Below are positions 1 to 64,000 of a stretch of 64,000 bases of DNA, in pieces. The notes under the pieces are model-generated. The model ran no database searches. It was not told where the DNA came from and saw nothing but the letters and a program-made list of their open reading frames with translations. Source of the DNA: Halorubrum hochsteinianum (GTDB lineage Archaea; Halobacteriota; Halobacteria; Halobacteriales; Haloferacaceae); NCBI RefSeq assembly GCF_023702125.1, contig NZ_CP098415.1, positions 682,001-746,000 of the forward strand, in the 5' to 3' direction. Both the position numbers and the translations under genes were made by a program. Position 1 is the first letter of the stretch, and each line of letters opens with the position of its first letter.

Positions 1-125
1 TCACGCCTCCCCAGCCTCGTCGGGCGCAGCCTTCGGACTCCCTTCGGTCGTCCTCGGTGCGCCCGACTCCCTCGCGCGTGCGGTTCGCGCCCTGGCGGGC
101 GCTCACCGGCACGCGCCGCGGCAAC
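1..125 (-). ncRNA. Structured dispersed repeat, copy A (cut by window start)
   Basis: First of five related intergenic elements. Read on the minus strand it starts near 125 with the shared GGCGCGTGCC block, which pairs with GCACGCGC further in. An apical hairpin follows (GCGCCC/GGGCGC), then a 10-bp helix formed by 19-28 and 58-67 (GTCGGGCGCA on the plus strand with its exact complement). The core then runs into the conserved GACGAGGCTGGGGAGG segment and leaves the window. No frame is convincingly coding. A TTTAAA box at about 134-139 could serve this element or the downstream phosphodiesterase gene. Function unknown. Confidence 0.6.
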
Positions 126-162
126 GGGTAGTGTTTAAATCGCGGCGGCGGCGAGGGTCGGT

Positions 163-696
163 ATGCTCGTCGTCGTCTCCGACACGCACGCACGCGAGGA
201 GTCGAAGCTTCAGGGACGGACCGCCGAGGCGGTCCGCGAGGCCGACCTCGTGATCCACGCCGGCGACTTCTACCGCGAGCCGGTCCTCGACGCCTTCCAG
301 TCGGCCGCCGCGAGTCTCCGGGCCGTCTACGGCAACAACGACGACGCCGCGATCCGCGACCGGGTCCCCGAGGTGCGGACCGTCGAGTACGGCGGAGTGC
401 GGTTCGCCGTCACGCACCGCCACCGCAGCGGGGACACCGGGCTCGTCATGCTCGGTCGCGGCCGCGACGCGGACGCCGTGATCTGCGGCCACAGCCACCG
501 CCCCCGCTTCGACGACTCCGGCGGATTACCGATACTGAACCCCGGGAGCCACGCGCAACCGCGCGGCAACCGCCCGGCACACGCGGAGCTGACCTCGTCG
601 GATGAGAGCGAGGGGGCCGGGTTGGACGGCAGACTGGTGACGCCCGGCGGCGAGACTTTCGAGACGTTTCAGATCGCGGGCGGGAGCTCGGAGTAG
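163..696 (+). CDS. YfcE/MJ0936-type metallophosphoesterase
   Basis: A 177-residue calcineurin-like phosphoesterase of the small YfcE/MJ0936 type, which hydrolyses phosphodiesters with two bound metal ions in the cytoplasm. The metal ligands are all visible in order: DTH near residues 7-9 (SDTHA), GD near 35 (IHAGDFY), the GNND block near 58, a mid-protein His (THRH) and the C-terminal GHSH near 108. Length is typical of the family. ATG at 163 is preceded by a TTTAAAT box about 25 bases upstream, fitting a leaderless transcript. The physiological substrate cannot be told from sequence. Confidence 0.88.
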   Translation: MLVVVSDTHAREESKLQGRTAEAVREADLVIHAGDFYREPVLDAFQSAAASLRAVYGNNDDAAIRDRVPEVRTVEYGGVRFAVTHRHRSGDTGLVMLGRGRDADAVICGHSHRPRFDDSGGLPILNPGSHAQPRGNRPAHAELTSSDESEGAGLDGRLVTPGGETFETFQIAGGSSE

Positions 697-1087
697 CGGG
701 GAGTAGAGCGGGTCGCCGTCGCGGACGGCGGGGACCGGAACGCGACGCCCCGCGACGGCCCGGCCGGCCGACGGTCGTGTGCACGGTAGAGGACCCGGAC
801 TGCTGCGGGTGCGGGTGCCGGCGGTCGGTCGCACGGTGGGGGAGGGGTACCGGGCAGGGGAGGGAGCGTGCGAATCCGATCCGCCGGCGCGTCGGTCGGC
901 GGTTCGAGCGTTTGAGGGCCGAAGCGGGGGTCGCACCAGTACGTACCGCGGCTGACAACATATACGTGGCTGAGAGACAAGCGGGCGTTTTAGTCACCGA
1001 TCGCTCCGTCGGGGCGGCCGCGTCGCCGGGTGGTCGGGCGACTCGCCGCCTCGAAACTTATAACCGCGCCCCGACGGATTCGAACGT
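697..1087. other. Intergenic region with no convincing gene
   Basis: About 390 bases without a credible gene. Open frames here have the composition of GC-rich shadow reading frames and no recognisable motif. An ACATATACG box at about 958-966 looks TATA-like but has no clear gene at the expected distance. TTATAA at about 1059-1064 is placed correctly to drive the small membrane gene at 1088. Confidence 0.5.
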
Positions 1088-1216
1088 ATGCTCCCGGTCC
1101 AGCCGCTGGTCGTCCTGCTGTTGGTGGGTCTTCTCGGGCTGTTCTTCTTCGGGTTCCTCCTCGTCCGTCGCACGGTGACGGGACTGAACGAGGGGTACAA
1201 CGACGGGCGGAACTGA
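1088..1216 (+). CDS. Small single-span membrane protein (42 aa)
   Basis: A short open frame beginning MLPVQPLVVLLLVGLLGLFF: one strongly hydrophobic helix (about residues 6-26), then a basic, polar tail (RR near 27-28). Its TGA overlaps the ATG of the phosphate permease gene (shared A at 1216), a translational-coupling arrangement. TTATAA about 25 bases upstream fits a leaderless start. It could be a small accessory subunit of the permease; that rests only on the overlap and the membrane helix. No family recognised. Confidence 0.6.
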   Translation: MLPVQPLVVLLLVGLLGLFFFGFLLVRRTVTGLNEGYNDGRN

Positions 1217-2391
1217 TGGTCCTCGTCACCGCCGCGACGCTGGTCGTCGCCGCCGCCGCCAGCCTCTTCATGGCGTGGTCGATCGGTGCCGGCTCGTCGG
1301 GGTCGACCCCGTTCGCGCCCGCGGTCGGCGCGAACGCCATCTCCGTGATGCGGGCCGGGCTCGTCGTCGGCGTCCTCGGGCTGCTCGGCGCGATACTCCA
1401 GGGCGCGAACGTGACGGAGGCGGTCGGGACCGAGCTGATCGGCGGGGTGACGCTCACGGCGGTGGCGGCCATCGTCGCGCTCGTCACGGCCGCCGCGCTG
1501 GTCGCGGTCGGCGTCTTCGCCGGCTACCCGATCGCGACGGCGTTCACCGTCACCGGCGCGGTCGTCGGCGTCGGGCTCGCGATGGGCGGCGACCCGGCGT
1601 GGCCGAAGTACGCCGAGATCGCGACGCTGTGGGTGCTCACCCCGTTCGTCGGCGGCGGCGTCGCCTACGGCGTCGCCCGGACGCTCATCGGCGATTCGCT
1701 GCCGGAGCGCCCGCTCACGGCCGTCCTCGCCGGACTCGTGGGGGCGATCCTCGCGAACGTCGGGTTCGCGCTGCTCGGTCCCGCCGGGGAGCAGGCGTCG
1801 GTCGCGGCCGTCCTCGGGTCGGGACTCGGGATCGGCGGCGCGGGGGCCCCGGCGGTGAGCCTCGCGGTCGCCGCGCTCGTCGCGGTCGCCGTGTACGCTG
1901 ACCTCGGCCGCGACCGCGAGGGCGCACAGCGCCGGTTCCTGCTCGCGATGGGCGGCCTCGTCGCGTTCTCGGCGGGCGGGTCGCAGGTGGGCCTCGCGAT
2001 CGGCCCGCTCGTCCCGATCTTCAGCGAGGTCGGCGTCCCCGTGTGGGCGCTGCTCGTCGGCGGCGGGGTGGGGCTGCTGGCCGGGTCGTGGACGGGCGCG
2101 CCCCGGATGATCAAGGCCATCTCGCAGGACTACGCCTCGATGGGACCGCGGCGGTCGATCTCGGCGCTCATCCCGTCGTTCGCGATCGCGCAGACGGCCG
2201 TCGCCTTCGGGATCCCCGTCTCGTTCAACGAGATCATCGTCTCCGCGATCGTCGGGGCGGGGTACGCCGCCGGGGACGCGGGCGTGAGCCGCAAGAAGAT
2301 GGGGTACACGGTTCTGGCGTGGATCGGGTCGCTCGTCGGCGCGTTCGCGCTCGGGTTCGTCGTCTTCTCGGCCGTCGACTTCGCGCTGTGA
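1216..2391 (+). CDS. pit: Inorganic phosphate transporter, PiT family
   Basis: A 391-residue polytopic membrane protein of the PiT/PHO-4 family, which imports phosphate using an ion gradient. The N-terminal signature region (GSTPFAPAVGANAISVMRA, about residues 28-46) corresponds to the duplicated GANDVANA-type motif, and a second copy lies near the C-terminus (GSWTGAPRMIKAIS to FNEII, about 293-345). About ten hydrophobic segments are apparent. It is the second gene of a two-gene unit with the small membrane protein at 1088. Haloarchaea often carry several PiT genes, so phosphate is probable but specificity is not proven. Confidence 0.85.
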   Translation: MVLVTAATLVVAAAASLFMAWSIGAGSSGSTPFAPAVGANAISVMRAGLVVGVLGLLGAILQGANVTEAVGTELIGGVTLTAVAAIVALVTAAALVAVGVFAGYPIATAFTVTGAVVGVGLAMGGDPAWPKYAEIATLWVLTPFVGGGVAYGVARTLIGDSLPERPLTAVLAGLVGAILANVGFALLGPAGEQASVAAVLGSGLGIGGAGAPAVSLAVAALVAVAVYADLGRDREGAQRRFLLAMGGLVAFSAGGSQVGLAIGPLVPIFSEVGVPVWALLVGGGVGLLAGSWTGAPRMIKAISQDYASMGPRRSISALIPSFAIAQTAVAFGIPVSFNEIIVSAIVGAGYAAGDAGVSRKKMGYTVLAWIGSLVGAFALGFVVFSAVDFAL

Positions 2392-2426
2392 ATCCTTCCG
2401 GTCGGTTTGCGGGACGGTCCGAACGC

Positions 2427-3584
2427 TCAGACGGGTAGCTCCGGGTACGTCGGGAGCCGCGCGGACCGGGCGCTCCCGTCGACGAACGGGAGGTCGGCGG
2501 CGGTCGCGGCGACCTCGTCGCCGTCGACCCGGACGGCGACCCCGTCGAGGTCGGCGTCGAACGCAACGAGCGCCAATGCGATCGGTACGTCCGTCGCGGG
2601 CCCGACCGCGGCGCGCGTGACCTCGCCGACCGCCTCGTCGCCGTCGAAGACGGCCGCGCCGGCGGCGGGGAGCGCGTCGTCGATCCCCCCCGGGTCGGCG
2701 TCCGCGTCGACGTCGGCGACCGCCTCGGCGAGGCCGTCGAGTTCGAGGCCGACGAGTCGCCGGCTCGGCCGGCCCTGATTCTCCACGCGGGAGACGACCT
2801 CCTGCCCGACGTAACACCCCTTGTCGAAGTCGAGCGCGTTCCGGAGGCCGAGGACGTTGGGGACCGTCCCGGCGAGTTCGTACTCGAAGAGGGGCGTTCC
2901 GGCCTCCGTGGCGAGCGCGTCCCACGTCCGGTAGCCGAAGGGCGTGGCGTTGAGGCCGCGGTTGATCAGGGTGTCGAACACGTCCTCGGCGTCGGCGGCG
3001 GCGCAGACGATCTCGTAGCCCTCCTCGCCCAGCGGCGCGTCTGTCGCGATCACAGAGACGCCGGCGTCGACCATCGACCCGCGGACGAACGAGAGCGGCT
3101 CCTCGGGCGCGCCGGGACCGCCGAGGACGGACGCGACCTTCTCCGTCGACTTGGGGCCGTGGACGCCGAACACGCCGAACTCCTCGGAGACGTCGTCGAT
3201 CTCGACGTCCTGGATGAACACGTTCTCCGCCCAGTCGGCGGCGACCGACTCGACCCGTTCCGGCGGGAGGAAGACGAGCAGGCGCTCGTCGGCGTTGTAC
3301 ACGTACATGTCCGTCTCGATCCCGCCCTGCGGGTCGAGGAGCAGGGCGTAGGTCCCCTCGCCGTCCTCGGTCGGGACGCGGTTCGAGACGGCGTTGTCGA
3401 CGAACTCGACGCGGTCGCTCCCCCGGACGGCGAGGACGCCGTACCCCATCTCGATCACGCCGGCGACCTTGCGGACCGCCTTGCCGACGCGGACGGGCTT
3501 GCCGTAGTGGTCGACCACCTCGCGACCGCCGCGGTCGCGGTACGCCGCGCCGTGCGCGTCGTGGGTGCCGGAGACGAGTGTCAT
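2427..3584 (-). CDS. ygfZ: YgfZ/GcvT-family folate-binding protein
   Basis: Member of the GcvT/YgfZ family, which binds tetrahydrofolate; YgfZ proteins support Fe-S enzyme maturation, while GcvT is the glycine-cleavage aminomethyltransferase. The YgfZ hallmark KGCYVGQE is present (DFDKGCYVGQEVVSR, around residue 253), so I favour YgfZ over GcvT. I chose ATG 3584 (MTLVSGTHD) rather than an in-frame start at 3611 because a CCTTTTGA box lies 25-33 bases before 3584. The C-terminal beta-barrel domain is complete (385 residues). Confidence 0.82.
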   Translation of the reverse strand: MTLVSGTHDAHGAAYRDRGGREVVDHYGKPVRVGKAVRKVAGVIEMGYGVLAVRGSDRVEFVDNAVSNRVPTEDGEGTYALLLDPQGGIETDMYVYNADERLLVFLPPERVESVAADWAENVFIQDVEIDDVSEEFGVFGVHGPKSTEKVASVLGGPGAPEEPLSFVRGSMVDAGVSVIATDAPLGEEGYEIVCAAADAEDVFDTLINRGLNATPFGYRTWDALATEAGTPLFEYELAGTVPNVLGLRNALDFDKGCYVGQEVVSRVENQGRPSRRLVGLELDGLAEAVADVDADADPGGIDDALPAAGAAVFDGDEAVGEVTRAAVGPATDVPIALALVAFDADLDGVAVRVDGDEVAATAADLPFVDGSARSARLPTYPELPV

Positions 3585-3702
3585 GGTCGCAGGGACGCGA
3601 TCGAGCGTCAAAAGGCCGCCGTCTCCGGCGGCGCGGGACGAGACGGTAGCGAGGGGGCGATGGTAGTGCGGGGCGAAACGACGGCGGCGCGCGACGAGGC
3701 GG

Positions 3703-4002
3703 CTACAGCCCGATCCGGTCGCGGATCGCGTCGACGAGGCTCTCCGAGGAGTCGTCGTCCGGCGCGTCCGGGTCGGGGACGACCCGGTCGTGGGCGTACA
3801 CCCGGACGCGCTCCTCGGTCTCGACGACGATCAGGGAGTCCTCCTTCAGCGCGGAGAGCGCCTCCTCGACGGCGTCGATGTCGGCGTCGACGGCCGCGCG
3901 AAGTTCGAGGACCGTCATCCCCTCGTCGCCGCGGTCGACGAGCGCGTCGAGCAGCGCGACCTCGACGTCCGGCCGGTCGCGGTATTCCGGCTTTGCGGCC
4001 AT
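3703..4002 (-). CDS. Small winged-helix-like protein (DUF6432-like)
   Basis: A 99-residue acidic protein. Residues about 12-80 read as a winged-helix unit: a first helix (VEVALLDALVDRGDEG), a helix-turn-helix (TVLELRAAVDADIDAVEEALSAL) and a beta wing (DSLIVVETEERVRVYAH). From memory it matches the haloarchaeal DUF6432 type. The C-terminal tail (DAIRDRIGL) is amphipathic. Such proteins may be DNA-binding regulators, but no target is evident. Convergent with nothing and separated from the YgfZ gene by about 120 bases. Confidence 0.75.
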   Translation of the reverse strand: MAAKPEYRDRPDVEVALLDALVDRGDEGMTVLELRAAVDADIDAVEEALSALKEDSLIVVETEERVRVYAHDRVVPDPDAPDDDSSESLVDAIRDRIGL

Positions 4003-4065
4003 ACGCGTCCCTTGTACGGGGCGGACTTTACGTCTACCGGCGACGCGTCCGGAACGAACGGGCGG

Positions 4066-4587
4066 TCAGCGAACGAGCCGAGAACAGGTGCCACAGAGGT
4101 TCTCCTCTTTCACGTCGACCTCGCGGACGGTGGGGGAAAACGACATCACGCACTTGCTGTTGTCGCAGTGTTCCAAGCCGAGCGTGTGCCCGATCTCGTG
4201 GACGACCTCCTTGCGGACGCGGTCGCCGAACACGTCGACCGCGGGCTTCGTGGAGACGCCGCCGTCGGAGGAGGTGCGGAGGCGGTGCGTGGAGATGACG
4301 GAGCCGCTCCCGTTGAGGTACGCGAGGCCGAACACGTAGTTCCGGCGGCGGTAGTAGAGGTCCTCGGGCGTGATTCCGATGTTCTTCTCGCCGCCGCCGA
4401 CCCGCGTGACCGTCTCGATGAGGTCCTCGGCGCGGTACTGGGAGCGGTCGGCGTCGAACGCGGACCCGGGGATCGGCTGATCGTCGTGGACCGTCACGTC
4501 GCAGTCGTACACGGAGCGCAGCGCGCCGGAAGCCTCCCGCTTCACTTGGGGGGTGACGTCTCCGACGGGGACGATGTCCACGAGCAT
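4066..4587 (-). CDS. amzA: Archaemetzincin (zinc metalloprotease)
   Basis: A 173-residue archaemetzincin. The catalytic zinc motif HEIGHTLGLEHC spans residues 130-141 (His130, His134, His140, catalytic Glu131), with Met148 supplying the Met-turn. A second structural zinc site of four cysteines is complete: C141, C146, C165 and C168 (CGTC). ATG at 4587 is preferred over an in-frame ATG at 4614, because the latter sits inside the TATA box TTTATGA, 25-30 bases before 4587. The physiological substrate of this family is unknown. Divergent from the UPF0146 gene, with 39 bases between starts. Confidence 0.9.
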   Translation of the reverse strand: MLVDIVPVGDVTPQVKREASGALRSVYDCDVTVHDDQPIPGSAFDADRSQYRAEDLIETVTRVGGGEKNIGITPEDLYYRRRNYVFGLAYLNGSGSVISTHRLRTSSDGGVSTKPAVDVFGDRVRKEVVHEIGHTLGLEHCDNSKCVMSFSPTVREVDVKEENLCGTCSRLVR

Positions 4588-4610
4588 GGAACCGCTTTTG
4601 GCCGCCGCAA

Positions 4611-4618
4611 TCATAAAG
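4611..4618. promoter_or_regulatory. Shared divergent TATA element
   Basis: TCATAAAG reads CTTTATGA on the other strand, so one AT-rich octamer sits in the 39-base gap between the divergent amzA (ATG 4587) and UPF0146 (GTG 4627) genes. It is 24-31 bases from the amzA start, ideal for a leaderless transcript, but only about 10-15 bases from the GTG at 4627. It therefore clearly serves amzA and serves the plus-strand gene only if that gene starts further in. Confidence 0.55.
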
Positions 4619-4626
4619 CCCGCGCC

Positions 4627-5127
4627 GTGGGGCCACCACCGCCGTCGGAACGGGCGCTCGTCGACGCCCTCGACCGATACGAGCGACTGATCGAGGTCGG
4701 CGTCGGCCGGCGTCCGGGCGTCGCCATCGCGCTCGCGGACCGCGGCCGCGAGGTGGTCGCGGTCGACGTCGCGGTGAGCGACGCGGCACGGGATGCGGCG
4801 AGCGAGACGTGGGAAGCCGGCGGCGGGTCGCTCCGGGTCGTCGCCGCGGACGTGACGGCGCTGGCGACCGACGACGACCGAGCCGTCGGCCGCGCGCTCG
4901 GACTCGACGCGGACGAGTGCGGTGACGGCGCGGACGCGTCGGACGCGACGCGCGTCGACGCCGTGTACGCGCGGAACCTCCCCGCCGAACTCCAGTCGCC
5001 GACCGTCGCGCTCGCCGGGCTGCTCGACGCCGACTGCCTGTTCACCACGCTCGGGTTCGAGGAGCCGGTGGTCGAGGTGCGGCGGCGCTCGGCGGGGTCG
5101 GGGACGGTCGTGTACGTCGCGCGGTGA
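4627..5127 (+). CDS. UPF0146 family protein
   Basis: A 166-residue member of UPF0146, an archaeal family with a truncated Rossmann-type fold resembling methyltransferases. Visible features are the glycine-rich loop ([20 protein letters not shown]), an acidic strand end (VVAVDV), a middle strand with D (RVVAADVT) and the conserved [10 protein letters not shown] near residue 120. No catalytic residues are established. A GTG start at 4627 is used because no in-frame ATG precedes the first conserved block. Divergent from amzA. Confidence 0.78.
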
Positions 5128-5228
5128 CCGGCGGGTCCCGTCGACCGAGGAACGGGAGGGGCGAGACGGAACCGGCGACGGCGACCGCGAACCCGAACGT
5201 TCATTCCGCCGCCAGCCGGGGTAGCGGT

Positions 5229-6092
5229 ATGCAGGTCGACGCAGTGGTCCTCGACATCGACGGGGTGTTGGTCGACGTGGCGGACTCCTACCGGCGGGCG
5301 ATCCTCGAGTCCGTCGACCGGGTGTGCGGGAAGCCGATCGATCCGGCGGCGGTTCAGGCGTTCAAGGACGCCGGCGGGTTCAACAACGACTGGGAGCTGA
5401 CGGACGCGGCCGCGCTGTTCGTGTTGGCCCGCCGCGAGGGGCTCCGAATGGACATCGACGAGTTCACCGACCGAGTCCGCGAACTCGGCGGCGGCCTCGA
5501 CGCGGCCAAGGAGGTCGTCGGCGACCTCCCGCGGGTCGCGCAGGCCCGAGTCCGCGACCAGTGGGACCGGGACGCGCTCCGCGAGACCTTCCAGGCGCTG
5601 TACCTCGGCTCGGAGCTGTACCGGGAGCTGGAGGGCGGCGAGCCGCCGGTCGAAACGGACGGGTACATCCACGACGAGCCGACGCTCGTCGACCCCGAGA
5701 CCATCGCCGACCTCACGGCGCGGTTCGACGTGGGCGTCCTCACCGGCCGGCCGGCCGCGGAGGCCGACATCGCCCTAGAGCGCGTCGGCTTCGACGTGCC
5801 CGACGACCGCCGGTTCACGATGGACGACTGGGAGGAGGGGAAGCCGCACCCGCGGGCGCTCGTGGAGCTCGCGGAGCGGTTCGACGCCGAGCGGGTCGCG
5901 TTCGCGGGCGACACCCTCGACGACGTGCGCACCGCGCGCAACGCCGACGAGGCCGATGCGACCCGGATCTACTACGGAATCGGCGTGCTGACGGGGGGAC
6001 TGACGGGCGACTCGGGCCGAGAGAAGTTCGCCGAGAGCGGCGCGGACGCCGTCGTCGAGGACGTGAACGAACTGGTGGACCTGTTGGAGTAG
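5229..6092 (+). CDS. HAD-superfamily hydrolase (TIGR01548-like)
   Basis: A 287-residue HAD-type phosphatase. Motif I is DIDGVLVD (about residues 9-16, nucleophile Asp9 and acid Asp11), motif II is the LTGRP segment near residue 172, motif III the EEGKPHP lysine near 205, and motif [14 protein letters not shown] near 226-237. The cap insertion (about 20-150) is alpha-helical and large. The domain order and the [10 protein letters not shown] block match the TIGR01548-type HAD proteins common in haloarchaea. ATG 5229 was chosen because it begins the conserved strand directly; an earlier in-frame start would add an unconserved 35-residue tail. Substrate unknown. Confidence 0.8.
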
Positions 6093-6140
6093 TCGGCAGT
6101 AAATCGGATTCCGGGGATCGCAGTGCGGATCGGCGGAAAA

Positions 6141-6216
6141 TGGGCCTTGCCGGATTTGAACCGGCGATCAATTCGTTATGAGCGAATCGCTTTGAACCAG
6201 ACTAAGCTAAAGGCCC
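6141..6216 (-). tRNA. tRNA with CAT anticodon, probably tRNA-Ile2
   Basis: Read on the minus strand it folds as a complete, intronless tRNA: acceptor GGGCCTT/AAGGCCC with discriminator A, D arm GCTTAGTCTGGTTCAAAGC, anticodon stem ATTCG/CGAAT closing loop CTCATAA (anticodon CAT), and T arm GCCGG/CCGGC with loop TTCAAAT. CAT may be initiator Met, elongator Met or Ile2. Initiator features are absent. Haloarchaeal elongator tRNA-Met usually has an intron and this gene has none, and the G-rich acceptor with A73 fits Ile2, so I favour Ile2. No encoded CCA. Confidence 0.85.
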
Positions 6217-6258
6217 GTAGGCGTTCGGTACACGAGGCATACTCTTTAGGTTACCGCA

Positions 6259-6726
6259 TTACCCCGATCGGAGCCGATCGAGGACGGCGTCAAGCCGGTA
6301 GTCCGCGTGCCAGTTCACGTTCGCCCGGTTGCCGTTCTCGGCAGGTTCGTACCTGATCGTCATCTGAGTCTCGGCCGTATCTTCGATCGGGACCAAGTAC
6401 ACCTCGTCATGGACAGGCACGTAAACCGCGAAGAGATCGACGCGTCCGTCGTATCCCTCCCGCTCGTATCCCGAACTCTTCGTCCGCGTGCTCCGGGTTC
6501 GGAACCGTACCGCGCCGTCGGTGGTCGCCTCAAACGCCGTCTTGATCTGGATGCGGTAGAAGTCACCATCTGACTCGATCGCGATATCGTACGGTTCGTT
6601 GTCATACCCGGGAACAAGCACGGAAACACCGCAATTCACGAACGCCGACTTTACGATCGCCTCAGCTGCCTGTCCCCGTTCGTGTGGCCCCTCGAGCGAA
6701 GCAAACCGTTCGCTTCGATTCGGCAT
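6259..6726 (-). CDS. PD-(D/E)XK nuclease-fold protein
   Basis: A 155-residue protein with a restriction-endonuclease-like core: YDIAIESDGDFYRIQIKTA (about residues 45-63) supplies the acidic residue, hairpin and QxK pattern of PD-(D/E)XK enzymes, after a helix with the early Glu (GQAAEAIVKSAF). It resembles the family labelled group I intron-associated PD-(D/E)XK endonuclease (PDDEXK_5 type). The frame stays open upstream to 6888, but that part would lie inside tRNA-Asn, so ATG 6726 (MPNRSERF) is used. It sits between two tRNA genes on the same strand. Role unknown; DNA cleavage or branch resolution is possible. Confidence 0.72.
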   Translation of the reverse strand: MPNRSERFASLEGPHERGQAAEAIVKSAFVNCGVSVLVPGYDNEPYDIAIESDGDFYRIQIKTAFEATTDGAVRFRTRSTRTKSSGYEREGYDGRVDLFAVYVPVHDEVYLVPIEDTAETQMTIRYEPAENGNRANVNWHADYRLDAVLDRLRSG

Positions 6727-6794
6727 ACGCAACGAAGGACGGCGAGTAACAAGCAGGGTGGCCACTTGGTGGAAGTGGTGTCGCGAAGGGGAAG

Positions 6795-6903
6795 CGCCGA
6801 AGCCAGGACTCGAACCTGGGACCGCCTCGTGACTGTGACGGTCGGGGGAAGTTCCGCCGAGCGTCGTAACAGCGAGGCGCTCTACCAACTGAGCTACTTC
6901 GGC
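6795..6903 (-). tRNA. tRNA-Asn (GTT) with a 36-nt intron
   Basis: On the minus strand: acceptor GCCGAAG/CTTCGGC with discriminator G, D arm GCTCAGTTGGTAGAGC, anticodon stem CCTCG/CGAGG and T arm CCAGG/CCTGG around TTCGAGT. The anticodon loop is interrupted at 37/38 by an intron occupying 6831-6866. The splice region forms a canonical bulge-helix-bulge: exon CTGT pairs with intron ACAG as the central 4-bp helix, flanked by 3-nt bulges (TAC and TCA), with GACG/CGTC continuing the intron stem. Splicing restores loop CTGTTAA, anticodon GTT. A CCATATCAAAT box lies about 30 bases upstream. Confidence 0.9.
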
Positions 6904-7063
6904 TCACTTTCGCGTACTCGCGTCGATTTGATATGGCTTTCGTTTCCGCCCGACGGGGCGAGGTTCGACGGACGCGAACGCTGCGGGACGGTGACGCGCC
7001 GGCCGGCCGCGGGGCCGCCGATCCGACCGACACGTTTTCGGCCGGACCCCGAGTGGTGTCGGT

Positions 7064-8473
7064 ATGGACGATGAGGAGGCGCTCGGCGAGGAGTTGGACG
7101 CGGTGCTGTCTCGCGTCCGCGAGCGCGTCCTCCCGGAGCCGGAGGAGCGCGAGCGGCTGAAGACGGCGAGCGCGGCGCTGACCGAGCGGACCCGCGAGGC
7201 GATAGCCGACCTCTCGGTCGACGCCGACGTGGTTCAGGTCGGGTCGACCGCGCGCGGCACGTGGGTCGCCGGCGACCGCGACATCGACCTCTTCGTCCGG
7301 TTCGACGCCGACCTCGACCGCGCCGAACTGGAGCAGTACGGGCTGACAGTCGGACACGAAGTCCTCCCCGACGGGCACGAGGAGTACGCGGAACACCCGT
7401 ACGTGAAGGGGAACTACGACGGGTTCGACGTCGACCTGGTGCCCTGTCACGACGTGGAGACGGCGGGCGACCTGGTGTCGGCGGTCGACCGCACCCCGTT
7501 CCACGACGCGTACCTCTCGGCGCGGCTCGACGACGACCTCGCGGCGGACGTGGTGCTTGCGAAGGCCTTCCTGAAGGGGATCGGGGCGTACGGCAGCGAC
7601 CTCCGGACCGAGGGCTTTTCCGGGTACCTCACGGAGCTGCTCGTGTTGGAACTCGGCGGGTTCGTCCCGCTCGTCGAGTCGGCCCGGAGCTGGCACCCGC
7701 CGGTGGAGTTCGACCCCGAGGGACACGCCGAGCGCACGTTCGAGGACCCGCTGGTCGTCGTCGACCCCACGGACCCGACGCGGAACGTCGCCGCGGTGCT
7801 GTCGGCGACGAACCTCGCGCGGTTCCAGCACTACGCCCGAGAACTGCTCGCGGCTCCGAGCGAGGCCCTCTTCGAGCCGGACGAGCCGGAGCCGCTCGAC
7901 CCCGGCGAGGTCCGCGACCACCTCGACCGACGGGAGACGACGCCCGTCGCGGTCGTCTTCGACGCCCCCGACCTCGTCGACGACCAGCTGTGGCCGCAGC
8001 TCCGCCGCTCGCTGGACGGGATCGTTCGCGGACTGAACGACCACGGCTTCGACGTCCTCCGGTCGCGGGCCATGACGGACGCGAGAATCGAGACGGAGAA
8101 TTCCGCCGGAACGACGCGAGCGGCGCTGTACGCGGAGTTGGAGGTGACGGAGCGACCGGCCGTCGAGCGCCACGAGGGACCGCCGGTCGCGGTCCGGAAA
8201 CACGCGGCGAGCTTCTACGAGTCGTACGTCGACGACGTCGACCCGGACACGTACGGCCCGTTCATCGACGGGGACCGCTACGTAGTCGAGCGCGAGCGCG
8301 AGTTCCACACCGTCAGGGAGTACTTAGAGAGCGACGCCGCGAGCGACGTGGCGCTGGGCGCGCAGGTGGAGTCGGCGTTCGACGACCGCGACGTGCTGGT
8401 CGGCGACGCGGTCGCGACGCTCGCGCCCGCGTTCGGCCGACCGCTCCGCGAGTTCTACGAGCCGCGACCGTGA
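7064..8473 (+). CDS. cca: CCA-adding enzyme, archaeal class I
   Basis: A 469-residue tRNA nucleotidyltransferase that adds or repairs the 3' CCA of tRNAs without a template. The nucleotidyltransferase signature GSTARGTW starts at residue 60, followed by DRDIDLF (catalytic Asp73 and Asp75), with the third carboxylate in FDVDLVP (about 120-122). The central domain carries KAFLKGIGAYGSDLRTEGFSGYLTELLV, typical of archaeal enzymes, and the C-terminal tail domain is complete. Length fits the archaeal class. It lies just after two tRNA genes that lack encoded CCA, consistent with need rather than proof of coupling. Confidence 0.95.
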   Translation: MDDEEALGEELDAVLSRVRERVLPEPEERERLKTASAALTERTREAIADLSVDADVVQVGSTARGTWVAGDRDIDLFVRFDADLDRAELEQYGLTVGHEVLPDGHEEYAEHPYVKGNYDGFDVDLVPCHDVETAGDLVSAVDRTPFHDAYLSARLDDDLAADVVLAKAFLKGIGAYGSDLRTEGFSGYLTELLVLELGGFVPLVESARSWHPPVEFDPEGHAERTFEDPLVVVDPTDPTRNVAAVLSATNLARFQHYARELLAAPSEALFEPDEPEPLDPGEVRDHLDRRETTPVAVVFDAPDLVDDQLWPQLRRSLDGIVRGLNDHGFDVLRSRAMTDARIETENSAGTTRAALYAELEVTERPAVERHEGPPVAVRKHAASFYESYVDDVDPDTYGPFIDGDRYVVEREREFHTVREYLESDAASDVALGAQVESAFDDRDVLVGDAVATLAPAFGRPLREFYEPRP

Positions 8474-8540
8474 GAGCGTCCGTCGGTGCGCGGCCGCGGG
8501 GATCCGGATCCGAATCCGGACGCCGGCGAGAGGGCGAGCG

Positions 8541-8855
8541 TCACCGAGAGACGCGGTCGAGAAGCCAGTAGACGACCGCCGCAACGAGAGCGACGACCGC
8601 CGCGAGCGCCGAGAGCAGCCCGGCGACGCGGGGGAACGACAGCCAGAACGCGGCGTAGAAGGCGAGCGCGAACGCGAGCAGGCCGACGACCAGCACTCCG
8701 CGAGAGGGGTTCTGGACCGCCGCGACGAACGCGCGCTGGAGGATCGAGAGGTCGCCGAGCTCGGGGACGTCTTCGGGATCCGCGTCCTCGGGGAACGATC
8801 CGGAGTCGCCCGAGCCTGCCGACTCGGCGTCGACGGAGCGGTCGGTGTCGGTCAC
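8541..8855 (-). CDS. Small two-span membrane protein
   Basis: 104 residues: an acidic, Ser-rich N-terminus (about 1-38, low complexity), then two hydrophobic helices (about 53-72, GVLVVGLLAFALAFYAAFWL, and 76-98, VAGLLSALAAVVALVAAVVYWL) and a short basic end (DRVSR). The segment ILQRAFVAAVQNPSRG before the first helix looks amphipathic and may be the conserved core. No family recognised. Convergent with cca and about 100 bases upstream of the fluoride channel genes on the same strand. Confidence 0.65.
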   Translation of the reverse strand: MTDTDRSVDAESAGSGDSGSFPEDADPEDVPELGDLSILQRAFVAAVQNPSRGVLVVGLLAFALAFYAAFWLSFPRVAGLLSALAAVVALVAAVVYWLLDRVSR

Positions 8856-8951
8856 GCGCTCGGATACGGGCCGGAGGATCCTGTACCTATCGCTTGTCGG
8901 CCCGGGGCCGAGCGGCCGACGAACGGAAACCGGTCGGGGATCGGACGGCGC

Positions 8952-9314
8952 TCAGTTCGGGAGGCCGCCGGCGGCGATCGAGCCGAGGAGGAACGCGACC
9001 AGCGCGGCCGCGAGGTTCGACGCCGCGACCGCCGCCGCGGCGCGGCCGCCGGTCTCGCTCGCCGCCCGGACGGTCCCGACGGCGAACGACGAGAACGTCG
9101 TGAACGCCCCGCAGAAGCCGACGCCGAAGAGCAGCGTCGCCGCCGACCCGACCGGTGCGGCGGCCACCGCACCGAGGGCGAAACTCCCGAGCGCGTTGAC
9201 GGCGAGGATCGACCGGCCCCCCTCGACGCGAAGGGCGACCGCGTGACGCGAGATCGCGCCGAGGGCCCCACCGACGCCGACGAGGGCGGTCGCGAGGAAC
9301 GGTTCGGCGGTCAT
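8952..9314 (-). CDS. crcB: Fluoride channel subunit CrcB/Fluc
   Basis: A 120-residue, four-helix Fluc protein that exports fluoride passively through an antiparallel dimer. Family landmarks are visible: GVGGALGAISRH (residues 12-23), NALGSFALG (about 39-47, with the conserved Asn) and the Phe-rich motif GFCGAFTTFSSFA (about 64-76). Its ATG overlaps the stop of the upstream crcB by four bases (9311-9314), so the two are translationally coupled and could form a heterodimer, as two-gene Fluc systems do. Confidence 0.88.
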   Translation of the reverse strand: MTAEPFLATALVGVGGALGAISRHAVALRVEGGRSILAVNALGSFALGAVAAAPVGSAATLLFGVGFCGAFTTFSSFAVGTVRAASETGGRAAAAVAASNLAAALVAFLLGSIAAGGLPN

Positions 9315-9715
9315 CGCCGGTGCCGCCCCCCGACGGCGAGCCCGAGCGCGGCCGCGGCGAGCCCGGTGACGTAGCTGGCGGCGACGTACCACGCGCCCGC
9401 CGGAGTTCCGAGGGCGACCGCGTCCGAGACAAACGTGCTGTACGTCGTGAACGACGAGAGCGCGCCGGTCCCGACGAGGAGCCGGATCCGGTCGCTCGGC
9501 GCTCGAGTCAACAGGACCCCGAGCGCGAACGAACCGGCGACGTTCGCGGTCAGGGTGCCGACGCCGGTCGCCGTCCCGCCGAGGACCGCGAGGCCAGCGC
9601 CGGAAGTCGCGAGGGCGACGAGCCCGCTCGCCGCGGCGTCTGTCGCGTATCTGGCGACCGCTCCGAGGAACCCGCCGACCGCGACGAGGAGGAAGCCGTA
9701 CGGGGTCCGATCCAT
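9311..9715 (-). CDS. crcB: Fluoride channel subunit CrcB/Fluc, paralog
   Basis: A 134-residue second Fluc protein, first in the two-gene unit. It has GGFLGAVARYATD at the N-terminus, TLTANVAGSFALGVLL with the conserved Asn (about residues 54-69), and GALSSFTTYSTFVSD as the Phe/Ser/Thr motif (about 84-98). Here a Tyr stands where the partner protein has Phe, a difference expected for heterodimeric pairs. No regulatory motif such as a fluoride riboswitch is apparent upstream. Confidence 0.87.
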   Translation of the reverse strand: MDRTPYGFLLVAVGGFLGAVARYATDAAASGLVALATSGAGLAVLGGTATGVGTLTANVAGSFALGVLLTRAPSDRIRLLVGTGALSSFTTYSTFVSDAVALGTPAGAWYVAASYVTGLAAAALGLAVGGRHRR

Positions 9716-9778
9716 GCCTGTCGGTCGTCCGGGAAGCGCTTGTGCGTTCTGACTCGGAGTGCCGCTCCGCGCCCGGGT

Positions 9779-10915
9779 TCACTCCGCCTCCGACGGGCGA
9801 CTCGCGCGGGGGCTCTCCCCCTCGTGCGGCGTCCGCCGTTCGCGGATCCGAACGGTGTGGGCGGTCTCGGTGGCGTCGTCGACGACGAGCGCCTCGCCGA
9901 CGCCGTCGGGGAGCCTGGACGCGAGGTCGCCGGCGAGGTACGTCGCCTCCGCCTCCGCCAGCCGGTCCACGTCGCGCTCGGCGGTGAGCCGGTGGGAGAC
10001 GAGCAGGTCCGACTGCGAGACGGCGACGCTCGGCAGCGCGGCCGGTCGTTGGGTCGCACAGACGAGCGAGACGCCGGGGGCGCGTCCGCGGGTCAGGAGA
10101 GTTCGGAGCGCCGGCTCCGCGACGCCGCCGAAGAGCGCGTGCGCCTCGTCGACGAGCAGCCACGGGAGCCGCGGGAGGTCGTCTTCGACCCGCGCGTCGT
10201 AGAGCCCGCGGGCGACCGCGCGGACGACGGCGGCCGCGGCCGCGCCGGGAACGCCGGCGAGGTCGAGGACGACGGGGTCGCCGTCTGTCGCGAGCGAGGC
10301 GACCGGCGGCGCGTCGCCGTCGAAGACCCCCCACGATGCCGCAAGCCGGAGGTGGTTCGCCGCGGCGCGCCGCGTCTCAGCCGGGGCGTCGGCCGCGTCG
10401 ACCGCCTCGCGGAGCGCCGCGAGCGACGGGGACGGACGGTCGGCGGCCGTCGACCCGGCGTCGCCGGCGTCCGTTCGGGCTCCGTCGCTCTCGTCGACCG
10501 CGTCCGCGACGACGCGCCAGACGAGGCTCCCCGGCCCGCTCGCCGGGTCGAGCCCGAGCAGGTCCGGCCACGCCGACGGCGGCATCGACGCGGGCCGGAC
10601 CGCGGGGTCGACGACGCGACCGCCGGCCGCTTCGAGACCGCCGAAGACGCCCATCGGGTCGACGACGACCGGGACGACGCCGTCGGCCTCGGCGAGTTCC
10701 TCGGCGAGGACGCCGAGCGTGTAGGACTTACCCGTCCCGCGCTTGCCGAAGACGACCCCCGCGTGCGGACGGTCGAGGTCGACGCCGACCGGCGCGCCGG
10801 CGCTCCCGTCGCGCGCGAGGAAGGAACCGATACGGGCGGTGTGCGGCGGGTCGCGCTCCGTTCCGTCGTCGCCGTCGCGGCCGAGTACGTACACGCGGTC
10901 GGGTGGTCTCGGCAT
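9779..10915 (-). CDS. HerA-like P-loop ATPase
   Basis: A 378-residue ATPase of the HerA/FtsK/DUF87 type. Walker A is GKRGTGKS (residues 57-64), Walker B is LPWLLVDEAHALF (near 265), and a sensor-like ATQRPAALPS motif follows (near 298). The family includes the DNA-pumping ATPase HerA, paired with nuclease NurA in end resection, but NurA, Mre11 and Rad50 are not adjacent here and the protein is shorter than classical HerA. It is better called HerA-like; a DNA-translocation role is inference. The Ala/Asp-rich stretch about residues 150-180 (DGARTDAGDAGSTAADRPS) looks like a flexible insert. Confidence 0.78.
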   Translation of the reverse strand: MPRPPDRVYVLGRDGDDGTERDPPHTARIGSFLARDGSAGAPVGVDLDRPHAGVVFGKRGTGKSYTLGVLAEELAEADGVVPVVVDPMGVFGGLEAAGGRVVDPAVRPASMPPSAWPDLLGLDPASGPGSLVWRVVADAVDESDGARTDAGDAGSTAADRPSPSLAALREAVDAADAPAETRRAAANHLRLAASWGVFDGDAPPVASLATDGDPVVLDLAGVPGAAAAAVVRAVARGLYDARVEDDLPRLPWLLVDEAHALFGGVAEPALRTLLTRGRAPGVSLVCATQRPAALPSVAVSQSDLLVSHRLTAERDVDRLAEAEATYLAGDLASRLPDGVGEALVVDDATETAHTVRIRERRTPHEGESPRASRPSEAE

Positions 10916-11019
10916 CCCGTAAAAACGGTCGGACGGGGAGGCGATCGGATTCAGTCGAGAGGTCGAACCTGACCGCCGCCGGCCGACTCTTTATATACCA
11001 TGCCGCGGCCACCCGGCGT

Positions 11020-11496
11020 ATGTCCGATCGAACACACGACTCGCGCACCGCGAACCGGCGGACGTTCAGCACCGACACCCGAGCGATCGAGGGGCTTCCC
11101 GTGCGCCTCGTCATCGCCCTGGTCGTCGGGGTCGCCAGCCTGAGCGTGATGATGGGGATGATCGGTGACATCGACGGGCTGGCCGCGACGGAGCTCGACG
11201 CGCAGCCGCAGCCGGAGGTGACCGCGCCCGGCGACCAGACGATCGACGTCGCGGTCGTCGACCCGGACGGCTCCCGCGTCGCGGACGCGACCGTTATCGT
11301 CCGCGGCGGCTCCGCGCGGATGGACGGGGTCGCCACCGCACAGACGGACAGCGAGGGCGTCGCGAGCGTGGACGTCGACCCGGAGCTCGGTCCGAATCAG
11401 GCGGACGGGACGCTCACGGTCGACATCAAGCCGCCGGCCGAGGGCGACTACGTCGACGAGCGGGGGAACACCGAGGTGCTCGTCGTCGAGGAGTGA
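11020..11496 (+). CDS. Membrane-anchored protein with an Ig-like/regulatory domain
   Basis: 158 residues. A short polar N-terminus is followed by one hydrophobic helix (about 27-48, LPVRLVIALVVGVASLSVMMGM), then an external domain of about 90 residues with the beta pattern of carboxypeptidase-regulatory or Big_1-like folds (IDVAVVDPDGSRVADATVIVRGGS, then TDSEGVASVDV and TLTVDIKPP). A CTTTATATA box ends about 22 bases before ATG 11020, giving a leaderless transcript. Probably surface-exposed; partner or ligand unknown. Confidence 0.72.
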   Translation: MSDRTHDSRTANRRTFSTDTRAIEGLPVRLVIALVVGVASLSVMMGMIGDIDGLAATELDAQPQPEVTAPGDQTIDVAVVDPDGSRVADATVIVRGGSARMDGVATAQTDSEGVASVDVDPELGPNQADGTLTVDIKPPAEGDYVDERGNTEVLVVEE

Positions 11497-11521
11497 GGCG
11501 GGTCGGAGGCCCGCGACGCCC

Positions 11522-12322
11522 TCAGATCCGGTCGTCCCAGTCGATCCAGTCCTGTTCCCAGCCGTGTCGCCGCTGTCGTCCCCGTTCTGCGTGTTCGGCG
11601 TCCTCACGGCGGGTGCGGTTCCGCTCCACCCCGGGCTGTTCGCCCTCGACGAGCATCGGCTGGAGCCGCGCCGGGCCGTGCGTCTCGACCGTCTCGAAGC
11701 CGGCAGGCGCGTCCGCGTCGGCGGCGGCGTCAGCCTCGCTCGCGTCGGCCGAATCGGAGTCGCCGGGCGACGACGGTTCGATCGCCGTGACCGTCTGGAC
11801 CCCAGCGCCGCGCGGGTAGACGATCCGACCGTCGGCCGCGAGCTGCTCGCGGAGGGCGCGCGGCGGCTCGACCACGGCCGCTTCGAGGAGGATCCGGTCG
11901 TACGGCGCGTACGCCGGGAGCCCGTCCGCGCCGTCCGCGCGGTCGACGAGGACCGCCTCGTAGCCGGCCGCGTCGAGGTTCGACCGCGCGGCCACGACGG
12001 CGGACCGATCGATGTCGATCGCGTGAACCCGACGAGCGCCCGCGATCTCGGCGATCATCGCGACGGAGTACCCGATACCGGCACCGACGACGAGGACCGA
12101 GTCGCCCTCGGCGGCGTCGAGCGCGGTGACGAGGCGAACCACCGTTTCGAGCGAGAGCGAGTGGGGGTCGTCGCTGTCGACGGCCCCGCCGCGGGGGGAG
12201 TCGTCCACGAAGGGATCGCGGGGGACCCGCTGGAGCGCGGTCAGCACGGGGGGGTCGATCGGCTCGCCGATCGAGTGTTCGAGCCCCTCGATCATGTCCG
12301 CCCTGAGCGACGCTTCGTCCAT
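11522..12322 (-). CDS. Protein-L-isoaspartate methyltransferase homolog
   Basis: 266 residues, SAM-dependent methyltransferase of the PCMT family. The SAM loop is VLVVGAGIGYSVAMIAEI (about residues 95-112), followed by HAIDID at strand 2. The N-terminal substrate region that in true PCMT reads with a conserved SAPHMVA block is altered here to DSDDPHSLSLETVVR, and an Asp/Ala-rich insert plus a charged C-terminal tail are added. It lies 93 bases upstream of a standard pcm gene on the same strand. It is likely a diverged paralog with changed specificity. Confidence 0.75.
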   Translation of the reverse strand: MDEASLRADMIEGLEHSIGEPIDPPVLTALQRVPRDPFVDDSPRGGAVDSDDPHSLSLETVVRLVTALDAAEGDSVLVVGAGIGYSVAMIAEIAGARRVHAIDIDRSAVVAARSNLDAAGYEAVLVDRADGADGLPAYAPYDRILLEAAVVEPPRALREQLAADGRIVYPRGAGVQTVTAIEPSSPGDSDSADASEADAAADADAPAGFETVETHGPARLQPMLVEGEQPGVERNRTRREDAEHAERGRQRRHGWEQDWIDWDDRI

Positions 12323-12415
12323 GGCCGGACTCGGGACTCGGTCCTCTAAAAGCGTGCGTTCGTCGGGTCGGTACCGCGCGCCGACAGAAAACCGCCTCCG
12401 CGGGGGGGGGGGCGG

Positions 12416-13048
12416 TCACCGCATCGGCACGAATCGCACGCCGCCGTGGTCCTCGCGGTCGACGCCGCCTTCACGGACCGTCAGGCGGACGAGCCGCTGG
12501 CGGCCGGCCTCCCGGACGGGCGCGACGACGCGGCCGCCCGGGGAAACGCGGTCGACGATCGCCGCCGGTATCGACTCGGGCGCTGCGCAGGTGAGGTAGG
12601 CGGCGTCGAACGGGGCCTCGTCGGCGAACGCCTCGCGCCCGTCGCGGGCGACGACGGTCACGTCGTAGCCGAGGCGGGCGAGTCGCTCCCGCGCGTCGGC
12701 GGCCAGTTCCGGGACGCGCTCGGCGGAGAAGACGTTCCCGGGACCGACAACCTCGGCGACGACCGCGGCGTGGTAGCCGCAACCGGTCCCCACCTCGAAG
12801 ACGCGGTCGCCGCGCTCGACGTCGAGGAGGTCCGTCATCGTCGCGACCATGTGCGGCGCGCTGACGGTCTGATCGCGGCCGATCGGGAGAGGGCGGTCAG
12901 CGTAGGCGGAGTCCCGGTGGGGCTCCGGGACGAACTCGTGACGCGGGACGGCACTGATCGCCGACAGCGTCCGCTCGCTCGCGTCGAGGCGTCGGCGGAG
13001 CGCGCTCACTAGTTCGCGTCTGGCGGCCGCGCGGTCGGCGTCGCTCAT
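12416..13048 (-). CDS. pcm: Protein-L-isoaspartate O-methyltransferase
   Basis: A 210-residue PCMT that methylates L-isoaspartyl residues so damaged proteins can be repaired. It has the expected PLPIGRDQTVSAPHMVATMTDLL block (about residues 49-71), the SAM-binding loop VFEVGTGCGYHAAVVAEVVG (about 80-99) and the C-terminal strand SPGGRVVAPV. Length is standard. ATG 13048 begins directly at the family N-terminus; the open frame continues upstream but there encodes only low-complexity Arg-rich sequence. It is first in a tandem pair with a diverged paralog at 11522. Confidence 0.9.
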   Translation of the reverse strand: MSDADRAAARRELVSALRRRLDASERTLSAISAVPRHEFVPEPHRDSAYADRPLPIGRDQTVSAPHMVATMTDLLDVERGDRVFEVGTGCGYHAAVVAEVVGPGNVFSAERVPELAADARERLARLGYDVTVVARDGREAFADEAPFDAAYLTCAAPESIPAAIVDRVSPGGRVVAPVREAGRQRLVRLTVREGGVDREDHGGVRFVPMR

Positions 13049-13083
13049 GAGGGGCGGTAACACGGGACACGTAGAGAAAGCAT

Positions 13084-13133
13084 CGGCCGCGGAATAGAGG
13101 AAGCGATTCGGCCGCGGAATAGAGGAAGCGATT
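13084..13133. repeat. Perfect 25-bp tandem duplication
   Basis: Two exact, head-to-tail copies of a 25-bp unit (13084-13108 and 13109-13133), each starting CGGCCGCGGAATAGAGG and ending GATT, with a partial CGGCC after the second. It lies between hsp20 (stop side) and the pcm start, about 40-90 bases before the pcm ATG on its strand, so it is in the pcm promoter region. Confidence 0.85.
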
Positions 13134-13170
13134 CGGCCGGAAGGCGGGCAGGCAGTTCGGTCGATCGGCG

Positions 13171-13674
13171 TCAGTTCACGTCGATCGTGTGTCCCCTCTC
13201 GTCGTCGGGGGAGCGCTTGGGGAGCGTGACGGTGAGCACGCCGGCGTCGAAGGACGCGGTCGCGGCGTCGGCCTCGATCGGCCGCGGGATCGGGACTCGC
13301 CGGGAGACGGACCGGAGGCGGCGCTCCCGTCGGTGGTAGCGGACGCCGTCGTCGGTCTCGTCCGCGTCGTCCGCGCCGTCCGCCTCGCCGTCGTCGGCGA
13401 CGGCGAACTCGGTCGACTCCTCCCGGGAGCCGGCGATCACGAGCGCGTCGTCGCGGAGTTCGACGTCGACGTCGTCGGCGTCGAACCCGGGGAGGTCGGC
13501 GACGACGACGATCGACTCGTCGTCCTCGATCACGTCGACGTCGACGTCGCGGGCCCCGGGAAGCCGCGGAACCTCGGGGGCAGTCCCCTCCAGCGTCCCG
13601 CCGAGTTCCTCGAACTCGCGGCCCATCCGTTCGAGCAGTTCCTCGATCTCGTCGAAGGGATCGCGTCGGGTCAT
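13171..13674 (-). CDS. hsp20: Hsp20/alpha-crystallin small heat-shock protein
   Basis: A 167-residue small heat-shock chaperone that holds unfolding proteins in a soluble state. The alpha-crystallin domain runs from about residue 43 (VDVDVIEDDESIVVVADLPGFDADDVDVEL) to about 153, ending in the hallmark GVLTVTLPK; an acidic insert of about 20 residues (DDGEADGADDADETDDG) sits in the middle loop. The C-terminal IxI/V-type anchor is only weakly present (HTIDVN). The N-terminus (DPFDEIEELLERMGREFEEL) is the usual amphipathic arm. Confidence 0.9.
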   Translation of the reverse strand: MTRRDPFDEIEELLERMGREFEELGGTLEGTAPEVPRLPGARDVDVDVIEDDESIVVVADLPGFDADDVDVELRDDALVIAGSREESTEFAVADDGEADGADDADETDDGVRYHRRERRLRSVSRRVPIPRPIEADAATASFDAGVLTVTLPKRSPDDERGHTIDVN

Positions 13675-13785
13675 ACAGGACAGGATTCGAGACGGAGCGT
13701 ATTGAACGTACTGGCGGGCCGAGGGGCGGAGTCGCCCGGAACCGACGGCCGACAGACACTATCCGCTGGCGACCCATCGGATCGC

Positions 13786-15171
13786 ATGGAGCTGTTCTGG
13801 CACCGCGGGGACGCTCGCACGCGAGACAACGCCGGCCTCGCGGCCGCGGCCCGAGAGGGAGAGGTCGTGCCGGCCTTCGTGTACGACGCCGACCTGCTCG
13901 CGACGGTCGGCGCGCGACAGCGCGCGTTCTTCCTGCGCCACGTGAAGCGACTGGAAGAGCGGTATCGGGAACTGGAGAGCGACCTGATCGTCCGCGCCGG
14001 CGACCCCGACGAGGTCCTCGCCGACCTCGCGGCGGAGTACGAGGCCGAGACGGTGTTCTACAACGAGCACTACCGCCCGGCGCGCCGGAACCGGCAGCGG
14101 GCGGTCGAGGACGCGCTCGCGGGGGCGGGCGTCGAGACCGACTCGCGGACCGATCTGGTGTTGGTGGACCCGGGGCGGCTGGAAGCCCGCTACCCCAGTC
14201 ACGGGCAGTTCCACGACGACTGGGAGACCGTGCCGAAGCGCGGCCCGTACGCGGAGCCGGACCCCGAGGCGCTGGCCGACGTGCGCGACGGCAAGACCGT
14301 CCCCGAGCCGGACGCCGACATCGACCTCCCCGAGGCGGGGTACGAGGCCGCGCGCGAGCGGTTCGACGAGTTCCTCGATTACGGGATCACGTCGTACAAC
14401 GACACGCGCGACGACCTCGCACGGGCGGTCGAGGAGCCGACGCACGCGGTCTCGCGGATGTCTCCGTACCTGGCGACGGGCGCGATCGGGATCCGGGAGC
14501 TGTGGGTGGGCGCGAGCGACGTGTACGACGCCGTGACCGGCGGCGAGCGCCGCAACGTCGACAAGTACCGCTACGAGCTGTCGTGGCGCGAGCAGATGTA
14601 CCACCTGCTGTACTACGCCCCCGATCTGGCGGTGTCGAACTACAAGTCGTTCCCGAACGAGATCGCGTGGCGCGACGACGACGCCGCGTTCGAGGCGTGG
14701 ACGCGCGGCGAGACGGGCTACCCGCTCGTCGACGCCGGGATGCGACAGCTGAACGCGGAGGGGTATATCCACAACCGCCCGCGGCAGGTGGTCGCGAGCT
14801 TCCTGACGAAGCACCTCCTGATCGACTGGCGGCGCGGCGCGCGCTACTTCACGAAACAGCTGATCGACCACGACTACGCCTCCAACCACGGGGCGTGGCA
14901 GTGGACCGCCTCGACCGGGACCGACTCCGTCGACGTGCGCATCTTCGACCCGGTGAGCCAGATGAGCAAGTACGACGCGGACGCCCGCTTCGTGAAGGCG
15001 TACGTCCCGGAGCTCTCGGACGTGCCGGCGGGGAAGGTCGTCGACTGGCCGACCCTGTCGCGCGCGGAGCGCGAGGAGCTCGCGCCCGACTACCCGCATC
15101 CGATCGTCGACCGGAACGAGGGGTACGAGCGGGCCCAGCGCGTCTTCGAGGAGGCGCTCGGGAAGCGGTAG
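13786..15171 (+). CDS. phr: Deoxyribodipyrimidine photolyase
   Basis: A 461-residue class I photolyase that uses blue light and reduced FAD to split UV-induced cyclobutane pyrimidine dimers. The N-terminal Rossmann domain begins WHRGDARTRDNAGL (the family's RxDLR-like opening is here RGDARTRDN). The C-terminal FAD domain has SRMSPYLATGAIGIREL, SWREQMYHLLYYAPDL, GYPLVDAGMRQLNAEGYIHNRPRQVVASFL and the substrate-contact DYASNHGAWQWTASTGTD. Length is normal and all FAD-contact blocks are present. It diverges from hsp20 with about 110 bases between starts. Confidence 0.94.
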   Translation: MELFWHRGDARTRDNAGLAAAAREGEVVPAFVYDADLLATVGARQRAFFLRHVKRLEERYRELESDLIVRAGDPDEVLADLAAEYEAETVFYNEHYRPARRNRQRAVEDALAGAGVETDSRTDLVLVDPGRLEARYPSHGQFHDDWETVPKRGPYAEPDPEALADVRDGKTVPEPDADIDLPEAGYEAARERFDEFLDYGITSYNDTRDDLARAVEEPTHAVSRMSPYLATGAIGIRELWVGASDVYDAVTGGERRNVDKYRYELSWREQMYHLLYYAPDLAVSNYKSFPNEIAWRDDDAAFEAWTRGETGYPLVDAGMRQLNAEGYIHNRPRQVVASFLTKHLLIDWRRGARYFTKQLIDHDYASNHGAWQWTASTGTDSVDVRIFDPVSQMSKYDADARFVKAYVPELSDVPAGKVVDWPTLSRAEREELAPDYPHPIVDRNEGYERAQRVFEEALGKR

Positions 15172-15246
15172 GCGGCCGACCGCGGCGTCGGATCCCGCCG
15201 TTCCGTAACCGAGTCCTTTTCCTCGGTCCCCGAGAACGCCTCCGCC

Positions 15247-16509
15247 ATGTCCACCGTCACGGTCGCCGACGTCGAGGCCGCCGCCGAGCGGGTCGCCGAC
15301 ACCGACATCGTCCAGCGCACGCCGGTCGAGCGGAGCCGGTCGCTGAGCGAGCGGTGCGGGGCGGACGTGCGCCTCAAGATGGAGCACCTCCAGCGCACCG
15401 GCTCGTTCAAGACGCGCGGCGCGTACAACGCGATCTCGCGGGCGCTCGACGGCTCCGGCGCGGGGACCGACGAGCCCGCGATCGAGCGCGTCGTGGCCGC
15501 GAGCGCGGGCAACCACGCGCAGGGGGTCGCGCTGGCGGCGGCGGACGCCGGGATCGACGCGACGATCGTGATGCCCGAGTCCGCGCCGGCCGCGAAGATC
15601 GAGGCGACGCGCGCCTACGGTGCGTCGGTCGTCCTCCGGGGGAACGCCTTCCCCGAGGCGATGGCGCACGCGCAGACGCTCGTCGACGAGCCCGGCGCGC
15701 GGTTCGTCCACGCGTTCGACGACCCCGACGTGGTCGCCGGGCAGGGGACGCTCGGGCTGGAGGTGATCGAGCAGGTGCCCGAGATCGACACCGTCCTCGT
15801 CCCGGTCGGCGGCGGCGGGCTCGCGGGCGGGGTGGCGGCCGCGGTCAAGGCGCGGTCGCCGGAGACGCGCGTGATCGGGGTTCAGACGGAGGGGGCGTCC
15901 ACGCTCTCGGAGAGCCTCGCGGCAGGCGAACTCGTGACGCGCGAGGAGCCGGACACCATCGCCGACGGGATCGCGACGGGCGGGCTGAGCGAACTCACGT
16001 TCGGCCTCCTCGACGAGCACCTCGACGACGCCGTCGTCGTGAGCGACGACGACGTGGCGAACGCGATCCTGTTACTCTTAGAGCGCGCGAAGCAGATGGT
16101 CGAGGGCGCGGGCGCGACCGCCGCGGCCGCGCTCCTGAACGACGACGCCCTCGGCGATCTCGATCTGGCCGGCGAGACGGTCGTCCCGCTGCTCTGCGGC
16201 GGCAACATCGACGTGACGACGCTGAAGGAGGTGGTGACCCACGCCCTCGTGGACCGCGACCAGCTGATCGAGCTCTCCGTCCGGATCGACGACACTCCCG
16301 GAACGATGGGGGAGATATCCACCCTGATCGGCGCGGAGCGCGCGAACATCCGAACGGTGCGCCACGAGCGCAGCCGACCGGACCTGCCGGTCGGCGACGC
16401 CGACCTCGTCTTCGAGGTGGAGACCAACGGGCCGGCCCACGTCGACCGCGTCCTGAACGCGGTGCGCGAGGCCGGCTACGAGGTCGAGTGGACGACGCGG
16501 GAGGCGTGA
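15247..16509 (+). CDS. ilvA: Threonine ammonia-lyase (threonine deaminase) with ACT domain
   Basis: A 420-residue PLP enzyme that deaminates threonine to 2-oxobutanoate, the entry step to isoleucine. The PLP lysine is K55 in SFKTRGAY; the phosphate-binding glycine loop GGGGLAGG is at about 188-195; the C-terminal LLCGGNID is present. Residues about 340-420 form an ACT domain (IDDTPGTMGEISTLIGAERANI), as in single-ACT enzymes that may be allosterically controlled. Catabolic TdcB-type use cannot be excluded. The following intergenic space holds structured repeat copy B. Confidence 0.9.
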   Translation: MSTVTVADVEAAAERVADTDIVQRTPVERSRSLSERCGADVRLKMEHLQRTGSFKTRGAYNAISRALDGSGAGTDEPAIERVVAASAGNHAQGVALAAADAGIDATIVMPESAPAAKIEATRAYGASVVLRGNAFPEAMAHAQTLVDEPGARFVHAFDDPDVVAGQGTLGLEVIEQVPEIDTVLVPVGGGGLAGGVAAAVKARSPETRVIGVQTEGASTLSESLAAGELVTREEPDTIADGIATGGLSELTFGLLDEHLDDAVVVSDDDVANAILLLLERAKQMVEGAGATAAAALLNDDALGDLDLAGETVVPLLCGGNIDVTTLKEVVTHALVDRDQLIELSVRIDDTPGTMGEISTLIGAERANIRTVRHERSRPDLPVGDADLVFEVETNGPAHVDRVLNAVREAGYEVEWTTREA

Positions 16510-16540
16510 GGGGCGGAGTCGATTACTTATAAGTCGAACT

Positions 16541-16858
16541 GCGGTGGCGCGTGCCGGCGAGCGCCCTGATAAGGGCGCGAGTCGCACGCGCGAGGGAGTC
16601 GCTGGCCCCGGAGCGAAGCGGAGGGTGCCAGCGACGAGGCTGGGGAGGAGTGAGGCGCGGTTGCGGTGCTGTGCGGGGCGGGACTCGAAGGGGCAGTCGC
16701 GAGGGCGAAGCACGCCGCAGCTAGCACCGCACGAGCGGAGCGAGTGCGGCGCGCAGCAAGGCGCGCGAGCCGTCGCGACTGGGGCTTCGGCGGTCTTGGT
16801 GTCGATCAGTCGGTTACAAGCGACTACGTACAGCCGAGCCACTGGGATTTCGGTGGAA
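16541..16858 (+). ncRNA. Structured dispersed repeat, copy B
   Basis: The core starts GCGGTGGCGCGTGCC. Helices seen: GCGCGTGC/GCACGCGC enclosing GCGCCC-TGATAA-GGGCGC; GTCGCTGGC/GCCAGCGAC; then the conserved GACGAGGCTGGGGAGG and GGGACTCGAAGGGGCAG segments; and a long hairpin closed by CAGTCGCGA (16694-16702) and TCGCGACTG (16773-16781). A tail unit ends in ACTGGGATTTCGGTGG. CTTATAAG (16526-16533) is only about 8 bases before the core, too near to place the full core on a transcript starting from it. It fills the gap between ilvA and cysS. Function unknown. Confidence 0.68.
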
Positions 16859-16977
16859 GCGATCGCGACGTTGGTCGCCGCCGTTGCCGACCGATCGATC
16901 GGCCCGACGGGGTACCCGCAGGGGTACTCTCGCTCGATCCGACGATTTAAAACGCTCACTCCGGCAACGACCTCGTA

Positions 16978-18453
16978 ATGAGTCTCGTCGTTACCGACAC
17001 CTTAGGAGACGAGCGCGTCGAGTTCACGGCCGACGGCGACGTCACGCTGTACGTCTGCGGCCTGACGGTGTCGGACGACCCCCACCTCGGGCACGCCCGC
17101 CTGTGGTTCCACGCGGACGTCCTCCACCGGTGGCTCGAACACGTCGGCTACGACGTGCGCCACGTCGAGAACGTCACCGACGTGAACGAGAAGATCACGG
17201 CCCGCGTCGGCGAGCGCGACGAGTGGGCCGCGGAGCGCGACGTGGCCGAGACGTTCACCGCGAGCGTCTTCGACGCGATGCGCGGACTGAACCTGAAGCG
17301 GGCCGAGGTGTACCCCCGCGTCACCGAACACGTCCCGGAGATCATCGACCTCGTGGAGACGCTGGTCGAGAAGGGGTACGCCTACGAGTCGAACGGCTCC
17401 GTCTACTTCGACGTGACGAGCTTCGAGGAGTACGGGAAGCTCTCGAACCAGGAGCTCGACGCGCTCGAAGCGCAGGGCGAACCGGACGAGCGCTCGGAGA
17501 AGCGCAACCCGTCGGACTTCGCGCTGTGGAAGGCGGACGGCGTGAGCGAGACCGCCGCGCGCGAACACGCGAAACACGACCACGGCGCGGAGACGCCCGA
17601 CGGCGAGACGTGGGAGTCGCCGTGGGGCGAGGGCCGGCCCGGCTGGCACGTCGAGTGCTCGGCGATGTCGACGACGCACCTCGGCGACACGCTCGACATC
17701 CACATGGGCGGCCGCGACCTGGTCTTCCCCCATCACGAAAACGAGATCGCGCAGTCGGAGGCCGCCACCGGCGAGACGTTCGCGCGCCACTGGCTTCACG
17801 TCGGCCTCTTGGAGATGGACGGCGAGAAGATGTCCTCCTCCATCGGCAACTTCTGGACGGTCCCCGACGCCCTCGAAGAGCTCGGCGTCAACGTGGTCCG
17901 CACCTTCTACGCCGGCGCGGCCTACCGCTCCGAGCAGGCGCTCACCGAGGAGACGATCGCGGAGGCCGAGGAGCGCTGGGAGCGGCTCTCCCGGACGTAC
18001 GACCGCGCGGTCGACGCGCTCGACTCGACCGACGCCCGCGCGAAGGCCGAGGACGAACAGCTTCGCGGGGCCGTCGACGACGCCCGCGAGGACTTCGCGG
18101 CCGCGATGAACGACGACCTCAACCTCCGGGAGGCGACCGCGGCGCTCCTCGATCTCACGGACGCGGTGAACCGGCACGTCGATTCGGAGCCGCCACACGA
18201 CTACCGCGCTCTCCGCGAGGCGGTGGAGGCGTTCGAGGAACTCGGCGGCGACGTGCTCGGCCTCCAGTTCGAGTCGCCGAGCGACGGCGACGTGGATCTG
18301 GCCGGCGAGCTGGTCGAGCTGATTCTGGACGTGCGCGAGACCGAGCGCGAGGCCGGCAACTACGAGCGCGCCGATGAGCTCCGCGACGCGCTCCGCGAGG
18401 TCGGCGTCGAGATCGAGGACGGCCCGGACGGCGCGACGTACCGGTTCGAGTAG
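16978..18453 (+). CDS. cysS: Cysteinyl-tRNA synthetase
   Basis: A 491-residue class I aminoacyl-tRNA synthetase charging tRNA-Cys. The HIGH motif appears as HLGH (residues 36-39), the zinc-site Cys27 is in LYVCGLT, with other ligands in WHVECSAM and FPHHENEIAQ, and the KMSSS loop is exact at 284-288 (GEKMSSSIGNFW). The C-terminal helical domain and the short tail ending YRFE are present. GATTTAAAAC about 27 bases before ATG 16978 is the promoter. The gene lies between two copies of the structured repeat in opposite orientation. Confidence 0.95.
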   Translation: MSLVVTDTLGDERVEFTADGDVTLYVCGLTVSDDPHLGHARLWFHADVLHRWLEHVGYDVRHVENVTDVNEKITARVGERDEWAAERDVAETFTASVFDAMRGLNLKRAEVYPRVTEHVPEIIDLVETLVEKGYAYESNGSVYFDVTSFEEYGKLSNQELDALEAQGEPDERSEKRNPSDFALWKADGVSETAAREHAKHDHGAETPDGETWESPWGEGRPGWHVECSAMSTTHLGDTLDIHMGGRDLVFPHHENEIAQSEAATGETFARHWLHVGLLEMDGEKMSSSIGNFWTVPDALEELGVNVVRTFYAGAAYRSEQALTEETIAEAEERWERLSRTYDRAVDALDSTDARAKAEDEQLRGAVDDAREDFAAAMNDDLNLREATAALLDLTDAVNRHVDSEPPHDYRALREAVEAFEELGGDVLGLQFESPSDGDVDLAGELVELILDVRETEREAGNYERADELRDALREVGVEIEDGPDGATYRFE

Positions 18454-18549
18454 GACGCGTACTCATGCTCTGCTATGGAGGCCGGTGGTCGGGGAGCGGC
18501 TGCCGAAGTGAGAAGCGCTCGTCGCTTTGCTGTTTGTAGTGATAGGGGG

Positions 18550-18867
18550 ACCACCGCCGAAGCCCCAGTCGCTCGGCCGTAGGTGGTTGCTGATAAATCG
18601 CCGATCGACACGACGACCACCGAAGCCCCAGCCGCGAGGCGGACAGACGCTCGCTGTGCTCCTCGTCGCTCGTTTCACTCGCTCCTGCGGTGCTTACTTC
18701 ACCTCTGTCCGCCTCGCGACTGCCCCTTCGAGTCCCGCCCAGCACCGCACCACAGCCTCACGCCTCCCCAGCCTCGTCAGTCGCCGTCGCTCCGCTCCGG
18801 GGCCAGCGACTCCCTCGGGCGTGCGACTCGCGCCCTTATCAGGGCGCTCGCCGGCACGCGCCACCGC
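18550..18867 (-). ncRNA. Structured dispersed repeat, copy C
   Basis: Core on the minus strand. The long hairpin is formed by plus-strand 18629-18647 and 18704-18722: 19 nt each, complementary except one position, which is a U-G wobble if the minus strand is the RNA but an A-C mismatch if the plus strand is. The apical GCGCCC-TGATAA-GGGCGC hairpin matches copy B. The GTCGC helix is largely broken here and the outer helix has one mismatch. The tail unit (63 bp) ends in the CTGGGGCTTCGG-type motif. The flanking 18454-18549 and 18868-18958 show no gene. Confidence 0.68.
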
Positions 18868-18958
18868 ACCGCTACATTCGTTTATTGGCTGTGACTGGCT
18901 GATCCGCCTGTTTAGACGCCTAATCGGCGTCGAGTCGTAATCTTCCGAGATCGGACTC

Positions 18959-19765
18959 TCAGTCTAACACGTGCTCGGTGTCGTACGAGCCGAGCACCTT
19001 CACCCACCCCTTGTCGGCGATGGCCTCGACGTCTCCGACCGCCTTCGCCATGTGGTCTTCGTAGAGGCCGGCGTCAACGTCGAAGTGGAACAGGTAGTCC
19101 CCGAGGCGCTCGCCGCTCGGGCGCGACTCGATCCGCGAGAGGTTGAGGTTGCGGTCGGCGAACGCCTCCAGCAGTTCGAGGAGGAGTCCGGGGTAGTTCG
19201 CGTTCGGGTAGACGATGAGGGTGGTCTTCCCGCCGGCGTCCGACCGCGCCGACTCGGGGGCGACCACGAGGAAGCGCGTCGCGTTCGAGGTGCGGTCCTG
19301 AATGTCCTGCGCGAGGATCTCGAGGTCGTCGCCGGCGTTGTCCGGGTGGCCGATCCCGGCGACCCGGGCGTCCTCGCGGGCGCGCTCGACCCCGCGGGCG
19401 GTGGAGGCGACGGCTTCGAGGCTCACCGACGGGTAGTTCGCTTCGAGCCAGTTGCGGCACTGCGCGAGCGCCTGCGAGTGGCTCGCGACGACCTCGAACC
19501 CGTCGTCCTGCGCGAGGAGGGCGTGGCGGATCGGGGTGACGACCTCGCGGGTGACCGACACGTCGTAGTCGGCGAGGGCGTCGAGGCTCTCCGTGACGGA
19601 GCCCTCGATGCTGTTCTCGATTGGGACGACCCCGCGCTCGAACTCGCCGTCGGCGACGGCGTCGACGATGGCGGTGACCGACTCCCGGAACGACACCTCG
19701 GCGGCGACGGCGCGCGCGGCGCGGTGCGAGTACGTGCCGGCGGGACCCAGCGTGACGGCGTTCAT
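18959..19765 (-). CDS. pheA: Prephenate dehydratase
   Basis: A 268-residue monofunctional enzyme converting prephenate to phenylpyruvate for phenylalanine synthesis. Markers: LGPAGTYSHRAA at the N-terminus, PIENSIEGSVTESLD (about 48-62), the catalytic-domain SNATRFLVV (TRF, about 165), and a C-terminal ACT domain with the ESRP phenylalanine-binding motif (LSRIESRPSGERLGDYLFHFD). Start ATG 19765 is preferred over the adjacent GTG because it fits the CTTTTCT box about 27 bases upstream. Feedback inhibition by phenylalanine is expected from the ACT domain. Confidence 0.93.
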   Translation of the reverse strand: MNAVTLGPAGTYSHRAARAVAAEVSFRESVTAIVDAVADGEFERGVVPIENSIEGSVTESLDALADYDVSVTREVVTPIRHALLAQDDGFEVVASHSQALAQCRNWLEANYPSVSLEAVASTARGVERAREDARVAGIGHPDNAGDDLEILAQDIQDRTSNATRFLVVAPESARSDAGGKTTLIVYPNANYPGLLLELLEAFADRNLNLSRIESRPSGERLGDYLFHFDVDAGLYEDHMAKAVGDVEAIADKGWVKVLGSYDTEHVLD

Positions 19766-19852
19766 CACCCCATCGTACCGGGGGCGGTGAGAAAAGCCTG
19801 CGGGGCGCGGCGACGTTTGGGGCGGACGCGCTCCGACGGGAGCCGAGGCCCG

Positions 19853-21031
19853 TTACTCGTCGTCCGGCTCGGTCGGCACGCCGCCGAGGTTCCCCTCGTC
19901 GTCGAACAGCTTGGCGCGGAGGAACCGCGTCCGGTAGCGGTTCGCGCCCTCCTTCGCGTCCGCCTCGCGGATCTCGTCGATCCGGCCGTCCGCGACCGCG
20001 TCGATGATGTCTTCCACCTGCTCCTTCTCGCTCGGCGTCAGTTCGAACTCGTAGGTGCGCGGCTGCTCGCTCTCCAGCCGCGTCCACTTGCGCGCGGCCG
20101 ACACCACCACGGAGCAGGGCTCGCGGCAGGGGAAGACGCCGTCGCCGCCGTCGACATCGAGGTCCGTGTCCTCGTCGTACCCCCACTCCCGTCGCTTCAG
20201 ACACTGCGAGTCGTCGCAGCACGCCTCCGCGACCCAGTTCACGTGCTCGTGGCCCTCGCCGCGGTCCCACGTCTTCACGACGCCGTAGATGCCGGACTGG
20301 CGCTCCATCGTCTCGCGCCAGTGGTTCACGTCCAGGTTCCCCTCGCGCTCGCGGTGCCAGTTGGCGACGGTCGCAGGGTAGATCGTCTCGACCGTCTCGT
20401 AGAGGTCACGCGGACCGAGGTCGGGGAACACCCACCCGCCCGCGAGCGACGGCGCGGTCTTCAGCGGCCGGTATCGACCCTTCTCGTCGAGGGTGACGAG
20501 GTCGCGCGCGTCGAGCGGGTCGTCGTGCGCCTCCAGCTCGTCGACGGGAACGCCGGCGTCGTCCGCGTGGCGCACGTCGTAGCGGCGCTCGCCCCGGTCC
20601 GTGACGGTCGCCGTGATCTTCAGTTCGCCCCACGCGCGCTCGACGCCCGCCGCGAGCGCCGCGTAGCGGGTCGCCACCGTCTCGCCGTCGGCGTCCTCGA
20701 TCCAGCGGACGAAGGCGCGTCGCGGCCCGAACTCGCCAACGACGCGCTCGAACGCGTACCAGTCCGTGACCGCCGGCGCGCGCTCGTCGAGCGCGGCGTG
20801 GAGGTCGCGCTCGGAGAGCCCGGTCCGGCGGTCGACGTCGTCGAGGACGTATCCGCCGTCCTCGTCGCGGGCGACGCCGAACCCCTCGAACCGGAGCGGG
20901 TCGCCCGCGTCGCGGTCGGCGAGCGCGTCGAGGACCGCGTCGAACGCGTCGCCCGGGAGGTCGATATCGGGGACCGCGGGCTCGTCGTCGCCCGCCTCGC
21001 CCTCGTCGGTCGCGGGGGTGGAGTCGGCCAC
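19853..21031 (-). CDS. DR2241-family protein with Cys-rich (Fe-S?) segment
   Basis: A 392-residue protein of the DR2241 type, found beside cobaltochelatase CbiX in haloarchaea. Function is not established; a role in cobalt insertion or corrin synthesis is inferred from this linkage. A Cys-rich stretch reads EACCDDSQCLKRREWG, then after about 20 acidic residues FPCREPCSVVV, giving five cysteines able to hold an Fe-S cluster or metal. The start is GTG 21031, two bases after the cbiX stop, because the open frame upstream is only the shadow of cbiX. The pair is clearly one operon. Confidence 0.78.
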   Translation of the reverse strand: MADSTPATDEGEAGDDEPAVPDIDLPGDAFDAVLDALADRDAGDPLRFEGFGVARDEDGGYVLDDVDRRTGLSERDLHAALDERAPAVTDWYAFERVVGEFGPRRAFVRWIEDADGETVATRYAALAAGVERAWGELKITATVTDRGERRYDVRHADDAGVPVDELEAHDDPLDARDLVTLDEKGRYRPLKTAPSLAGGWVFPDLGPRDLYETVETIYPATVANWHREREGNLDVNHWRETMERQSGIYGVVKTWDRGEGHEHVNWVAEACCDDSQCLKRREWGYDEDTDLDVDGGDGVFPCREPCSVVVSAARKWTRLESEQPRTYEFELTPSEKEQVEDIIDAVADGRIDEIREADAKEGANRYRTRFLRAKLFDDEGNLGGVPTEPDDE

Positions 21032-21033
21032 GG

Positions 21034-21903
21034 TCAGTCCCCCGTGGCGACGCGGGTCGTCTCGCGCACGTCGTCGAGCGCGGTGCCGAGGGCAGCGCCG
21101 GCGTCGGCCGCGCGCTCCAAGACCACGTCGGCCATCAGCGGTTCGGTGCCGACCGCGCCGGCGTACCAGATCCGGGTGCCGTCGACGGTCTCGGGCACGT
21201 CGTACCCCTCGGTGTGGTCCTCGCAGAGCCCGACGTCCTCCGGGATGTCCTCCTGAGTGTGGTAGCCGTCGGCGATAAACAGGGGGACGAGGACCACGTC
21301 GTCGCTCTCGAAGTGCTCGGGGAGGTCGTCGACCTCCGGGTCCTCGTCCATGTACAGCGCCTTCACCTCGTCGAAGCGGTCGCGCTCGGCGATCCGGTCG
21401 GCGTGGTACTCGATCGCCTTCGCCGAGTTCTCGTTGCGCTCGGTGCCGTGGCCGACGACCGCCAGGCCGAAGTCGTCCCCCACGTCGGGGTCGTCGGTGA
21501 CCGACTCGGCGCGGCGGACGATCACGTCGGTCATCGCGCGGTGGGTCCCCACCGGACCGCAGTAGTGGACCTCCCGGTCGATGTCCTCGGCGACGAGCGT
21601 GGCCTGGTCCGCGGAGAGGCCGTCCGACCCCCACTGCGAGACGTCCCACCCGTCGAGGCGGAGTTCGCGGGGGATCACCTGCTCGGTGAAGTACCCCTCC
21701 GAGACGAACAGCGGGACGACGTACACCTCGTCGCCCTCGACGGTGCGGAGCACCTCCCGGAAGTGCGGCTCCTCCTTCCAGAAGCCGGTGCGGACCTCGT
21801 CGAAGGCACCGGTGGCTCGGATCGTGTCGGCGTGGTCGTACGTCGGCGCGCTCGACTCCGGGTTGAGGTGGGAGCCGTGCGCGACGATGACGAGCGATTG
21901 CAT
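21034..21903 (-). CDS. cbiX: Sirohydrochlorin cobaltochelatase CbiX, two-domain
   Basis: A 289-residue chelatase that inserts Co2+ into sirohydrochlorin at the start of the anaerobic cobalamin branch. It is the long form with two repeated chelatase domains: the first begins LVIVAHGSH (His9) and the second LAVVGHGTERN (around residue 151). The paired VPLFVSEGYFTEQVIPREL and VPLFIADGYHTQEDIPEDVG motifs are the corresponding metal and substrate loops. Co-transcribed with the DR2241 gene, and about 17 kb from the late cobalamin operon. Confidence 0.9.
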   Translation of the reverse strand: MQSLVIVAHGSHLNPESSAPTYDHADTIRATGAFDEVRTGFWKEEPHFREVLRTVEGDEVYVVPLFVSEGYFTEQVIPRELRLDGWDVSQWGSDGLSADQATLVAEDIDREVHYCGPVGTHRAMTDVIVRRAESVTDDPDVGDDFGLAVVGHGTERNENSAKAIEYHADRIAERDRFDEVKALYMDEDPEVDDLPEHFESDDVVLVPLFIADGYHTQEDIPEDVGLCEDHTEGYDVPETVDGTRIWYAGAVGTEPLMADVVLERAADAGAALGTALDDVRETTRVATGD

Positions 21904-21964
21904 ACCCGTTCTGGGGCCGCGCCGCTCTTAGGGACTTCGGAGACTTCGGCGGGCCGGGAACGGG

Positions 21965-22477
21965 TCAGGACGCGTCGGACCTCGGCGCGGCGTCGAGCGC
22001 GGCCTCGACGATGCGAACCGCGTCGGGACCGTCCCGGCGACCGACGACGCAGACCAGCGCGTCCCCCGCGACGCCGGCGGCGACGACCGGGACCTCTCGG
22101 GCGGCGAACCGGCGGACGACGGCTCCGAGCGCCTCCGCGTCGACGTCCCCGGCCGCGACGACCGCCGTGTGGTCGCCGTCCGAGACGACGCCGGTGTCGC
22201 CGACGCGGAGGAGCGGAGCCGCTTCGTCGCCGAGGTCGGCGACCCCGACGCCGCTCCGCATCGAGACGGTCGTCTCACGCGACTCGGTCGCGTACGCCGG
22301 GAGGTCCTCGCGGAAGCGGCGGAGCGCGGCCGCGATCGCGTCCGAGTCGCCGTCGAGGTCGGCGGTCTCGGCGAGCCACTCGGCCGCGGCGCTGTGGTTC
22401 AGGAGTCCGGCGCGGAGCGCGTCGAAGACGAACGGGCGCGACCGGACGGCCTCGCGGGTGTCGGCTGCCAGCGACAT
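21965..22477 (-). CDS. Haloarchaeal conserved protein, unknown function
   Basis: 170 residues. The N-terminal 60 residues are helical (TREAVRSRPFVFDALRAGLLNHSAAAEWLA), followed by a segment with alternating strands and helices (TTVSMRSGVGVADL, TAVVAAGDVDAEALGAVVRRFAAREVPVVAAGVAGDALVCVVGRR) that looks like a small ACT-like alpha/beta domain. No catalytic motif stands out. ATG 22477 begins the conserved helix. It lies between the cobaltochelatase pair and the BCCT transporter on the same strand, but gaps of about 60-70 bases do not prove an operon. Confidence 0.7.
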   Translation of the reverse strand: MSLAADTREAVRSRPFVFDALRAGLLNHSAAAEWLAETADLDGDSDAIAAALRRFREDLPAYATESRETTVSMRSGVGVADLGDEAAPLLRVGDTGVVSDGDHTAVVAAGDVDAEALGAVVRRFAAREVPVVAAGVAGDALVCVVGRRDGPDAVRIVEAALDAAPRSDAS

Positions 22478-22545
22478 GCCTCCCGGTCCGCGGGCGCGGC
22501 GCAAGGCGGTTTCGGTCGCGGTCCCGCGCGGCGGGCGATCGCCGC

Positions 22546-24159
22546 TCAGTCGTCCTCGGCGACCCCGGCCGTCGGCGACCGCGCGGACTCCGACGACTGG
22601 GCGGACTCGGCGGCGGGCGCGGGGTCCTCCGCCCGCGACAGCCACCGGAGGAACCCGCCCATCGCGACGAGGCAGACGACCGCGAAGGGAGCGCCGGTGA
22701 CGATCACCGACGAGCGGAGCGCCGTCGCGCCGCCGACGACCACCAACACCGACGCGATAGCGCCCTGGAGAACTCCCCAGAACACGCGGTTCGCGCCCGA
22801 CGGTTCCCGGCTGCCGCCGGTGGTGAGCATGCCGACGGCGAGCGTCGAGGAGTCGGCCGAGGTGACGAAGAAAGTCGTCACCAACACGAGGAACAGGAGC
22901 TGCCACAGCTCTCCGCCGGGGAAGGCCCCGAAGATGACGTACCCGGAGACGCCGTCGCCGAACTCGCCGACAGCGCCGAGCACGTCGACCGCCCCGGAGT
23001 CCTGGAGCCGGATTGACGTGCCGCCGATGACGGTGAACCACAGCGCGGAGACCGCGGTCATCGTGCCGAACGCGGTCCCGACGACCGACCGGATCGTCCG
23101 CCCGCGGGAGATCCGGGCGAGGAACAGCCCGACGAACGGGGCCCACGCGATCCACCACGACCAGTAGAAGACGGTCCACGCCGCGGTCCAGCCGGGACCG
23201 TTCTCGACGCCGCTCCCGGTGAACAGGCTCATCTCGAAGAATGAGGTCGCGTACGTGCCGAGCGCCGCCACGCCGACGTTCAGCACGTCCGTCGTCGGGC
23301 CGGCGACGAGCGCCACGCCGAAGAGGAGCGCCATGACGCCGACGTTGAACACGGAGAGCCGCCTGATACCGCGGCTGACGCCCGCGACGAGCGACAGCGT
23401 GAACAGGAGGGTGATACCGACGATGACCGCGACGGTCTCGGCGTCGCCGAACGAGACGCCGGTCCGGTACGTCACGCCGGTGAGCAGCTGCGTGGCGATG
23501 AACCCGAGCCCCGTCGCGATCCCGCCGATGGTGGCGACGACCGCGAGCGTGTCGACCGTCCGGGCGACGACGCCGTCGAGTCCGTCCGGACCGAGGAGCG
23601 GGTACAGGGCGGTTGAGACGCGGAACGGCGCGTCGTGGCGGTACGCGAAGTACGCGACCGGGAGGCCGATCGCGAGGTACCCGCCCCACGCGCTGATCCC
23701 GTAGTGGAAGACCGTGTACGCGACCGCCGGCACCGCCGCCGCGCTCGACTCCGCGGCGACCTCCCCCGCGAACAGCGGCGGGACGGTCTGGTAGTGGAGC
23801 AGCGCCTCGACGGGGCCGAAGAACACGATCCCCGCCGAGAGCCCGGCGGAGAAGAACATCGCGACGTACGAGAGCGTCCCGTACTCCGGGTCGCCGTCGC
23901 CGAGGCGGACGCGCCCGTACTTCCCGACGAGGAGGTAGCCGGCCGCGAGCACCAGCGCGAGGACCGATCCGAGGTACAGCCACGCGAGCCCCTGACCGAA
24001 CCTCACGAACGCGGCGTCGATGGCGGCCGCCGCGCCGTCGGTGTCGGCCACGGTGTACGCGAGGAAGGCGAACGTGACGAGCGACCCGACGGCGAACGGG
24101 ACGGGATCGACCTCGGCGCGGAACGAGCGTATCGACTCGACGACGGAGCGTTCACTCAT
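22546..24159 (-). CDS. BCCT-family betaine/carnitine/choline transporter
   Basis: A 537-residue secondary transporter with about 12 membrane helices. The BCCT signature is clear: FFSAGLSAGIVFFGPVEALLHY (about residues 92-113), then the aromatic box helix VFYWSWWIAWAPFVGLFLARISRGRTIR (about 330-357), the region that coordinates trimethylammonium substrates. Family members import glycine betaine or related osmolytes with Na+ or H+. Which substrate is used cannot be read from sequence. CTTAAACC near 24194 gives a minus-strand GGTTTAAG box about 35-42 bases before the start. Confidence 0.9.
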   Translation of the reverse strand: MSERSVVESIRSFRAEVDPVPFAVGSLVTFAFLAYTVADTDGAAAAIDAAFVRFGQGLAWLYLGSVLALVLAAGYLLVGKYGRVRLGDGDPEYGTLSYVAMFFSAGLSAGIVFFGPVEALLHYQTVPPLFAGEVAAESSAAAVPAVAYTVFHYGISAWGGYLAIGLPVAYFAYRHDAPFRVSTALYPLLGPDGLDGVVARTVDTLAVVATIGGIATGLGFIATQLLTGVTYRTGVSFGDAETVAVIVGITLLFTLSLVAGVSRGIRRLSVFNVGVMALLFGVALVAGPTTDVLNVGVAALGTYATSFFEMSLFTGSGVENGPGWTAAWTVFYWSWWIAWAPFVGLFLARISRGRTIRSVVGTAFGTMTAVSALWFTVIGGTSIRLQDSGAVDVLGAVGEFGDGVSGYVIFGAFPGGELWQLLFLVLVTTFFVTSADSSTLAVGMLTTGGSREPSGANRVFWGVLQGAIASVLVVVGGATALRSSVIVTGAPFAVVCLVAMGGFLRWLSRAEDPAPAAESAQSSESARSPTAGVAEDD

Positions 24160-24273
24160 AAATGGGCGTCTACCGATCGGTGGGGCGCGATCCGCTTAAA
24201 CCTGTTTCTGAACCCGTTGAATCCGATATTACGGGAGAGGTTGACGCCGAATATTCGAGTATAAATACGCCGC

Positions 24274-24360
24274 CGTCCGAGCGGGCTGACCCGGGGCGAG
24301 TCGCGTCCGAGCGTGTGGACCCGGGGCGAGTCGCGTCCGAGCGTGTGGACCCGGGGCAAG
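24274..24360. repeat. 30-bp tandem repeat, about 2.5 copies
   Basis: Units starting GACCCGGGGCGAGTCGCG and ending GAGCGTGTG run 24288-24317 and 24318-24347 (identical), then a truncated third unit with one change (GACCCGGGGCAAG). A partial unit precedes the first. A TATAAATAC box sits just upstream (about 24260). The array lies between the divergent BCCT gene and the GTG of a small gene at 24392, within its presumptive 5' region. Confidence 0.88.
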
Positions 24361-24391
24361 TGACTCCTGTCGCCGGAGCGTACTCCGCGGC

Positions 24392-24727
24392 GTGAACCAC
24401 GTCCCGAACGAGGCGCTGGCCGCGGTCGACGCGTTCGGCGAGGGCCACCTCCGCGGGGACCCGCCGGCGGTCCGGGAACGGCTCCGGTCGGACCTGCGGG
24501 TCCGCATAACCGCGAACGGGGACGGCCAGACCGCCCTGTGTCGGTTCGAGACGGAACACGCGCGAGCGCCGCCGACCCTCCGCGACCGCGGCTCGTTCCT
24601 CGCCACGTACGTCGACGGGATCGACGAGCGGCTCCGCGAGTGGGGGGTCGAGCCGCCGGAGGCCTACGAGTACCGCGAGACCGTCGACGGCACGCACCGG
24701 TACGAGGGGACGCTGTCGCTGCCGTGA
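24392..24727 (+). CDS. Hypothetical acidic protein (111 aa)
   Basis: A 111-residue soluble protein starting at GTG (NHVPNEALAAVDAFGEGH). It has an alpha-beta look with an amphipathic helix (TYVDGIDERLREWGVEPPEAYEY) and ends in a beta strand (THRYEGTLSLP). No family recognised. Coding character is moderate: codon-position GC bias follows neighbours and no longer frame competes. If TATAAATAC at about 24260 is the promoter, the mRNA would have an unusually long leader containing the 30-bp repeats. Confidence 0.6.
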   Translation: MNHVPNEALAAVDAFGEGHLRGDPPAVRERLRSDLRVRITANGDGQTALCRFETEHARAPPTLRDRGSFLATYVDGIDERLREWGVEPPEAYEYRETVDGTHRYEGTLSLP

Positions 24728-24784
24728 CCGGGGCGGCGGGACTCGCGTCGGGGATTTATGGGGCCGTCGGACGCAGGGCGTGAC

Positions 24785-25309
24785 GTGATCCGAACCGCCG
24801 CCTACGCCGCGCACGTGCTGTCGGGGGCCTTCTGGACCGGGGCCGTCCTGTTCGTCGTCTACGCGGTCCTCCCGCGGGCGCGAGAGGGTGCGCTGTCGCG
24901 GGAGTCGTTCGCCGACGCCGCGCACCGCCTCCTCATGGTCACGCGCTGGACCGGCGTCGCGCTGCCGCTCACCGGGGCGTACCTCATCTGGCTGCTCTAC
25001 CGGCCGCTGGAGCTTCTGACCGGCACGTCGCGGGGGTGGGCGGTCCTCGCGATGCTGTCGCTGTGGGGGGTCATGAACGGACTTGTCGAGTTGGGAGTCC
25101 TCCGAATGCGTCGGGAGATCGACCCCGACGTGGGGTGGGGGACGTACATGGCCGAGGGGTTCCCGACCGAGGCGCTCGGCGGTGCCGGGAACGCGCCGGA
25201 GGCCGCCCGGTTGGCGACCGTCGCGCGCCCCTACCTGCTGGCGAGCGCGGCTCTGGCCGTCCTGCTGCTCGTCGACGCCGCGCTCTTGGCCGGCGGGCTG
25301 CCGGGGTGA
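24785..25309 (+). CDS. Integral membrane protein, CopD-like
   Basis: 174 residues with about four hydrophobic helices (around 8-30, 52-72, 80-100 and 150-170). The opening AAYAAHVLSGAFWTGAVLFVVYAVLP, with His in the first helix and an aromatic pair, resembles CopD or DUF2269-like proteins that carry membrane-bound copper or heme ligands, but this is only resemblance. GTG 24785 is preferred over an in-frame ATG at 24758, because that ATG is part of the TATA box TTTATGG, 25-30 bases before 24785. Confidence 0.68.
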   Translation: MIRTAAYAAHVLSGAFWTGAVLFVVYAVLPRAREGALSRESFADAAHRLLMVTRWTGVALPLTGAYLIWLLYRPLELLTGTSRGWAVLAMLSLWGVMNGLVELGVLRMRREIDPDVGWGTYMAEGFPTEALGGAGNAPEAARLATVARPYLLASAALAVLLLVDAALLAGGLPG

Positions 25310-25527
25310 GGCTGGGGCGACCGAGAGGGCCGAGACGACTCGGGAGCGACCGAGAGCGTCGAACCGAGCCGTTCCTATATAAACGACCTCGAACCGGCCG
25401 TCGCTGCCGGACAAAGTTCAATGGTAACTCTCCACACGGATAGGCGACGACGGCCGCGTTGTAGTGCGGTTTTCGACGGCAACCCTCGGCGGCGATCGCT
25501 CGCATCCGTTCGCCGCTCACCGAGAAG

Positions 25528-25537
25528 TTTATATAGA
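25528..25537 (+). promoter_or_regulatory. Thermosome gene TATA box
   Basis: AAGTTTATATAGAATC places a strong archaeal TATA box (TTTATATA) 23-30 bases before the thermosome ATG at 25560. A second strong box, CTATATAAAC at about 25376-25385, lies about 180 bases upstream. It may give an alternative longer transcript, but no gene starts at the right distance from it. The 250-base gap otherwise holds no gene I can support. Confidence 0.75.
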
Positions 25538-25559
25538 ATCACAATCAATCAAACGCTGT

Positions 25560-27216
<1,657 letters not shown>

Positions 27217-27218
<2 letters not shown>

Positions 27219-27265
27219 AATCTGTCGGAGACAGATTTCCATAGACCGTCAGGCCCCGCCTGACG
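27217..27265 (+). terminator. Two adjacent hairpins after the thermosome gene
   Basis: GAAATCTGTC (27217-27226) and GACAGATTTC (27230-27239) form a perfect 10-bp stem with a 3-nt loop, starting inside the TGA stop codon. A second perfect stem, CGTCAGGC/GCCTGACG (27247-27254 and 27258-27265), follows at once. No U-tract follows, so if these end transcription they do so unlike bacterial terminators. The rest of the gap up to 27525 shows no gene. Confidence 0.6.
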
Positions 27266-27525
27266 CAGTCGATGTAAGCGAGGTTCCGACCGAACCCGCC
27301 CCGACCGCCGCAGCGACGACCGCTCGATAATTACCGCCGTTCACACGCTCTGTTTTCCCCCGTTTCACGCGACGGTCGACAGCGGCCGCCACGTCGGACC
27401 GAGCGACTCGACCGGGACGATGCGCTCCGACCGGACCGGAGAGATCCGGTCTCCGGGACCGTCCGTGCGCGGCGCGCGCATCCGCGGCCGCACCTCTTTA
27501 CGGATCCGGACCGTACGGATCGGCG

Positions 27526-27780
27526 ATGACGAACCTGACACTCTACGAGCTGGAGGGCTGTCCGTACTGCGCGAAGGTGAAGACGAAGCTCTCTGACCTC
27601 GGTCTGGAGTACGACTCGGTGATGGTGCCGCGCTCGCACAGCGAGCGCACCGAGGTCGAGGAGGTCTCCGGACAGACGGGCGTGCCGGTCCTCGTCGACG
27701 AGGAGCACGGGGTCGAGGGGATGCCGGAGAGCGACGACATCGTCGAGTACCTCGAAGAGACGTACGGCAACGCGAGCTAA
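27526..27780 (+). CDS. Glutaredoxin-like protein
   Basis: An 84-residue glutaredoxin/GST-N-fold protein. The active site is CPYC (residues 12-15, EGCPYCAKVK), with the cis-Pro loop GVPVLVD (about 52-58) and the C-terminal ESDDIVEYLEETYG helix, giving a complete compact thioredoxin fold. It probably catalyses thiol-disulfide exchange with small thiols; haloarchaea use gamma-glutamylcysteine rather than glutathione. No neighbour suggests a particular partner. Confidence 0.88.
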   Translation: MTNLTLYELEGCPYCAKVKTKLSDLGLEYDSVMVPRSHSERTEVEEVSGQTGVPVLVDEEHGVEGMPESDDIVEYLEETYGNAS

Positions 27781-27867
27781 GCGGCCGGTCACGCGGGAAG
27801 CGCGGTCGACGGACGCGGCGTCGACCGAACGAGAGGCTATTTATTCGGCGGGGGTGAGGTGTCCGGC

Positions 27868-28227
27868 GTGCGACTCCATCACCGTCCCGCCGCGGCGACC
27901 GACCCGTCGGAGACCGTCCTCGCGAGCGACGTCGACGTCGCGCGCTCGACGCTCGAACAGGCGCGGGGGCTGATGTTCCGCCGGTCGATCCCGGACGACT
28001 ACGCCCTCGTGTTCCCGTTCGACGAGGCCGACACGCAGTGGCTCCACATGCTGTTCGTGCCGTTCGCCATCGACGCGGTGTGGCTCGTCGACGGCGAGGT
28101 CGCGGCGAAAAAGCGGCTCGCGCCGTTCGTCGGGCTGGGCCGCGGTCGCGCCGACACCGTCGTCGAACTCCCCGCGGGCGCGGCGGAGTCGGTGAGCGTC
28201 GGCGACGAACTGCGGCTCGTCGACTGA
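27868..28227 (+). CDS. DUF192 family protein
   Basis: A 119-residue DUF192 protein. The characteristic block RGLMFRRSIPDDYALVFPFDE (about 33-53) and the following HMLFVPFAIDAVWLVDGEVAAKKRLAPF with a C-terminal ELPAGAAESVSVGDELRL make the family assignment safe; its function is unknown. GTG 27868 is chosen over the in-frame GTG at 27859 because CTATTTATTC is centred about 27 bases before it. Follows the glutaredoxin gene but has its own TATA box. Confidence 0.78.
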   Translation: MRLHHRPAAATDPSETVLASDVDVARSTLEQARGLMFRRSIPDDYALVFPFDEADTQWLHMLFVPFAIDAVWLVDGEVAAKKRLAPFVGLGRGRADTVVELPAGAAESVSVGDELRLVD

Positions 28228-28276
28228 GCCCGCGACCGGTCGGGCGCTCCGGCCGCGAGCGGGGCGGCGGAGCGCG

Positions 28277-29818
28277 TCAGGCGTCGCGCTCGTTCGGGCT
28301 GAACAGGTCGTCGTCTGACGGCGGGCCCTCCGCGGCCCGCAGCGACAGTTCGACCCGGCTCCCGCCGGCCTTGCTCTCGGCGATGTCGAGCGTCCCGCCG
28401 CCAGCGGTGACGATCCAGTTCACGTACCAGAGGCCCAGCCCGCTCGCGTGTTCGAGCGGCGTCTCCTCGCCGGTGAGGACGGCGCGCTCGGCCGGCGGGA
28501 TCCCCGGCCCGTCGTCGGCGACGACGAGCGAGACCCACGACTCGCTCGGCAGTTCCGCGGCCGAGACCCGGACTCGCGGTTCGTCGGCGTCGTTGTGACG
28601 GATCGCGTTGTCGACGAGTTCGGTGATCGCCTCGGGGAGGAACGAGACGGCGGAGACGACGAGCCCCTCGGGGACGTCGACCTCGACGGCGGCCCGGTCG
28701 TGGATCGCCGGGTCGAGCGATTCGAGCGCGGCGTCGACCGCGGGGGCGAGCGTGACGGGGCGCGGCGAGGGCCGCTGCGAGAGCAGCCGTTCCACCTTCC
28801 GGGACGTCTCGCCGAGGCGCAACAGCCGCTCGGCGGTGTCGACGACCCGCCGCAGTTCGGCGGTGAGGTCCGGGTCGTCGATCGACTCGATGGCGCGGGC
28901 GGTGAAGCCCGTGACCACGTTGAGGTCGTTCCGGAAGTTGTGGCGCAACACGCGCGTCAGCACCGCGAGCCGCTCCTCTCGCAGCGACGCCTCGGTGACG
29001 TCCTCGCCGACGCCGACCGCGCCGACGACCCGGTCGCCGTCGGTGACGGGGCCGATAGAGAGCCGGTAGGGGACGCGCTCGCCGGAGCGGGTGAGCAGCC
29101 GCGCCTCGCAGGCGGCGGGGTCGGCGTCGCGGTACACCCGTGAGAGCGCCTCGCTGACGGCGTCGCGCGTCGCCTCGTCGAACAGCGACGTGAGCGCCGT
29201 CCCGGACAGCGCCGCCGGCTCGTAGCCGGAGTCGGACGCCAGCCGGCCGTTCCACCGCGAGAGCGTCCCCTCCTCGGTACACCGGAACAGCGCGAGCGGG
29301 ACGGTCCCGGCGAGCGCGTCGACCAGCCGCCGCTCGGCGTCGCGCTCGTTCGCCGCCGCGACGCGCGCGGTCGCGTCCGAGAACCCGACGACGAGCCACT
29401 CGCCGCCGGCGATCGTCGCCGTGTGGAGCGCCGCGTCGACCCGGAGTCCGGGGTCGCCGATCCGGACGTCCCACTCGAACCGCTCGGTCCGGGCGTCGTC
29501 GGGGGCGGACCCCCCGGCGTTCGAAGCCCGGGCCGCGACCTCCGAGACCGGCTCCCCGGCGACGGTGCGGTCGGTCTCGCCCACGTCCGGGAGGCCCATC
29601 AGCGTCAGCGTGCCGCGGTCGTGGCCGAGGAGGTCGGCCGCGGCGGGGTTCGCGGCGCGGATCGCCAGCGTGTCGGGGTCGCACACGAGCGTTGCGGTCG
29701 GGACCGCCTCGACGAACGCCCGGAGGACCCCGGTCGCGTCGACGGTCCCGGTCGGGTCGGCGGCCCCGCTCGACGACGGCCGGTCGTCGGTCGGCGGGTC
29801 CCCGTCGCGGTCTCCCAT
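28277..29818 (-). CDS. PAS-domain sensor histidine kinase
   Basis: A 513-residue soluble kinase. Two PAS-like sensor segments (about residues 28-140, RAFVEAVPTATLVCDPDTLAI, and 150-270 with LALFRCTEEGTLSRWNGRLASDSGYEPAALSG) precede the phospho-acceptor box RVLRHNFRNDLNVVTGF (His near 291) and the ATPase domain with N box ITELVDNAIRHND, G box DDGPGIPP, and SGLGLWYVNWIV. No transmembrane helix is visible, so the signal is intracellular or comes through a partner. No response regulator gene lies alongside, which is usual for haloarchaeal kinases. Confidence 0.9.
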   Translation of the reverse strand: MGDRDGDPPTDDRPSSSGAADPTGTVDATGVLRAFVEAVPTATLVCDPDTLAIRAANPAAADLLGHDRGTLTLMGLPDVGETDRTVAGEPVSEVAARASNAGGSAPDDARTERFEWDVRIGDPGLRVDAALHTATIAGGEWLVVGFSDATARVAAANERDAERRLVDALAGTVPLALFRCTEEGTLSRWNGRLASDSGYEPAALSGTALTSLFDEATRDAVSEALSRVYRDADPAACEARLLTRSGERVPYRLSIGPVTDGDRVVGAVGVGEDVTEASLREERLAVLTRVLRHNFRNDLNVVTGFTARAIESIDDPDLTAELRRVVDTAERLLRLGETSRKVERLLSQRPSPRPVTLAPAVDAALESLDPAIHDRAAVEVDVPEGLVVSAVSFLPEAITELVDNAIRHNDADEPRVRVSAAELPSESWVSLVVADDGPGIPPAERAVLTGEETPLEHASGLGLWYVNWIVTAGGGTLDIAESKAGGSRVELSLRAAEGPPSDDDLFSPNERDA

Positions 29819-29950
29819 CTGTCGGTTACCGAGACACTCCGCGCATATGTGTTTATTGATTTATGGGTCGCGGCGACCCGGGAGGGGTGCGGGCCGAGAC
29901 GCGCGTCGATCGTCGGCCGGGACGCCCGTCGGCTCTCGACCGGAGACCGG

Positions 29951-32548
29951 TCAGTCCGCCTTCACCTGCCAGTCGCGGACGGTGTCCGCGCCCACGCCGT
30001 CGACATCGGCCGCGAGGTCGTCCGGGTCGGCCGACTTGAGCTCGTCGACGCCGTCGATGCCGGCGTCTTTCAGCTTCTCCGCCGTCTTCTCGCCGATCCC
30101 TTCGACCGCCTGAAGCTCCGACCCCTCCTGCCGGGCCGTGAACTCGCGGTAGTTACAGATCGGACAGCCCAGCTCCCACGGCTCGTCGCCGGAGTGGACC
30201 CGGAGGTGCGGGAGGTCGTGCTCCTCGCAGCGCTCGTCTGTGACCTCGATCTCGCCGCGCCGCGGGAGCGGCAGCGAGTAGTCGCAGTCGGGGTAGCGCG
30301 TACAGCCGACGAGCCGGGAGCCGGAGCGGAGCCGCTTGATGGCCAACTCGCCCCCGTGTTCCTCCCCGCACTCCGGACAGACCCCGATCACCTCGTCCTC
30401 CTGCTCGTCCGCCTCGTCGGCCTTACACTGCGGGCAGCCGTGGACGAACGTCTTCCGGCCGGCGAGCATCTTCACGTGCCGGAGGTCGTGGTCCTCGCAG
30501 GTCTCGTCGAGGATGAGCGGCTTGCCGGTCGAGGGAAGCGGGAGGGTGTACTCGCAGTCGGGGTAGCCGTCGCAGCCGACGAAGTACGACCCCTGTCGCG
30601 ACTTCCGGACGAGGAGGTCCGAGCCGCACTCCGGACAGGGACCGAGCGTCTTGTCCGCCTTCAGGGAGTTCTGGAGGTGGTCGCCGACCGTCTCGCGCGA
30701 CTCGGTGAGGTCGTCGAACACGCTCGAAAGCAGCTCGCGAGAGGCCTCGGTCACGTCCTCGTACTCCCTCTCGCCGGCCGCGATGGCCGCCATGTCCCGT
30801 TCGAGCTGGGCGGTCATCTCCTCGCTCACGATCCGGTCGGCGAACTCCTCCGCCGCCTCGACGACCGCCTCCGCGAGCCGCGTCGGCCGCGGCGGGTCGC
30901 TCTCGACGTAGTTGCGGTCGTACAGCTTCTCTATCGTGCGGTGGCGGGTCGCCTTCGTCCCCAGCTGCCGCTTCTCCATCTCCTCGATGAGCCGGGACTG
31001 GCCGTAGCGGCGGGGCGGCTGGGTCTCTTTCCCCTCGGTGGCGCGGTCCGACAGCGACAGCGTCTCGCCGACCTCCACGTCCGGGACGATCCGCTCGTCG
31101 CTGGAGCGGTACGGGTACACCTCGTGGTACCCCGCCTCCAGCAGCCGCTTGCCGTTGGCCTTCAGCCGCAGTCCGCCGTCGGCGACGAGGTCCGCGGGCT
31201 TCGCCGCGTCGTCCGGATTCCGCAGCGCGGCGAGCCCGTCCGCGCGCTCGGCGATGGGGGTCGCCTCGCCGTTCGCGAGCGCGACGACCCGCAGCCGCTC
31301 CCACGTCGCCGGGTCGGCGCAGGTCGCGAGGAAGCGGCGGACGATCAGCTCGTACACCTCCCACTCGTCGTCGGAGAGGTCCGAGGCCGAGGGGAGCTCG
31401 CCGGTCGGGTGGATCGGGGGGTGGTCCGTCGTCTCCTCGTCGCCCTCGGTCGGCTCGATCTCGCGGTCGTCGTCGATCAGGCTCGTGGCGTCGGTCCCGA
31501 ACGTCGACGACTCCGCGAGGTCGGCTATCAGCTCCTCGGGCTCCAAGTCGTCGGGGTACACCGTGTTGTCGGTCCGGGGGTAAGTGACGTAGCCCGCGGT
31601 GTAGAGGTCCTCCGCGAGCGACATGGCGCGCTGCGCGGAGTAGCCGAGCGAGCCCGCCGCGCGGATGAACGCCGTGGTGTTGAACGGCGTCGGCGGGTCG
31701 TCGGTCTGGGTCCGTCGCGTCACGTCGTCGACGTTCGCCCCGTCGGCGGCGTCGAGCGCCTCGGTGAGCGTCTCGGCGACGCCCTCGTCCCAGACGCGCT
31801 CGCGCTCGTTGCCCTCGTCGTTCAGGTAGAAGTAGCGCGCCTCGAAGGGGTCGCCGCCGGACTTCGCCAGCTCGCCGGTGAGCTCCCAGTAGGGCTCCGG
31901 ATCGAACGCCTGTATCTCGCGCTCGCGGTCGACGATGAGCTTGAGCGTCGGGCCCTGGACCCGGCCGACGGAGATGAAGTCGTCGCCGAGCTGGCGGGCC
32001 GATAAGGAGAGGAAGCGGGTGAGCGCCGCGCCCCACGTGAGGTCGATGGTCTGGCGGGCCTCGCCGGCGGCCGCGAGCTCGAAGTCGAGCTCGTCGGGGT
32101 TCGCGAACGCCTCCTGCACCTCGTTTTCGGTGATCGAAGAGAAGCGCACGCGGTCGACGGGGGCGTCCTCGTTCACCTCGCGCACCAGCTCGTACGCCTC
32201 CTTGCCGATCAGCTCGCCCTCGCGGTCGTAGTCGGTCGCGATGACGACGCGGGAGGCGTTGCGGGCGAGCCGCCGGAGCGCGGCGACGATCCCCTCCTGC
32301 GTGGGCGTCTTCGTGACGGGCGCGTCGATCAGCTCGACCGGCTCGACGTCGCGCCAGTCGTTGTACTCGGCGGGGAAGTCGACGCCGACGACGTGGCCGG
32401 AGAGGCCGATGCACCGCTTGCCGCCCCACTCGTAGACGTTGACGTCGTTGGTCCGCTCCGCGGTCGCGGACTCGCCGCTCAGGATGTCGGCGATGCGCCG
32501 CGCCGCGTTGTCCTTCTCCGTGATTATCAGCTCGGGGCCGCGACTCAT
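29951..32548 (-). CDS. topA: DNA topoisomerase I (type IA)
   Basis: An 865-residue type IA topoisomerase that relaxes negative supercoils by cutting one strand. The TOPRIM domain opens LIITEKDNAARRIADIL with acidic ATDYDREGELIGKEAY (about residues 108-123). The active-site tyrosine is Tyr323 in TYPRTD, preceded by DLYTAGYV. Three C-terminal Cys-rich zinc ribbons follow (GPCPECGSDLLVR, GVCPECGEEHGGELAI, and others), then a helix-hairpin-helix pair (LQAVEGIGEKTAEKLKDAGIDG). The four-toroid core is intact. Confidence 0.94.
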   Translation of the reverse strand: MSRGPELIITEKDNAARRIADILSGESATAERTNDVNVYEWGGKRCIGLSGHVVGVDFPAEYNDWRDVEPVELIDAPVTKTPTQEGIVAALRRLARNASRVVIATDYDREGELIGKEAYELVREVNEDAPVDRVRFSSITENEVQEAFANPDELDFELAAAGEARQTIDLTWGAALTRFLSLSARQLGDDFISVGRVQGPTLKLIVDREREIQAFDPEPYWELTGELAKSGGDPFEARYFYLNDEGNERERVWDEGVAETLTEALDAADGANVDDVTRRTQTDDPPTPFNTTAFIRAAGSLGYSAQRAMSLAEDLYTAGYVTYPRTDNTVYPDDLEPEELIADLAESSTFGTDATSLIDDDREIEPTEGDEETTDHPPIHPTGELPSASDLSDDEWEVYELIVRRFLATCADPATWERLRVVALANGEATPIAERADGLAALRNPDDAAKPADLVADGGLRLKANGKRLLEAGYHEVYPYRSSDERIVPDVEVGETLSLSDRATEGKETQPPRRYGQSRLIEEMEKRQLGTKATRHRTIEKLYDRNYVESDPPRPTRLAEAVVEAAEEFADRIVSEEMTAQLERDMAAIAAGEREYEDVTEASRELLSSVFDDLTESRETVGDHLQNSLKADKTLGPCPECGSDLLVRKSRQGSYFVGCDGYPDCEYTLPLPSTGKPLILDETCEDHDLRHVKMLAGRKTFVHGCPQCKADEADEQEDEVIGVCPECGEEHGGELAIKRLRSGSRLVGCTRYPDCDYSLPLPRRGEIEVTDERCEEHDLPHLRVHSGDEPWELGCPICNYREFTARQEGSELQAVEGIGEKTAEKLKDAGIDGVDELKSADPDDLAADVDGVGADTVRDWQVKAD

Positions 32549-32650
32549 TGCGCCGAGATACGCCGCTGCCGGGTCTAAAGCTTTCGCGACGCGAGATTGG
32601 CGGCAGGCGCGGGGTCGAAGGGCCTCAAAAGGCGGGTCGGCGCGCGACCG

Positions 32651-32818
32651 TCACCGGGCCGCGTCGTCGGATTCCGCGAGGAACTCCGCGTCCGTGGGCT
32701 CCGCGTACGGTTCCGGCGGTTCGTCGTCCGCGTTGAGTTCGCGCCGTGCGAGGTGGTTCTCGAGTTGGCGGCGCTTGTTCCTCCCTTTCCGCTCGCGGCC
32801 CGATTTCGTGTCTGGCAT
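32651..32818 (-). CDS. Small charged protein, unknown function (55 aa)
   Basis: 55 residues starting MPDTKSGRERKGRNKRRQLE: a strongly basic first half (KSGRERKGRNKRRQ) and an acidic second half (NADDEPPEPYAEPTDAEFLAESDD). The basic part could bind nucleic acid. ATG 32818 is used rather than one at 32833 because a GGTATAG box sits 16-24 bases upstream of 32818, within the usual leaderless range. No family recognised. Upstream of it, 32834-32962 shows only this promoter. Confidence 0.62.
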   Translation of the reverse strand: MPDTKSGRERKGRNKRRQLENHLARRELNADDEPPEPYAEPTDAEFLAESDDAAR

Positions 32819-32962
32819 CGTCACCCGTGTCAACTATACCCACACATATGAATCTTGTGTCGGTGTGCGGACGAGTCGGCGAGAAAACGGGCAGATAGAC
32901 GACCAGCGGAGAGGGTTTAAATGCCGGCGAGCGGCAACGTCAATCGGTTGTAAACAGAGGAT

Positions 32963-33300
32963 GCGGTGGCGCGTGCCTGCGAGCGGCCGCCGGAGGCGGC
33001 CGCGAGACAGCACGCGCGAGGGAGTCGCGAGCGGCCGGGCGACCGTCGGGAGCCCGGAGCGAGCGACGAGGCTGGGGAGAGGTGAGGTGCGGTTCGGTGC
33101 TGGGCGGGACTCGAAGGGGCAGCCGCGAGGCGGGCAGAGGCGACGTAAGCACCGCAGGAGGGAGTGAAACGAGCGACGAGGAGCACAACGAGCGTCTGCC
33201 CGCCTCGCGGCTGGGGCTTCGACGGTCTCTGTGCCGATCGGCGGTTTATAAACACCTCCTACATCGTACGGCCGAGTGGCTGGGGCTTCGGAGACACCTG
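32963..33300 (+). ncRNA. Structured dispersed repeat, copy D
   Basis: Core starts GCGGTGGCGCGTGCC. Helices: GCGCGTGC/GCACGCGC enclosing a GCGGCCGC/GCGGCCGC hairpin; GTCGC/GCGAC with inner CCGGGC/GCCCGG; then the conserved GACGAGGCTGGGGAG and GGGACTCGAAGGGGCAG. The long hairpin is the clearest of the set: a perfect 19-bp inverted repeat, CAGCCGCGAGGCGGGCAGA at 33120-33138 and its complement at 33195-33213, with a 56-nt loop. A 69-bp tail unit containing GGTTTATAAAC ends in the CTGGGGCTTCGG motif near 33295. Function unknown. Confidence 0.7.
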
Positions 33301-33356
33301 CCGTCGGTCCGCGATTGGGTAGTTATAGACGCCTAACAAAAATCTGCCAGCGAATT

Positions 33357-33851
33357 TCAACAGCGAGTGTCTCTGGATACGATCTCGTCAGCAGGGTCAA
33401 CGCGGAACAAGACCCCACCATCAATTGGTGCGAAGACCACCACATAGATGCAGCCGCTGTACTCCTCACCGAGAGGCTGGGTGACGACGGTCTCGTCTTC
33501 GGCCGAGTCGGGACCGTCATCGGGATACCCCGCTTTCACGTCCAGCCACAACGGCTCGTCACCGTTCCCGAATGGACCGTCGACGAGATCCACATCGGCC
33601 TCAGTGCCTTCAGTCGCATCGAGCTCGAAGGAATCCCAGTAGAGTACGCTCTCGGTGGACCGCAGAACGACGTCGAACGTTCGCGGAACGTCCTGCCCGT
33701 TCGCGATCTCGATCGTGTCGACGATTGTTGGATCGTTGTCGCTCTCCGTGGAATCACCGCGGAGGTCGGTACAGCCAGCGAAACTGGCTAGACCGGTACC
33801 GCTGAGGCTGAGGAGGAGCGTACGGCGTTCAGTAGATACCTTGGGGACCAT
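33357..33851 (-). CDS. Tat-type secreted lipoprotein, unknown function
   Basis: A 164-residue protein with a haloarchaeal lipoprotein signal: twin-arginine ERRTLLLSLSGTGLASF followed by the lipobox AGC (Cys at residue 27). The mature part is acidic with a beta-rich look (RTFDVVLRSTESVLYWDSFELDAT, CIYVVVFAPIDGG). It ends abruptly in a Cys-containing tail (SRDTRC). The AT-rich sequence upstream (33852-33920, several TATA-like runs) and weaker GC bias set it apart from neighbours and suggest recent acquisition. No family recognised. Confidence 0.68.
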   Translation of the reverse strand: MVPKVSTERRTLLLSLSGTGLASFAGCTDLRGDSTESDNDPTIVDTIEIANGQDVPRTFDVVLRSTESVLYWDSFELDATEGTEADVDLVDGPFGNGDEPLWLDVKAGYPDDGPDSAEDETVVTQPLGEEYSGCIYVVVFAPIDGGVLFRVDPADEIVSRDTRC

Positions 33852-33979
33852 CTGAACGACAGATCTATTTTTAATATATTCATTTATATTTTCTCACCGA
33901 AATCAGTACAGAACAAAAAAGTAAGCATATAGATCCCTATGGTGGCAGAATCCTCGCGCTACATAGGCTCGGTAATTCC

Positions 33980-34258
33980 GGACTCGCTCGTCGCTGACGC
34001 TCCTCGCTCGTAGTCGGCGTCGACAGAAACGCCAGGAGGGGGATTTGAACCTAAATCAGACGTGCTCGTTCGCGGCTCGCGGCTTCGCCGCTCGCCCACC
34101 GAGGTGCTCGCTTCGCTCGCACCTCGCACCGCTCACTGCGCGCGACTGATAGGGTTCAAATCCCTTGGTCTCGGTTCGTCGACGCCGGACTCGCTCGTCG
34201 CCGGCGCTCCTCGCTCGTAGTCGGCGTCGACAGAAACGCCAGGAGAGGGATTTGAACC
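33980..34258. repeat. 72-bp direct repeat containing the tRNA-Ser 3' end
   Basis: 33980-34051 and 34187-34258 are 69/72 identical. Each begins GGACTCGCTCGTCGC and ends in the tRNA-Ser 3' part GCCAGGAG-GGGATTTGAACC. The second copy overlaps the intact tRNA-Ser; the first is an orphan 3' fragment 207 bases away. The 135 bases between contain short palindromic stretches and a T-arm-like GGGTTCAAATCCC at about 34152-34164. This could be a footprint of integration or excision at the tRNA, or a simple tandem duplication. Confidence 0.82.
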
Positions 34259-34318
34259 CCCGATCCCGGATGGGAACACGCTTTCCAGGCGTGCGCCTTA
34301 CCACTCGGCCATCCTGGC
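34237..34318 (-). tRNA. tRNA-Ser (GGA)
   Basis: Read on the minus strand: acceptor GCCAGGA/TCCTGGC with discriminator G, D arm GGCCGAGTGGTAAGGC, anticodon stem-loop ACGC-CTGGAAA-GCGT (anticodon GGA), a long variable arm (GTTCCCATCCGGGATC), and T arm GGGGG/CCCTC with loop TTCAAAT. The long variable arm is diagnostic of class II tRNA. No encoded CCA. A TTAACAG box lies about 27-33 bases upstream. Confidence 0.92.
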
Positions 34319-34345
34319 TCACGTGGTGATATTCCGGTGCGACTG

Positions 34346-34606
34346 TTAAGTCCTTCTTTTCGCTCGCAGTCGCGCCTCGGCGGCGTAGGAGATACCGGCC
34401 GACGCCGCGGCGACGGCGAACGCGACGAGCGCCTGCCCGCCGATGCCGACCGGCAGCGACCCGGAACCGAGGAGCCGGTACCCCTGCGCGAGCGCGAGGA
34501 ACGCGAAGCCGCCGACGGCTCCCCACAGCGCCGCGGACCGCGCTCTGGCACGGGGGGTGGCCGGCGCGCCGGGCGTCACCGCCGACTCCTCGCCGCCGTC
34601 GGCCAT
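34346..34606 (-). CDS. Small two-span membrane protein
   Basis: 86 residues: a polar N-terminus (about 1-24), two hydrophobic helices (about 25-45, LWGAVGGFAFLALAQGYRLLG, and 53-76, VGIGGQALVAFAVAAASAGISYAAEA) and a basic C-terminus (RLRAKRRT). Directly downstream of ridA with no gap (ridA stops at 34607, this gene starts at 34606), so it is almost certainly co-transcribed and coupled. No family recognised. Confidence 0.68.
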   Translation of the reverse strand: MADGGEESAVTPGAPATPRARARSAALWGAVGGFAFLALAQGYRLLGSGSLPVGIGGQALVAFAVAAASAGISYAAEARLRAKRRT

Positions 34607-34987
34607 CTACTCGACGACGGCGACCGCCTCGATCTCGACGCCGACGCCCTTCGGCAGCGCGCCCGCCTGAACCGCCGAGCGCGCCGGCGGGGACTCGTCG
34701 AAGTAGCCGGCGTACGTCTCGTTCATCTCGTCGAAGTCGTCGATGTCGTCGAGGAACACCGTCGTCTTGAGCACGTCCTCAGCCGACGCGCCCGCCTCCT
34801 CCAGCACCGCGAGGAGGTTGTCGAGCGCGCGCTCCGTCTGGACCGCGATCGACGCGTCGTCGAGTAAGTCGCCGTCGGGCGTCAGCGGGATCTGCCCGGC
34901 CGTGAACACGAGGTCGCCGTCGGTCGTCGCCTGACTGTACGCGCCCACCGCCGCCGGCGCGTCGTCCGTGTGGATGGTCTCTTTCAT
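34607..34987 (-). CDS. ridA: RidA family enamine/imine deaminase
   Basis: A 126-residue RidA protein that hydrolyses reactive 2-aminoacrylate-type enamines released by PLP enzymes such as threonine or serine dehydratases. Motifs: AVGAYSQATTDGDLVFTAGQIPL at the N-terminus, VLKTTVFLDDIDDFDEMNETYAGYF in the middle and SPPARSAVQAGALPKGVGVEIEAVA at the end, including the conserved Arg near residue 103. Length is standard. An upstream in-frame extension to 35107 looks like non-coding shadow and is left out; ATG 34987 begins the fold directly. The window also encodes ilvA, a source of such enamines. Confidence 0.93.
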   Translation of the reverse strand: MKETIHTDDAPAAVGAYSQATTDGDLVFTAGQIPLTPDGDLLDDASIAVQTERALDNLLAVLEEAGASAEDVLKTTVFLDDIDDFDEMNETYAGYFDESPPARSAVQAGALPKGVGVEIEAVAVVE

Positions 34988-35109
34988 GCGAGTGCGACTT
35001 CGCCCGGCGGCCTCAAGAGTACTCTGGAGCGAGCCGGGCGGGGCCGGTCGAAGCCAGCCCAGCGGGACCACCGTCAGACACAAGACTTTCGAATGGTAAC
35101 ACGACACGT

Positions 35110-35511
35110 ATGACGGGTGATCAGCTCCTGCCGCTCGCCGCGGTCTTCGTCGGCGTGGCGGCGGTCAACCTCGCGGTGATGTGGGTGCTCGTCCGGCGCG
35201 ACCGCGACATCGCGGAGCTGTTCGGCTCGGCGGCGACGCGGTCGTCCGACGCCGACCGCGACGCAGGACCGGTCGATCCCGGTTCGACGCCCGCGACCGC
35301 GTCCGGCGCGGGCCCCGATACGACGGACGAGGCGGGAGAGCCGCGCGACCCGCCGCCGCTCGACGCGGACGGCGAGACGGTCGTCTGCCGGCACTGCGGT
35401 GCCGAGAACCGCGCCGGCTACCAGTACTGTCGGTGGTGCGCGCGCTCAGGGTTCGTCGACGAGGAGGCCGGGGTCACGGCGGGGACAGCGATGACCGACC
35501 GATCGCTGTGA
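35110..35511 (+). CDS. Membrane-anchored zinc-ribbon protein
   Basis: 133 residues: one N-terminal hydrophobic helix (about 5-27), a low-complexity linker (about 45-90), then a zinc ribbon with CRHCGAENRAGYQYCRWCARSGF, i.e. two CxxC pairs 15 residues apart (about 95-115). This haloarchaeal layout is common, with unknown function; the ribbon faces the cytoplasm or the outside depending on topology, which the sequence does not settle. ATG 35110 follows a GTAACACG context with no strong TATA. Confidence 0.74.
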   Translation: MTGDQLLPLAAVFVGVAAVNLAVMWVLVRRDRDIAELFGSAATRSSDADRDAGPVDPGSTPATASGAGPDTTDEAGEPRDPPPLDADGETVVCRHCGAENRAGYQYCRWCARSGFVDEEAGVTAGTAMTDRSL

Positions 35512-35575
35512 GCGGGCGAGACAAGGGCGGTCGAAGCGGGAGCAGTCGGGAACGGAGCGCTCGAAGCGAGACCGG

Positions 35576-36388
35576 TCAGGCGACGTCGACCCGACAGCCG
35601 GCCGCGTAGTCGATCCCGTCGAGCGCGTCGATGCCGTCGTCGCCGCACACCGGACAGTCCGGGTTGCGCGCGTACGGTACCGTCTCGAACGAGAGGTCCA
35701 TCGCGTCGTAGAACAGCACCCGACCGACGAGCGGGTCGCCCACCCCGATGAGCAGCTTCACCGCCTCCGTCGCCTGGAGGCAGCCGACGGTCCCCGGGAG
35801 GACCCCGAGGACCCCGGTGCTGGCGCAGTCCGGCACCGTCCCCGGCTCCGGCGGCTCGGGGAACAGACACCGGTAGCAGGGGCCGTCGGGCGAGAGCGTC
35901 GTCACCTGCCCCTCGAACTTGTAGATGGCACCGTGGGAGACGGGCACCCCCTCGATCCGCGCGGCGTCGTTCACCACGTACCGGGTGGCGAAGTTGTCCG
36001 AGCAGTCGACGACCACGTCGTGGTCGGCGATCAGCTCGCGGGCGTTGCTCGCGTCGAGGCGGGTCTCGTGTCTCTCCACGTCGACATCGGGGTTGAGGTC
36101 GGCGACGAAGTCGGCGGCCGAGTCCACCTTCTTTCGCCCCACGTCGCCGTCGCCGTGGATCACCTGTCGCTGGAGGTTCGAGCGCTCGACGACGTCGTCG
36201 TCGACGATCCCGATCGTGCCGACCCCGGCGGCCGCGAGGTACTGGATCGCGGGCGCGCCGAGCCCGCCCGCGCCCACGACGAGGACGCGGCCGTCGAGCA
36301 GCCGCTTCTGTCCCTCGGGACCGACGTCGTCCAGGATGACGTGTCTGGAGTAGCGGTCGAGTTGGGTCGCGTCGAGAGAGAGGCTCAT
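35576..36388 (-). CDS. ubaA: SAMP-activating enzyme UbaA (ThiF/MoeB/E1-like)
   Basis: A 270-residue E1-like enzyme that adenylates the C-terminal Gly-Gly of ubiquitin-like SAMP proteins, serving sampylation and sulfur transfer for tRNA thiolation and molybdopterin. The nucleotide loop VVGAGGLGAPAIQYLAAAGVG (about 38-58), the DDDVVERSNLQRQ motif, and the catalytic-loop cysteine in DCASTGVLGVLPG are present; zinc-binding CYRCLF and CPVCGDDG bracket it. ATG 36388 is chosen because a GGTTATATCC box lies about 25 bases upstream; a GTG 9 bases earlier is less suitable. Confidence 0.9.
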   Translation of the reverse strand: MSLSLDATQLDRYSRHVILDDVGPEGQKRLLDGRVLVVGAGGLGAPAIQYLAAAGVGTIGIVDDDVVERSNLQRQVIHGDGDVGRKKVDSAADFVADLNPDVDVERHETRLDASNARELIADHDVVVDCSDNFATRYVVNDAARIEGVPVSHGAIYKFEGQVTTLSPDGPCYRCLFPEPPEPGTVPDCASTGVLGVLPGTVGCLQATEAVKLLIGVGDPLVGRVLFYDAMDLSFETVPYARNPDCPVCGDDGIDALDGIDYAAGCRVDVA

Positions 36389-36484
36389 GTGCGTCACCTG
36401 TGCCGGCGCGGATATAACCGTGTTCCCGGAGCGTCGGCCAATTCGTCGACGCCGCCGCAGGCACCGTCCTCGATTCTGCCGCGC

Positions 36485-37861
36485 TCACTCCGTCGACGCC
36501 GCCACCGAGTCGGTCATCCAGCAGCCGTCGACGTCGCCGAGGGCGTCGTCGGTCCCCTGACTCCCGCCGTCGATGAGTACGAGCCGGAACTCGTACCGCC
36601 CGGTGACGTCGCCGTCCTCGCGGGTGACGACCTCGACCTCGGCCGTCCCGCCGTCGACCGCCGGCACCGAGTACGCCGCGGTGTCGTACGTGCGCATCGG
36701 CGCGTACCGCTCCGTCTCGAACAGCGCGGCGTAGTCGTCCACCGAGCCGACGGCCGCCCGGTTCTCCGGCGACGCGAACGCCCGCAGGGTCCGCACGCCG
36801 TCGTTCGTCGCGTTGTCGTCGTACCGAAGCGCGTTCAGCTGGATCTGGACGACCTGAAGCGCCGACCGCTCGCAGGTGGGGACGGGCGCGGTGTTCCTGG
36901 CGGCCTCGTCGGTCGGGCCGTCCGTCGGCTCGCCGTCGACGCTCCCCACGGAGCCGCCGGCGTCTCCGTCGGCGTCCCCCGTTCCGCCCCCACCGTCGCT
37001 CGCGTCGTCCGAGCCGACCGCGTCCGACCCCGTCGGCGACGGCTCGGTCGACTCCTCGCCGCCGACGCCCGCGATCCCGCCCAGTCCGTCGGGCCCGACG
37101 GCGGTGCCGACGAGCGCGCCCCCGACGCCAGCGGCGAGGAGCGCGACGACCGCGACCGCCGCGAGAAGGGTCCGGGGGTACGTCCGCTCCGTCGCCGCGT
37201 CGGCGGATCCCCCCGCGTCGGTTCGGGAGGGAGAACGCGGCCGCGGTCCGGGGGCGTCTCGGCCCGCCGCGTCGCCGGCCGCCGCTCCGCCGGCCGTCGC
37301 TCCGCCGACGGTCGCTTCATCGGTCGCTCCCCCGGCGGTCGTCACCCTCTCGTCCGTCGGGTCATCGGCTGTCGTACCGCTGGCCACCCCGTCTGCCGTC
37401 GTTCCGTCGGCCGCCTCGTCGCCCGTCGACCCGTCCGCCGTCGAACCCGCGGCCGCCACGTCGTCGTACTCGGTCGAGCGGACCGGAACGCCGAGGACCC
37501 GCTCGGCGAGCGCGTTCGCGTCCGTCGGCGGCACGGCGTACAGGAGGCGCTCCCGGAGGTCCGCCGGGGTGACGACTTCGACCCCGTCGCCGAGGGGTTC
37601 GCCGTCGAGCGACTCGCGGGAGCCGCCCGCGACCGCGACGGCGTCGACCGACCCGTCCGGCAGGGGCTCAGCAGCGGCCTCGACGACGAGAATCTCGGTC
37701 CGCCGGTCGCCGTCCGACACCGTGACGCGGGGCGGGTCGACCGTCGCGCCATCGGCGGTCGCCGCGTACGTCTCGCCGACGAGCGTCGCGAGCGCGTCCC
37801 TGTCGAGCGACTCGACCGCGGTCGCGAACTCGTCGAGGGGGATGGGGTTGCTCGCGGTCAC
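36485..37861 (-). CDS. Acidic membrane protein with disordered linker, unknown function
   Basis: 458 residues in three parts: a cytoplasmic N-terminal alpha/beta domain (about 1-135, DEFATAVESLDRDALATLVGETYAATADG through VLGVPVRST); a Thr/Ala/Asp-rich low-complexity linker (about 140-215) with the hydrophobic helix LLAAVAVVALLAAGVGGALVG (about 226-246); a second low-complexity stretch; then an external domain (about 320-458) with a conserved-looking YEFRLVLIDGG...CWMTDSVAAS end. Start is GTG 37861. No family recognised. Cell-surface sensor or scaffold are guesses only. Confidence 0.62.
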   Translation of the reverse strand: MTASNPIPLDEFATAVESLDRDALATLVGETYAATADGATVDPPRVTVSDGDRRTEILVVEAAAEPLPDGSVDAVAVAGGSRESLDGEPLGDGVEVVTPADLRERLLYAVPPTDANALAERVLGVPVRSTEYDDVAAAGSTADGSTGDEAADGTTADGVASGTTADDPTDERVTTAGGATDEATVGGATAGGAAAGDAAGRDAPGPRPRSPSRTDAGGSADAATERTYPRTLLAAVAVVALLAAGVGGALVGTAVGPDGLGGIAGVGGEESTEPSPTGSDAVGSDDASDGGGGTGDADGDAGGSVGSVDGEPTDGPTDEAARNTAPVPTCERSALQVVQIQLNALRYDDNATNDGVRTLRAFASPENRAAVGSVDDYAALFETERYAPMRTYDTAAYSVPAVDGGTAEVEVVTREDGDVTGRYEFRLVLIDGGSQGTDDALGDVDGCWMTDSVAASTE

Positions 37862-37997
37862 CGGTGGATCGCCACGTAGTACCGTTAGTATGTGACGCGT
37901 TGTCTTTGCTCTTGGGTCGAGCGGATCCGGTGCCGCGGCTGGGCGGGGAGAGCGAGTCGGAATAAAAGCGGGTGTCGTCGACCGCGGGGCGGGCCGG

Positions 37998-38588
37998 TTA
38001 CTTGCCCTGCCGGTCGTTCGAGGTGACGCTCGGGCGCGTCTTCTCGGTGCCCTTGCCGCGCTTGCGCTGGCCGCGGCCCTTGGTGCCGGCGGAGGTGAGA
38101 CCGCGGTACGCGCGGCCCTTGTGGTCGTCCGAGCAGATCCAGTTCAGCTCCTCGTCGTTCTCGATCGCGGGGTGGGCGGGGTCCACGAGGATGACCTCGT
38201 GCCACTTCTGCGAGCCGTCCTCACCGACCCAGTAGGAGTTGAGCACGCGGAGGTTGCGGTACTTCCGCGATGCGCGCTCCTCGGCGATGCGCTGGATCGA
38301 CTTGCGCCGCGAGACGCGGTTGACGCCCTGTCGCTTCGAGCGACGGCCGGCCTTGAAGCGCTGCTTGCGCGAGCCGCCCTTGCGGACGCTCACGCGGGCG
38401 ACGATGACGCCCTGCTTGGCCTTGTAGCCCAGTTCGCGGGCCTTGTCCAGCCGAGTTGGGCGCTCGATGCGCTCGATAGCGCCCTCGTCGCGCCACTCCT
38501 GTTTGCGCTGCCACTGCAGCTCAGCCAGTTTCCCCTCCTTGGGGGACCGCCACGCCTCCTTGATGTGCGAGTAGAAGCTTCGTGCCAT
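37998..38588 (-). CDS. rpl15e: Ribosomal protein L15e
   Basis: A 196-residue archaeal/eukaryotic-type large-subunit protein. The start MARSFYSHIKEAW, basic GYKAKQGVIVARVSVRKGGSRK, VLNSYWVGEDGSQKWHEVILVDPAHPAI and the Arg/Lys-rich C-terminus (GTKGRGQRKRGKGTEK) are diagnostic. It binds 23S rRNA. Upstream (38589-38936) shows no gene apart from regulatory-looking motifs just before the cobalamin operon; a GTTAAGGG box on the minus strand near 38740 would imply a long leader. Confidence 0.96.
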   Translation of the reverse strand: MARSFYSHIKEAWRSPKEGKLAELQWQRKQEWRDEGAIERIERPTRLDKARELGYKAKQGVIVARVSVRKGGSRKQRFKAGRRSKRQGVNRVSRRKSIQRIAEERASRKYRNLRVLNSYWVGEDGSQKWHEVILVDPAHPAIENDEELNWICSDDHKGRAYRGLTSAGTKGRGQRKRGKGTEKTRPSVTSNDRQGK

Positions 38589-38849
38589 TGTGTGTCCGCG
38601 GACGGTTGCGATTCAGCCGCGAGGGGCCACATGTCGTCTCGTCCCGGGACGCGCGTCGGTCGATCCGACGGCGGTCCCAGCGGCGAGTGCCCGCTGTGTC
38701 CGCACCAGCGAGTTGTCGGCAGTACCCGCGGTTCGCCCTTAACGGCTTCGTTCCCCGGATCGCGTGCGAGCGCGTGCCACGAGACGGCGGCGCAGCCGGT
38801 CCTCCCGAGCGCCCCGGTAGCCGCTCCCGTCGCGGCCGCGCGTCGATCG

Positions 38850-38875
38850 ATTAAAGTTCATTTGTATCGATGAAC
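38850..38875 (+). promoter_or_regulatory. TATA box and operator-like inverted repeat before the cobalamin operon
   Basis: ATTAAAG (38850-38856) resembles a TATA element and is immediately followed by GTTCAT (38856-38861), whose exact inverted copy ATGAAC lies at 38870-38875 after an 8-bp spacer. A protein bound to the pair would cover the transcription start and block or assist transcription. The first cob gene starts at 38937, leaving a leader of roughly 55-60 bases. An archaeal cobalamin riboswitch is not recognisable in this leader. Confidence 0.5.
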
Positions 38876-38936
38876 CGCTAGTGGTACACAACGACGCCGC
38901 GCCGGGCGAACGCGGACTCGACGGAGGTGGTGTCCG

Positions 38937-40094
38937 GTGGGATCCGTGAGGCTGGTCGTCGTCGCGGGGACGACCGCGACGGCCGCGATCGACGGCATCA
39001 GCGCCGCGGGCGCGGACCCGGACCTGCGGACCGAGACGCCGAGCGCCGACCTCGAGATCGTCGAGACGGGCCGGCCCGCGCCGGACTCGCCCGTGCCGGT
39101 GAGCCCGACCGGCTGCCCGACGCCCGCGGTCGTCACCCGCGCGGTCCGCGAGCTACTGGGTCCCGACTCGCTGCCGGTCACGGCCGTCGACGCCGGGCTC
39201 GGCGCGCCGACCGCGGCCGCCGTCCGCGACGCGGGCGCGGCCCCGGGCGGCGACGTGCGCGACCCGGAGCCGGTCCCCGAGGCGGCGACCGTCTTCGAGC
39301 GGGCCCGCGCGCTCGCGCCGGAGCTCGCCGAACCCGAACGCGACGCGCCCGAGGGCGGCGACGGCGGTAACGGGCGAGACCGGGGAGCGGCCGGCGAACT
39401 GCTCGTCGCCGAGACGATCCCCGGCGGGACGACGACCGCGCTCGGCGTCCTGACCGCGCTCGGCGAGCGGGCCGCCGTCTCCTCGTCGCTGCCGGCGAAC
39501 CCGATCGAGCGGAAGCGGCGCGTCGTCGCCGAGGCGCTGGACGCGAGCGGGCTCGAAGCCGGCGACGCGGCCGGCGAGCCGACCGAGGCGGTCCGGCTCG
39601 TCGGCGACCCCGTCCTCGCCGCGCTCGCCGGCCTGATCGTCGGCTGCGCTGACGCCGGCGTCGACGTGACGCTCGCGGGCGGCACCCAGCTCGCGGCCGC
39701 GGCGGCGCTCGCCCGACACGCCGGCGTCGACGGGGCGCTCCCGCTCGCGACCACGTCGCTTGTCGCGGACGACCCCACCGCCGACCTGCCGGCGCTCGCC
39801 GACGACCTCGACTTGCGCCTCGCGGCCGCCGACCCGGGGTTCGCCGAGAGCGACCACCCGGCGATGGCGGCGTACGCCCGCGGCGAGGCGAAGGAGGGCG
39901 TCGGCATGGGCGGGGCGCTTGCGCTCGCGGAGCGGGCGGGCGTCGCCGACGCCGCCGTCCGCGAGCGGATCGCCGCCGTGACCGACCGCCTGCTCGCCGA
40001 GCGCTCGGAGGGCGGCGAGGACGCGGAGGGCGGCGAGGACGCGGAGGGCGGTGCGATCGAGAGCGCCGCGGCGAACGGGGGCGACGCGCCGTGA
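38937..40094 (+). CDS. cobT: Nicotinate-nucleotide-dimethylbenzimidazole phosphoribosyltransferase-like protein
   Basis: A 385-residue archaeal CobT homolog (TIGR00303-like), first gene of the operon, expected to activate the lower ligand base for the nucleotide loop. Conserved stretches: [35 protein letters not shown] (about 160-177), [15 protein letters not shown], and [18 protein letters not shown] (about 242-259). The GTG start follows an AGGAGGTGG ribosome-binding site (about 38922-38931), needed because this transcript has a leader. The C-terminus carries an [12 protein letters not shown] low-complexity repeat. Family substrate specificity in archaea is less certain than in bacteria. 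Confidence 0.85.
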
Positions 40095-41407
40095 AGGGGC
40101 TCGTCCTCGGCGGCACGGCCTCCGGCGTCGGCAAGACGGTCGCGACGCTCGCGACGCTGCGCGCGTTCGAGGCGGCGGGACGGACGGTCCAGCCCGCGAA
40201 GGCGGGGCCCGACTTCATCGACCCGAGCCACCACGCCCGCGCGGCCGGACGCCCCTCCCGGACGCTCGACCCGTGGCTTCAGGGCGTCGACGGGCTCCGC
40301 CGCAACTACGCCCGCGGCGACGGCGACGTCTGCGTCGTCGAGGGGGTGATGGGGCTGTACGACGGTAGCGTCGCCAGCACGGCCGGGGTCGCCGCCGCGC
40401 TCGACCTCCCCGTCGTCCTCGTCGTGGACGCGAGCGCCGGGATGGAGAGCGTCGCGGCGACCGCGCTCGGCTTCCGCGAGTACGCCGACCGGACGGAACA
40501 CGACCTCGACGTGGCGGGCGTGATCGCCCAGCGGGCGCACGGCGGCCGCCACGAGTCGGGGATCCGCGACGCGCTGCCGGACTCGCTCGGCTACTTCGGC
40601 CGGATCCCGCCGAGCGATGACCTCGAAATTCCCGACCGGCACCTCGGGCTCCACGGCGGCGACGAGGCGGCGCTCCCGGACGACGCGCTCGACGAGGCCG
40701 CAGAGACGCTCCGGACCGACCGGCTGCTCGACGCCGCCCGCGAGCCGACGCCGCCGGAGGTCCCTCCGGGCGAGGCGCGGGGCGCGGCGACAGCCGGCGA
40801 CGGCCCGCGCGTCGCGGTCGCGGACGACGACGCCTTCCGGTTCGTCTACCCGGCCACGCGCGAGCGCCTCCGCGAGCGCGCGACCGTCGTCCCCTTCGCG
40901 CCCGCGGCCGGGGACGACCTCCCCGACTGCGACGGCGTCTACCTCCCCGGCGGCTACCCGGAACTCCACGCCGAGGCGCTCGCCGAGGGGCCGGCGCTCG
41001 GGTCGATCGCCGACGCCGCGGCCGAGGGCACGCCGGTCCTCGGCGAGTGCGGCGGGCTGATGGCGCTCGCGGAGACGCTGACGACCGCCGACGGCGACAC
41101 GCACGAGATGGCGGGGATCCTCCCGGCGTCGATCGAGCGCCGCGAGCGGTATCAGGCGCTCGACCACGTCGAACTCCGCGCCCGGAGCGACACGCTCACC
41201 GCGGGGGCCGGCGACCGGCTCCGCGGCCACGAGTTCCACTACTCCGCGGCCGACGCCGACGGCGACGCGCGGTTCGCCTTCGACGTGGTGCGCGGGACCG
41301 GGATCGACGGCGACCGCGACGGACTGACCGAACACCGCACCCTCGGAACGTACTGTCACGTCCACCCGGAGAGCGGGGCGTTCGACGCGTTCCTCGACGG
41401 GCTATGA
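40091..41407 (+). CDS. cbiA: Cobyrinate a,c-diamide synthase
   Basis: A 438-residue amidotransferase that amidates cobyrinate side chains a and c using ATP and glutamine. The synthetase domain has Walker-like GTASGVGKT (residues 8-16) and [12 protein letters not shown]; the C-terminal glutaminase domain has the nucleophile in [13 protein letters not shown] (about 318-330) and the final HxH-type CHVHPES. It starts at GTG 40091, overlapping the cobT stop by four bases (GTGA), so translation is coupled. Confidence 0.93.
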
Positions 41408-42480
41408 TCCCGAACGCGATCGCGGCGACCGCGGCGAACTCCCCGGGCGTCACCGCGCCGACCCCGACGGTCGCCGCCGCGGTCGCCGCCGCCCTCGCGG
41501 TCGCCGTCGCCGTCGCGCTCGACGCCGCGCTCGGCGAACCACCCGGCCGAGTCCACCCGGTGGCGCTGTTCGGGAACGTGATCGCCCCCGTCGACCGCGA
41601 CTGGAAGCGGCCGGACGCGGTCGGGGTCGCCGTCGCCGTCGCGCTCCCGCTCGCGGCCGCGGTCGCGGTGGGCGGGGGCGTCTGGCTTGCGACGGGCGTC
41701 GGTCCGCGCCCCGGCGGCGTCCCGCTCGTCGGCGTCGCGGCCGCGGCGCTCGCGCTGTGGGTGACCGTCAGCCGCCGGATGCTCGCCGCGGTCGCGGCCG
41801 AGACCGTCGCGCTGACCGAGACGGACCCCGAGGCGGCCCGCGAGCGCGTCGTCGCGCTGGTCGGTCGCGATCCCGACGACCTCTCGCCGGCCGACCTCCG
41901 GAGCGCCGCGGTCGAGAGCGCGGCCGAGAACCTCGCCGACGGCGTGGTCGCCCCCCTGTGCTGGTTCGTCGCCGGGGCGACCGCCGGGGTCGCGGCGGCT
42001 GGCGTCGCGTCCCTCCCGCCCGCCCCCCTCGGGCCCGCGGCGCTCGCGCTCGGCGGCGGGGCGGCCGCGGCCGCCTGGGCGAAGGCCGTGAACACCCTCG
42101 ACTCCATGCTCGGCTACCGGTCGAAGCCGGTCGGCCGTGCGAGCGCCCGTCTCGACGACGCCGTCATGTACCTCCCGGCGCGGGCGAGCGCCGTCTGTCT
42201 CGCCGTCGCGGCGCGGTCGCCGGAGTCGCTCCGGGACGCGAGACCCCTCGCCCGCGAGCCGGCGTCGCCGAACTCGGGCTGGCCGATGGCGACCGCGGCG
42301 GTCGCGCTCGGCGTCCGCTTGGAGAAGCGGGACGCGTACGTCCTCGACGGGGGCCCGGAGCCCCCGACGCCGGCGACCGCCCGCGCCGGGGTCCGGCTGG
42401 TTCGGATCGCCGGCGGGGTCGCGGCCGCGGTCGCTGTCGGCTGGCTGCTCGCGCTGGCGGGGGTGGCGGCGTGGTCCTGA
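41404..42480 (+). CDS. cbiB: Adenosylcobinamide-phosphate synthase CbiB
   Basis: A 358-residue membrane protein that attaches aminopropanol (or its phosphate) to adenosylcobyric acid to form cobinamide. The family core GEPPGRVHPVALFGNVI (about 43-59), AVNTLDSMLGYRSKP (about 230-244), DDAVMYLPARASAV and SPNSGWPMATAAVALGVRLEKRDAYVLDG are intact, with several hydrophobic helices. The N-terminus has an Ala/Pro-rich extra stretch before the first helix. ATG 41404 overlaps the cbiA stop by four bases. Confidence 0.92.
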   Translation: MIPNAIAATAANSPGVTAPTPTVAAAVAAALAVAVAVALDAALGEPPGRVHPVALFGNVIAPVDRDWKRPDAVGVAVAVALPLAAAVAVGGGVWLATGVGPRPGGVPLVGVAAAALALWVTVSRRMLAAVAAETVALTETDPEAARERVVALVGRDPDDLSPADLRSAAVESAAENLADGVVAPLCWFVAGATAGVAAAGVASLPPAPLGPAALALGGGAAAAAWAKAVNTLDSMLGYRSKPVGRASARLDDAVMYLPARASAVCLAVAARSPESLRDARPLAREPASPNSGWPMATAAVALGVRLEKRDAYVLDGGPEPPTPATARAGVRLVRIAGGVAAAVAVGWLLALAGVAAWS

Positions 42481-43304
42481 CGGATGCGGTCGCCGCGTTC
42501 CGCGGTGCCCTCGGCTTCTGCTCGCGGATCCCGGTCGGGAGCGGCGAGGCCGACTGGGAGGCGTTCCGGCGGCGACCCGCGGCCCTGCCCGCGGTCGGCT
42601 ACGCGCTCGGGGCCATCGTCTCGCTCCCGGTCGTCGCAGCGGCGGCCGCCGCTCCCGTCCGCATCCCGGCGGCCACGGTCGCGGTCGCGTTCCCCGCGTG
42701 GCTCTACCTCGTCACCGGGATCACCCACCTCGACGGCGTCGCGGACCTCGGGGACGCCGCGGTCGTCCACGGCGACGCCGACCGCCGGCGGGAGGTGCTG
42801 AAGGACTCGTCGCTCGGCGTCGGCGGCGTGCTCGCGCTCGCGCTGGTCGTCGTCGGTCTCGCGGCCGCGGGGGCGAACGTCGCGGGCGCGGTCGGGCTCT
42901 CGGCCGTCGGCGAGACGGCCCGGTTCTCCGCCGTCGACGCGGCGGTCCTCGTCGTCGCCGCGGAGGTGAGCGCGCGGGGCGCGGCGGCGGCGCTGGTCTG
43001 TCTGGGCGACGCCGCACACGAGGGACTCGGCTCCGCGCTGACCGACGAGTCCGGCCCGCGCTCCCTCGCGGGCGTCGCGCTCGCGGTCGCGCCCGCGGTG
43101 CCGCTGGCCGGGGCGGTCGGCGGCTCCGCCGGCGTCCGGGCGACCGTCGCCGCCCTCGTCGCCGCGGCCGTCGTCGGCCTCCTCGCGTTCGCGTGGGCGC
43201 GGGCGCGGCTCGGCGGCGTCTCCGGCGACGTGCTCGGCGCGACGACGGAGTTGGCGCGGGCGACCGCGCTCCACGCGGGGGTGATCGCGTGGACGCTCTC
43301 GTGA
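42471..43304 (+). CDS. cobS: Adenosylcobinamide-GDP ribazoletransferase CobS
   Basis: A 277-residue polytopic membrane enzyme joining adenosylcobinamide-GDP with alpha-ribazole to form the complete nucleotide loop. Conserved features: the opening FRGALGFCSRIPVG, the acidic HLDGVADLGDA (about 82-92), and DADRRREVLKDSSLGVGGVLAL (about 98-119). The gene overlaps the end of cbiB by ten bases (GTG at 42471), and the downstream cobY gene overlaps its end by 16 bases. Confidence 0.92.
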   Translation: MVLTDAVAAFRGALGFCSRIPVGSGEADWEAFRRRPAALPAVGYALGAIVSLPVVAAAAAAPVRIPAATVAVAFPAWLYLVTGITHLDGVADLGDAAVVHGDADRRREVLKDSSLGVGGVLALALVVVGLAAAGANVAGAVGLSAVGETARFSAVDAAVLVVAAEVSARGAAAALVCLGDAAHEGLGSALTDESGPRSLAGVALAVAPAVPLAGAVGGSAGVRATVAALVAAAVVGLLAFAWARARLGGVSGDVLGATTELARATALHAGVIAWTLS

Positions 43305-44038
43305 TGTGCGGCGGCCGCGGCACGCGGCTCGGCGGCGACGCCGAGAAGCCGCTGGCGGCGGTCGGCGGGCGGCCGATGGTCGACCGCGTCCTCGACGCCC
43401 TCGCCGCGAGCGGGGTCGAGACCGCGTACGCGGCCGTCTCGTCGCACACCCCGCGGACTCGCGAGCGGCTGGTCGCGCGCCGGAACGGCGAGGGGTCGGG
43501 ACGCGAGGGGGAATCGCTCGAACTCGCCGTCGTCGACACGCCGGGCGAGGGGTACGTCGCGGACCTCCGCGCGGCCCTCTCCGAGGGGCCGACCGCGCCG
43601 ACGCTCACCGTCGCGGCCGACCTCCCGCTGCTCGACGGGTCGGCCGTCGACGCCGTCCTCGACGCGCGCGCCGCGGCCGACGCCGACGCGCTGTCGGTCC
43701 GCGTCCCCGCGGCGCGCAAGCGGGAACTGGGCGCGAGCGCCGACGCCGCGACTCGGTACGATGACGCGGGCGACGCGGAGCCGGACGACGGCGACTCGAC
43801 CGGCGACGTTCCGGCCGGGATCAACGTCGTCGGCGCGCTCGACGGCGCGGGCGACGAGGCCGTCCGCGCGACCCGGGACGCGCGCCTCGCGGTCAACGTC
43901 AACCGTCCCGCGGACCGGCGGCTCGCCGAGCGGATCCTCCGTGGCGACCCGGACGCTCCCGCCCGTCCGACCGGTGGGGTCGAGTGGCTCGACCGGCCCG
44001 ACTCGTGGTCGGCCGCCGACGGGGGTGAGCCGTCGTGA
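43289..44038 (+). CDS. cobY: GTP:adenosylcobinamide-phosphate guanylyltransferase CobY
   Basis: A 249-residue archaeal nucleotidyltransferase that converts adenosylcobinamide phosphate to the GDP derivative, a non-orthologous replacement for bacterial CobU. The nucleotide-binding start MCGGRGTRLGGDAEKPL (residues 6-22) and VAADLPLLDGSAVDAV (about 109-124) are typical. A low-complexity insert (YDDAGDAEPDDGDSTGD) interrupts the C-terminal half. GTG 43289 is used; an ATG 12 bases later is possible. CobY just before the cobD gene matches archaeal cobalamin clusters. Confidence 0.88.
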   Translation: MDALVMCGGRGTRLGGDAEKPLAAVGGRPMVDRVLDALAASGVETAYAAVSSHTPRTRERLVARRNGEGSGREGESLELAVVDTPGEGYVADLRAALSEGPTAPTLTVAADLPLLDGSAVDAVLDARAAADADALSVRVPAARKRELGASADAATRYDDAGDAEPDDGDSTGDVPAGINVVGALDGAGDEAVRATRDARLAVNVNRPADRRLAERILRGDPDAPARPTGGVEWLDRPDSWSAADGGEPS

Positions 44039-45114
44039 ACCGCGAGCGGGCGGCGGCGCTGGGGCGCGAGCCGCATGGGAGCAGCGACGACCCCGACCTG
44101 CTCGACTTCAGCGCGAACGCGAACCCCGAGGTGCCCGACGGCGTCGAGCGCGTGTACCGCGCGGCGTTCGAGACCGCGCGGACGTACCCGCCGGAGCCGC
44201 CGGAAGCGTTCCGCGCGGCCGCCGGGGAGTACGTCGGCTGCGACCCGGAGAGCGTAGTCCCGACGCCGGGCGGGCTGGCGGCGATCCGGGCCGCGGTCGC
44301 GCTCGCGGTCGACGACGGCGACACGGCCCTGCTCCCGGCCCCGAGCTTCGGCGAGTACGCCCGGGAGGTCGAGCTTCGGGGCGGCGAGCCGGCGTTCGTC
44401 GACGCCGAGCGCGTCCTCGACGCGGACCCGAGCGGCCACGCGCTGGCGGTCGTCTGTACGCCGAACAACCCGACGGGGACCGGCTACGACCGCGAGGCGC
44501 TGCTCGCGTTCGCGGCGCGCTGCCGGGCCGCCGGGACCGTACTGCTCGTCGACGAGGCGTTCCTCGGGTTCACCGAGCGCGAGTCGGTCGCGGGGACCGA
44601 GGGCGTCGTCGTCACGCGGGCGCTCACGAAACTGTTCGGGCTCCCCGGGCTCCGGACCGGCTTCGCGGTCGGGGTCGGCGACCTCGGCGCGGCGCTGCGG
44701 GGCGCGCGCCGCGCGTGGAACGTGAGCGCCCCGGCGGTCGCGACCGGGGAGTACTGCCTCCGGCGGGACGCGTTCGTCCGCGAGACCCGCGAGCGCGTCC
44801 GGCGGGAGCGCGGGCGGCTGCGCGCGGCGCTGACCGACGCCGGGTACGGCGTCGCCCCCTCCGAGGCCCCGTTCCTCCTGCTCGGCGTCGGCGACCGCGA
44901 CGTCGACCGCGTGATCGAGCGCGCCCGGGAGCGCGGCGTGGCGGTCCGGGACGCCCGGACCTTCCGCGGCCTCGACTCGCACGTCCGGGTCGCGGTCCGC
45001 CGCCCGGCGGAGAACGACCGGCTCCTCGCGGCGCTGGGCGCGGGCGGCGGGGAGGGCGACGACGAGGGGAGCGAGGGAGGCGATGAGTACGGAGGTGCGG
45101 CCACCGATGTTTGA
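44035..45114 (+). CDS. cobD: L-threonine-O-3-phosphate decarboxylase / HisC-like PLP enzyme
   Basis: A 359-residue fold-type I aminotransferase relative. By context it is CobD, producing aminopropanol phosphate for CbiB, rather than histidinol-phosphate aminotransferase. Features: SANANPEVPDGV at the N-terminus, VVCTPNNPTGTGYDREALL (about 142-160), DEAFLGF, and the PLP lysine in TRALTKLFGLPGLRTGF (about 198-214). The C-terminus is acidic and low in complexity. Starts at GTG 44035, overlapping cobY by four bases. Discriminating CobD from HisC needs comparison of substrate residues. Confidence 0.85.
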   Translation: MNRERAAALGREPHGSSDDPDLLDFSANANPEVPDGVERVYRAAFETARTYPPEPPEAFRAAAGEYVGCDPESVVPTPGGLAAIRAAVALAVDDGDTALLPAPSFGEYAREVELRGGEPAFVDAERVLDADPSGHALAVVCTPNNPTGTGYDREALLAFAARCRAAGTVLLVDEAFLGFTERESVAGTEGVVVTRALTKLFGLPGLRTGFAVGVGDLGAALRGARRAWNVSAPAVATGEYCLRRDAFVRETRERVRRERGRLRAALTDAGYGVAPSEAPFLLLGVGDRDVDRVIERARERGVAVRDARTFRGLDSHVRVAVRRPAENDRLLAALGAGGGEGDDEGSEGGDEYGGAATDV

Positions 45115-45859
45115 CGCGACCGTCAGCGAGGGGGTGCTCCGGCTACACCGCCCGGAGACGCGCTGGCTCTCGACCGGCTGGAACGGGGGCCGAGCGCGGG
45201 CGACGGCCGGGTACAACGTGACGGTCCCGGAGGGGTTCGACCGGACCGACCTCGGGGCCTACCGCGACGAGCGGCTGGCGCGGGCGGGGTTCGGCGGCGG
45301 CGACGCGACCGGCCGCGACGACGCTCCCGACCGCGACGCCCCGCCGACGCTGTTCACGGGCGTCTCGATGGACCACGCGCGGGGCGCGCGGCTCGGGCCG
45401 GTCGTCGCGTACGCGACGGTCGGCCTCTCGAACCCCGCGATGCTGCCGATGGAGCCGGCCGGCGCGGGCGGCTCGCGCGGTTCGGCCGACGCGACCGACC
45501 GCTCCGAACGCCCCGGCACGGTCAACCTGATCGTCGGCGCGACGCGGCGGCTCGCGCCCGGGGCCGCGGCGAACCTCGTCGCGGTCGCGGCCGAGGCGAA
45601 GGCCGCGACGCTGCTCGCGACGGCGGGCGTCCCGGGCACGACGAGCGACGCCGTCGTCGTCGCCGACGACCCGACCGGCGAGCCGGCGGAGTTCTCCGGG
45701 AGCGCTACCGCGGTCGGCGCGGCGGCCCGCGCCTGCGTCCGGGACGCGGTCCGCGCGAGCCTGCGGTCGCGGTACCCGGACGGCGACGTGCCCGGGCCGG
45801 CGGGCGACGCCGAACACGGCGTCGTCACCGACGAGCGGGCGGAGGTATTCGATCCATGA
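45107..45859 (+). CDS. cbiZ: Adenosylcobinamide amidohydrolase CbiZ
   Basis: A 250-residue enzyme that hydrolyses the aminopropanol side chain of scavenged (adenosyl)cobinamide to cobyric acid, letting foreign corrinoids enter the synthesis route. Conserved: LRLHRPETRWLSTGWNGG, FTGVSMDHARGARLG, and a long C-terminal VVVADDPTGEPAEFSGSATAVGAAA block. ATG 45107 is chosen because GGAGGTG (45091-45097) lies nine bases upstream; an earlier ATG at 45083 gives eight extra residues. An Asp/Ala-rich loop (ATGRDDAPDRDAPP) is inserted near residue 65. Confidence 0.88.
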   Translation: MFDATVSEGVLRLHRPETRWLSTGWNGGRARATAGYNVTVPEGFDRTDLGAYRDERLARAGFGGGDATGRDDAPDRDAPPTLFTGVSMDHARGARLGPVVAYATVGLSNPAMLPMEPAGAGGSRGSADATDRSERPGTVNLIVGATRRLAPGAAANLVAVAAEAKAATLLATAGVPGTTSDAVVVADDPTGEPAEFSGSATAVGAAARACVRDAVRASLRSRYPDGDVPGPAGDAEHGVVTDERAEVFDP

Positions 45860-46587
45860 CCACGAACCACGACGACACCGACGACGCGACGGAACCGAGC
45901 GACGAACCGACCGCGCCGGACGCCGACCGGACGCGAACCCCGGGCGGCGGCGCGGCCCCCGAGCCGCGGCCGATCGAGCCGGCCGCGCCTGAGGAGTTCG
46001 GGCTGGTCCAGGCGTTCTGGGGCGGCGGGAAGGGGAAGACCACGGCGGCGATGGGGATGGGGTTCCGGGCCGCGGGGCACGGATACCGCGTCCACATGCT
46101 CCAGTTCATGAAGGGGGGCGCGGACAGCGTCGAGGGCGTCAGGGGCGAGTACAACGCGATCGCGGCCGTGCCCGGGTTCTCCTACGAGAACGCCGGCCAC
46201 TACGGCTGGCACGGGCTGCTCGACGGGTCGGCCGACGACAAACACGAGGCGAAGGCGACCGCGGCCTTCGAGCGCGCGGCGGCCCTCGTGGCCGCGGCCG
46301 GCGAGGCGGACCTGACGGAGCCGTTCCCGCTCGACGGCGACCCCGAGGACGGCGTCCACATGCTGATCTTAGACGAACTGCTGTACGCGGTCGACCGCGG
46401 CCTCGTCGACGCGGACGCCGTCGTCGACCTCGCCGAGTCGAAGCCGTACGGCCTCGAACTCGTCCTCACCGGGAGCCACGCCGAGCCCGACTACCTCGAC
46501 GGCGTCGCCGACCTGATCACGAACGTCCGGAAGGAGGCGCACCCGTTCGACGACGGGCAGCGCGCCCGCCGGGGGACGGAGTACTGA
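45856..46587 (+). CDS. cobO: Cob(I)yrinic acid a,c-diamide adenosyltransferase
   Basis: A 243-residue CobA/CobO-type adenosyltransferase that adds the 5'-deoxyadenosyl group to reduced corrinoids. The P-loop [11 protein letters not shown] is at about 55-65, followed by [13 protein letters not shown]; the core ends with [52 protein letters not shown] and [15 protein letters not shown]. An acidic, Pro-rich N-terminal extension of about 45 residues precedes the core. Overlaps cbiZ by four bases. Confidence 0.92.
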
Positions 46588-46606
46588 CCGTGGAGGGCGG
46601 ATCCGC

Positions 46607-48217
46607 GTGACCGACGCCGACGACGCGGCGGACGCGACGCCTGACGCCCCAACCGTCCTGATCGCGGGCACGGCGAGCCACGTCGGGAAGAGCACGCTGG
46701 CGGCCGGGCTCTGTCGGCTGCTCGCCCGCCGCGGCGTCTCGGTCGCGCCGTACAAGGCGCAGAACATGAGCAACAACGCCCGGGTGGCGCTCGCCCCGGA
46801 CGGCGAGTGGGGCGAGGTCGGCGTCTCCCAGCACGTCCAGGCGCGGGCGGCGGAGACCGTGCCGACGACGGACATGAACCCCGTGCTGCTCAAGCCCCGC
46901 GGCGGCGGCGAGAGCCAGATCGTGATCGACGGCGGGGCGGTCGCGAACGCCCCGGCGTCGGCGTACTACGACGACTACTGGGACGAGGCGCGCGACGCCG
47001 CGATCGCCGCGCACGAGCGGCTGGCGGCCGGCCACGATGTCATCGTCGCCGAGGGCGCGGGGAGCGTCGCCGAGATCAACCTTCACGACCGCGACCTCGC
47101 GAACGTCGAGTGCGCGCGGTTCGCGGACGCGCGGATCCTGATCGCGGTCGACATCGAGCGCGGCGGCGCGTTCGCGAGCCTCTACGGGACCCTCGAACTG
47201 CTGCCCGACGACCTCCGCGAGCGCGTGTGCGGGGCCGTGATCACGAAGTTCCGCGGTGACCCCGACCTCCTCGAACCCGGCATCGACGAGATCGAAGACC
47301 GGACCGGCGTCCCGATAGTCGGCGTCGTCCCGCACGACGACCCGGGGCTGCCGGCGGAGGACAGCCTCTCGCTTCCCGACGAGGCGAGAGCCGGAGGGGA
47401 GACCGGGAGCGCGGGCGGCAGCGAAAGCGTCCTCGGCGGCGACGACGGCGTCCCCGACGGTGAGGCCGTCCGGGTCGGCGTCCCGCGGCTCCCCCGCATC
47501 TCGAACTTCACCGACCTGGAGCCGCTGGCGCGCGAGCCGGGGGTCCGCGTCGTCTACCTCCCGCTCGACGCCGGGCTGGACGGGGTCGACGCGGTCGTCC
47601 TCCCGGGGTCGAAGAACACCGTCGACGACCTGCTCGCGCTCCGCGAGCCCGGTCTCGACGCGGCGCTGCGCGCGTTCGACGGCCCCGTGGTCGGCGTCTG
47701 CGGCGGCTACCAGATCCTCGGCGAGCGCCTCGTCGACGCCGCCGTCGAGGGGACGGGGGACCGCGAGACGGTTCCCGGGGTCGGCCTGCTCCCGGTCGAG
47801 ACCGGGTTCTCGACCGACAAGCGCGTCGAGCGCGTGACGTGCGCCGTCGACGGCGTCGGACCGATCGCGGGCGCGGCGGGGGAGGCGACCGGCTACGAGA
47901 TCCGCGCCGGACGGACGCGACTCCTCGACGGGAAACAAGGGGAGTCGAGGCGGGTGGCGACCGAGCCGCTCGGCGCGGAGAGCGCGGCCACCGACCGGGT
48001 GCTCGGGACGTACCTCCACGGGCTCTTCGAGACCGAGGCCGTCCGCGACGCGTTCGTCGAGAGGGTCTACGAGAGCGCGGGGCGGACGCGCCCGGACGCC
48101 GCGGCGGTCGACCGCTCGCCGTACGACCGCGCGGCCGACCTCGTCGCGGACCACGTGGACCTGCGCGCGGCCGGACTCGGCGACCTCCTCGGGTCGCCGG
48201 ACCGGGCCGACGGGTGA
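46607..48217 (+). CDS. cbiP: Cobyric acid synthase CbiP
   Basis: A 536-residue amidotransferase making cobyric acid by four amidations of adenosylcobyrinate diamide. The N-terminal P-loop is [10 protein letters not shown] (about 21-30), with [13 protein letters not shown] and [11 protein letters not shown]; the glutaminase nucleophile is in [11 protein letters not shown] (about 364-374), with the closing [16 protein letters not shown] Gly/Ser-rich loop ([16 protein letters not shown], about 263-280) is an extra insert. It starts 19 bases after cobO and ends the operon. Confidence 0.93.
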
Positions 48218-48311
48218 ACTGACTCCGGGTCGGATCCCGAGGCGCTCGCCTTACGCCGCTCGTGGATCCGGTGGCGGAAGGTATATTGTCTTATGAGCCC
48301 AATACTGCGGC

Positions 48312-48797
48312 ATGAGCGACGCAGCCGACGCGAACGAAGCGGTCGACGACGCGAAGACGGAGCGCGAGCGCATCCGGGAGCGGAAGCGCCGGGAGCTCGA
48401 AGCGCGCCTCGACGACGGGGAACCGCTCGCGGAGGCCGCCGGCAGCGGTTCGGGCGACGGCGGCGGGCCGGAGACACCGAGCGAGCCGGTCCACGTGAAC
48501 GGGACGGACGAGCTCCGGCGGACGGTCGACGACCACGACGTCGTCCTCGTGGACTGTTACGCCGACTGGTGCGGGCCCTGTCAGATGATGGAGCCGACGA
48601 TCGAGGCGCTCGCGGCCGAGACCGACGCCGCGGTCGCGAAGGTCGACGTGGACGCCAATCAGGCGGTCGCTCAACAGCTGGGGGCGCGCAGCATCCCGAC
48701 GCTCGTCCTCTACGCGGACGGGGAAGCGGTCGACAGGTTCGTCGGCGCGCAGGACCGCGCGACGCTCGAGTCCGCGATCGACGAGCACGCCGCCTGA
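48312..48797 (+). CDS. trx: Thioredoxin with charged N-terminal extension
   Basis: A 161-residue protein whose C-terminal 105 residues are a complete thioredoxin: VVLVDCYADWCGPCQMMEPTIEAL (active site WCGPC, about 84-88), the cis-Pro SIPTLVLYADGE (about 123-134) and the C-terminal helix. The first about 55 residues are very charged (AKTERERIRERKRRELEARLDDGEPLAEA), probably a helical extension. GTATATTG lies about 25-32 bases before ATG 48312. Reduces protein disulfides in the cytoplasm; the extension may guide a partner. Confidence 0.9.
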   Translation: MSDAADANEAVDDAKTERERIRERKRRELEARLDDGEPLAEAAGSGSGDGGGPETPSEPVHVNGTDELRRTVDDHDVVLVDCYADWCGPCQMMEPTIEALAAETDAAVAKVDVDANQAVAQQLGARSIPTLVLYADGEAVDRFVGAQDRATLESAIDEHAA

Positions 48798-48806
48798 GGC
48801 GGGGTG

Positions 48807-49502
48807 TCAGTTCCCGGCGAGCGTCTCTTCGAGGAGCTTCCGCTGCGCCGCCGCGAGGTGCTCGGCGAACGTCGAGGGGGCGATGTCGAGCGCGTCGGCG
48901 ACCGCGCTCGCGTTGGCGTCGCGGGGGCGCTCGAAGTACCCCATGCGGTAGGCGGTCCGCAGCACCTCGCACTGGCGGTCGGTGAGGCGGCCGCGGTCGA
49001 CGAGGGTCCGGTCCGACAGCTCGTCGCCGCCCGTCGCGCCGTGGACGAGGTAGCGGACCTCGACGCGCTCGACGACCCCGTCGAGCGCCGAGACGACGTC
49101 GCGGAGGCGTTCGAGGTCGGGGAGGTGTAAGGTTAAGAGGAGGACGCCGTCTTCGGCGCGCGCGTCGGCGATCGGGCAGTCCAGCTCCTCGATGATCCGA
49201 CAGGCGCACGCGCCGTCGTCCGGGCGGTCGTACCGGTACACCCGCTCGCTGCCGAGGTCGATCACCGACGAGGCCGACGGGACGCCCTCGGCGTCCTCGA
49301 CCGCGTCCGGGTCGCGGGCGCGGAACTCCTCGGTGTGCGTGTCGCCGGCGTGCGTCCAGTTGACGCCCGTGATCGGGCCGTCGTGGGCGTTCGACGCGGC
49401 GACGACCGGGCAGTTCCCGGTCCCATGGATCGCGACGCCCGCGCGGACGCCGTCGGGCGTGGCCTCAGCAGGGCCCTCGGACGACTTCCCTTCGGTTCCC
49501 AT
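48807..49502 (-). CDS. HTH_10 (Bat-type) transcriptional regulator
   Basis: A 231-residue regulator. The last about 55 residues carry the haloarchaeal HTH_10 domain (DRGRLTDRQCEVLRTAYRMGYFERPRDANASAVADALDIAPSTFAEHLAAAQRKLL), where TDRQCEVL and STFAEHL are diagnostic. The N-terminal about 150 residues form a possible ligand or sensory region (GTGNCPVVAASNAHDGPITGV, with CACRIIEELDCPIAD containing several Cys). These cysteines could sense metal or redox state; that is inference. Converges with the thioredoxin gene; the target is unknown. Confidence 0.82.
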   Translation of the reverse strand: MGTEGKSSEGPAEATPDGVRAGVAIHGTGNCPVVAASNAHDGPITGVNWTHAGDTHTEEFRARDPDAVEDAEGVPSASSVIDLGSERVYRYDRPDDGACACRIIEELDCPIADARAEDGVLLLTLHLPDLERLRDVVSALDGVVERVEVRYLVHGATGGDELSDRTLVDRGRLTDRQCEVLRTAYRMGYFERPRDANASAVADALDIAPSTFAEHLAAAQRKLLEETLAGN

Positions 49503-49623
49503 CGCGTCGGGCTAAGGGGGACGGGCACAAAGTCCTGATCCCAGACGGCCGCTCGTTTCGCCCGTTACCCCCCGTGAACACCCGCAGTACTGAGGGTCCG
49601 ACGGTATCGGTCCGGGGGCCGGA

Positions 49624-50616
49624 GTGGCGGCCGTGAACCGATCGATCCACGCCCTCGGCGCGCTCGCCCTGGCCGGTGCCGGTGCCGCGATGAGCGTCGC
49701 GGCGACCGCCGGCCTGGCGTTCGAGACCGGCGGCGGCCCGGACCCGCTCGTCGCGGCGGTCGCGCTCGCGGTCGCCGCGACGAGCCTCGGGTACACCGCC
49801 GCGACGGAGACGCGCGACGCGCTGCGGACCGACGGGTTCGGAATCACTCGCGTCGACCTCGGCAACGCGGCCGCGGTCGCCGTCGGAGCGCCCGCCACGT
49901 TCCTCCTCTCCGTCCGGGTCGGCGTCGGGCCGGTCGTGGCGTCCGCGCTCGTCGGCCTCTGCGCGTACCTCCTGGCGGAGACGTACGGCGCGCCCGCCTA
50001 CTGCGGCTCGTTCGTCGGGATGGCGACCCCGGCGGCCGGGGCGGACCTCGGGGCGGTGGTCGCCGCCGGCCTCGTCGCGGCCGTCGTCTTCGTGCTCGCC
50101 AAGCACACGTTCAACGGCTTCGGCGGGAAGCTCGGGACGACGGCGTTCGTCGGCTGCCTGTCGGTCGCGGCGTTCGGCGGGCTGGCCCCCGGAACGGGGT
50201 CGGTTCCGGAGCCGGCCGTCGCGGGGGGGCTCGTCGGGGTCGCCGCCCTCGCCGCGCTCGCGACGTTCCTCCTCTCGGTCCGGTTCGACCACGGGCCGGT
50301 CGTCGGCTCCGCGGTCGTCGGACTCGTCGCCGGGGTCGTCTGCCCGCCGCTTTTCGCCGCCGGCGACGCGGTCGCGGCGGTCGCCTTCTGCGCGTCGTTC
50401 GCGGGGATGGCGACGCCGGAGCGGATCCCCGGCCCCGGGGCGATGCTTCTGGCCGGCGGGGTCGCGGGAACCGCGTTCGTCGGCGCGACGCCGTACTTCG
50501 TCGGCTTCGGCGGGAAACTGGGCACGATCGCGTTCGCCGCCTGCCTCGTGACCGCCGGGCTCCTGTCGCTCGGCCGCGTCCTCGCCCCGGCCGTCGGCGA
50601 CGCCGTGACCGGGTGA
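49624..50616 (+). CDS. Internally duplicated polytopic membrane protein, unknown function
   Basis: A 330-residue protein of about ten hydrophobic helices built from two similar halves. Half 1 contains YCGSFVGMATPAAGADLG then NGFGGKLGTTAFVGCL; half 2 contains FCASFAGMATPERIPGPG then VGFGGKLGTIAFAACL, the same order of motifs. The repeated CxSFxGMATP and FGGKLGT blocks look like pore or ligand motifs. I do not recognise the family. GTG 49624 (or GTG 49633) starts it. An HTH_10 regulator is divergent from it, and an IS6-type element sits immediately downstream. Confidence 0.72.
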   Translation: MAAVNRSIHALGALALAGAGAAMSVAATAGLAFETGGGPDPLVAAVALAVAATSLGYTAATETRDALRTDGFGITRVDLGNAAAVAVGAPATFLLSVRVGVGPVVASALVGLCAYLLAETYGAPAYCGSFVGMATPAAGADLGAVVAAGLVAAVVFVLAKHTFNGFGGKLGTTAFVGCLSVAAFGGLAPGTGSVPEPAVAGGLVGVAALAALATFLLSVRFDHGPVVGSAVVGLVAGVVCPPLFAAGDAVAAVAFCASFAGMATPERIPGPGAMLLAGGVAGTAFVGATPYFVGFGGKLGTIAFAACLVTAGLLSLGRVLAPAVGDAVTG

Positions 50617-50645
50617 GTCGCCCGCGAAGCCCCGTCGAGCGGGCG

Positions 50646-51335
50646 GTGTTCAGATAAGGTTTGAAAGGTGAGGCGGTGCGTTTTCAAAGTGATCTATGCC
50701 CGAAAACGACCGCCTCAGCGGCTGTTTAGACGAGATCAACTTAGAGTTTGTGGAGCGAGAGGCAACACCGAAACTGTTGATGAAGCTCAGTATTCAGCTC
50801 CATTTGTCTGGACTGTCGCTTTCGAATACTGTTTCATTTCTTGAGGTATTCGGTGTTGATCGAGTTCGATCCACCGTTCATAACTGGGTACACAAAGCCG
50901 ATCTACAGCCGGAAGCTGGTCGGAGCCCGAATCACGTTGCGGTTGACGAGACTGTGATTCAGCTCGATGATGAACAATACTGGCTGTACGCTGCTGTCGA
51001 TCCTCAGTCAAACGATTTGCTACATACAAAGCTTGAGCCAACAAGAACGAACGTGATCGCAGATCAGTTCTTCACGGAACTCCGCGACAAACACGACGTA
51101 GATGACGCGATCTTTCTCGTTGATGGTGCGGTTCCACTCCACCGAGCTTGTGACAAACACGGCCTCGATTTCAGATACGAACGACATGGAAATCGAAACA
51201 GCGTCGAACGTGTTTTTCGTGAGATAAAACGCAGAACTACCAGTTTCTCAAACTGTTTTAGCAACGCCAAAGCAGAAACAGCAAACGAGTGGCTCAGATC
51301 GTTCGCCTTCGCATGGAATCAGCTTATCTGAACAC
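50646..51335 (+). mobile_element. IS6-family insertion sequence
   Basis: A 690-bp element bounded by perfect 13-bp terminal inverted repeats: GTGTTCAGATAAG at 50646-50658 and CTTATCTGAACAC at 51323-51335. It carries one transposase gene. Its lower GC content and A/T-ending codons stand out from the surrounding DNA. Adjacent 8-bp segments (AGCGGGCG on the left, TGCCGTCG on the right) do not match, so no target-site duplication is evident. Confidence 0.86.
50696..51331 (+). CDS. IS6-family DDE transposase
   Basis: A 211-residue transposase typical of short haloarchaeal IS6-family elements. A small N-terminal helix-turn-helix region (FVEREATPKLLMKLSIQLHLSGLSLSNTVSFLEVFG) precedes the DDE catalytic core: VAVDETVIQLDDEQYWLYAAVDP (first Asp near residue 82), FLVDGAVPL (second Asp near 142) and NSVERVFREIKRRTTSF (Glu near 173). 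The stop codon TGA lies inside the right inverted repeat. The gene is intact and probably functional. Confidence 0.9.
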   Translation: MPENDRLSGCLDEINLEFVEREATPKLLMKLSIQLHLSGLSLSNTVSFLEVFGVDRVRSTVHNWVHKADLQPEAGRSPNHVAVDETVIQLDDEQYWLYAAVDPQSNDLLHTKLEPTRTNVIADQFFTELRDKHDVDDAIFLVDGAVPLHRACDKHGLDFRYERHGNRNSVERVFREIKRRTTSFSNCFSNAKAETANEWLRSFAFAWNQLI

Positions 51336-51418
51336 TGCCGTCGAGCGCGCACGAGTATTTAAAACACCACGCAACTCCGGTCACACCGGGAGGGGCGTGG
51401 AGGCCCTATCCGAACGCG

Positions 51419-53536
51419 ATGCCCGATCCGAGCGAGACCTCCGAGCGCCGATTCGAGTCGAACCCGACCGTCTGTCCGTTCTGCGGGGTCGGCTGCAGCG
51501 TCGAGTACGCCGGCCGCGGGAGCGCGACGGGCGTCGAGGGGCCCGTGAACGGCCGCGGGGAGATCTGTCCGAAGGGGGCGGCCGCGTTCGACGTGGTGGA
51601 CCACGGGGACCGCCTGACCGAGCCGCTGGTCGAACACGGCGGGACCTTCGTCACGGCCCCGTGGTCGGAGGCGCTCGACCGCGTCGCGAGCGGGATCGGA
51701 GAGGTGGTCGAGGAGCACGGGGCCGACGCCGTCCAGTTCTTCGCCTCCTCGAACTGTACGAACGAGGAGAACTACGTCCTCCAGAAGCTCGCGCGCGTCC
51801 TCGGCACGAACAACGTGGACAACTGCGCCCGGCTCTGTCACGCCTCGACGGTCGCCGCGATGAGCGAGCGGTTCGGCGCGGGCGCGATGACGAACACCCT
51901 CGACGACCTGGGGGAGGCGGACTGCATCTTCGTCAACGGAGCGAACCCGGCCGAGCAGCATCCGGTCGCGTTCCGGTCGTACATCCTCCCGGCGGTCCGC
52001 GACGGCGCGACGCTGGTCCACGTCGATCCCCGCGAGAACGACACGACGGAGGCGGCGGACGTCCACCTCCCGCTGCGGCCCGGCACCGACATCCAGCTGT
52101 TGAACGCGGTCGCCGCGGTGCTCGTCGAGGAGGACCTCGTCGACGAGGGGTTCCTCGCGGAGCGGACGACCGGCTTCGACCGGCTGCGCGAGCACCTCGC
52201 CGGCGTCGACGTCGCGGCGAGCGCCGAGGCGGCCGGCGTCGACCCCGAGACGGTCCGGGAGGCGGCCCGGGCGTACGGCGAGGCCGACCGCGCGGCGGTC
52301 ATCACCGGGATGGGGACGAGCCAGCACCGCTGCGGCACCGACAACGTCCACGCCCTGCTCAACCTCGCGCTGCTGACCGGCAACGTCGGCCGCCCGGGAA
52401 CCGGCGTGAACCCGCTCCGCGGCCAGAACAACGTCCAAGGGGCGAGCGACGTCGGGGGGCTCCCCGGCGTGCTCCCCGGCTACGAGCCGGTGACGGACCC
52501 GGACGCCCGCGAGCGCGTCGCCGACGAGTGGGGGGTCGAGCCGCCGGCGGAGCCCGGGCTCACGGAGGTCGAGGCCACCCACCGCTTCGGCGACGAGGTG
52601 CGCGCGGCGGTCGTCTTCGGCGAGAACCCGGCGGTCACGGAGCCGAACGCGACCGCGGTCGCGTCGGCGTTCGACGACCTCGACTTCTGCGTCGTCATCG
52701 ACCTGTTCGAGACGCGGACGGCGGAGCACGCCGACGTGGTGCTTCCGGGGAGCGCGTGGGCGGAGAAGTCCGGCACCGTGACGAACACCGACCGCCGCGT
52801 GATGCGGATGCGGCCGAACGCCGACCTCCCGGGGAGCGCCCGGCGGGACTTCGAGATCCTGACCGAACTCGGCCGTCGCCTGACCGACCGGCCCGAGGAG
52901 TTCGCGTACGACGGGCCGGCGGACGCGTTCGACGAACTGACGCGAGTCGCTCCGATCTACGAGGGGATGAGCTACGCGGGGATCGGCGACGGCTACCAGC
53001 GGTGGCCGTTCGACGCCGAGGCGGGGACGGGGACCGACGTGTTACACGCGGAGACGTTCGCGACCGGCGAGCGGACCGCACCGCTCGCGGTCGTGGACGC
53101 GGTCCCGCCCGCGGACGACCTCGACGCGGGCGAACTGACGCTGACGACCGGTCGCGTCCTCCAGCACTTCAACAGCGGGGCGCTCAGCCGGCGCTCGGAC
53201 CGCCTCATGGCGATGCGCGGCGAGGACGTCCTCCAGATCCACCCGGCCGACGCCGCCGAGCGCGGGATCGAGGACGGGGACCGGGTGACCGTCTCGAACG
53301 AGCGCGGGACCGTCGAGGCCGCGGCCGACGTGACGCCGGCGGTGCGCGAGGGGGTCGCGTTCTGCACGTTCCACTACGCGGAGCCGCTCGCGAACGCCCT
53401 GACGGGCGACGCGCTCGACCCGGCAGCGAAGATACCGGAGTTCAAGCACTCGGCGGTCGCGGTCGAACCGGCCGCCTCGGCGGCCGGGGAGAGCGGCGCG
53501 GCCGGCGAGGGCGACGCGGCCGCCGGGGACGACTGA
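51419..53536 (+). CDS. fdhA: Molybdopterin oxidoreductase, formate dehydrogenase alpha-type
   Basis: A 705-residue protein of the DMSO-reductase family, closest in pattern to catalytic subunits of formate dehydrogenases. It binds one 4Fe-4S cluster (C19, C22, C26 and C50; CPFCGVGC...CPKG) and a bis-MGD molybdenum or tungsten cofactor. Cys140-His141 in NNVDNCARLCHASTV is the expected (Sec/Cys)-His site, and GTSQHRCGTDNVHAL and RGQNNVQGASDVGGLPGVLPGY follow family order. An acidic, Ala-rich tail ends it. TATTTAAAAC is at about 51355-51364. Nitrate-reductase-like function cannot be excluded. No other subunits are adjacent. Confidence 0.86.
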   Translation: MPDPSETSERRFESNPTVCPFCGVGCSVEYAGRGSATGVEGPVNGRGEICPKGAAAFDVVDHGDRLTEPLVEHGGTFVTAPWSEALDRVASGIGEVVEEHGADAVQFFASSNCTNEENYVLQKLARVLGTNNVDNCARLCHASTVAAMSERFGAGAMTNTLDDLGEADCIFVNGANPAEQHPVAFRSYILPAVRDGATLVHVDPRENDTTEAADVHLPLRPGTDIQLLNAVAAVLVEEDLVDEGFLAERTTGFDRLREHLAGVDVAASAEAAGVDPETVREAARAYGEADRAAVITGMGTSQHRCGTDNVHALLNLALLTGNVGRPGTGVNPLRGQNNVQGASDVGGLPGVLPGYEPVTDPDARERVADEWGVEPPAEPGLTEVEATHRFGDEVRAAVVFGENPAVTEPNATAVASAFDDLDFCVVIDLFETRTAEHADVVLPGSAWAEKSGTVTNTDRRVMRMRPNADLPGSARRDFEILTELGRRLTDRPEEFAYDGPADAFDELTRVAPIYEGMSYAGIGDGYQRWPFDAEAGTGTDVLHAETFATGERTAPLAVVDAVPPADDLDAGELTLTTGRVLQHFNSGALSRRSDRLMAMRGEDVLQIHPADAAERGIEDGDRVTVSNERGTVEAAADVTPAVREGVAFCTFHYAEPLANALTGDALDPAAKIPEFKHSAVAVEPAASAAGESGAAGEGDAAAGDD

Positions 53537-53668
53537 GCGGCGTCGTCGCTGCCGGGGCCGGCGGGGGATCCGCCCGACTGCGCCGAAGTGTTCCCCGGCG
53601 ACGGGGAGAGTATCGCTCGTGATATCCGGGTGGTACTCCTTTTATAACCCAAACGGAGAGGGCGCAGT

Positions 53669-55420
53669 ATGGCTTCACGTGGGGAGTTCGGTCGAGGCGA
53701 CTTCGGGCGGGGCGGTTTGAACGACGGACTCGACGCCGCCGAACTGGTCGAGGAGATCGGGCTCGACGCCGACGAGATCGCGTGGCGGAAGGAGTTCGTG
53801 GGATTCGACGAGGAGGACGAGCGGCGGCTGAGCCGGTACGAGGACGCGTTCGCGGAGAACGCGGAGCGGATCGCGGACGACTTCTACGACAACCTCACCG
53901 GGTACGACCAGACCGTCGACGTGATCGGACGGTCCGAGAAGGGGATCGAACAGCTCAAGCGGACGCAGTCGGCGTACCTCGTGACGCTCGCCGAGGGGGA
54001 CTACGGCCCGGAGTACTTCGAGGACCGGGCGCGGATCGGGAAGCTCCACGACATGCTGGAGATGCCGATGAAACACTACCTCGGCCAGTACGGGGTGTAC
54101 TACGACCTCATCCTCCCGCTGGTCGGCGACCGGCTCGTCGACTCGCTCACCGACCGGCTGGCCGAGGACGGTGCGGACGGCGAGGTGGACGACGAGACGG
54201 CGGCGGCGGTCGAAGCGGAGGTCGACGACGCGATCGAGGACATCCTCTCGGTCCTCCGGATCGTCAACCTCGACATACAGGTCGTCACGGACACGTACAT
54301 CCACTCGTACAGCGAGAAGCTCTCCGAGGCGATCGAGGAGAACGAGCGGCTGATGGCCGAGGTGGAAGAGGAGGTCCGAGAGCCGATCGGCGACCTCCGC
54401 GAGTCGGCGAGCGACGTCGCCGACAGCGCCGCCGAGGTCGGCGACGCGGCCGAGGACCAGTCGCGGCGGGTGGCCGAGGTCTCGTCGGAGGTGGCGAACC
54501 TCTCGGCGACCGTCGAGGAGGTGGCGTCGACCGCCGACGAGGTGGAGCGGACGAGCGCTCGGGCGGAGACGCTCGCGGCTGACGGCCGGGACGCGGCGGA
54601 CGACGCCGCGGCGGCCATGGACGACATCGGCTCCGCCGTCGACGAGGTGGCCGCCGACGTCAGGGCGCTCCAGGACCGCGTCGAGGAGATCGACGAGTTC
54701 GTCGACGCGATCAACGGGATCGCGGACCAGACGAACCTGCTCGCGTTGAACGCGTCGATCGAAGCGGCCCGGGCCGGCGACGCGGGGGCTGGGTTCGGCG
54801 TCGTCGCCGACGAGATCAAGTCGCTCGCGGAGGAGTCACAGCGCCACGCGAGCGACATCGAATCGATGGTCGACGGGATCCGCACCGACACCGAGGAGAC
54901 GGTCGAGAGCCTCTCGGAGACGACCCAGCGGGTCGACGACGGGAGCGAGCGCGTCGGCGACGCGACCGAGAGCCTCTCCGCCATCGCCGAGGCGGTGACC
55001 GAGACGGCGAACGGGATCGACGAGGTCTCCGACGTGACCGACGAGCAGGCCGCCGCCGCCGAGGAGATCGCGGCGACGATAGACGGCGTGGTCGAGCAGT
55101 CGAACGACATCACCGAGGAGATGCGGGAGCTGGCGGCCGAGAGCGAGCGCCAGTCGGAGGCGGTCGAGGCGCTGGAACGGACCGTGCGTCGGTTGGCCGT
55201 GAGCGACGGAGGCGACGGGTCCAGTCGGGCGTCCCTGACGGACGGCGGGAGGCCGGCCGGGGGAGCAGGCGGCGGGAGGCTGGCCGGGGGAACGGACGGC
55301 GACCGAGAGGTTCCGCCGGGCGTTCCCGAGGGGATGCCGGAGTTCGTTGTCGACCGACTCTCCGACGAGGAGCTACGGGCGATCGCGGCCGAGGAGGGGG
55401 ACGGGGACGACCCGTTGTGA
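53669..55420 (+). CDS. hemAT: HemAT-type globin-coupled transducer
   Basis: A 583-residue soluble chemotaxis transducer sensing oxygen through an N-terminal globin. The globin domain spans about residues 30-200, with the proximal His in ARIGKLHDMLEMPMKHYLGQYGVYY (near residue 130). A coiled-coil region with HAMP-like helices leads to the signalling tip, VDAINGIADQTNLLALNASIEAARAGDAGAGFGVVADEIKSLAEES (about 345-390), where CheA/CheW bind. No membrane helix. The C-terminal linker is Gly-rich. TTTTATAAC about 25 bases upstream of ATG 53669 is the promoter. Probably directs aerotaxis. Confidence 0.93.
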   Translation: MASRGEFGRGDFGRGGLNDGLDAAELVEEIGLDADEIAWRKEFVGFDEEDERRLSRYEDAFAENAERIADDFYDNLTGYDQTVDVIGRSEKGIEQLKRTQSAYLVTLAEGDYGPEYFEDRARIGKLHDMLEMPMKHYLGQYGVYYDLILPLVGDRLVDSLTDRLAEDGADGEVDDETAAAVEAEVDDAIEDILSVLRIVNLDIQVVTDTYIHSYSEKLSEAIEENERLMAEVEEEVREPIGDLRESASDVADSAAEVGDAAEDQSRRVAEVSSEVANLSATVEEVASTADEVERTSARAETLAADGRDAADDAAAAMDDIGSAVDEVAADVRALQDRVEEIDEFVDAINGIADQTNLLALNASIEAARAGDAGAGFGVVADEIKSLAEESQRHASDIESMVDGIRTDTEETVESLSETTQRVDDGSERVGDATESLSAIAEAVTETANGIDEVSDVTDEQAAAAEEIAATIDGVVEQSNDITEEMRELAAESERQSEAVEALERTVRRLAVSDGGDGSSRASLTDGGRPAGGAGGGRLAGGTDGDREVPPGVPEGMPEFVVDRLSDEELRAIAAEEGDGDDPL

Positions 55421-55501
55421 GGTGGGCGGACCTGTGAGGTGACGGACCTGTGAGGTGGGCGGACCGATCGGCCGCGGGCGAACCGCGGCCGCGGACCGCG
55501 T

Positions 55502-55672
55502 TCAGGGCGTGAAGTACGCCTCCGCTCCCCGAAGGTCCGGGAGTTCGCGGAGCGCGCGGGCACCGCAGCGGCCGCAGGCGGTCGGCTCGTCGGGGTCGTC
55601 CGGTAGCGCGAACACCGTCTCGCAGGCGTCGCAGACGACGTAGCGGAGCGCGAGCGACGGGGCGTCGGTCAT
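55502..55672 (-). CDS. Small zinc-ribbon protein (56 aa)
   Basis: 56 residues with two CxxC pairs, VVCDACETVFALP and TACGRCGARALRELP, separated by 15 residues, the layout of a compact zinc ribbon. Such proteins in haloarchaea bind nucleic acid or act as partner-binding modules. The frame remains open upstream to 56119 but that part is antisense to a separate gene; ATG 55672 marks the natural beginning. Same strand as the MazG-like gene, 53 bases downstream of it. Confidence 0.78.
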   Translation of the reverse strand: MTDAPSLALRYVVCDACETVFALPDDPDEPTACGRCGARALRELPDLRGAEAYFTP

Positions 55673-55725
55673 GGCCGCAGTAGGCGGGCGACGCACTTGA
55701 ACCGACGCCCGCCCGCGACGCGTCG

Positions 55726-56031
55726 CTACTCGCCGGAACCCGGATCGCCGGACGACCCGATCCGCGCCTCGTACTTCGCCAGCGCCTCGTCGAGCGCCGC
55801 GGTAGCGTCGACGTCGGCCGCCTCGGCGAGCGCGAGCAGCGCGAACAGCGCGTCGCCGACCTCGTCGGTCGCGACCGCGGCGGCGGCCGGGTTGCGCCCG
55901 TAGTCGGTCGAGGTCGTCACCTCCTTGGCTATCTCGCCGACCTCGCTCTCCAAGTCGAGGGCGTGGTAGGTGAGGTCGGTCTCCAGGCCGTACTCGTCGA
56001 CGAACGCGGCGACGCGGTCCTGCTCGTCCAT
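55726..56031 (-). CDS. MazG-like nucleotide pyrophosphohydrolase
   Basis: A 101-residue single-domain protein of the MazG superfamily. The metal-binding EXXE helix appears in LESEVGEIAKEVTT (about 28-41) and the partner acidic helix in DEVGDALFALLALAEAA (about 57-73), the ExxE...ExxD pattern used to bind Mg2+. These enzymes hydrolyse nucleoside triphosphates to monophosphates. ATG 56031 is used because the earlier start of this frame at 56058 is TTG. Substrate preference cannot be seen. Confidence 0.82.
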   Translation of the reverse strand: MDEQDRVAAFVDEYGLETDLTYHALDLESEVGEIAKEVTTSTDYGRNPAAAAVATDEVGDALFALLALAEAADVDATAALDEALAKYEARIGSSGDPGSGE

Positions 56032-56154
56032 GTGCGTCGCCTCCCCGCGGTCGGACAAGAAGCCCCCGCTCGACGAGGCCGCACCGCCGGCTTCGACCGT
56101 GGCGAGGACGGCCGGTCACGCAACCCTGAAGTCGCGAGCGACCGCACGGATCGT

Positions 56155-56823
56155 ATGAAAATCGCCATCTTGGGCGGCACCGGAGACATCGGGGAGGGGC
56201 TCGCGCTGCGGCTGGCGGCGGACACGCCCCACCGGGTCGCGGTCGGCTCGCGGGAGGCCGAGAAGGCCGAAACCAAGGCCGAGGAGTACACCACCGAACT
56301 GGAGAGCCGCGGGCTCGACGCCGCGGTGACCGGCGGGGAGAACGCCGCGGTCGCCGCCGACGCCCGGATCGTCGTCCTCGCGGTCCCTCCGTACCACGTC
56401 GGGGACACCGTCGGGGCGGTGGCGGAGTCGCTCGACGACGGCGACGTGCTCGTCTCGCCCGCCACCGGGATGAAACGCGACGAGGAGGGGTTCCACTACC
56501 ACAAGCCGGGCGCGGGGTCGGTGACGCAGATCGTCGCCGACGCGGCCCCCGAGGGGGTCACCGTCGTCGGCGCGTTCCACAACCTCGCGGCCGCACGGCT
56601 GGCGAACCTCGACGCGGAGCTGGGGGTGGACACCCTCGTCATCGGCGACGACGAGGACGCGAAAGCGACCGTGGCGGACATCGCCGAGGGGATCGAGGGG
56701 CTGCGCGCGCTCGACGCCGGCGGGATCGCCAACGCACCCGAAATCGAGGGGTTGACGCCGCTGCTCATCAACGTCGCGCAGAACAACGACGGGCTTCACG
56801 ACCTGGGCGTCCGGTTCCAGTAA
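56155..56823 (+). CDS. npdG: F420-dependent NADP reductase
   Basis: A 222-residue enzyme moving hydride between reduced F420 and NADP+. The N-terminal dinucleotide-binding loop AILGGTGDIGEGLALRLA (residues 4-21) is typical of Npd proteins, with VAVGSREAEKA at the NADP specificity position, VLAVPPYHVGDTV (about 78-90), SPATGMKR and VGAFHNLAAARL (about 140-151). Length is standard. It diverges from the MazG-like gene. Catalytic and F420-contact residues look intact. Confidence 0.88.
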   Translation: MKIAILGGTGDIGEGLALRLAADTPHRVAVGSREAEKAETKAEEYTTELESRGLDAAVTGGENAAVAADARIVVLAVPPYHVGDTVGAVAESLDDGDVLVSPATGMKRDEEGFHYHKPGAGSVTQIVADAAPEGVTVVGAFHNLAAARLANLDAELGVDTLVIGDDEDAKATVADIAEGIEGLRALDAGGIANAPEIEGLTPLLINVAQNNDGLHDLGVRFQ

Positions 56824-56916
56824 GACGATCCGGTTGTCGGCTGTGGGTCGTTGATCGGTCCGGACAGGGTCGACGATCCGGTCGGTCGCTACGACGCGGT
56901 TGCTGCTGGGGACACG

Positions 56917-57340
56917 ACCACCGAAGCCCCAGCCGCTCGGCTACACGCAGTCACTGTTCCGACAGAAACCACCGAAGCCCCAGCCGCTCGGCTACACGCA
57001 GTCACTGTTCCGACAGAAACCACCGAAGCCCCAGCCGCTCGGCTACACGCAGTCACTGTTCCGACAGAAACCACCGAAGCCCCAGCCGCGAGGACTCGCG
57101 CGACTCGCTGCGCTCCTCGCTCAGTCACTACGTTCCTTCGCTGTGGTGCTTGCGTCGTCGTGCTTCGCCCTCGCGGCTGCCCCTTCGAGTCCCGCCCCGC
57201 ACGGCACCTCACGCCTCCCCAGCCTCGTCGGCGGTCCTCCGCTTCGCTTCGGACCGCCGACTCCCTCGCGCGTGCTCCTCGCGGCCGCCTTCGGCGGTGC
57301 GCTCGGAGGCACGCGCCGACCGGTATCGTCTGCCTGTCAC
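56917..57340 (-). ncRNA. Structured dispersed repeat, copy E, with expanded tail
   Basis: Longest copy; core on the minus strand. GCGCGTGC/GCACGCGC encloses an imperfect apical stem; a perfect 11-bp helix pairs 57227-57237 with 57251-57261; the conserved GACGAGGCTGGGGAGG and GGGACTCGAAGGGGCAG follow; the long hairpin is closed by CAGCCGCGAGG (57083-57093 on plus) and its complement at 57169-57179. The tail is three consecutive 51-bp units (56917-57069) ending in the CTGGGGCTTCGG-type motif, then a partial fourth. Unlike CRISPR, whole units are identical. It lies between npdG and the prenyl synthase. Function unknown. Confidence 0.7.
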
Positions 57341-57424
57341 GGGGCGGTCGTCGCGCGGTCGGCGGATCCGACCCCGCCGGCGGTTCCGTTAGGCCTTTGC
57401 GCGGGCGTCCCCTCCACACGGTAG

Positions 57425-58267
57425 ATGGAGTACTTGCAGCGTCGGGTCGGGTTAGTCGAGGACCGGATCGAGTCGGTCATCGACGAGGTCGAGCCCGACG
57501 AGCTGTCCGACGAGGTCGGCCACGTCGTCCTCGCGGGCGGCAAACGGGTCCGCCCCGCGGTGACCGTCCTCGCCTGCGAGGCGTTCGACGGCGACCCCGA
57601 GGAGGCGGTCGACTTCGCGGCCGGCATCGAGTTCGTCCACAACGCGTCGCTCGTGGTCGACGACATCATCGACCGCTCCGAGGTCCGCCGCGGAACCGCC
57701 GCCGCGTGGGCGGAGTTCGGCTACGGCCCGGCGATCATCGCCAGCGACGGCCTGCTCGGCGAGGCGTTCGCGCTGTTCTCGACGGACCCCCGCGCGATGC
57801 GCACCGTCGCCGAGGCGATGGTCGAACTCGGCGAGGGCGAGGCGACGGAGCTGGCGGCGCGGCCGACCAACGAGGCGGAGTACATGGAACTGGCCCGCCG
57901 GAAGACGGGCGCGCTGTTCCGCGCCGCCGCCGAACTCGGCGCGGTCGCGGGCGGCGCGGAGCCGCACGCGATCGACTCGTTCGGCGAGTACGCCGAGCGC
58001 GTCGGCGTCGCCTTCCAGATGCGCGACGACGTGTTAGACGCCACCGCCGACGCCGACGACCTCGGCAAGCCGACCGGGCAGGACGCCGAGATGGACCGCC
58101 CGTCGGTCCTCCAGGTCACGTCGCTGTCGCCCGAGGAGATCAACGAGCGCGCCCGTTCGGAGTCCGAGCGCGCGCTCGCGGCCCTCGACGACGCCGACCC
58201 GCCGGAGACCGAGGCGATCGAGTACCTCCGCGACCTGGCGGAGTTCGTCGTCGTCCGCGAGCGATAG
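57425..58267 (+). CDS. Short-chain polyprenyl diphosphate synthase
   Basis: A 280-residue trans-isoprenyl diphosphate synthase for isoprenoid chains. The first aspartate motif is DDIID (LVVDDIIDRSEVRRG, about 76-90) and the second DDVLD (QMRDDVLDATAD, about 198-210); GGKRVRPAV (about 38-46) and the middle RRKTGALFRAAAELG are present. It is shorter than the usual haloarchaeal GGPP synthases of about 340 residues but complete. Product length (geranylgeranyl or farnesyl) cannot be inferred reliably. The gene starts about 85 bases from repeat copy E. Confidence 0.86.
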   Translation: MEYLQRRVGLVEDRIESVIDEVEPDELSDEVGHVVLAGGKRVRPAVTVLACEAFDGDPEEAVDFAAGIEFVHNASLVVDDIIDRSEVRRGTAAAWAEFGYGPAIIASDGLLGEAFALFSTDPRAMRTVAEAMVELGEGEATELAARPTNEAEYMELARRKTGALFRAAAELGAVAGGAEPHAIDSFGEYAERVGVAFQMRDDVLDATADADDLGKPTGQDAEMDRPSVLQVTSLSPEEINERARSESERALAALDDADPPETEAIEYLRDLAEFVVVRER

Positions 58268-58294
58268 GAGGGGAGAGGCGACCCGCCGGCGCGC

Positions 58295-59605
58295 TCAGTC
58301 GTCGGCCGGTTCTTCGACGGCGTTCTCGCCGATCGGCTCGCTGTCCCAGTACGCGTGGTCGTCGTCCGTCCGGAAGCAGGCCGCCGTCCGGCCGTCGCCC
58401 ACGTCGTACGCCGGGGGCGTCGACTCCCGGCAGGCCGCGCGCGCCTGCGGACAGCGCGTGTGGAACCGGCAGCCCGAGGGCGGGTTCCGCGGCGAGGGCA
58501 CGTCGCCGCGGAGGGTGTCGAACGCCTCGTCGCGCGCCTCCGTGGTCGCGCGCGGCACGCTCGACAGGAGCGCCTTCGTGTACGGGTGCGCGGGGTCGTC
58601 GAAGATTTCCTCGACCGGCCCGATCTCGACGATCTCGCCGAGGTACATCACCGCGACGCGGTCGCAGACGTGCCGGACCACGCCGAGGTTGTGCGCGATG
58701 AAGAGGAACGTGAGTCCGAACTCCTCTTGGAGGTCGTCGAGGAGGTTGAGGATCTGCGCCTGAACGCTCACGTCGAGCGCCGACACCGGTTCGTCCAGGA
58801 CGACGAAGTCGGGGTCCAAGGCGAGCGCGCGGGCGATCCCGATCCGCTGGCGCTGCCCGCCGGAGAACTCGTGGGGGTAGCGGTCGAGCTGGTCGGCCGA
58901 GAGCCCGACGCGTTCGAGCAGGTCCCCGGCGCGGGCCCGGCGGATCGCTCGGTCCGAGGCGTCGACCGAGACCGTCACGCCGACGCCGTCGTCGGTCGTC
59001 TCGACCGTCGTTCCGAGCAGGTCGTCTCCCCGGTCGAGGACGGCAACGACCCCCTCCTCGTCCTCGCGGACGGTGACGCCGACCCGCGCGACCCCTTCCT
59101 CGGCGTCGACCACGCGGTCGACGTCGTCGTCGACGTGAACCGTGACGGCCGCGGCGTCGAGGGAGGCCCCCTCGACGGTCAGGTCGGCGGTCGTCTCGAC
59201 GCTCGGGTCGCTCCGGGGGAGCCCGTGGATCCGGAGCCCCTCGGCGACGATGTCGCCGGTGGTCATCCGGGGGTCGAGACTGGAGAACGGGTCCTGGAAC
59301 ACGATCTGCGCGCGCTGGCGGAACTCCGTCAGCTCGCCGTCGCTCATCTCGCGGAGGTCCGCCCCGTCGAACGTGACCTCGCCGGCGGTCGGTTCGCGCA
59401 GGCGCAACACCGTCTCGCCGGTCGTCGACTTCCCGCAGCCGGACTCGCCGACGAGCCCGAGCGTCTCGCCCTCCCGCACGTCGAAGGAGACGCCGTCGAC
59501 GGCCTTCACGCTCTCCGACTCCGCGCCGAGCAGGCGGTCGACGAGCGACTGGTCGTCGGCGTAGTACTTCTTCAGCCCGTCGACGGAGAGCAGCGGGTCG
59601 CTCAT
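58295..59605 (-). CDS. dppF: Peptide ABC transporter ATPase with an inserted domain (DppF-type)
   Basis: A 436-residue ATPase driving peptide import with DppD. Walker A is GESGCGKST (53-61), Q-loop [11 protein letters not shown] (Gln104), signature FSGGQ (247-251), Walker B VVLDEP (268-273), and IAHNLGV the H-loop; a Cys-containing C-terminal [16 protein letters not shown] is the usual OppF tail. Residues about 132-222 are an acidic, beta-rich insert between the Q-loop and signature, absent from standard family members. Overlaps dppD by four bases and ends the operon. Confidence 0.92.
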
Positions 59606-60873
59606 TCGCCCGCACCTCCGTCGTCGTCGAAATAGTCTTGCGGGAGCGCGTCCGCCGGGTCGTACTCGCGGTCGGCGAGGACGCACTTGGCCCCGTGGTC
59701 GGCGGCGGCGTCGACGGCGCGTTCGTCGGGGCGGTCGAGACACGCCTCCATCGCCTTCGGACACCGGTCGGCGAAGTAACACCGGTCGCCCATCTCGGCG
59801 TCGACCAAGCTCGGGACGTTGCCGCCGATCGGTTCGAGCCGCGCCTTCGGGTCGTCGACGTCGGGGATCGAGCCGAGCAGCCCCTGCGTGTACGGGTGAA
59901 CGGTCTCGTTGAACACCGAGTCGAGCGTGCCGCGCTCGACGACCTCGCCCGCGTACATCACGCAGACGCGGTCGCACATCTCGGCGATCACGCCCAGATC
60001 GTGCGTGATGAGCACGATACTCATACCGCGGTCGTCCTGGATCTCCTTCAGCAGGTTCAGGATCTGCGCCTGAATCGTCACGTCGAGCGCGGTCGTCGGC
60101 TCGTCGGCGATCAACACGTCGGGCTCGCCGGCGAGCGCCTGCGCGATCATCGCGCGCTGGAGCATCCCGCCGGAGAACTGGCCGGGGTACTCGTCGACGC
60201 GCTCCTCGGGGTCCGGGATCCCGACCTGCCCGAGCAGTTCGACGGCCCGGTCCATGCTCTCCTCGCTCGTGTAGTCGCGGCCGGGGACGATCCCGTCGAG
60301 GAGGTACTTCCCCAGCCCGTACCCCTGCGTCCGCGAGCGCGTCGAGCGGGGGTTCGCCCGCGCTCGGCGCTGCACCTCGACCGCCTCGGCGATCTGCTCG
60401 CCGACCGTGATCGAGGGGTTGAAGCTGCTCATCGGGTCCTGGAAGATGACGCTGAACGACGGGCCCCGCAGCGACCGGCGGACGCGGGGCGGCGCGGTCC
60501 GGAGGTCGACGTGGCTCCCGTCGACCCGCACCGACTCGTTCCCGCGGAACTCGTCCGCGAGGTCGGGGTCGCGGTACCACACCTCGCCGGCGGTGACCCG
60601 GCCGGGCGTCTCCACGAGGTCGACGAGCGACAGCGCCGTCACCGACTTGCCGGAGCCGGACTCGCCGACGACGCCGAGGATCTCGTCTTCCCGGAGGTCG
60701 AAGGAGACGGACTCCACCGCGTTGATCTGCCCCTCCTCGGTGAAGAACCGGGTCGAGAGGTCCCGCACCGAGAGCACGTTGTCGGCCCCCGGCGTCCCGC
60801 TCGGGGTCGCGTCACCGATCGATCGGGAGGCGATCCCCTCCTCGGCGTCGCCGACGCGGGGGGCGTCGCTCAT
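59602..60873 (-). CDS. dppD: Peptide ABC transporter ATPase (DppD-type)
   Basis: A 423-residue ATPase pairing with DppF at the membrane. Walker A is GESGSGKS (70-77), Q-loop [16 protein letters not shown], then after a basic insert ([16 protein letters not shown]) the signature FSGGMLQR and Walker [21 protein letters not shown] contains the H-loop and [14 protein letters not shown] the C-terminal cysteine cluster. An extra N-terminal about 35 residues is low-complexity. Overlaps the permease gene by four bases. Confidence 0.92.
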
Positions 60874-61889
60874 GCGGCACCCCCTTCGCCCTCGATGCCG
60901 GGGTCTAGGGCGTCGCGCAGCCAGTCGCCGAGCAGGTTGATCCCGATCACCGACAGCATGATCGCGAGGCCGGGGATCGAGGCGATCCACCACTGGCCGG
61001 AGGAGACGTAGTCGCGCCCCTGCGAGATGTCGAAGCCCCACGACAGCGTCGTCCCGGAGAAGCCGAGGAACGACAGGGAACTCTCCAAGAGGATGATCGC
61101 CGCCACCTGCACCGTCCCGAGGACGATGATCGGCGTCACCGCGTTCGGCAGGATGTGCCGGAGGATGATCGTGTTGTCGTCGGCACCGAGCGCGCGCGAC
61201 GCCTTCACGTACTCCTGCCCGCGTAAGGAGAGCGCCTCCCCGCGGGCGACGCGGGCGAACCACACCCAGTTGACGAGGCCGACGACGATCACCACCGTTA
61301 TCGGCAACACGAAGCTCTCCGGCATCTCGGGCGCGAGCCCGGCGGCGACGAACGGGTCGGGGACGTCGACCGCCGCGCGGCCCCACAGCCCGATTAAGGC
61401 GACCGCCAACACGAGCGAGGGGAACGCGAGGCTCACGTCCGCGATCCGCATCAGCACGTCGTCGACGCGGCCGCGGTGATAGCCGGCGAGCAGCCCCACG
61501 GGGACGCCGATGGAGGCTGCGAGCAGGGTTCCGAGGACGCCGACGACGAGCGAGGTCCGAGCGCCGTACACCACCCGCGAGAACATGTCGCGGCCGAGCC
61601 CGTCGGTGCCGAACACGTGCTCGGGGTCGGCCGTGATCTCGACCTCCTCGGTGACGGTCTGGATCTCGCCGTCGACCATCTGCGAGGTGGTCCGCTCCTC
61701 CGTCTGGGAGAAGCCGATCGGCGGGAGCTCGCTCTGGTTGAGCTGTTGGTCGGTCGGGTTGTGGGGCGCGATGAACGGCGCGAACACGGCGGTCAACGCG
61801 ATGATGACCACCAGCGCCAGCCCGAGCTTCGCGAGCCCGCTCTGCCTGAACTCCTTCTTGAGATTTCGGATGACACGTGAAGATACCAT
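60870..61889 (-). CDS. dppC: Peptide ABC transporter permease (DppC-type)
   Basis: A 339-residue permease with an N-terminal helix (GLALVVIIALTAVFAPFIAPHNP), an external loop rich in polar residues (about 47-90, larger than in bacterial DppC), and five more helices. The inner-membrane EAA coupling motif is AREYVKASRALGADDNTIILRHILPNA in form (here GQEYVKASRALGADDNTIILRHILPN, about 205-235), which contacts DppD/F. The FGTDGLGRDMFSRVVYGARTSL block is diagnostic. Confidence 0.92.
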   Translation of the reverse strand: MVSSRVIRNLKKEFRQSGLAKLGLALVVIIALTAVFAPFIAPHNPTDQQLNQSELPPIGFSQTEERTTSQMVDGEIQTVTEEVEITADPEHVFGTDGLGRDMFSRVVYGARTSLVVGVLGTLLAASIGVPVGLLAGYHRGRVDDVLMRIADVSLAFPSLVLAVALIGLWGRAAVDVPDPFVAAGLAPEMPESFVLPITVVIVVGLVNWVWFARVARGEALSLRGQEYVKASRALGADDNTIILRHILPNAVTPIIVLGTVQVAAIILLESSLSFLGFSGTTLSWGFDISQGRDYVSSGQWWIASIPGLAIMLSVIGINLLGDWLRDALDPGIEGEGGAA

Positions 61890-61890
61890 G

Positions 61891-62883
61891 TTAGTCGTTC
61901 ACTACCCCCGGGTCGAGATAGGCGTACACAACGTCGACGAGGATGTTCACGAGGACGAAGCTCGTCCCGATGACGATGAGACTCCCCTGAAGCGCCGGCC
62001 AGTCGCGCTGGTTGATGCTCTCGATGACCAGCGTGCCGAGGCCGGGCCACGAGAACACCGCCTCCGTGATGACGGCCCCCCCGATCAGCGTCCCGAGCTG
62101 GAGCCCGAGGACGGTGATGACGGGGATGAGCGTGTTCCGGAGCGCGTGTTTGTACCGGATCAGCGTCTGCGGGAGGCCCTTGGCCCGCGCGGCCTGGACG
62201 TAGCCCTTGCTGAGCTCGTCCAACATCCCCGACCGCGTCAGCCGGGTGATGAGCGCCATGAAGTAGGTGCCCAAGGCGATCGCGGGCAGCGTGATGTACG
62301 CGAGCCACGCCAGCAGCGTCCCGACGAACGGCTCGGCGTTCACCACCGACAGCGCCACGTCGCCGACGTCGACCCCGCGGCCGCTGGTGTTGAAGATGTC
62401 GAACTCCACGGCGAAGATCAGGATGAGCATGATCCCGAGCCAGAAGTTCGGCGTCGAGATGCCGCCGAGCGACAGCAGGGTCGCGCCGTAGTCGACCGGC
62501 TCGTTCCGGTTCGTGGCGCTGACGACGCCGAGCGGGATCGCGAGGACGATGGCGACGACGCTGGCGGCGACCGCCAGTTCGACGGTGGCGGGCAGTCGCT
62601 CGAACACGAGCGTCGTGACCTCCTGTCCCTTGATGTACGACCGGCCCATGTCCCCCTGAAGCAGGTCGAAGACGTACTGGCCGTACTGGACGTACAGCGG
62701 CTGGTCGAGCCCCAGCTCGGCGGCGATCGCGGCGCGCGTCTCCTGCGACGCGTCGAGCGGCGCGACCGCGTTGATCGCGCTGCCGGGCGTGACGAACCGG
62801 AGCGCGAACACGACTGTGATCACGCCCCAGACGACCCCGACCCCCTGGAGGCTTCTTTTGAGTGCGAATCTGCCGAATGACAT
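61891..62883 (-). CDS. dppB: Peptide ABC transporter permease (DppB-type)
   Basis: A 330-residue permease. The N-terminal GVVWGVITVVFALRFVTPGS helix, DQPLYVQYGQYVFDLLQGDMGRSYIKG extracellular motif, and LPATVELAVAASVVAIVLAIPLGVVSATNRN are standard for DppB/OppB; the EAA coupling loop is YVQAARAKGLPQTLIRYKHALRNTLIPVIT (about 225-255). It starts 30 bases downstream of the binding-protein gene and lies one base from the next permease, supporting one operon dppA-B-C-D-F. Confidence 0.93.
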   Translation of the reverse strand: MSFGRFALKRSLQGVGVVWGVITVVFALRFVTPGSAINAVAPLDASQETRAAIAAELGLDQPLYVQYGQYVFDLLQGDMGRSYIKGQEVTTLVFERLPATVELAVAASVVAIVLAIPLGVVSATNRNEPVDYGATLLSLGGISTPNFWLGIMLILIFAVEFDIFNTSGRGVDVGDVALSVVNAEPFVGTLLAWLAYITLPAIALGTYFMALITRLTRSGMLDELSKGYVQAARAKGLPQTLIRYKHALRNTLIPVITVLGLQLGTLIGGAVITEAVFSWPGLGTLVIESINQRDWPALQGSLIVIGTSFVLVNILVDVVYAYLDPGVVND

Positions 62884-62913
62884 TAATAACGGTATGGAGA
62901 GATGGCGGCGGCG

Positions 62914-64000
62914 TTACTGTTGCGTGGCGGTGTCGGGGTCGATGAACTCGTCGCTCCGCGGCACCCACGAGATGTCGCTGGAGACGCCGTAGACGCTGAA
63001 CTGCTGGTGCATGAACACCCACGGGGCCAGATCGTGGGCGAGCTGGTTCGCCTCTTGGAGAATTCCGACGCGCTCGTCGGGGTCCTCCGTCGCCTCGGCG
63101 TCCGTGAGCAGTCCGTCGAGCTCCTCGTTCTCGAGGACCGTCAGCGCGCCGCTCGACGAGAGTAGCGGCGTCAGCGTCTGGCTGCCGTCGAACTCGCCGT
63201 TCCCCCAGCCGAGGAGGTTGAAGTGCGGGCGGTCCTCGATGTCCGGCGCGGTGACATCCTGAACGAGCGAGGAGAACTCGCGCTGTTCGACCTCACAGGA
63301 GACGTTCGACAGCGAGTCGATCTGGTTGGCCGCCGCCTGGGCGATGTCGACGTCCCGGAGGTACCGACCGATCGGGGTTTCCAAGGTGATCTCGACGCCC
63401 GCGTGGCCGGACTCCTCGACGAGCCGCTCGGCCTCGTCGGGGTCGTACGGGTACGGCTCGATGTCGGGGTTGTAGCCGACGTGCCCCTCCAGGGTCGGCT
63501 GGGCGGTGATGTTGCCGAAGCCGTTGAGCACGTTCTCGATGATGCTCTCGACGTCGACCGCGTGGTTCAGCGCCTGCCGGAACTGCTGGCTGGAGAACGG
63601 CTCCACGTCGTAGCGCATCTGGAGGAAGATGATCCGCGCGCTCGGCACGGAGTTGATCGACGCCACGTCGGAGTTGTTCACCCGGGAGACCTCGTTCGGG
63701 GGGACGTTCGTCACGATGTCTGTCTCCTCGGCGAGCAGTTGGTTGACCCGCGTGCTCGACTCGCTGGAGGCGCTCATCCTGAGTTCGTTGACCGCCGGCG
63801 CGCCGTCCCAGTAGTCCTCGTTCGGCTCGTAGAGGACCTCGGTACCCGAGTTGTACTCCGTGACGCGGAACGGGCCGGTTCCGTTCGCGTTCCGGTTGAT
63901 GTAGTCGCCGCCGTTCTCCTCGACCCACGACTGCTGGACGATTTCGCCGTTCGTCGCGAACAGCTGGAAGGCGATCGGGTTGTACCCCTCGAACGAGACC
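62914..64000 (-). CDS. dppA: Peptide ABC transporter substrate-binding protein, partial
   Basis: C-terminal part of an SBP_bac_5-family binding protein; its start lies beyond the window. The visible about 361 residues include NGTGPFRVTEYNSGTEVLYEPNEDYWDGAPAVNELRM (the signature near the cut edge), MRYDVEPFSSQQFRQALNHAVDVESIIENVLNG and YDPDEAERLVEESG. Such proteins capture peptides outside the cell and deliver them to DppB/C. The last residues (DEFIDPDTATQQ) are intact. The signal or lipoprotein anchor is outside this window. Confidence 0.93.
   Translation of the reverse strand, partial: VSFEGYNPIAFQLFATNGEIVQQSWVEENGGDYINRNANGTGPFRVTEYNSGTEVLYEPNEDYWDGAPAVNELRMSASSESSTRVNQLLAEETDIVTNVPPNEVSRVNNSDVASINSVPSARIIFLQMRYDVEPFSSQQFRQALNHAVDVESIIENVLNGFGNITAQPTLEGHVGYNPDIEPYPYDPDEAERLVEESGHAGVEITLETPIGRYLRDVDIAQAAANQIDSLSNVSCEVEQREFSSLVQDVTAPDIEDRPHFNLLGWGNGEFDGSQTLTPLLSSSGALTVLENEELDGLLTDAEATEDPDERVGILQEANQLAHDLAPWVFMHQQFSVYGVSSDISWVPRSDEFIDPDTATQQ

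Follow-up and report, generated by a model that had tools for sequence, protein, structure and literature searches.

Across Halorubrum, an ORF-less intron in the tRNA-Asn gene and an adjacent nuclease gene are inherited together, as judged from a comparison of 50 loci. This association points to the intron as a shield of the tRNA gene against the nuclease, and may explain the coming and going of such introns. The locus lies in a stretch of 64,000 nt from Halorubrum hochsteinianum, hereafter the window, and contains the following features (window coordinates):

6795-6903, minus strand: tRNA-Asn(GTT) gene, exons and intron (Rfam RF00005, 61.1 bits; ARAGORN with introns)
6867-6903, minus strand: exon 1 of tRNA-Asn, positions 1-37, with the anticodon GTT at 6870-6868 (sequence, Rfam match)
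6831-6866, minus strand: 36-nt bulge-helix-bulge (BHB) intron of tRNA-Asn, between positions 37 and 38 (fold; conservation in 74 distinct homologous introns)
6795-6830, minus strand: exon 2 of tRNA-Asn, positions 38-73 (sequence, Rfam match)
6259-6726, minus strand: PDDEXK_5 (PF11645) endonuclease of the I-Ssp6803I type, 155 aa (Pfam, E 2.5e-32)
6141-6216, minus strand: next tRNA gene, anticodon CAT, intronless (ARAGORN, Rfam)
7064-8473, plus strand: archaeal CCA-adding enzyme, a divergent neighbour outside the proposed system (profile search; present at every locus of the genus)

The last of these genes was used as the conserved flank for locus comparisons.

The Rfam tRNA model matched the minus strand from 6903 to 6795 with 61.1 bits, against a gathering threshold of 29, and placed the insert in the anticodon loop. 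ARAGORN, with introns allowed, reported a tRNA-Asn (gtt) with an intron of 36 nt; with introns disallowed, it missed the gene at 6795-6903. Both results agree with the isotype and with the 36-nt insertion at 37/38 that a first-pass annotation had proposed from the sequence, ruling out an isotype other than Asn. The perfect BHB claimed there was also recovered. Read from the sequence, the central helix pairs CTGT (6872-6869) with ACAG (6836-6833), the intron stem pairs GACG (6865-6862) with CGTC (6840-6837), and the bulges are TA/C and TC/A. An unconstrained fold of the precursor RNA recovered these helices and bulges, with a minimum free energy of -53.6 kcal/mol and a z of -4.06, and none of 200 shuffles was equally good. 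Of 74 distinct haloarchaeal tRNA-Asn introns at 37/38, 29-37 nt long, all retained the central 4-bp helix and 71 the 4-bp stem on the intron side, where compensatory changes include G-C to A-U. Because the helices are kept across these introns through compensatory changes, the BHB is evidently under selection. A pseudogene or a chance hairpin was ruled out by the fold and by this conservation, and a group I intron by the length of only 36 nt, by Rfam seeing only a tRNA at the locus and by the absence of a group I catalytic core.

We found no tRNA-Asn in the H. hochsteinianum genome besides this copy; splicing would therefore be needed for reading AAC/AAU codons. The genome encodes the splicing endonuclease EndA (PF01974, E 7.9e-23) and the RtcB ligase (PF01139, E 2.3e-158), which would, respectively, excise the intron and seal the exons. 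By these sequence features the insert is a canonical archaeal BHB tRNA intron, ordinary in kind and already covered by standard tRNA annotation. Elsewhere in the same genome, ARAGORN reported putative introns at 37/38 in tRNA-Glu(TTC) (34 nt; G000:C1:2361658-2361766, L032) and tRNA-Gln(TTG) (40 nt; G000:C1:608844-608956, L031), the former not being among the introns reported for Haloferax volcanii. A tRNA-Arg(acg) called by ARAGORN at 29162-29261 of the window lacked Rfam support and is probably spurious.

Of 392 haloarchaeal species genomes sampled across the order, 64 matched the pattern of an interrupted tRNA-Asn, and these belong to 28 of 95 genera; about 63 of the matches are real, that in G203 being a chance match that spans two genes. 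Intron-bearing genera include Natrinema, Natrialba, Natronorubrum, Halostagnicola, Halosimplex, Halorientalis, Haloferax, Halobaculum, Halopenitus, Haloparvum and Halorubrum. Of the 50 Halorubrum genomes with the locus, 23 carry the intron and 27 a precisely uninterrupted tRNA-Asn gene, and an intron at the same position was also found in other archaeal phyla, which together rule out an intron unique to the lineage of the window. The first-pass annotation had stated that the introns described in well-studied haloarchaea are mainly those of tRNA-Trp, elongator tRNA-Met and a tRNA-Gln. This holds for Haloferax volcanii, the species studied best, where introns are reported only in these three (PMC7714728), but the implied rarity of the Asn intron does not stand. 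With about 63 of 392 species genomes, the intron comes close to being common in haloarchaea, yet the majority are without it.

The intron underwent at least 14 changes of state in Halorubrum on a tree of the rpoB region, which is unlinked to the tRNA-Asn locus, and its sequences group by species clade and not by nuclease subgroup. Since intron sequences resemble those of their own species clade, these comparisons suggest an old intron, repeatedly lost or exchanged locally, while the nucleases swap faster. Relatives in Haloferax (L048, L050-L053) have tandem tRNA-Asn genes with the intron in none, one or both copies, offering a natural comparison within genomes, and one Halorubrum genome (G113:C1:676374, L145) has a second, divergent, intronless tRNA-Asn-like gene that is probably borne by an element.

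The nuclease gene, unmentioned in the first-pass annotation, lies between the tRNA-Asn gene and the tRNA gene with anticodon CAT, with its start codon 68 nt past the 3' end of tRNA-Asn. Its product scored 112 bits against PF11645 (cut-off 26.1), and its sole sequence match in the PDB, by phmmer, was I-Ssp6803I (2OST, E 8.4e-5), which itself matches PF11645; NCBIfam held no model for it. The AlphaFold model (pLDDT 84.8) had four chains of 2OST as its best Foldseek matches in the PDB (E 6e-9 to 4e-7, TM 0.61-0.72). The catalytic residues E22, D47, Q60 and K62, which include the unusual Q-x-K variant of the motif, are invariant. Profile, E-D-Q-K active site and predicted fold all identify the product as a nuclease of the I-Ssp6803I type. 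The nuclease also has the traits of a homing endonuclease, namely patchy presence, allele exchange between lineages, purifying selection and frequent decay.

Spacers that bear the nuclease are 400-500 nt longer than empty ones, the nuclease alone being inserted. This bears on a proposal by Randau and Soell, described in PMC4090602, that introns protect tRNA attachment sites from integration by viruses and plasmids. If it applied here, the nuclease would be a remnant or a guard of such elements. Although tRNA genes are integration targets, and repeats of 3' tRNA halves lie downstream of several haloarchaeal tRNA genes, we consider this explanation very unlikely, given the insertion of the nuclease alone, the lack of an integrase adjoining the tRNA-Asn gene in the window and the lack of any relative of the nuclease in the viral contigs searched. 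The 3'-half repeats (T arm and acceptor stem) occur at a spacing of about 120 nt downstream of tRNA-Pro, -Asp and -Lys (L027, L376, L434), a pattern that would arise if small elements had entered at the tRNA 3' end again and again.

We read all 50 Halorubrum loci, calling a nuclease intact from its open frame and length only. Among the 23 intron-bearing loci, 20 had an intact nuclease and three had none, as compared with three intact, five broken (stops, frameshifts, fragments) and 19 without among the 27 intronless loci. The intron is thus strongly associated with an intact nuclease ([[24,3],[3,20]], odds ratio 53, Fisher p = 6.6e-8) and also with any trace of a nuclease (Fisher p = 5e-5). 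Seen from the nuclease, the tRNA allele of its own locus was interrupted next to 20 of the 23 intact genes and uninterrupted next to three. To allow for phylogeny we used the rpoB-region tree (about 4.1 kb), on which the intact nuclease changed state at least 13 times. In nine independent pairs on supported branches, the nuclease followed the intron in 6.4 and did the opposite in none, a result only just significant in a sign test (median p 0.03, range 0.008-0.22). Broken genes made up five of the eight nucleases beside intronless tRNA-Asn, and none or one of the 20 beside intron-bearing tRNA-Asn (p 0.0006-0.003); the higher p value, 0.003, applies if the L136 (G148) nuclease, with its altered N-terminus, is counted as broken.

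At this locus, allele exchange has taken place without loss of a functional protein, as a divergent patch sits within nearly identical flanks and shows high dS and low omega. For instance, between the genome of the window and that of its nearest relative, the sister species G150, identity is 96-98% in the flanks and only 76-81% over the patch that begins with tRNA-Asn and runs through the nuclease gene. For this pair, dS is 0.82 in the nuclease gene and 0.058 in the CCA gene beside it. Pairwise comparisons usually put nuclease dS at 2 to 6 times that of CCA, and omega stays within 0.04-0.23 throughout.

PF11645 is present in 192 of 392 haloarchaeal genomes. In 106 of 108 loci examined, which were the best-scoring and hand-picked ones and not a random sample, a tRNA gene lies within 1.5 kb on the same strand, as compared with 4.9% of random stretches of that size containing a tRNA. 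The partners were tRNA-Asp(GTC) in 56 loci, -Pro(TGG) in 20, -Asn in 20, -Lys(TTT) in eight and -Arg(TCT) in one, plus one tRNA array. This constant neighbourhood would suit a PDDEXK protein that acts on RNA, for example in the turnover of excised introns or in tRNA quality control, and not on DNA. We judge that role extremely unlikely: the nearest relative of known structure cuts DNA as a homing endonuclease and has identical catalytic E, D, Q and K residues, many of the nucleases lie beside intronless tRNAs, and most intron-bearing species have no nuclease.

All nuclease-linked tRNA-Lys genes (8/8), and the tRNA-Arg gene, contain an intron at 37/38, whereas intact PF11645 genes also adjoin intronless tRNA-Asp and tRNA-Pro genes. 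In a scan of the family to which Halorubrum belongs, nine of 22 intron-bearing tRNA-Lys(TTT) genes had an adjoining nuclease (eight intact, one broken), as did none of the 127 that lack the intron (p = 6e-9, or 1.4e-4 when pooled within three genera). For tRNA-Asn in this family outside Halorubrum the figures were four of 18 and none of 41 (p = 0.007); the nuclease-bearing loci of Natrialba, Natronorubrum, Natronococcus and Salinibaculum had been located via the intron search and were excluded as a test. A nuclease is missing from the vicinity of many tRNA-Asn and tRNA-Lys introns.

On the nuclease tree, the tRNA partner required only seven changes, the smallest number that eight groups allow, with each lineage keeping to one partner. 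Support was 100/98 for Asn, 100/99 for Lys, 99/84 for Asn plus Lys and 94/85 with Arg added, delimiting an intron-associated clade. Within the Lys lineage the gene lies upstream of the tRNA in some genera and downstream in others, always with the intron; therefore, a locus frozen in place does not by itself account for the loyalty to a tRNA. The Asn, Lys and Arg tRNAs read codons starting with A and have T36-A37-A38 in common, as does tRNA-fMet, although three kinds are too few as proof.

Several further arrangements were observed. In the majority of the other haloarchaea, PF11645 genes adjoin tandem intronless tRNA-Asp(GTC) genes or lie between them (L376-L445, most Asp loci), while in others they adjoin tRNA-Pro(TGG). 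Several Halorubrum members (L299, L301, L302, L304-L306, L315) have a tRNA-Pro(TGG) unlike the copy in the genome of the window, followed by an apparent short ORF on the reverse strand and then by a PF11645 gene. Another PF11645 gene (G142:C3:892848, L324) lies within a dense tRNA array of viral- or plasmid-like look.

Haloarchaea recombine readily. The intron could thus be neutral, dating from early haloarchaea and lost many times, with the nuclease as an unrelated passenger and the association arising from shared ancestry and recombination at a tRNA hot spot. Ready recombination, the wide occurrence of the intron with and without a nuclease and its clade-wise sequences are in keeping with this account, which we nevertheless regard as improbable: the association survives the independent-pairs test on an unlinked tree, it is seen again at tRNA-Lys, where none of the 127 intronless genes departs from it, and the nuclease lineages are tRNA-specific.

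We lean, on balance, towards a coupling of the BHB tRNA intron to a free-standing, tRNA-specific homing nuclease, with cleavage, protection and homing as its presumed steps. In an intronless tRNA-Asn gene, the DNA target would be the anticodon region, which the intron would split at T36-A37/A38, leaving the tRNA gene of the nuclease-bearing cell uncut. An intronless allele, whether it entered such a cell from outside or arose in a daughter by intron loss, would be cleaved and converted to the haplotype with intron and nuclease. In this way the nuclease may keep, and probably spread, an ORF-less 36-nt intron with no mobility of its own, and decay or deletion of the nuclease gene would free the intron to be lost. 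The BHB intron would serve as the immunity interruption of the host allele, like the group I intron for I-Ssp6803I. Such protection would explain why intact nucleases accompany the intron, why intronless genes have nuclease remnants as neighbours and why introns elsewhere persist after the nuclease has gone. The clade-wise intron sequences fit retention of the intron better than repeated joint homing of intron and nuclease. Conversely, the three intact-looking nucleases beside intronless tRNA-Asn (G109, G119 and G150, two of them from the nuclease subgroup of the window copy) count against this model, since cutting would be expected if the anticodon region were the target. Likewise, the intact Asp- and Pro-linked nucleases at intronless genes mean that the intron is not a general requirement. 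For these cases, it would be reasonable to place the target at the 3' end of the tRNA or in the spacer, where the nuclease gene would itself be the interruption.

The same could apply at tRNA-Asn, where the nuclease would target the 3' end or the inter-tRNA spacer and be protected by its own insertion, the intron, 100-170 nt away, being co-converted without protecting anything. This would account for the intronless Asp- and Pro-linked nucleases and for the three tRNA-Asn exceptions, and the exchanged patch does span tRNA and nuclease together. We take it seriously but think it less probable, because it does not predict the concentration of broken nucleases at intronless genes, and because the tRNA-Lys nuclease, downstream or upstream depending on the genus, always comes with the intron. 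Intron sequences that track species clades and not nuclease subgroups also speak against it.

Extending the coupling of intron and nuclease beyond tRNA-Asn, we are evenly divided on whether haloarchaea contain a family of free-standing PD-(D/E)XK homing endonucleases whose lineages keep to a single tRNA each (Asp, Pro, Asn, Lys or Arg), with the BHB intron as the immunity element in the Asn/Lys/Arg clade. The selfish nuclease would there addict its host to the intron, driving intron maintenance and spread. The gain, upkeep and loss of archaeal tRNA introns is an open question. If the proposal is true, a DNA nuclease with intronless tRNA genes as its specific target is a concrete agent, open to testing, that makes an inert 36-nt intron worth keeping; intron-nuclease partnerships extend from self-splicing to protein-spliced tRNA introns, and haloarchaeal tRNA loci become a natural experiment in which sister species differ in intron and nuclease. 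A literature search, with thin coverage of subscription journals, found no description of tRNA-linked haloarchaeal nucleases or of their coupling to introns; as weak evidence of novelty, this makes the coupling at tRNA-Asn an apparently undescribed variant of the intron-nuclease partnership.

The intron resembles those of Haloferax volcanii tRNA-Trp, -Met and -Gln (PMC7714728) in its position at 37/38, the 4-bp central helix, the two 3-nt bulges and the presence of EndA and RtcB. It differs in its Asn isotype, in its shortness, a box C/D guide not being expected in 36 nt, and in an occurrence that differs from one sister species to another, along with that of a nuclease gene beside it. With I-Ssp6803I (PDB 2OST) the nuclease shares Pfam family, catalytic residues, fold and a tRNA gene interrupted in the anticodon loop. 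However, the I-Ssp6803I gene is contained in the self-splicing group I intron of cyanobacterial tRNA-fMet, whereas here a free-standing nuclease gene follows the tRNA, whose 36-nt BHB intron is protein-spliced. In phages, a neighbouring free-standing homing endonuclease can mobilise an ORF-less intron, a process known as collaborative homing. The term is used in PMC3984707. The Halorubrum pair likewise joins an ORF-less intron to an adjacent free-standing endonuclease with a proposed target at the intron insertion site, although on an archaeal chromosome, in a tRNA gene, with a BHB intron and a PD-(D/E)XK enzyme, and with homing that is here only presumed. In Thermoproteales, the same intron occurs across different tRNAs (Fujishima 2010, described in PMC4090602), and a review describes the mechanism of transposition of archaeal tRNA introns as still unknown (PMC4090602); unlike these, the haloarchaeal introns occupy one position per tRNA and come with a candidate nuclease. 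The mobile BHB introns of archaeal rRNA also combine a BHB intron with a homing endonuclease but, unlike the Halorubrum tRNA-Asn system, have an rRNA host and an intron-encoded enzyme of the LAGLIDADG type.
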